A DNA stretch of 21,342 nucleotides from a virus. The DNA lies in IMG/VR virus record IMGVR_UViG_3300024273_000202, positions 1 through 21,342 of that record. The stretch is one strand, 5' to 3'. The translations under genes and the position numbers were made by a program. The notes beneath the pieces are model-generated. The model was not told where the DNA came from. It searched no databases and saw only the letters and a list, made by a program, of their open reading frames with translations. Numbering within the stretch: position 1 is the first letter of the stretch; every line of letters starts with the position of its first letter. Shown here in pieces: positions 1 to 21,342 of the stretch.

Positions 1-193
1 TATGTACTTTCAAACGAAATCGCAAGATCAGCCGTTTTGATTATAGATTGCGCAACATAAACCTTAACCCTATGCCCTGTATCTAATTCTAGGGACATAT
101 CAAAGCACCTCATTGATATATTAAACGCAACTCAACTAAAACCAACAAGCTACACGTCGGCTCTATAGGCTTACATTATCTAATATTATAAAC
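1..193. other. Left-edge region with no assigned gene
   Basis: No complete gene is supported here. Plus frame 1 is open from the edge to a TAA at 58-60 (visible residues begin YVLSNEIARS) and plus frame 3 is open to a TAA near 81-83. Either could be the last residues of an upstream gene, but they are too short to choose between. The rest is AT-rich leader before the small gene at 194. The stretch 151-170 ends in CTCTATAGGC, which faintly resembles the end of a T7-type promoter. Confidence 0.4.
151..172 (+). promoter_or_regulatory. Weak T7-promoter-like element upstream of the first small gene
   Basis: The sequence CTCTATAGGC at 161-170 resembles the initiation end of T7-class promoters (CACTATAGGG), and it lies 24 bases before the ATG at 194. 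The upstream half does not match T7 well. The true promoter of this phage's polymerase is unknown, so this is only a candidate by resemblance. Confidence 0.15.
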
Positions 194-490
194 ATGTCAC
201 TACCAACAACACACAAGAAATGTCTTATCGAACTCAACACAGGCCTGTACCTATGCTATCCAAACTCGGAGCGAGCTATCATATATAACTATCCGAGTGA
301 CGAGCAAGACATGCGTAACGATTTAAACATGACCAACGGCAAGCTCGTAGGGCTGACTGAGGAAATCGATATGTACATCCACGAGTATACAAAGTATTCA
401 AATAAGAGAAACATGCCTGAGCTGGTCGATGAGCTGCAGCTATTCATAGATGGGGACAAGGCATTCCCTGTCGGATCGGAGACCGTGTAG
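194..490 (+). CDS. Small early protein of unknown function (98 aa)
   Basis: I do not recognise this protein. It is 98 residues, soluble in appearance, without a signal peptide or membrane segment, and moderately acidic towards the C-terminus. It has charged and polar stretches around a central MTNGKLVGLTEEIDMYIHEY segment. The ATG at 194 has only AT-rich sequence and no Shine-Dalgarno motif upstream. It lies directly before a strong terminator and the RNA polymerase gene, the place where T7-like phages keep small early genes that modify the host. An early host-takeover role is therefore an inference from position only. Codon use looks like that of its neighbours and the frame is clean, so I think the gene is real. 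Confidence 0.6.
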   Translation: MSLPTTHKKCLIELNTGLYLCYPNSERAIIYNYPSDEQDMRNDLNMTNGKLVGLTEEIDMYIHEYTKYSNKRNMPELVDELQLFIDGDKAFPVGSETV

Positions 491-526
491 GTACACTAGA
501 GTGGCAGCAAACACACAACACACATG

Positions 527-570
527 CCTAGTACATAGGAACAGTGCCTCTTATGTGCTAGGTATTTTAT
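527..570 (+). terminator. Rho-independent terminator after the first small gene
   Basis: A 14-bp stem can form between 527-540 (CCTAGTACATAGGA) and 549-562 (TCTTATGTGCTAGG), with two G-U pairs and an 8-base loop. It is followed directly by the T-rich run TATTTTATTTTT. It would end transcription entering from the left just before the promoter at 595-624, so that RNA polymerase expression depends on its own promoter. Confidence 0.8.
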
Positions 571-594
571 TTTTAATAAAGTAACTAGCCCCCA

Positions 595-624
595 TTGACA
601 GGGACTGACCCTTCTTTGTATAAT
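595..624 (+). promoter_or_regulatory. Near-consensus host sigma70 promoter for the RNA polymerase gene
   Basis: A perfect -35 box TTGACA (595-600) and a perfect -10 box TATAAT (619-624) are separated by 18 bases. The region between the terminator and the -35 is AT-rich. The promoter points at the RNA polymerase start codon about 100 bases downstream. In T7-like phages the host polymerase transcribes the phage RNA polymerase gene, and this site fits that job. The start site is predicted around 631-633. Confidence 0.85.
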
Positions 625-680
625 ATATATATAACACTTGTACAAAATGTTATACTATGATTATTACTACTGATGAATAA

Positions 681-705
681 AGTTATAAGTAAGTTACTTA
701 TAACT
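681..705. promoter_or_regulatory. Perfect 12-bp inverted repeat, candidate operator or RNA hairpin
   Basis: AGTTATAAGTAA (681-692) and TTACTTATAACT (694-705) are exact reverse complements around a single G at 693. On DNA this is a classic dyad for a dimeric regulator. In RNA it would make a 10-bp stem with the 5-base loop AAGTT, ending 21 bases before the RNA polymerase ATG. It lies inside the transcribed leader of the promoter at 595-624. No regulator gene is visible in the window. RNase III processing or a repressor site are both possible. Confidence 0.6.
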
Positions 706-726
706 TACTAACATATATAACACACG

Positions 727-3138
727 ATGCAGAAACTAAAGTTTAAAAATCAAAACCAAAAGTTAGAGCAGGAGATGCTGACTAAAGGTATAGGTAAACT
801 ACGTAGTCAAGTAACATCAGCGAGGGAGAGAGCAGCAGAAGCTGAGACTTGTTACGGCCAGAGGTTATTGAGAGAGGCTGTTCCTTTGTTAGTCGATGGT
901 ATCAATGACTGGTTTAAACAACAGCGTAAAGCTCCTTGTCCTAGCAATGCATACAATGAGTTGAAGGATGTTAAGCCTAAGGTCATAGCCTTCATTGCGT
1001 TAAAGGCTATCGTAGATACGTTAACACAGCGTCGGCCACTGGCTAGTTCTGCTATCAGACTGGGTGCTTTGATCGAAGATGAGAAACATTTCGGTGCGTT
1101 CTCAGATCACCCTAGTTACAGGCAGATACTACAAGGTGCTAACAAGCGCCCAAACTATCAGAAGAAACGGTACTATATCATACACTCAGAGAAGGGTGAG
1201 GTAATTAAAGGCAACGCAGAACCTTGGGACAAGTGGGGTACTCGCATCAAGCTACACATTGGTACAGTGTTGGTAACACTGATCAAGGAGTACACGGGGC
1301 TGGTGGATTACGTTATGATACAGACTGACAAGCGTGGGCCAGCTCGTTTTATACAGGCCACAGCTAAGACGCAGGAATGGATCGAAGATATGATCAAACA
1401 TAACGAGGCTTTAGATCCTTTCTGGATGCCACTCGATGACTTTCCTAAGCAGTGGACAGACAAGTGGTCAGGCGGGTATGACACTGAGAATGGTTTGCCA
1501 CCTGTTACACTGATCAAGACTAAGGACAAATCATTTCTACGTACCAACACGGAGCCTATGACTGAGGTCATGAAGTGCCTTAACAATTTACAGAACACAG
1601 CTTGGACAGTTAACGCTAAAGTTTTAGAAACTTTTCAGGACATATGGGAGAGTAACATTAAGATCGGTTCGCTACCTGCACAGGAGAATGAAGACATGCC
1701 GCCACTCAGTGAGGCCATGAAGGAAGATCCTGATCAGCTCAAGATGTGGAAGCGTAGGGCTGCACAGGTGTATGAGTACAACGCATCGACAAAGAGTAGG
1801 CGTCTGCTTGTGCTTAACACCTTACTCATGGCCAAGCGCTACGTTGGTAAACGTTTCTACCTACCACACCAGTGTGATTTCAGAGGCAGAGCGTACGCTA
1901 TCCCAGCCTACTTGAACCACATGGGGCCAGACTTTAGTAAAGGTCTGATGCAGTTCGCAGACTCGGAACCAGTCAATGACCCAGCTGACCTTAAGTGGAT
2001 GCATATTCATGGTGCTAATTGCTACGGAGTTAAGGGTACGTTTGAACAGAGACTCGCTTGGACAGTAGAAAACAAAAAAAGAATACTTGAACTAGCACAG
2101 GACTACAGGTCACAGCTTGAGTTTCTTAATGAGGCTGATGAAACATTCCAGTTCCTTGCCTACTGCTACGAGGTCGAACGTTTACACAATACAATAGGTG
2201 TCTTTCATACGCACCTGCCCTGCCAGATGGATGGTACAAACAATGGGCTGCAGATACTGGGCCTACTTACACGAGATGAATCATCCTGCGTAGCTACCAA
2301 CGTAGCACCGTCGAACTATCCGATGGACATCTATCAGATCGTAGCTGACAAAGCTACTGAGTATCTGAAACAAGATACTGTTAATCCTTTTGCCAACCAT
2401 TGGCTTGAGTTTGGCGTGACACGTAGTTGCGCTAAACGACCTACGATGACACAACCGTACGGCTCAACCCCGCATTCGTGCAGAGCCTACGTAAACGGAT
2501 GGTACTTGGAACAGGTTAGAGCAGGACGCTTCGACCCCTTTGATGAAGTTAATCGGTTCCAAGCTACCTCCTATCTTTCTACCTTCATATGGCAGGCTAT
2601 CAATGAGGTAGTCGGTAAGCCTCGTGAAGCTATGGCATGGTTACAGAAGGCAGCACGTGAGCTAGCCAAGGAGGACAAACCTATGTACTGGTTGAGCCCA
2701 TCGGGCTTCCCTTGCTACCAGTCTTATCCTAAGTGGGCCGAGAAATCCATACGTACACGGGTGGGGGAACGGGTGTATCGTGTTAAGTTCCGCGAGGATA
2801 CAGATAAGCTCAGCCCTAAACGACAGGCACAAGGGAGTAGCCCTAACTTTGTACACAGTCTCGATGCCAGTTGTTTACATATGACTGTGAACAAGTGTGC
2901 TGACCTAGGTATTAAATCTTTTGCAATGGTACACGATAGTTTCGGTACTCACTGCACTCACTCTGCACTGCTTGCCTCTACTATTAAGGAGACAATGCAC
3001 GACATATTTAGCGTTGATCAGTTAGCTGTCTTAAAAAATAAACTTGAGATAGATAACGACTTGACACTAGAACCACTCCCATCGTATGGTGACTTTGACA
3101 TCGACGATGTTCTTAAATCAAACTACATATTCTCATAA
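727..3138 (+). CDS. 1: T7-like single-subunit DNA-dependent RNA polymerase
   Basis: This is the phage RNA polymerase, which transcribes the middle and late genes from phage promoters without host sigma factors. It has 803 residues against 883 in T7, with the difference mostly in the N-terminal half. Family motifs are clear: DFRGR at 384-388 (T7 DWRGR); motif A MDGTNNGLQ with catalytic Asp502; motif B with Arg566, Lys570 and Tyr578, in exactly the spacing of T7 Arg627, Lys631 and Tyr639; and motif C HDSFGTH with catalytic Asp737. The C-terminus keeps the aromatic-rich end (YIFS against T7 FAFA). The ATG at 727 has no Shine-Dalgarno sequence; an ATG at 775 sits directly against AGGAG, too close to serve. 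It is expressed from the promoter at 595-624 and is followed by the SSB gene with a TAATG overlap. Confidence 0.97.
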   Translation: MQKLKFKNQNQKLEQEMLTKGIGKLRSQVTSARERAAEAETCYGQRLLREAVPLLVDGINDWFKQQRKAPCPSNAYNELKDVKPKVIAFIALKAIVDTLTQRRPLASSAIRLGALIEDEKHFGAFSDHPSYRQILQGANKRPNYQKKRYYIIHSEKGEVIKGNAEPWDKWGTRIKLHIGTVLVTLIKEYTGLVDYVMIQTDKRGPARFIQATAKTQEWIEDMIKHNEALDPFWMPLDDFPKQWTDKWSGGYDTENGLPPVTLIKTKDKSFLRTNTEPMTEVMKCLNNLQNTAWTVNAKVLETFQDIWESNIKIGSLPAQENEDMPPLSEAMKEDPDQLKMWKRRAAQVYEYNASTKSRRLLVLNTLLMAKRYVGKRFYLPHQCDFRGRAYAIPAYLNHMGPDFSKGLMQFADSEPVNDPADLKWMHIHGANCYGVKGTFEQRLAWTVENKKRILELAQDYRSQLEFLNEADETFQFLAYCYEVERLHNTIGVFHTHLPCQMDGTNNGLQILGLLTRDESSCVATNVAPSNYPMDIYQIVADKATEYLKQDTVNPFANHWLEFGVTRSCAKRPTMTQPYGSTPHSCRAYVNGWYLEQVRAGRFDPFDEVNRFQATSYLSTFIWQAINEVVGKPREAMAWLQKAARELAKEDKPMYWLSPSGFPCYQSYPKWAEKSIRTRVGERVYRVKFREDTDKLSPKRQAQGSSPNFVHSLDASCLHMTVNKCADLGIKSFAMVHDSFGTHCTHSALLASTIKETMHDIFSVDQLAVLKNKLEIDNDLTLEPLPSYGDFDIDDVLKSNYIFS

Positions 3139-3734
3139 TGAATAACACAATAAATACACCCAAGGGTAAAGCTGTTTACCCGCACGTTAACGAACCTAAT
3201 ACTCGCTTCAACCCTATGGGTGAGTATAGTTGCAGCATCTCTGTCTCTGAAGAAGACGGTGAGGCTTTTAATAAACAAGTCACTGAAATCTACGAAGCAG
3301 CTTACCAGCGTGAGTGCTTACTGCAGAACAAGAAACTCAAGAAGGCCTCCTCTTTCCCAGTCGGGAAGGACGATGAGGGTGAGTGGATTATCAAGGCCAA
3401 GCAACCAGCCAAGGTGGAAACCAAGGCAGGTAAAGTCTTTGAGTTTAACATCAAACTCTTCGATGCTCAAGGCTCACTGTGCAATGCGCAAGTAGGCTCT
3501 GGCTCCACTGTTAAATGTGCAGTCGAACCTCGCACTTGGTTTGTCGGGAGCCTCGGCTTCGGTATTACCCTATCTCTCAAAGCAGTACAGGTCATTGACC
3601 TTATTGAGCAAGGCGGCTCCAGTGCTACCTCGTTCGGCTTCGCTGCTGAAGAAGGTTACGTAGGTGAGAAGCTTGAAGAAGCTTTTGTATCTGCTGACGA
3701 TGAGTCTTCCGCGGAATCAGCCTTTGACTTCTAG
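3138..3734 (+). CDS. 2.5: gp2.5-like single-stranded DNA-binding protein
   Basis: This is an OB-fold ssDNA-binding protein of the T7 gp2.5 type. It coats single strands at the fork and contacts polymerase and helicase. It has 198 residues against 232 in T7. The N-terminal block from about residue 14 (YPHVNEPNTRFNPMGEY) is the family's usual opening. The middle carries the beta-rich OB segments, including AKVETKAGKVFEFNIKLFDA. The C-terminus is acidic and ends in phenylalanine (ADDESSAESAFDF), the feature that in gp2.5 mediates partner binding and competes with DNA. The start overlaps the polymerase stop as TAATG, suggesting translational coupling. The acidic tail is encoded in the region that overlaps the start of the endonuclease gene in another frame. 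Confidence 0.9.
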   Translation: MNNTINTPKGKAVYPHVNEPNTRFNPMGEYSCSISVSEEDGEAFNKQVTEIYEAAYQRECLLQNKKLKKASSFPVGKDDEGEWIIKAKQPAKVETKAGKVFEFNIKLFDAQGSLCNAQVGSGSTVKCAVEPRTWFVGSLGFGITLSLKAVQVIDLIEQGGSSATSFGFAAEEGYVGEKLEEAFVSADDESSAESAFDF

Positions 3735-4104
3735 CTGCTACAGGTCAAAGTTTGAGGCACAGGTGGCTCTTGCGTTAGAGAATGCGAGAGTCACCTACAC
3801 CTACGAACAGGATGTGATACGCTTTGAGCAGCCAGCCAAGCAGCGTAGATATACACCTGACTTTGTACTGCCTAACGGCATCATTCTGGAGGTTAAGGGT
3901 TACCTTGATACCAACGACAGAATGAAACACAAGTGGATTAAGGAGCAGCATCCTGAACTAGACATCCGCTTTGTATTCATGAATCCTAACACACGCATAA
4001 CAAAGAAATCCAAGACACGTTACAAGGACTGGGCTGACAAGCTTGGCTACCCTTGGTGTTGCGGCCCAGAGATACCAAACACATGGAAGAACTACAAGCC
4101 TTAA
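3700..4104 (+). CDS. 3: T7 endonuclease I-like Holliday junction resolvase
   Basis: This is a branched-DNA endonuclease of the T7 gp3 family. It cuts four-way junctions before packaging and helps break down host DNA. From the ATG at 3700 it has 134 residues (T7: 149). The predicted catalytic residues fall at Glu19, Asp54 (YTPDF), Glu64 and Lys66 (LEVKG), one position off T7 Glu20, Asp55, Glu65 and Lys67. That alignment is the main reason for this start. An ATG at 3664 would add 12 residues (146 aa) but would lengthen the out-of-frame overlap with the SSB gene from 35 to 71 bases. Other matching blocks are KEQHPELDIRFVF and the basic C-terminal half. No good Shine-Dalgarno site is present at either start. 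Confidence 0.92.
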   Translation: MSLPRNQPLTSSCYRSKFEAQVALALENARVTYTYEQDVIRFEQPAKQRRYTPDFVLPNGIILEVKGYLDTNDRMKHKWIKEQHPELDIRFVFMNPNTRITKKSKTRYKDWADKLGYPWCCGPEIPNTWKNYKP

Positions 4105-5639
4105 AGACACACCAACCCTGCCCAGACTGCGGCAGTTCAGACGCATTAACAATCAACGTAGACGGTAGTACAAAGTGCTACAGCTGCGACCAATTTACAT
4201 CCAAGAATAAAAGTACTATAGCACCTATGCCTTCTAAGTTTGCGCGGGGTGAGTACCAAGATCTAGTAAAGCGTAAGATCAGTGAACGGATCTGCCGTAA
4301 CTATGATTATTCCATTGGAGAATACGACAACAAGAAGTGTCACATCGCTTCGTACCGTAACAGTTCTGGCGTAGTTGTCGGACAAAAGATACGTTTTCCC
4401 GACAAGACTTTTAAAATTGTTGGAGATGTTAAGACTCCTTACGGGTGGCAACGCTTCCGCAATGGGAGATACATCTGCGTAACCGAAGGAGAGATTGATT
4501 GCTTATCAGTGGCTGAAGTCTTTGAAGGTAAGTACCCTGTAGTATCTATTCCTAATGGTGCTGCCTCTGCTCCGTCCTTCTTTAAGAAACACTTGGATTA
4601 CTTTGAAGGCTTTGACAATGTAGTAATCATGTTCGACATGGATGAGGCAGGAGCCTTGGCCGCTAAGACCTGTGCTTCTATTCTCTCTGTAGGTAAAGCT
4701 AAGATCGCTTGCCTACCTGCTAAAGATCCGAACGAATTACTCGTAGCTAACAACGGAGCAGCTATCACTCAAGCGTTCTGGAATGCAGAAGCATACCGTC
4801 CAGATGGTATCGTACTAGGCGAGGACATGTGGCAGAAGGTGTCAGCTGTGGATAAGATTGAGTCAGCTAAGTATCCTTATGACGGCTTGAATAAAATTAC
4901 ACGAGGGTTACGTGTCGGTGAGATCGTTACCTTCTGTGCTGGCAGTGGTGTAGGTAAGAGTAGCGTGTGCCGTGAGATGGCGTACAGTCTCATACAACAG
5001 GGTGAGAAGATTGGTTACATTGCATTGGAAGAATCTATTAAGCGTACAGCTTTAGGATTGATGGGCATACATGCTAACAAACCTTTGCACTTGCTTGATG
5101 AACTACCACCAGAGGAAGAGCTAAAGGAAGCTTACGATTCAACGATTGGTTCTGGTAACTACGTAACCTATGACCACTGGGGTTCTATTGAATCTGATAA
5201 CTTGATCAACCGTATTCGTTATATGAACAAGGCGTTAGGTTGTAAGTGGATCTTTCTTGACCACGTGTCTATCGTAGTCTCAGGGCAGGACGGGGATGAA
5301 CGTAAGATGATTGACATTCTCATGACTAAGCTACGCTCTCTCGTTGAAGAGACAAACGTAGGTATGCTTCTTGTCTCTCACCTTAAACGTCCAGAGGGGC
5401 GTGGCTTTGAGGAGGGGAGAGAGGTAACTCTTGGTCACCTACGTGGGTCAGCTGGTCTCGGTCAGTTAAGTGATATGGTTATTGCTATTGAACGTAACCA
5501 ACAGGATGAGGAATTAAAAAATCAAAGCACTGTTCGTATCCTTAAGAATAGGTTCAGTGGTGAAACAGGGCTTGCATGTTATTTAGATTTCGATTTACCT
5601 ACTGGTCGCCTCAACGAATCAACACCAATGGATTTATAA
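4083..5639 (+). CDS. 4: T7 gp4-like primase-helicase
   Basis: This is a bifunctional replication protein: it primes the lagging strand and unwinds DNA as a ring. From the ATG at 4083 it has 518 residues (T7: 566). A CPDC...CYSC zinc-binding domain (Cys13, Cys16, Cys32, Cys35) recognises the priming site. The TOPRIM primase core has VTEGEID around 133-139 and DMDEAG from 185. The RecA-like helicase has Walker A GSGVGKS at 287-293, then FLDH, a DERKMID segment, SHLK and ERNQQ. The ATG at 4053 would add 10 residues but deepen the overlap with the endonuclease; 4083 matches the family start better. Met49, after the zinc domain, is where T7 makes its short form from an internal start, but no ribosome site is seen there. 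The C-terminus ends MDL and lacks T7's long acidic, Phe-ending tail. Confidence 0.95.
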   Translation: MEELQALKTHQPCPDCGSSDALTINVDGSTKCYSCDQFTSKNKSTIAPMPSKFARGEYQDLVKRKISERICRNYDYSIGEYDNKKCHIASYRNSSGVVVGQKIRFPDKTFKIVGDVKTPYGWQRFRNGRYICVTEGEIDCLSVAEVFEGKYPVVSIPNGAASAPSFFKKHLDYFEGFDNVVIMFDMDEAGALAAKTCASILSVGKAKIACLPAKDPNELLVANNGAAITQAFWNAEAYRPDGIVLGEDMWQKVSAVDKIESAKYPYDGLNKITRGLRVGEIVTFCAGSGVGKSSVCREMAYSLIQQGEKIGYIALEESIKRTALGLMGIHANKPLHLLDELPPEEELKEAYDSTIGSGNYVTYDHWGSIESDNLINRIRYMNKALGCKWIFLDHVSIVVSGQDGDERKMIDILMTKLRSLVEETNVGMLLVSHLKRPEGRGFEEGREVTLGHLRGSAGLGQLSDMVIAIERNQQDEELKNQSTVRILKNRFSGETGLACYLDFDLPTGRLNESTPMDL

Positions 5640-5640
5640 T

Positions 5641-7431
5641 ATGATATTTTTTGATATTGAAACTAATGGTATAGAAGATTGGGATCGACTTACTGATCTT
5701 AAGAAAGTGTTTGTACTGTGTGCTTATGATACAGAGCAGCAGCGAATGCTTACAGCTACCACACCTGAAGAGATTAAGAAGGTACTAGCCGTGATGGCTG
5801 ATGCCGACTACGTAGTAGGACATAACATTATCTCTTTTGATCTACCTTGCCTTGCTAAGTTGTACGGCTTTCGCCATGCAAACGTCTTGGATACTTTAGT
5901 CATGTCGCGTTGTATCTTTCCAGATCTACGTGAGAATGATTTTAAACGTAGGGAGTTTCCTTCCAAGCTTGTAGGCAGCCACAGTTTAAAAGCTTGGGGC
6001 CATCGCTTAGGTGTAATGAAGGACGAACATGGCGAGCAAGAAACATGGGAGGTATGCACTCCTGAGATGATTGAGTACTGCAAGCAGGACGTAGTAGTTA
6101 CTCAGGCTATCTACAATAACTTGATGAAGTCTAACCCTAGCTTGCAGATGCTAAGTATCGAACACACCTTTGCTAGGATAATTAGAAAGCAGCAGGCTAA
6201 TGGTTTTCCTTTTGACATAGATAAAGCCGAAGCGCTCTGCGGTAAGCTGACATCTACTCGCGTTACTTTGAAGCAGGATCTCCAAGAGCTGTTCGGCCCT
6301 ACCCGTGAGGACATGAAGACTACTTACTGGAACACGCCAGACGGTAAGGAGTGGGAGTCTAAGAAGGCAGCTATAGCTAAGAAGTATAAAGCTAAAGATA
6401 TTGTAAAGGGCAGGTGCAAACAAAAGCTAACAGCCTTTAACCCTAACAGCAGGGATCAGATTTCTGAGCGCTTAATGGAGCAAGGGTGGAAGCCAGCGGC
6501 TTACGAAGGTAAACGCCCTGCTATTAACGAGCCTGTCCTTAAAGAGATCGGTACGCCCGAAGCGCTACAGCTATGTGAGTACCTACTCATAAGTAAACGT
6601 CTCGGTCAGATCAGTGAGGGTAACCAAGCTTGGCTGAAGCTAGTTAAGGATGATCGTATCTACGGTAGCGTCAATACAAACGGAGCAGTGTCTGGTCGTT
6701 GTACACATAGTCATCCTAATGTAGCCCAAGTCCCTGCAGGTAGGGCTCCCTATGGAACTGAATGCCGTGAGTTGTTTAGCGCTCCTCGTGGTAAGGTACT
6801 AGTGGGGGCTGATGCTTCTGGCCTAGAGCTACGCTGCCTCGCTCACTATCTATACAAGTGGGACAAGGGAGCTTACGCCCGTGAGATCCTTGAGGGTGAT
6901 ATCCACACAGCTAACATGAAAGCAGCAGGACTAGACAACAGAGATCAAGCTAAGACTTTCATCTACGCTTTCCTGTACGGAGCAGGCGATGCTAAGATCG
7001 GTTCTATTGTAAATGGTAACAGCGCTGACGGTAAGCGTTTGAAGGCTTCCTTCTTTAGTAAGACCCCAGCTATTAAGAGTTTGGTTACTGCCGTCGATAG
7101 ACGTGTTAAGTTAACTAAAGATATTAACGGATTAGATGGTCGTGTACTTCCCTGCCGCTCACCGCACAGTGCTTTGAATCTACTACTTCAATCTGCTGGT
7201 GCTGTTGTTATGAAGCAGGCTCTGATAGAGTTTGTTAAACTAGCTAAGCACCCTTATGAATTACATGCTAACATTCATGACGAAGTGCAGTTCAGTTGTA
7301 CTAAAGAGCATGCCGATTCTTTAGGCTCCTCCTTTGTTAAAGCTTTGGAAAATGCTGGCAGGTTTTTAAAATTCAACTGCCCACTAGATGGGGAATATAA
7401 AATAGGAAACAACTGGTCAGAGACTCATTAA
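5641..7431 (+). CDS. 5: Family A DNA polymerase, T7 gp5-like
   Basis: This is the replicative DNA polymerase with a 3'-5' proofreading domain. It has 596 residues against 704 in T7. Exonuclease residues are Asp5 and Glu7 (DIE), Asp67 (HNIISFD) and Asp150 (YCKQDVVVT). Polymerase motif A is DASGLELRCLAH with Asp391. Motif B is RDQAKTFIYAFLYGAGD with Lys438 and Tyr442; the Tyr corresponds to the T7 Tyr526 position. Motif C is HDEVQ with Asp547. All catalytic residues are present. The stretch between FGPT and FNPNSR, which in T7 holds the thioredoxin-binding loop, is about 50 residues, clearly shorter than T7's, so processivity may depend on something else. The gene begins one base after the helicase stop and has no Shine-Dalgarno site. 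Confidence 0.96.
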   Translation: MIFFDIETNGIEDWDRLTDLKKVFVLCAYDTEQQRMLTATTPEEIKKVLAVMADADYVVGHNIISFDLPCLAKLYGFRHANVLDTLVMSRCIFPDLRENDFKRREFPSKLVGSHSLKAWGHRLGVMKDEHGEQETWEVCTPEMIEYCKQDVVVTQAIYNNLMKSNPSLQMLSIEHTFARIIRKQQANGFPFDIDKAEALCGKLTSTRVTLKQDLQELFGPTREDMKTTYWNTPDGKEWESKKAAIAKKYKAKDIVKGRCKQKLTAFNPNSRDQISERLMEQGWKPAAYEGKRPAINEPVLKEIGTPEALQLCEYLLISKRLGQISEGNQAWLKLVKDDRIYGSVNTNGAVSGRCTHSHPNVAQVPAGRAPYGTECRELFSAPRGKVLVGADASGLELRCLAHYLYKWDKGAYAREILEGDIHTANMKAAGLDNRDQAKTFIYAFLYGAGDAKIGSIVNGNSADGKRLKASFFSKTPAIKSLVTAVDRRVKLTKDINGLDGRVLPCRSPHSALNLLLQSAGAVVMKQALIEFVKLAKHPYELHANIHDEVQFSCTKEHADSLGSSFVKALENAGRFLKFNCPLDGEYKIGNNWSETH

Positions 7432-7432
7432 T

Positions 7433-7933
7433 ATGTACAGACACAAGCACGACAAGGACGGATCATGTAGCGAAATGGGAGGCACAGCTGAGCAGTTGTT
7501 CTCCAAAGCTGTTGAGGACTTTGGAGCCTCAGCTACAGCTACTGGGTTTAAGGATCAGATTAGACACATTGATTTCTTCGTGTCAATTGAAGGCGCTGTA
7601 GATGTTAAAGCCCGTAAGCGTTTGTCTCGTGCTGGTGCTATCCAAGATGAATTTGTTTGGGTAGAGCTGGTAGGGAACAGCGGTAAGAAAGGCTGGGTCT
7701 ATGGAGACTGTACTCACATTGCTTTTGAAAGGGAGCGTGACTTTGTCGTTGTCCCTCGTGCAGACTTAGCTGCTTTATGCGAGGAACTTGTCGAAGATAT
7801 TATTGTGGATAGGGTAGGAGAAGCACACCTCTACCGCTACCAGCGCAAAGGAAAGAAAGATCAATGCACCTTAATACCAATGAGAACTATAATTAAAAAC
7901 ACATCATGCATACTAATGAAAAAACAGTCTTAA
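7433..7933 (+). CDS. Probable PD-(D/E)XK-fold nuclease (166 aa)
   Basis: This is not a classical T7 gene. The sequence has the layout of a small PD-(D/E)XK nuclease. There is an N-terminal helix with GGTAEQLFSKA at 16-26, then Asp47 (HIDFF), a loop and the strand VDVKARK with Asp57 and Lys59. WVEL follows with Glu78, then GWVYGDCTHIAFE. The Asp-x9-Asp-x-Lys spacing and the following WVEL strand are typical of the fold; the assignment is by motif only. It sits between DNA polymerase and exonuclease, one base after the polymerase stop, and overlaps the exonuclease start by 28 bases. A role in phage recombination, end processing or host DNA breakdown is inferred. The basic C-terminus (KKDQ to KKQS) may bind DNA. 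Confidence 0.6.
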   Translation: MYRHKHDKDGSCSEMGGTAEQLFSKAVEDFGASATATGFKDQIRHIDFFVSIEGAVDVKARKRLSRAGAIQDEFVWVELVGNSGKKGWVYGDCTHIAFERERDFVVVPRADLAALCEELVEDIIVDRVGEAHLYRYQRKGKKDQCTLIPMRTIIKNTSCILMKKQS

Positions 7934-8619
7934 TCGATGGGGACGAGATAGCGTATCGCACCGCCTTTGCTTGTGAGCAGGAGTTCAAGTGGGACTCTGA
8001 TACTATCAGTCTCTGTACATCTGAACAGGATCTTAGGAATACTTTAGATCAGCAGGTTATCAAAGCGAAGAGGGATACTAAAGCTACTAAGATTAAAGTA
8101 GCACTAACTAGTAAGACTAACTTTCGCTTAGACCTATTGCCAGAGTACAAAGCTAACAGAACAGCACGTAAACCATTAGGCTTATCTTACTGCAAGAGCT
8201 ACCTAACAGAGGAGTACGGAGCTGAGACACATGAAGGTATTGAGGCCGATGATCTCTTAGGTATCTGGGCCTGTGAGCAGAAGGACAAGATCATCTGGGC
8301 TGTAGATAAAGACTTTCTCACTGTTCCCTGTAATCTATACCGTAAGGACAAGCTAATGCATATCACTGTAGCAGCCGCTGATTACAACCTACGACTTCAG
8401 ACTATGATAGGAGATACAACCGATAACTTTAAAGGAGCTAAAGGCTTTGGAGAGAAGACAGCTGCCAAGTGGTTGGATACTCATGGAGATTCGTGGGTCA
8501 GTGTTCTTAAGGCTTTTAAAAAGGCTGGACAAACTACCGAAGATTGTATTATAAATGCCAAGCTTGCTCGTATCTTAAGAACCATCGAAGATATTAACTG
8601 GACACCTTTAAATGACTGA
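7906..8619 (+). CDS. 6: 5'-3' exonuclease of the FEN family (T7 gp6-like)
   Basis: This is a flap-type 5'-3' exonuclease that in T7 removes RNA primers and degrades host DNA to nucleotides. It has 237 residues against about 300 for T7 gp6. Metal-binding acids are Asp11 and Asp13 (LIDGDEIAYR), Glu113, Asp115 and Asp116 (EADDLLG), Asp134 and Asp136 (VDKDF), and Asp170 and Asp173 (GDTTDN). The basic YKANRTARKP block at 81-90 is the usual arch or DNA-contact segment. GAKGFGEKTAAKWL is the helix-hairpin-helix-like DNA-binding motif. The start overlaps the previous gene by 28 bases in another frame, and the end overlaps the next start by 8 bases. No Shine-Dalgarno sequence is visible. Confidence 0.9.
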   Translation: MHTNEKTVLIDGDEIAYRTAFACEQEFKWDSDTISLCTSEQDLRNTLDQQVIKAKRDTKATKIKVALTSKTNFRLDLLPEYKANRTARKPLGLSYCKSYLTEEYGAETHEGIEADDLLGIWACEQKDKIIWAVDKDFLTVPCNLYRKDKLMHITVAAADYNLRLQTMIGDTTDNFKGAKGFGEKTAAKWLDTHGDSWVSVLKAFKKAGQTTEDCIINAKLARILRTIEDINWTPLND

Positions 8620-8965
8620 ACAGCCTAGACTACCAGACAGCGGAGAACGCAGTTCCTTTAGCACTGGGGCCGTACGCGACGCAATGCGTGGTAAGGGAAC
8701 ACCTAGCCTCATACCTATAGCAGCCTTACGCGCCGTGTCTCGACGCTTTGAAGACGGCGCTGAAAAGTATGGACGAGGTAATTGGACTAAGGGTATTCCT
8801 CTTAGCCGCTATGTTGATTCTACCTATCGACACCTATGGCAATTCATGGAGGGCGACAAATCCGAAGAGCATATCGGAGCTGTTATCTGGAACGTGATGT
8901 GTCTAGCTCAGACCAGCGAATGGATTGAGCAAGGTAAACTACCAAAAGAACTAAACGACTTATAA
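8612..8965 (+). CDS. MazG-like dATP/dGTP diphosphohydrolase family protein (DUF5664 type)
   Basis: The 117-residue protein resembles the small all-alpha nucleotide pyrophosphohydrolase domain found in many phages and named for dATP/dGTP diphosphohydrolases. Visible family blocks are SFSTGAVRDAMRGKG (15-29), FEDGAEKYGRGNW (46-58), DSTYRHLWQF (69-78), Glu85-Glu86-His87 and IWNVMCLAQ. Such enzymes hydrolyse a dNTP to dNMP and pyrophosphate. It follows the exonuclease with an 8-base overlap and closes the DNA-metabolism block, consistent with adjusting or cleaning dNTP pools. No PurZ, DatZ or other Z-genome partner is present in the window, so a modified-base role is not supported. The family call is from recalled motifs. 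Confidence 0.7.
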   Translation: MTEQPRLPDSGERSSFSTGAVRDAMRGKGTPSLIPIAALRAVSRRFEDGAEKYGRGNWTKGIPLSRYVDSTYRHLWQFMEGDKSEEHIGAVIWNVMCLAQTSEWIEQGKLPKELNDL

Positions 8966-8978
8966 TATAGGGGACACG
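8951..8978 (+). promoter_or_regulatory. T7-promoter-like sequence at the replication/virion boundary
   Basis: The stretch has AACGACT followed by TATAATATAGGGGACA. The T7 consensus has ACGACT, three bases, then TATAGGGAGA; here five bases separate the halves. It sits where the DNA-metabolism genes end and the virion-side genes begin, where T7 also has late promoters. AGGGG also serves as the ribosome site of the next gene and TATAAT overlaps a stop codon, so chance is quite possible. Confidence 0.3.
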
Positions 8979-8981
8979 TAT

Positions 8982-9179
8982 ATGAATGAACAAGACTTTC
9001 CGAATGTAACTATTGCTTTTATTCAAGCTCTTGAAGATCGCTTTCCTGTTATTGATTTCCCGCCTACTGAAAGAATCAGTGAGCTTAATTATCACTACGG
9101 TCAGCGTTCTGTTATTAGTTTTCTTAAATCTCAGTACGAAATCCAGAACGAAAACGTTCTTAATACTAAACTAAAATAA
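8982..9179 (+). CDS. Small conserved-looking protein of unknown function (65 aa)
   Basis: I cannot name this protein. It is 65 residues, without membrane segments, with FPNVTIAFIQALEDRFP near the N-terminus and a GQRSVISFLKSQYEIQNE block near the C-terminus. Small proteins of this look recur at this place in marine T7-like phages, as far as I recall, but no function is known to me. It is one of the few genes here with a good ribosome site: AGGGG lies 8 bases upstream of the ATG. It begins 16 bases after the pyrophosphohydrolase stop. Confidence 0.6.
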   Translation: MNEQDFPNVTIAFIQALEDRFPVIDFPPTERISELNYHYGQRSVISFLKSQYEIQNENVLNTKLK

Positions 9180-9184
9180 ATACT

Positions 9185-9388
9185 ATGGGCTCAAAACCTA
9201 AAATTCCACCAACACCCCCACCACCAGCACCTCCCCCTGCACCAAACCCTGTGGCTCAAAAAGCTAAAGTGGCTTCTAATAACAAAGGAGTTGCAGCACG
9301 TAAAAAGCGTGGAACTTCTTCGCTTACTGTACGCCGAAGCTCCCTAACTACAGGCTCTAGCGGAAGCGGAGCAAACGTTAACTATTAA
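9185..9388 (+). CDS. Proline-rich small protein, possible gp6.7-like virion protein (67 aa)
   Basis: The N-terminus is a proline-rich tract (residues 5-22, KIPPTPPPPAPPPAPNP). The rest is basic and Ser/Thr/Gly-rich, with RKKRGTSSLTVRRSSLTTG around 40-58. T7 gp6.7, a small virion protein encoded just before the portal region, also opens with a PKI segment and ends in a basic, serine-rich tail. Similar proline-rich proteins are frequent before portal genes in podoviruses. Homology is therefore plausible but rests on architecture and position, not alignment. The low-complexity sequence suggests an unfolded linker or an ejected protein. There is no Shine-Dalgarno site; the leader is AAATAAATACT. 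Confidence 0.45.
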   Translation: MGSKPKIPPTPPPPAPPPAPNPVAQKAKVASNNKGVAARKKRGTSSLTVRRSSLTTGSSGSGANVNY

Positions 9389-9395
9389 ATAACAG

Positions 9396-11972
9396 ATGGC
9401 AGATAAGACTCTTACCGTAACGACCGTAGGTGGTGCAGATAAAACACTCACCTTCAATCGAGACCCCTTCGCTGGTGTTAGAACCATGACACGGGTAGAA
9501 GCGGGAGGAGGATCAACTGACATCTCAGTAGACAGAACAGTCTCTGGTTATAAAACTGGAGACAAAGCAGGACAGTCCCGCCCATTACTAAGTAAAGTAG
9601 TAGGCGGGGCTGCAGCCGCTTATAGCCTTCGTGACCTTAATGACGGTCAGGGGCTAAACAAGGTTGTCCGTGTTCGACGTGATTCAGACAATAACGAGAG
9701 AGACTTTAACGCCAAGGAGGTATCAAACGGTACACTCCAGAACTGGACGAATGCACAAGTAACACCGCCCCTTGACCTACGTGAGCTTACAGCTACGGGT
9801 CGTGACGGCCCTATCATTGAGGCAGCAGCGGCTTACTCCCTGCGTAACCTTAGTGACTCCTATGCGGGTAGCGTAGTCGATGTTCGTCGTAGCTCTGACG
9901 GCAACACGGAGACCTTTACGGCTGCTGAGGTTACTGATGGTACGCTGGTGGCTTGGGTGGGAGCAGGTAATAACGGAACGGTATCCAAATGGTACGACCA
10001 GAGTACAACCTCTGGTGTCCCTAATGCTCGCCACGCAACCAACTCAGACCCAGCAGAGCAACCTAGCATTGTTATTAACGGTGCTCTTTATAGCAACGGT
10101 ATTAGCATAGAGAGTAACCAACACCTCTGGTCACCCAGCAGCATTAACGTATCTTTAAATAACATTTCTGCGTTTGTTTACGGGGCAGCAAGTGGCGGTC
10201 AAGGTATAGGTGCTTTAACTAGTATTGTTAGCACAGGTACATTCTCCACTCCGTATAAGTATAATAGCACACAGGGATATAGGTATGGTGGCGAAGGAGC
10301 ATCATCGCAGCCAAACAGCGATGCACTACAGCTCTTTACGCTTATTGGTAGTCCCACTATTGCAGAGGGATTTTCAAACGGAACTTCATACAGAACATCT
10401 ACCGCCAGTACATCTAGTTATACTGGCAGAGACATTAAGATTGGGTCTTCTGCGAATAATTTAATTACAGGATCCGTACACGAAGTAATATACTACAACA
10501 CCGACCAGACAGACAACCGTACAGCCCTTGAGGCCAACATCGGTGAGGTCTACGGTATCTCTGGTATCCCTGCTTATGACAACACCGTCAACGGCTTCGT
10601 AGAGACTTGGTATGACCAGTCAGGTAACGGCAATAATGCTACTCAGGCGACTGCTAGTAATCAGCCTAAGATTGTTAATGCTGGTATGCTTGTCGCTCCA
10701 CGTCATCTGAGACATACTTCAACAGTAACACTTCCAGACGCTTCGCAAGGCACTCAAGCTGGTAAGGGCTTTACTATTACAGGTCTTACTTATGATGCCT
10801 CTGAAAACTGCTTTTGGGCTATTAACTTTGGGGACACCATTGAGCCAGTTAGTAGTACGTTATATCCCTCGGTTGTTAAGTTGAGTTTAAGTTTTAGCAT
10901 TATAAGCGAAATAGACCTCACTCCTTTTGTTTCTTCAAGCACGTCAGCTCAAGGGATTGCAGTAGATACATCTAACAATTCCTTATGGATTGGATTAGCT
11001 CCATCCACAAATGATGTTTTAAACATAAGCAAACAGGGTACTCTACTTAATACGGTATCCCTACCAGACTCCAATGGCTTAGCGTATGATCCCACTGATG
11101 ACACCTTGTGGACTATTGCTGTCTCACCTGCTCCTTTGAATCATTATAGCAAAACAGGCACTTTACTAGATAGTTACTCTGTTCCATTCAGCGGAGCAGA
11201 CCAATTAGCATATGATGCTGCAACCGATTCTATATGGTGTTCCAACGGTGGCAACGGCTCAATTGGTAACGTAAGCGTATTCCATAAGGACACAGAACAG
11301 TGGGATGACAGGATTCCATTAAGTGAAGATACGAAATCTATTGAAGGGATAGCTATTGTAGGGAGCAAATTGTTTGTAGGTAACGATGGTTACTTCCATA
11401 GTTCAGCATCTACAAATACAATCCAAACGTTCAACATAAGCAATGATGCGACAATAGATTTCAGTGCTGCCAATGTTCATCTTACAGTTGATACTTTATC
11501 AGAAGAGCTTACTGGAGCATCTACGGCAATCACCGTTTTGCGTTATCCTCTTACATCGACTCAAATTGCTTTCAGTGGAACTAGCTCTAATAGTCGAAGA
11601 ACAATCTTGCGCTCCTCTGGAAAATATGCCTTGTTTGCTGGCTTAGCAGCTACAACAGCACCTGGCATTGGGCAACCCAGCGAAGTCCCCTCATTAGCCT
11701 TTGGTACTTTTAGTGGCACTGGACTGGGAAGTCTATACGGAGATGGTGTGTTAAGAATAGACCAGCAACCCGTAGGGAGTTATAACCAAGCGGGTTTAAC
11801 AATAGGTCAAGATGATGACGGAAGCCCTACTTTTACTGGTCAATTTTACGAGTTACTTCTCTACAACTCCGACCAATCGGCCAACCGTCTTGCCATCGAA
11901 GACAACATTAACAATCAATACGGAATCTACACCCCTACAGTACCTGCTGGTCTAGTAGTTGTTAGACCTTAA
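9396..11972 (+). CDS. Large modular protein with two LamG/ConA-like domains and a nested beta-propeller (858 aa)
   Basis: This is a probable virion surface or adhesin-like protein. Residues 1-70 are a Thr/Gly-rich start. A 45-residue module (AAAAYSLRDL...) at 72-117 recurs at 143-187, where it leads into KWYDQS at 198-203 and a first LamG-like domain ending YYNTDQ...YGI near 366-392. A second domain opens at TWYDQSGNGNNATQ (404-417) and is interrupted near residue 434. It resumes with TIDFSAANVHLTVD near 686 and ends with LYNSDQSANR and YGIYTP. The interruption holds five propeller-like units beginning at residues 463, 520, 561, 603 and 651 (for example GLAYDPTDDTLW). WYDQSG/LamG modules are typical of carbohydrate-binding phage structural proteins. 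Carbohydrate or receptor binding is inferred. Its place before the portal gene is not the usual T7 fibre position. No Shine-Dalgarno site is present. Confidence 0.75.
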   Translation: MADKTLTVTTVGGADKTLTFNRDPFAGVRTMTRVEAGGGSTDISVDRTVSGYKTGDKAGQSRPLLSKVVGGAAAAYSLRDLNDGQGLNKVVRVRRDSDNNERDFNAKEVSNGTLQNWTNAQVTPPLDLRELTATGRDGPIIEAAAAYSLRNLSDSYAGSVVDVRRSSDGNTETFTAAEVTDGTLVAWVGAGNNGTVSKWYDQSTTSGVPNARHATNSDPAEQPSIVINGALYSNGISIESNQHLWSPSSINVSLNNISAFVYGAASGGQGIGALTSIVSTGTFSTPYKYNSTQGYRYGGEGASSQPNSDALQLFTLIGSPTIAEGFSNGTSYRTSTASTSSYTGRDIKIGSSANNLITGSVHEVIYYNTDQTDNRTALEANIGEVYGISGIPAYDNTVNGFVETWYDQSGNGNNATQATASNQPKIVNAGMLVAPRHLRHTSTVTLPDASQGTQAGKGFTITGLTYDASENCFWAINFGDTIEPVSSTLYPSVVKLSLSFSIISEIDLTPFVSSSTSAQGIAVDTSNNSLWIGLAPSTNDVLNISKQGTLLNTVSLPDSNGLAYDPTDDTLWTIAVSPAPLNHYSKTGTLLDSYSVPFSGADQLAYDAATDSIWCSNGGNGSIGNVSVFHKDTEQWDDRIPLSEDTKSIEGIAIVGSKLFVGNDGYFHSSASTNTIQTFNISNDATIDFSAANVHLTVDTLSEELTGASTAITVLRYPLTSTQIAFSGTSSNSRRTILRSSGKYALFAGLAATTAPGIGQPSEVPSLAFGTFSGTGLGSLYGDGVLRIDQQPVGSYNQAGLTIGQDDDGSPTFTGQFYELLLYNSDQSANRLAIEDNINNQYGIYTPTVPAGLVVVRP
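9609..9746 (+). repeat. First copy of the AAAAYSLR module in the LamG protein
   Basis: Residues 72-117 match residues 143-187 (bases 9822-9956) at AAAAYSLR[DN]L, the RR.SD.N basic strand and the E-V-x-[ND]-G-T-L-x2-W ending. The second copy leads directly into a complete LamG domain. This first copy is followed by an unrelated linker, so it looks like a leftover domain start. Confidence 0.75.
9822..9956 (+). repeat. Second copy of the AAAAYSLR module in the LamG protein
   Basis: This is the partner of the repeat at 9609-9746, displaced by 71 codons. It continues into GAGNNGTVSKWYDQS and the first full LamG-like domain, so it is the intact version of the module. Confidence 0.75.
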
Positions 11973-11977
11973 TTATC

Positions 11978-12214
11978 ATGTATCTAATATACGAAACTGA
12001 AGAAGCAGCCATCGAACGCGCAGACGAAGAAGGCAAGTACCATGACTTTGCATACTGGACAGACGGTATGGGAACACGCTGGTTAACCAAGCCTGTCCCT
12101 ACTGCGGATGGTAAGTGGGTATTAGATGTACTAGAATACGATCTAGACGATTTAGAAGAGGCCGCACTAGTTGATTCCTACCTAGCCGTTGAAGAAGAAG
12201 GAGGCCCTGAATAA
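11978..12214 (+). CDS. Small acidic protein of unknown function (78 aa)
   Basis: I do not recognise a named family. The protein is 78 residues and strongly acidic. It opens MYLIYETEEAAIERADEEG, has an aromatic centre (HDFAYWTDGMGTRWLTKP) and ends in a Glu/Asp-rich tail (YDLDDLEEAALVDSY...EEEGGPE). Small proteins of this type often follow large fibre-like genes in phages, so an assembly or chaperone role for the 858-residue protein is possible but only inferred from position. Its last codons carry the AAGGAGG ribosome site for the next gene, and its stop overlaps that start as TAATG, so the two are probably translationally coupled. Confidence 0.6.
   Translation: MYLIYETEEAAIERADEEGKYHDFAYWTDGMGTRWLTKPVPTADGKWVLDVLEYDLDDLEEAALVDSYLAVEEEGGPE
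12197..12203 (+). promoter_or_regulatory. Strong Shine-Dalgarno site AAGGAGG for the 54-aa membrane gene
   Basis: AAGGAGG lies inside the end of the upstream acidic gene, about 10 bases before the ATG at 12214. Most genes in this window have no such site, so this start is likely to be efficiently used. Confidence 0.75.
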
Positions 12215-12378
12215 TGAGCAGCCAGTTGTTTGAACATTTTAAAATCTGGGGAACGCTAGGCGTAGCTCAGATGACAGCGTCTATTTCTAGCGCAAACGAA
12301 CTCGCTAGTATCTTTGCATTACTTTGCGGAGGAGTAGCATCCTTAGCCATCGCTTGGTGGCATATCTTTAAAAAATAA
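12214..12378 (+). CDS. Small membrane protein, holin-like candidate (54 aa)
   Basis: The ATG overlaps the previous stop (TAATG) and is preceded by AAGGAGG. The reading frame encodes 54 residues: a polar N-terminus MSSQLFEHFKIWG, a moderately hydrophobic middle, a clear transmembrane segment at about 32-49 (SIFALLCGGVASLAIAWW) and a basic end HIFKK. Size, the single strong membrane helix and the lysine-rich C-terminus fit small phage holins such as the 67-residue T7 gp17.5, which makes membrane holes for lysis. No endolysin gene is next to it, so the call rests on shape only. It could instead be a partner of the membrane protein that follows. Confidence 0.55.
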   Translation: MSSQLFEHFKIWGTLGVAQMTASISSANELASIFALLCGGVASLAIAWWHIFKK

Positions 12379-12382
12379 TATT

Positions 12383-12778
12383 ATGACACCAGAACTATTA
12401 GCAATGTTAGGCGGCGGCGTGAGCGGCTTTGTAATGAAGATGATCGCGGCACAGTCGGAGAATCAAGCTAAACTTTTTGATCGTATGATCCAGCGGCAGG
12501 TTGCTGCTGATAAGTCAGCCGACAAGGCTAATGCTCGTGGTGGTGTCTATATGCGCAGGTTCATTACGTTCGCTGTGATCTTCGCAATCGTACTAGCCCC
12601 ATTCATCTTCGCTTTCACCAGTATCGGTATTAGTGTCCAACAAGAAACAACTGGTTTCCTTGGGTTCTTCAAGGGAGTTAAGTGGTCTACAGTCCAAGGT
12701 TTTGTAATTCTACCAGAGATCCGTCAAACAGCTTTAGCTATTGTCGGTTTCTACTTTGGTTCATCTCAAGTTAAATAA
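12383..12778 (+). CDS. Membrane protein upstream of the portal, possibly holin-related (131 aa)
   Basis: The 131-residue protein has a glycine-rich start (MLGGGVSGFVMKM), a polar, probably helical segment at about 20-55 (AQSENQAKLFDRMIQRQ, then DKSADKANARGG), a strong transmembrane helix at about 59-79 (RFITFAVIFAIVLAPFIFAF) and a second hydrophobic segment near 114-128 ending ALAIVGFYFGSSQVK. Proteins with this outline and a GFYFGS-like end occur in phages as predicted holins or membrane proteins near head genes. It lies 4 bases after the 54-residue membrane gene and 5 bases before the portal gene. Function is not proven; holin, antiholin or an injection-related protein are all possible. There is no Shine-Dalgarno site. 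Confidence 0.55.
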   Translation: MTPELLAMLGGGVSGFVMKMIAAQSENQAKLFDRMIQRQVAADKSADKANARGGVYMRRFITFAVIFAIVLAPFIFAFTSIGISVQQETTGFLGFFKGVKWSTVQGFVILPEIRQTALAIVGFYFGSSQVK

Positions 12779-12783
12779 ATTTT

Positions 12784-14319
12784 ATGCATAACGGAACAGC
12801 TCAGCAACTATATCACAAACTAGAAGGACAGCGGTGGAGTTATCTCGACCGAGCTAGACAGTGTTCTAAACTGACTATTCCTTATGTGATGCCCGACGAA
12901 GGCTTTAATAGCCACTCACGGCTCGAAACACCCTTTCAAGGCGTTGGGGCGCGTGGAGTAAATAACCTCGCATCTAAACTACTGTTGGCACTCTTACCCC
13001 CCAACGCCCCCTTCTTTCGTCTTAATATAGACAAGTACAAACTACAAGCTGAAGGCTCACCAGATGAAGTAATCAGTGGTATCGAGACTGCTCTCCAACA
13101 AGTCGAAGAGGCTGTGATGGATGAGGTCAGTCGAGAGAGTTATCGCGTAGCTCTTCATGAAGCGCTCAAGCATCTTATCATTGCAGGCAATGCTCTGGTA
13201 TACCTACCTGACGAAGGCGGTATGCGCATCTTCCACCTTGATCGTTATGTTGTAGAGCGTGACCCTATGGGTAACATTCTCTATGTAGCTACAAAGGAAA
13301 CAATTTCCTATGCTGCTTTATCAGAAGAGATGAGAGCGGTTGTCGGTGCTTCGGGTGAATCTCCTAATGATGACCTGCATGTCTACACGGCTGTGTGTCG
13401 TAAAGAAAATGGATGGCGTGTCTACCAAGATATTAACGGTGAGTTAATCCCTTCCTCGGAAGGCTTCTACGCTTTAGATAAGAATCCTTTTATCCCTTTA
13501 CGTTTCTCCCGTGTTGACGGTGAGAGCTATGGTCGAGGATATGTCGAAGAGTATCTAGGAGATATGCAGTCGCTTGAGAAACTTACACAAGCTATTGTTG
13601 AAGGGTCAGCTGCTGCGGCTAAGGTCTTGTTCCTTGTTAATCCTAATGGAACGACACGCGCAGCTACATTAGCTCAATCCCCTAATGGCGCTATCGCACA
13701 GGGAAATGCTCAGGATGTTTCAGTTCTGCAGCTCAACAAGTTTAATGACTTTCGTGTAGCTCAAGAAACGATTGCAACAATCAAAGACCGACTAGGTCAT
13801 GCTTTCCTTCTCACCTCTGGTGTCGTTCGTAATGCTGAACGAGTTACCGCTGAAGAGATCCGCATGCTTAGTATGGAACTTGAGACAGCCCTCGGTGGTT
13901 TGTATTCCCTCTTAAGTACCGAGCTTCAGCTTCCTATGGTTAACCGTATTATGACGGTTATGAACAAGCGTAAGGCACTACCTAAGCTTCCGAAAGATCT
14001 TATTAATCCTGTTATCATTACAGGTGTTGAGGCTCTTGGTCGCGGTAATGATCTACAAAAGCTGGACATGTTCCTTGCAGGAGCTAGTCAAGTCGTAGGG
14101 CCAGACGCCACAGCACAATTTGTAAACGTAGCTGAATACTTCTCACGCCGTGCTACAGCTTTGGGTATTAAGACCGCTGGGCTGATTAAGACACAAGAGG
14201 AGATTGAAGCAGAACAACAACAAGCTCAACAGATGCAGATGGTACAGAGCCTAGGGCCACAAGGAATTAAGGCTATCTCTGACCAACAACAAAACCAACC
14301 AACAGTAGAACAACAATAA
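12784..14319 (+). CDS. 8: Portal (head-tail connector) protein, T7 gp8-like
   Basis: This is the dodecameric portal that nucleates the prohead, docks the packaging motor and connects to the tail. It has 511 residues against 536 in T7. Matching blocks include RARQCSKLTIPY near 23-34, GVGARGVNNLASKLLLALLP at 53-72, EALKHLIIAGNALVYLP, DGESYGRGYVEEYLGD at 245-260, ERVTAEEIR at 352-360 and LGGLYSLLSTELQLP. The C-terminus is a Gln-rich tail, ending VEQQ, which is common in podovirus portals. The gene follows the 131-residue membrane protein by 5 bases, with the leader AAATAAATTTT and no Shine-Dalgarno site. The scaffold gene follows 14 bases downstream. Confidence 0.96.
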   Translation: MHNGTAQQLYHKLEGQRWSYLDRARQCSKLTIPYVMPDEGFNSHSRLETPFQGVGARGVNNLASKLLLALLPPNAPFFRLNIDKYKLQAEGSPDEVISGIETALQQVEEAVMDEVSRESYRVALHEALKHLIIAGNALVYLPDEGGMRIFHLDRYVVERDPMGNILYVATKETISYAALSEEMRAVVGASGESPNDDLHVYTAVCRKENGWRVYQDINGELIPSSEGFYALDKNPFIPLRFSRVDGESYGRGYVEEYLGDMQSLEKLTQAIVEGSAAAAKVLFLVNPNGTTRAATLAQSPNGAIAQGNAQDVSVLQLNKFNDFRVAQETIATIKDRLGHAFLLTSGVVRNAERVTAEEIRMLSMELETALGGLYSLLSTELQLPMVNRIMTVMNKRKALPKLPKDLINPVIITGVEALGRGNDLQKLDMFLAGASQVVGPDATAQFVNVAEYFSRRATALGIKTAGLIKTQEEIEAEQQQAQQMQMVQSLGPQGIKAISDQQQNQPTVEQQ

Positions 14320-14333
14320 GCGAGGAATAAAAA

Positions 14334-15107
14334 ATGGAACGAGTAGTCATTAACGAATCAACGGAAGATGAAAACATCTCCCTAGAGAAGCAAGAAGCAA
14401 TGCAAGCGGAAGCTCGCCAACAAAGCGGCGGGGCGGAAGAGCGTCCACAATGGCTGGATGATAAGTTTAAAAGCCCTGAAGAACTAGCTAAAGCATACAA
14501 CGAATTACAATCTAAACTAGGAGAGAACACACCGCCCAATGAGAGCGCAACTACTGAACCTATTGAAGAAAACCCCAGCGAAGCTGAGACTGATAACGAG
14601 CCTTCTCCTCAAATGGACAAAGCAATCAGCAAAGCTAATGGTGAATACGACGAGCGCGGTGAGCTGTCAGACAAGACGTTTATTGCTTTGGAAAAAGCAG
14701 GTCTTCCTAGGGACATGGTTGAAACTTACATCCGTGGTCAAGAAGCTATTGCATTAGGACAAGCCTCTGAAGTTCAAGAGACTGTAGGCGGTAACGCTAA
14801 CTACAGTGCAATGACCGAATGGGCAGGTGAGAATCTTTCAGATGGGGATGTAGATGCATTTAACGCTATAGTAGAAGGAGCCTCAGTTGACCAAGCAAAG
14901 ATGGCCGTTAAAGGTCTCTATGCTCAGTTCCTTGCTGCAGGAGGTAAGCCCCCACAACTTATGCAAGGAGGCACAAGCGGTACAGGTGTAAAGCCTTACA
15001 GCTCAACAGCTCAAATTACAGAAGCAATGAAGGATGCTCGTTATAAAAACGATCCAGCATTCCGTGCTAGTGTTGAACAACGCTTAGCAGTTTCAGATGT
15101 CTTCTAA
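14334..15107 (+). CDS. 9: Capsid assembly scaffolding protein, T7 gp9-like
   Basis: This is the internal scaffold that directs prohead assembly and is then lost. It has 257 residues (T7 gp9: 307), is acidic and rich in predicted helix. Recognisable blocks are PQWLDDKFKSPEELAKAYNE (about 38-57), a long acidic, Pro/Glu-rich linker (about 60-95), NYSAMTEWAGENL near 155-167 and a C-terminal helix from DARYKNDPAFRASVEQRL to the terminal SDVF, the part that in scaffolds contacts the capsid protein. It lies between portal and capsid, the conserved position. A Shine-Dalgarno-like GAGG sits about 10 bases before the ATG, in contrast to most genes here, which fits a high-copy product. Confidence 0.9.
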   Translation: MERVVINESTEDENISLEKQEAMQAEARQQSGGAEERPQWLDDKFKSPEELAKAYNELQSKLGENTPPNESATTEPIEENPSEAETDNEPSPQMDKAISKANGEYDERGELSDKTFIALEKAGLPRDMVETYIRGQEAIALGQASEVQETVGGNANYSAMTEWAGENLSDGDVDAFNAIVEGASVDQAKMAVKGLYAQFLAAGGKPPQLMQGGTSGTGVKPYSSTAQITEAMKDARYKNDPAFRASVEQRLAVSDVF

Positions 15108-15116
15108 ATAAATTTC

Positions 15117-15216
15117 GTCCAAAGAAGCTCTGCAGTAGCGGAAGGCCTGATGCGTCAGGGAACCTTAGCCTAGCAAACCAAAGTAGAAAAGGACAACTAC
15201 TCGTACCACAAGGTAC
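15117..15216 (+). ncRNA. Structured leader of the capsid mRNA (candidate RNA element)
   Basis: The 142-base gap between scaffold and capsid contains three compact hairpins. The first pairs AAGGCCTGA (15142-15150) with TCAGG (15155-15159) and CCTT (15163-15166), with loop TGCG and bulge GAA. The second pairs AGTAG (15182-15186) with CTACT (15197-15201). The third pairs GTACC (15203-15207) with GGTAC (15212-15216), with loop ACAA. GGAC (15191-15194) in the second loop complements GTCC (15117-15120) upstream, which would make a pseudoknot. The capsid ribosome site AAAGGA follows at 15234-15239. RNA processing or translational enhancement are possible roles; no known riboswitch was recognised. 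Confidence 0.4.
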
Positions 15217-15233
15217 AAAACAATAACTAATAT

Positions 15234-15239
15234 AAAGGA
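15234..15239 (+). promoter_or_regulatory. Shine-Dalgarno site of the major capsid gene
   Basis: AAAGGA lies about 10 bases before the capsid ATG, separated by an A/T-only spacer. It is one of only four convincing ribosome sites in the window, matching the need for very high expression. Confidence 0.65.
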
Positions 15240-15249
15240 AAAATAAATT

Positions 15250-16287
15250 ATGGCGTTCTCAAATAACGTAGACCTCAGCGCTAATCGCGTCGGTCAAATC
15301 AACGGAGCAGGCGGTGCAGATGCATTGTTTCTCAAAGTATTCTCTGGTGAGATTCTAACCACTTTCGAGGAATCGAATGTGATGAAGGATTTGCACATGG
15401 TGCGTACTATCCAAAACGGCAAGTCTGCTCAATTCCCTGTAACAGGAATCGCAACAGCTGGTTATCACACAGCAGGTCAGTCTCTTATCGAATCTGATAA
15501 CGGCTACCTGTCTGACATCAAGAAGAACGAGAAGGTTATCACCATCGATGATGTGTTGGTCTCTTCTACGTTCCTTGCTAACATCGACGAGCTTAAGACT
15601 CACTACGACGTTCGTAGCATCTACGCTCAAGAACTCGGTAAGGCACTCGCTAAGCGTTTCGACATTGCTACAATGAAGACTCTCTTCGGTGCTGCACGTT
15701 CGGCTGCTACTATCACTGGTGGCAAGGGCGGCGCTACCGTTACTGGTGCAACTACCAACACTGCTGCAGGTCTCATCGATGCTCTGTTCGCTGTTGCTCA
15801 AACTCTTGACGAGAATGATGCACCAGACGAAGGTCGTTATGCGATCCTCACTCCTGAGCAATACTACACCTTGCTTACTACAGATAACGTTGCTATCAGC
15901 AAGGACTTCGGTCTCGGTGGTAACGTAGCTGCTGGGTCGATCCCAATGGTTGCTGGTATCAAGTTGTTCAAGTCTAACCACTTGTCCGACATCATCGCTC
16001 TTGGTGATGTATCTGGTACAGCTACTGGTGACGGCACTTCGCTGAATGATGTATTCGGTGGAGCTGGTGAAGGCTACAACGGTGACTTCAGTGGCCTCAC
16101 AGGCAGCACTGGTAAAGGCTTCATCGCTGGAACCAAGGAAGCTATCGGTACAGTCAAGCTTCTTGATCTTGCTACCGAGTCTGATTATCAGATCGAGCGT
16201 CAAGGTACACTGTTCGTTGCTAAATATGCAATGGGTCATGGCGTTCTTCGCCCTGAGTGTGCTGTTCAAGTCGTACCAACTGCTTAA
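15250..16287 (+). CDS. 10: Major capsid protein, T7 gp10A-like
   Basis: This is the HK97-fold shell protein. It has 345 residues, the same as T7 gp10A. Matching blocks are ADALFLKVFSGEILTTFE near 18-37, MVRTIQNGKSAQFPV at about 50-64, KKNEKVITIDDVLV, the THYDVRSIYAQELGKALA segment, and near the end GTVKLLDLA and AKYAMGHGVLRPE at 324-336. Codon choice is visibly different from the neighbours, favouring C-ending codons such as TTC, AAC, ATC, GAC and TAC, as expected for the most abundant phage protein. A Shine-Dalgarno site and a structured leader precede it and a strong terminator follows 17 bases after its stop. No slippery site for a gp10B-like extension was found. Confidence 0.97.
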   Translation: MAFSNNVDLSANRVGQINGAGGADALFLKVFSGEILTTFEESNVMKDLHMVRTIQNGKSAQFPVTGIATAGYHTAGQSLIESDNGYLSDIKKNEKVITIDDVLVSSTFLANIDELKTHYDVRSIYAQELGKALAKRFDIATMKTLFGAARSAATITGGKGGATVTGATTNTAAGLIDALFAVAQTLDENDAPDEGRYAILTPEQYYTLLTTDNVAISKDFGLGGNVAAGSIPMVAGIKLFKSNHLSDIIALGDVSGTATGDGTSLNDVFGGAGEGYNGDFSGLTGSTGKGFIAGTKEAIGTVKLLDLATESDYQIERQGTLFVAKYAMGHGVLRPECAVQVVPTA

Positions 16288-16303
16288 TTGTAGTTAACTC
16301 TCT

Positions 16304-16343
16304 GAGCCCCCTTGAGGTCTATCCCTTTTGGGGGCTCTTTTTT
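16304..16343 (+). terminator. Rho-independent terminator after the major capsid gene
   Basis: GAGCCCCC (16304-16311) pairs perfectly with GGGGGCTC (16330-16337), with an 18-base loop. It is followed directly by six T residues (16338-16343) and further A/T sequence. Its place just downstream of the capsid gene matches the T7 late terminator (T-phi), which also follows gene 10. Partial read-through would set capsid transcripts above those of the tail genes. Confidence 0.9.
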
Positions 16344-16402
16344 ATATATACTTATACACACACTTTTTATTTTTAACTGACTAACTTCAATCAAAAACAA
16401 TT

Positions 16403-16780
16403 ATGGCAGATTTCTCACTAAGCGGCACAAGTAATAACCCAAGCGACTGGCTAAACCCCTATAGTTACAATTCGACTTCGGATGGTGTAACCATTGATTT
16501 AACTTCTGTCCTATCTGATGTCGGTGTAACTGACGCCGACTTGGATGCCAGTACAGGCGATGTCCGTTCGGTTTACCTAGCCATAGCAGAAGCTCTTTAT
16601 AAAGCTTATGATGCTAAAGATGACGCAGCAGCTACAACTTCCAACCGTCTTAAAGTCACACGTAGTCGTGTTGTAGATGACACTAACAATATTCGTTATT
16701 CAACTTATACAATCCACATCCAAGAAGACGGCACAGCATCTAATGCTTCCTTTGTTTCTACTGGTGTACGTGGAGAGTAA
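16403..16780 (+). CDS. Protein of unknown function between capsid and tail genes (125 aa)
   Basis: I cannot assign a family. The 125 residues begin with a Ser/Asn/Tyr-rich segment (DFSLSGTSNNPSDWLNPYSY), continue with an acidic stretch VTDADLDASTGDVRSVYLAI that runs into a helix (AEALYKAYDAK), and end in beta-like strands (RYSTYTIHIQEDG) closing with STGVRGE. There is no signal peptide or membrane segment. Its place between the capsid terminator and the tail tubular A gene, where T7 has nothing comparable, suggests a minor virion or decoration protein, inferred from position only. It is separated from the capsid by a strong terminator, so it is either expressed by read-through or from its own promoter. 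No Shine-Dalgarno sequence is present. Confidence 0.6.
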   Translation: MADFSLSGTSNNPSDWLNPYSYNSTSDGVTIDLTSVLSDVGVTDADLDASTGDVRSVYLAIAEALYKAYDAKDDAAATTSNRLKVTRSRVVDDTNNIRYSTYTIHIQEDGTASNASFVSTGVRGE

Positions 16781-16802
16781 CCCTTAATTTTAATATAATA
16801 AT

Positions 16803-18800
16803 ATGCCTGACGTAAATACTGTAGAAACAGAACTTCTCGATGCTATTAATACTGGCTTAAGTAGTCTCGGTGAAACACCTGTAGACGCAGTAGATAGCAC
16901 ATCAACAAACGTTGTCCTAGCTAAACAGATTATTGAGGAAGTTAATAGAGATGTTCAAAGCAAAGGGTGGTGGTTTAATACAGGATTAACGGTTCCTACT
17001 GAAATAACTATTCTTTCTAACACTGGTACAGGAGCTAACGAGAATTTCAATAGTTTACTTCCAGAGGAAGCGCGCCGCTATATCGCTATCCGAGCTTCTC
17101 GTATTCTACAGTCTCGCTTTTTAGGCTCTGAGGATCTTTACAAGTTCTCAATGCTGGAAGAGCAGGTCAGCTATGCTGTATTGACTCAGGCTCATGTACG
17201 CAATGGAGGGGGAGCTACAAGTTTTACCTCCTTCCCAGCTGAGCTTAAAGGAATGGGGATTGAGGAGTTCATGTTCCTTCAAGGGAACGCCGAAGAAAAG
17301 CTCCTTACAATCCGTCTTACAACGGAGTTAAATACAGCTGCTAAGCTTGCTGCTGAGACAGCCCTTATTGGTTCCCAAGAAGAACTAGTAGACACACAGG
17401 TTTTTACTGAGGTTCAAACAGGAATTAAGACTGCCGCTGAGTCTGGTTTAATCACTGCTCAGCAAGCCCTAGTAAGCCAGCAGGTCTTAGAGGCTGTAGC
17501 TAATATCTCAAAGACAGGAGCTGAGACTCTTCTTATCGGTGAGCAAGCTGACCTTTTAACAAAGCAGGTAATAACAGAAGTTCAAAATACTATTAAGGTT
17601 TCCGCAGAGGCGGGACTGATTACCAGCCAACAGGCGCTTGTCAGTCAGCAAGTATTAGAGTCAGTATCCACAATAAACAAACAAACATCTGAAGCAGCGC
17701 TACTAGACGCTCAGGAACTACTCGTAGATGCTCAGAGCTTGGAGCTTACCACTAAAACAGCAGTTGAAATCGCAGTAGAGAAATCTTTCTACGACGGTGT
17801 TGTAGCTGGTACTCAAGATACCTACCGAGACTACGCTGCTGAGATGCGTATGATGGGAGTACAGGAATCTACTTTCCAACAGTTACTTGCTTATAAGAAA
17901 ATTGAAGTGCTGAAGGATGCTGCTAAACTACGGCTATCTACAGCAACAGAAGTAGCGACAGCTGCAGAACTTATTGAGGTAAACAAGATAATGCGTTTTA
18001 TAGGTGAGCCACCTGTAACCGCTGTTAACTCAAACTCTTTGACTTCTGAAACGGTACGCCTGCTACGAGACACATCGGAAGAACTACAAGGCCGTGGCTG
18101 GTGGTTCAACACTGAGAAAGACGTAGAGTTACCAGAAGTAACCGAGTTTGTTGTCTCTGGTGACGGAGGACAGTGGGATGGCATCTATGCATATAATGCC
18201 ACCAACGGGCGCTATGAGCGTACAAACGGTAACAACCTTCACTACTTTAGTAACACTGATACCAACGACACTAACACAGTTGGAACTTGGGTTCTAGCTT
18301 CTGAGCATCCAGCAGGAGTGTACGATGAAACATTTGATTCAAACGTAGGTACAGGAGCATACCCAGACCCTGCTTTGTTTGAGGTAGGCACTCTAGTAGT
18401 AGAACACAGGGTAGCAATTCCCGCAGATGTGATCTCAGTAGAGGCTAATGATTATGATACGATCATTAAAACAATTGGTGGTGTTCGTTATCTGTATGAC
18501 CTCAAAAAGAAATCCTATGAGCATTGGTTACCTGCACCTGTCAAGGCCACAGTTATATACAACCGAGATCTACTTGATCTCCCTCAGAAGTTCCTTGAGT
18601 ATCTAAACGTTCGTGTAGCTCTAATACTTACGGAGCTTTACCCACAGAGCGGTGCTGATCTACAGCGTCTCCCTAAGATGGAAGCAGAGCTGCGTGTTTA
18701 CTTTAAAGATCGTGACTTTGACAATGCTAATTATACAGTCTTTGATAACTACGACACAGCAACTCGTATTGGTATTAACCGTAACTACAATTTATTTTAA
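16803..18800 (+). CDS. 11: Enlarged tail tubular protein A with duplicated gp11-like domain and helical repeats (665 aa)
   Basis: This protein joins the portal to the tail nozzle. T7 gp11 has 196 residues; this one has 665. A first gp11-like region lies at about 8-135: LSSLGETPVDAV, SKGWWFNTG, then EEARRYIAIRASRILQSRFLG and a helix. A second, fuller one lies at about 389-665: ELIEVNKIMRFIGEPPV, GRGWWFNTE, then LPQKFLEYLNVRVALIL. Between them are five 28-residue repeats (182-321) of heptad-like character, flanked by related segments (MGIEEF at 151 and MGVQES at 351). The second copy ends FKDRDFDNANY...NRNYNLF. The extra material could form a second ring or an outward helical bundle; that is inference. 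It has no Shine-Dalgarno site and is followed 3 bases later by tail tubular B. Confidence 0.9.
   Translation: MPDVNTVETELLDAINTGLSSLGETPVDAVDSTSTNVVLAKQIIEEVNRDVQSKGWWFNTGLTVPTEITILSNTGTGANENFNSLLPEEARRYIAIRASRILQSRFLGSEDLYKFSMLEEQVSYAVLTQAHVRNGGGATSFTSFPAELKGMGIEEFMFLQGNAEEKLLTIRLTTELNTAAKLAAETALIGSQEELVDTQVFTEVQTGIKTAAESGLITAQQALVSQQVLEAVANISKTGAETLLIGEQADLLTKQVITEVQNTIKVSAEAGLITSQQALVSQQVLESVSTINKQTSEAALLDAQELLVDAQSLELTTKTAVEIAVEKSFYDGVVAGTQDTYRDYAAEMRMMGVQESTFQQLLAYKKIEVLKDAAKLRLSTATEVATAAELIEVNKIMRFIGEPPVTAVNSNSLTSETVRLLRDTSEELQGRGWWFNTEKDVELPEVTEFVVSGDGGQWDGIYAYNATNGRYERTNGNNLHYFSNTDTNDTNTVGTWVLASEHPAGVYDETFDSNVGTGAYPDPALFEVGTLVVEHRVAIPADVISVEANDYDTIIKTIGGVRYLYDLKKKSYEHWLPAPVKATVIYNRDLLDLPQKFLEYLNVRVALILTELYPQSGADLQRLPKMEAELRVYFKDRDFDNANYTVFDNYDTATRIGINRNYNLF
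17346..17765 (+). repeat. Five tandem 28-codon repeats inside tail tubular protein A
   Basis: Residues 182-209, 210-237, 238-265, 266-293 and 294-321 align without gaps. Shared positions are A-E at 3-4, L-[IL] at 7-8, Q at 11, L-[VL] at 14-15, Q at 18 and often K at 28. Repeats 1 and 3 resemble each other most, as do 2 and 4 (QQALVSQQVLE in both), so a 56-codon unit was probably duplicated. The length of 28 equals four heptads, and the alanine, leucine and glutamine content suits a coiled coil. Confidence 0.9.
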
Positions 18801-18803
18801 ACT

Positions 18804-21342
18804 ATGCCTTTAATTAATACTTCTGTTACCAACATGATTCAGGGTGTTTCCCAACAGCCTGACAGTGTTCGATTTGCTGGGCAATGCGACGAGCAGTTAA
18901 ATGCTTTAAGCTCTGTTGTGGACGGGTTAAAAAAGAGACCTAATACAAAACACGTTGTCCGTATGTTTGAGTCGGCCATTAGCGATAAGAGTTTTGTTCA
19001 TTTTATTAATCGAGATGATGAGGAGAAGTATGTACTAGTTTTAGATAAAGCGGTCAATAAACTTTTTGCCTTTAATACTATTACAGGAGTCCAATGTACT
19101 ATTAATGAAGCTGCATTTGCGAATATTCCTGCTGGGCATTATCTAAACTCAGCTTCCCCTGATCGTGATATAAAAGCACTTACGGTAGCTGATAACACTT
19201 TTTTATTAAACTCTACCGTTGAAGTTAAAGAAGATACCGCTCTCACACCACCCCTAGAGCGCGAGGCTATTGTATCAATCAATCAAGGCGACTATGCAAA
19301 AAGATATGAAATAGAAATAGGACGTAGTAATGAACCAAGCGTAATTAAATATTGGCAGCTTTACACTGACGGACGCGGTGGTTATATTGACTATGTTCAG
19401 ATTCTTGCTAGTGGTTATGGTATTCAATCATGGTCTTACAAGGGGGGACAAGAACAGGATTTAGGACTCGTCCCTACATTTGACTCTGAGGGTCGAATCG
19501 TAGCCGTTGCCAATACATTGCGGCATGTCACTTGGCCGATGTCAGCAATAACAGGAGGCACTGGACGTAAAGATGTGACCGTATATAAAGCAGGTATAAC
19601 TCCGATAGATGAATCATTCTATTCTAAAATGGTTGCGAAGACTGGAGCAGCTACTCAAGGAGGGGAAAATGCAGATACTAATGTAATTGCTCGGAATATA
19701 GTCAACCTTGCCAACGCTACTTCCTTAACCGTGGCTGGTGCAGACGGGTATGGTGGCAGCCTTAGTAAGGATTCGACCAGTAAACCAGCAGCTAACTTTG
19801 ATACTACCCATGTTGGACATGTTATCCGTTTTAAATGGAAGTCAGCCCTAAGCGCTAATTTAGAAGATTTTAACATTAGAACTTATGATCCTCTTGGAGG
19901 TAGCGGGATGACTTCCGCTTATAAAGCCGTAGACAGTATTTCTGCACTTCCTTTAATAGCTCCTGATGGTTTTAAAGTTAAAGTAGTAGGAGATGTTGAT
20001 ATTGATCAAGATGATTATTATGTAGAATTTTCCACTAAGGATGGATCAACCCTTGGAAACGGAACTTGGACGGAAACGGTAGGGCCTAACGTTCCTGTTG
20101 GACTTGATAATTCTACTATGCCTATGAGGTTTGTAAATACAGGGCTAAATGCTTTCTCTCTAGAAGAGGTTGTTACAGAAGTAAGGGAAGCAGGAGACTT
20201 AGATAGTAACCCCCCGCCTTCTTTTGTAGGAACGACGATTAATAACATAACCTTCTTTAAAAATCGATTAGGTTTCTTAACGGATGGCTCGGTAATCTTT
20301 TCTGAAGCTGGTAAGTTTTTTAATTTTTATCGAAAAACTGTGTCTTCTTTATTAGATTCCGCTCCTATTGACGTAAACGTATCAAGCACCCGTGTTACAA
20401 AGCTCACAGCTGCTGTAGGCTTCCAAGAGAATCTATTGATCTTTGGGGACAACGTTCAGTTTGTTATGAAGGGTGGGGATCTACTCACACCTCAAACAGT
20501 ATCTGTAAGCCCCGTTACTAACTTTAGTTTTGACACGCACGATACTCCCCTTGTGTTAGGTTCTTACGTTTACTTTCCTTTTAGTCGTGGATCTTACACA
20601 GGTATTCGTGAGTATACGGTCAACGCTAACACCGACACGTATGACTCAGCAGAAATTACTGAGCATGTTCCTGCATACATTCCTAGAGAACTTGTGTACA
20701 CAGCAGGTACTACAGCAGAGAATGCTTATGCTGTTGTCAGTCAAAACGAACGTAATGCTATTTATTTCTATAAATACTTCTGGGAGAATAACACAAAAGC
20801 ACTGAGCTCTTGGTCTAAGTTTACAGTAGATGGTGAAATAAGAGGTATTGAGTTCCTTGAGTCGCAACTTGTTATGGTAGTTGTAAGAGACTCTCAGACA
20901 CTGTTATTGACTATGAGTATTAATTCGGGGCAGACATCGGCTGACCCTTATCTGTCTAACACTGACACTGATTTTGAAAATTTACAGGTTCTTCTTGATA
21001 ATCGTATTGAAATGAGAAGAAACACTAACAATAGATTGGAGTGGTATAACGGATCAACATGGACTTCTAACTCAGCCAATCTTCCTTATGATATTGATGC
21101 TGCCGATATCGCGGATTACAAATTTGTGACCTCAACAGGGCAAGTACAAGCTGTAACCTATAGCGCTTATAGTGGCTTCTTTGGAACAGGTTCTACGCCT
21201 AGTTCGCCTGTATATGGTTATTTCGGTAGATTGTATAACATGAAGTACAAGTTTAGTACGCAGTTATTCAAAGCGGCGGCTGGTAAGAGTTCCTCACCGT
21301 CAGCTGCCTCTTCCCTTATTGTCCGTAATGGGGCTCGGAAGA
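18804..21342 (+). CDS. 12: Tail tubular protein B (tail nozzle), T7 gp12-like, cut by the window edge
   Basis: This protein forms the nozzle below the gp11 ring and helps hold the fibres. The frame is open from the ATG at 18804 to the right edge, giving 846 residues with no stop (T7 gp12: 794 in total). The N-terminus has the family signature: NMIQGVSQQPDSVRF, then DEQLNALSSVVDGLKKRPNT. Later blocks include FFKNRLGFLTDGSVIFSEAG around residues 480-500 and FGDNVQFVMKGGDLLTPQTV, typical of the beta-propeller-like core. The last visible residues are Ser-rich (AAGKSSSPSAAS), so the stop should be close. It begins 3 bases after the tail tubular A stop, with no Shine-Dalgarno site. Partial at the 3' end. 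Confidence 0.93.
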   Translation, partial: MPLINTSVTNMIQGVSQQPDSVRFAGQCDEQLNALSSVVDGLKKRPNTKHVVRMFESAISDKSFVHFINRDDEEKYVLVLDKAVNKLFAFNTITGVQCTINEAAFANIPAGHYLNSASPDRDIKALTVADNTFLLNSTVEVKEDTALTPPLEREAIVSINQGDYAKRYEIEIGRSNEPSVIKYWQLYTDGRGGYIDYVQILASGYGIQSWSYKGGQEQDLGLVPTFDSEGRIVAVANTLRHVTWPMSAITGGTGRKDVTVYKAGITPIDESFYSKMVAKTGAATQGGENADTNVIARNIVNLANATSLTVAGADGYGGSLSKDSTSKPAANFDTTHVGHVIRFKWKSALSANLEDFNIRTYDPLGGSGMTSAYKAVDSISALPLIAPDGFKVKVVGDVDIDQDDYYVEFSTKDGSTLGNGTWTETVGPNVPVGLDNSTMPMRFVNTGLNAFSLEEVVTEVREAGDLDSNPPPSFVGTTINNITFFKNRLGFLTDGSVIFSEAGKFFNFYRKTVSSLLDSAPIDVNVSSTRVTKLTAAVGFQENLLIFGDNVQFVMKGGDLLTPQTVSVSPVTNFSFDTHDTPLVLGSYVYFPFSRGSYTGIREYTVNANTDTYDSAEITEHVPAYIPRELVYTAGTTAENAYAVVSQNERNAIYFYKYFWENNTKALSSWSKFTVDGEIRGIEFLESQLVMVVVRDSQTLLLTMSINSGQTSADPYLSNTDTDFENLQVLLDNRIEMRRNTNNRLEWYNGSTWTSNSANLPYDIDAADIADYKFVTSTGQVQAVTYSAYSGFFGTGSTPSSPVYGYFGRLYNMKYKFSTQLFKAAAGKSSSPSAASSLIVRNGARK

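Follow-up and report, generated by a model that had tools for sequence, protein, structure and literature searches.

A 665-amino-acid gene of a T7-type phage probably encodes a fused adaptor-tube-adaptor protein, in which the order from the head outward would be portal, a ring of A domains, a tube of 12 helices, a ring of B domains, and the gp12 nozzle. More generally, we lean toward the view that there is a marine T7-like lineage in which two rings are spaced by a fused N4-type tube, with a length set by heptads and tails of a few to about 100 nm. The parts of the protein and their homologies were read from the sequence, and from these we infer how they would be assembled.

The window, meaning here the whole 21,342-base IMG/VR record, carries the gene set of a T7-type phage, with an RNA polymerase, a single-stranded DNA-binding protein, an endonuclease, a primase-helicase, a DNA polymerase, and an exonuclease. 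Its structural genes encode a portal, a scaffold, a capsid protein, the 665-amino-acid protein, and a gp12 nozzle, the last of which is incomplete and runs past the window end at 21342. Among annotated phages, the nearest RNA polymerases were those of pelagiphages and marine Ayaqvirus, at about 35% identity. Taken whole, the 665-amino-acid protein matched PF17212 (E=6.5e-39) and phrog_446 (E=9e-51) and could be annotated as a tail tubular protein A. The features discussed below are as follows.

12784 to 14319, plus strand: portal protein (gp8-like), presumed partner; PF12236, E=2e-91
16803 to 18800, plus strand: 665-amino-acid adaptor-rod-adaptor open reading frame; open frame, no stops
16821 to 16997, plus strand: domain A, N-terminal gp11 bundle helices (amino acids 7 to 65); profile positions 6 to 65, 56 bits; PF17212 positions 1 to 51
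17058 to 17204, plus strand: domain A, C-terminal gp11 bundle helices (amino acids 86 to 134); profile positions 127 to 175, 43 bits
17223 to 17312, plus strand: motif M1 (amino acids 141 to 170, MGIEEF), start of the rod; conserved, hhalign to M2 P=1.5e-4
17301 to 17783, plus strand: heptad rod (amino acids 167 to 327, 161 residues, 23 heptads), tail-tube-like; single heptad phase
17823 to 17942, plus strand: motif M2 (amino acids 341 to 380, MGVQES), helical collar before B; conserved
17946 to 18134, plus strand: domain B, N-terminal gp11 bundle helices (amino acids 382 to 444); profile positions 3 to 67, 42 bits
18135 to 18401, plus strand: domain B insert of about 89 amino acids (amino acids 445 to 533), predicted beta; foreign to gp11
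18402 to 18785, plus strand: domain B dock, C-terminal helices, and embracing-helix region (amino acids 534 to 661); profile positions 71 to 196, 44 bits
18804 to 21342, plus strand: nozzle protein (gp12-like), presumed partner of ring B; PF25675 Phage_nozzle, E=4e-169

Other features of the neighborhood were also seen. A 125-amino-acid open reading frame without a Pfam or PHROG match lies between the capsid and adaptor genes (16403 to 16780), and a similar-looking one of 148 amino acids holds the equivalent position in G021. Upstream of the portal gene, positions 9396 to 11972 encode an 858-amino-acid virion structural protein (phrog_10356) with a weak, subthreshold match to an arabinofuranosidase catalytic domain. 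Most gene starts in the window, including that at 16803, are preceded by AT-rich sequence with no clear Shine-Dalgarno motif, the exceptions being the starts near 8982, 14334, and 15250.

The protein is a member of a family. Relatives were encoded on 97 stretches in a first scan of IMG/VR, and this set was then extended by two profile scans. A search of phage proteomes for chains with two gp11 domains, as suggested in an earlier note on this DNA, was productive: IMG/VR held 40 distinct complete relatives of 464 to 1170 residues, all in the order A-linker/rod-B. None was found among 50,697 annotated phage records, in which no match covered 80% of the query and the single tail tubular protein A genes examined encode about 195 to 205 amino acids. 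GTDB contigs gave no relative, bacterial or prophage, and no second gp11 was found elsewhere in 22 contigs. Where the gene was incomplete, the contig was cut off, the copy was truncated or frameshifted (L253), or a one-base indel split domain A (L029 near 6250 and L032 near 6260). The latter two come from one metagenome and have their indels at nearly the same place, one with an extra base and the other with a missing base; these are probably sequencing errors. Two near-complete genomes, G017 (L070) and G021 (L079), of about 40.6 and 42.5 kb, have their assembly ends within the heptad array, and many further contigs also stop there, so that the gene is probably underassembled in metagenomes.

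The two halves of the window protein match each other (blastp E=2e-7), and each matches the Pfam family PF17212 (Tail tubular protein) when taken alone, with E=4.3e-23 for amino acids 1 to 166 and E=2.2e-16 for the last 293 amino acids. The earlier note had claimed two gp11-type domains in one chain, on the strength of a repeated pattern, and both the claim and the pattern proved real (LGETPV...GWWFNT at amino acids 22 to 60 and IGEPPV...GWWFNT at amino acids 400 to 437). Indeed, when the N-terminal half was examined for a gp11 match of its own, it scored better than the C-terminal half, and the claim of two gp11-type domains thus survives. A profile built from 10 canonical gp11 proteins, used to divide the protein, gave four matches, two in domain A (56 and 43 bits) and two in domain B (42 and 44 bits). 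The copies are not equal, although both are of gp11 type. Domain A (amino acids 7 to 134) lacks profile positions 66 to 126, and its domain map was the same in all 35 distinct relatives compared. T7 gp11 has been described as a helix bundle, a fiber dock, and an embracing helix (PMC6702177), and by that description the missing positions are the fiber dock. Domain B (amino acids 382 to 661), in contrast, is a complete gp11 with an insert of 89 amino acids. The embracing region lies, by sequence, at the C-terminal end of B, and in A its place is taken by M1 and the rod. The doubling of the domain contributes to the large size of the protein, but this is due mainly to the 161-residue rod and the insert in B.

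The fiber dock was absent from A in every full-length relative examined. In B, it was kept in 31 of the 40 complete relatives, including the window, and lost in 9 (L005, L011, L014, L018, L025, L026, L050, L052, and L061), in which the whole protein is then dockless. A search of 20 contigs, several of them fragments, for the T7-type fiber gene (PF03906) found it on 8, and it was still present on the contigs of L012, L014, and L015. The predicted structure of B matched T7 gp11 (7box_M) with E=5e-9 and a TM score of 0.70. The B insert matched nothing in Pfam or PHROG searches, and in relatives it is absent, different, or larger. Accessory segments of varied size and sequence were seen between helix 2 and the fiber dock of B in the window, L004, L013, L072, L199, and L205, and this site is a hot spot for added domains. 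The single gp11 of Ayaqvirus S45C18 (AP013544.1) ends in nearly the same sequence as the C terminus of B (FDNYDTATRIGINR; positions 18729 to 18797); outside this end, B is very divergent from the tail tubular protein A of that phage.

Between the two domains lies the heptad rod. Period-7 information, pooled over the family, was 0.85 bit per residue, versus at most 0.09 at spacings up to 35 that are not multiples of 7, and every member's array kept one heptad phase from end to end without a break. Measured with a uniform boundary, the rods were 27 to 637 residues long, with 32 of 35 lengths in a single class modulo 7. The rods are composed of A, L, T, Q, K, E, D, and V, and one heptad position is occupied about 96% of the time by Q, E, D, or N; there was no proline in the pooled segments and only 3 in the 8522 residues of whole rod cores. 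AF2 predicted amino acids 163 to 286 of the window protein as one long helix and M2 as helices at 341 to 351, 355 to 360, and 363 to 380, with pLDDT of about 85. The monomer prediction proposed in the earlier note gave a model of B that matches T7 gp11 but did not place A relative to B: pTM was 0.43 for the window protein and 0.46 for the short relative L049, values at which the A-B placement is not interpretable. The MGIEEF (amino acid 151) and MGVQES (amino acid 351) segments, which had been noticed as matching, are a true pair, but they mark the two rod ends and fall outside both gp11 domains. The gapless hhalign match between M1 and M2 covered 32 columns at 28% identity (P=1.5e-4), and by this sequence comparison the two motifs are homologous to each other. 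An internal start before B was considered and rejected, there being no Shine-Dalgarno-like signal at the conserved methionine of M2.

By its sequence, the rod shares its residue signature with the tail-tube helices of Schitoviridae. When the rod of L055, a relative, was searched against the 50,697 phage records, only 6 records gave matches. The three inspected were Vibrio BUCT194, Vibrio MS02, and Alteromonas PT15-A5, of which two are classified as Schitoviridae and the third shares their gene order; in all three, the matched gene was a structural phrog_2050 gene a short distance downstream of the capsid gene. In a phmmer search of the PDB with the same rod, the sole match below E=0.1 was 9bgm_a, the gp75 tail tube of the N4-like phage DEV (E=0.002), which is also assigned to phrog_2050. 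The DEV tube is a helical dodecamer of gp75, with a length of about 330 Å and a 36-Å bore, and gp75 is bound to the adaptor through its N-terminal part (PMC10925440). A composition-corrected heptad profile trained on rods alone gave the three tubes 61, 55, and 56 bits, with shuffled sequences near -70 (standard deviation, 10). With the window and its near relative L003 left out of the training, the window rod gave 55.5 versus -73.6 ± 10.5 for shuffles. These scores correspond to z values of about 12 to 13 for the three tubes and the held-out window rod, and 12 control proteins, including T4 fibritin, lambda Stf and tape measure, P22 needle, portal, and scaffold, did not exceed a z of 2.6. In a separate test of 282 open reading frames from other phage loci, scores were at most -58 except in the A-rod-B family and the tubes. 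The DEV fragment was weaker by this profile (-9.6 versus -77.6 ± 11.0). A gapped alignment of the BUCT194 tube with the L205 rod scored 93.6 bits, compared with maxima of 75.9 after shuffling within heptad positions and 44.7 after full shuffling, and the similarity of rod and tube therefore exceeds the heptad pattern itself. The phrog_2050 profile did not match the rods of the window, L055, or L205, and hhalign of M1 and M2 with the tube N termini, in search of the adaptor-contact domain of gp75, was not significant.

In the assembly that we propose, the 12-fold portal would carry twelve chains. Twelvefold symmetry is common to adaptor, portal, and N4-type tube, and the fused chain fits twelve copies for that reason, which is in part an inference. 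The A domains would form a ring sitting on the portal, the twelve rods would lie side by side to make a hollow helical tube like DEV gp75, and distally the B domains would make another adaptor ring, which receives the hexameric gp12 nozzle. The tube of DEV follows its adaptor from N to C terminus, and the same orientation here would put A on the portal side. With B distal and next to gp12 and the fibers, it is understandable that only B keeps the dock, and T7-type fibers would be held between the docks of B and gp12. In T7 (PMC6702177) and P-SCSP1u, the fiber is likewise flanked by the docks of adaptor and nozzle. The heptad count would set the length of the tube, at about 24 nm in the window protein and about 4 to 95 nm in the family as a whole if fully helical (1.485 Å per residue), and in-frame gain or loss of heptads would change the length with both rings undisturbed. 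The earlier note had suggested a connector with two layers, and two rings remain the expectation; since an uninterrupted heptad rod of tail-tube type joins the halves, rings spaced by a tube are the better reading than one thicker ring. Its other suggestion, pseudo-twofold subunits within one ring, is not supported, an unbroken rod of up to 637 residues being unfit for side-by-side domains.

Several observations argue against such a tube. The C-terminal embracing region of T7 gp11 grips the portal stem, and its retention by B is unexplained if B is distal. The asparagine that contacts the nozzle in P-SCSP1u is kept in A in 17 of 28 proteins versus 0 of 28 for B. The two negative comparisons given above, with the phrog_2050 profile and with the N-terminal domain of gp75, also count against it, as do a hydrophobic pattern in the rod that is not a classical a/d zipper and the tails of about 95 nm implied by the longest rods, which would be unusual for a T7-like phage. 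The AF2 monomer also leaves the placement of A and B to each other unfixed.

We regard it as unlikely that B alone forms a normal T7-type adaptor ring, with the rod pointing outward as neck whiskers and A at the tip. B does have all the canonical gp11 parts, including the embracing region and usually the fiber dock, and length variation is tolerated by fibers and whiskers. However, the rod is like tail-tube helices and not like T4 fibritin, lambda Stf, or P22 needle, A is a conserved portal-type helix bundle rather than a variable tip, and there would be no reason for a gp11 bundle at a tip. The embracing C terminus of B and the nozzle-contact asparagine of A would be better accommodated by a tube that runs from C to N terminus away from the head, with B on the portal and A at the nozzle, but this would be contrary to the direction of DEV gp75 and would put the fiber dock far from the gp12 dock in spite of the T7-type fiber genes, and we consider it improbable. 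We hold an equally low opinion of A and B lying in adjacent layers or alternating in one ring, with the rod as a loop or hairpin. Other phages do have two adjacent gp11 genes with no rod, and the shortest rods have only about 4 to 5 heptads, but rods of up to 637 residues show no turn, proline, or phase break, and odd and even heptad counts are both common where a symmetric hairpin should favor even ones. A hairpin rod was rejected on the absence of a turn, of parity, and of a phase shift. An assembly chimera or a frameshift joining two genes, which the split copies of L029 and L032 and the contigs ending within repeats might bring to mind, is already refuted by 40 distinct complete open reading frames of identical order from many metagenomes and by an identical protein on a second contig (L002).

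In a tree of 113 columns, the A domains formed one clade and the B domains another, and the fusion thus predates the divergence of the family. Two unrelated and otherwise ordinary T7-type contigs, L301 (3956 to 5277) and L303 (3812 to 5241), have two adjacent but separate gp11-like genes between the capsid and nozzle genes. The first tandem gene grouped with A (support, 97/91); the second fell near B with weak support (78/64) and long branches, and its grouping with B may be long-branch attraction. The cultured phages nearest the first tandem gene have one gp11 each and no second copy. A sister relation of A and B was not rejected (AU p=0.56 and 0.16), and an origin by internal duplication would be compatible with these values; the 113-column alignment does not decide between this and a fusion of paralogues. 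The tandem genes, the first of which groups with A, suggest, but do not prove, that paired adaptors preceded the fused protein.

All parts of the protein are of known kinds. Their combination, in which a single chain from a T7-type phage has two adaptor domains flanking an N4-type tube helix, had no counterpart in the annotated phages, the PDB, or the open literature searched; in open-access PMC text, we found no tail tubular protein described as having two gp11 domains or a heptad rod. T7-type tails are regarded as fixed short machines. If the proposed assembly is true, one gene fusion inserts a tail tube into such a machine, and tail length is tuned by heptad number with no tape-measure protein, predictable directly from the gene, and expressed as a visible and measurable change in virion shape. 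This would connect Autographiviridae-like and Schitoviridae phages through their tail modules, two architectures thought to be separate, and would offer one way in which a short tail could become a longer noncontractile one. T7-type genes in metagenomes would then be no guarantee of a podovirus morphotype. The "short-tailed" uncultured T7-like phages of this family probably build a length-adjustable tail tube.

Like T7 gp11 (PF17212, phrog_446), the 665-amino-acid protein lies between the capsid gene and gp12, both A and B match that family, and B has the bundle, the fiber dock, and the C-terminal region; T7 gp11, however, is one domain of about 196 amino acids, whereas here there are two domains per chain, a dockless A, and a heptad rod between them. 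The tandem genes of L301 and L303 show paralogues in the same order, as A and then B, and in the same capsid-nozzle interval, but as two open reading frames with no rod and with the beta region present between the helix pairs in both. The DEV adaptor gp83 has a lectin-like domain between helices 2 and 3, a position matching that of the B insert (PMC10925440), although the insert matches no Pfam or PHROG family. The Schitoviridae tubes (DEV gp75, Moo19 gp71, and B2 gp34; phrog_2050) have in common with the rod its heptad signature, direction, and uninterrupted phase. Their length also varies as that of the rod does, with 206 amino acids in B2 and 279 in Moo19 (PMC11654681), 321 in DEV, and 356 to 513 in BUCT194, MS02, and PT15-A5. 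The Schitoviridae tube is a separate protein, which docks on the adaptor and is closed off by a plug, whereas the rod described here is part of a longer chain, with an adaptor domain fused to either end, and belongs to a T7-type phage that has a gp12 nozzle.
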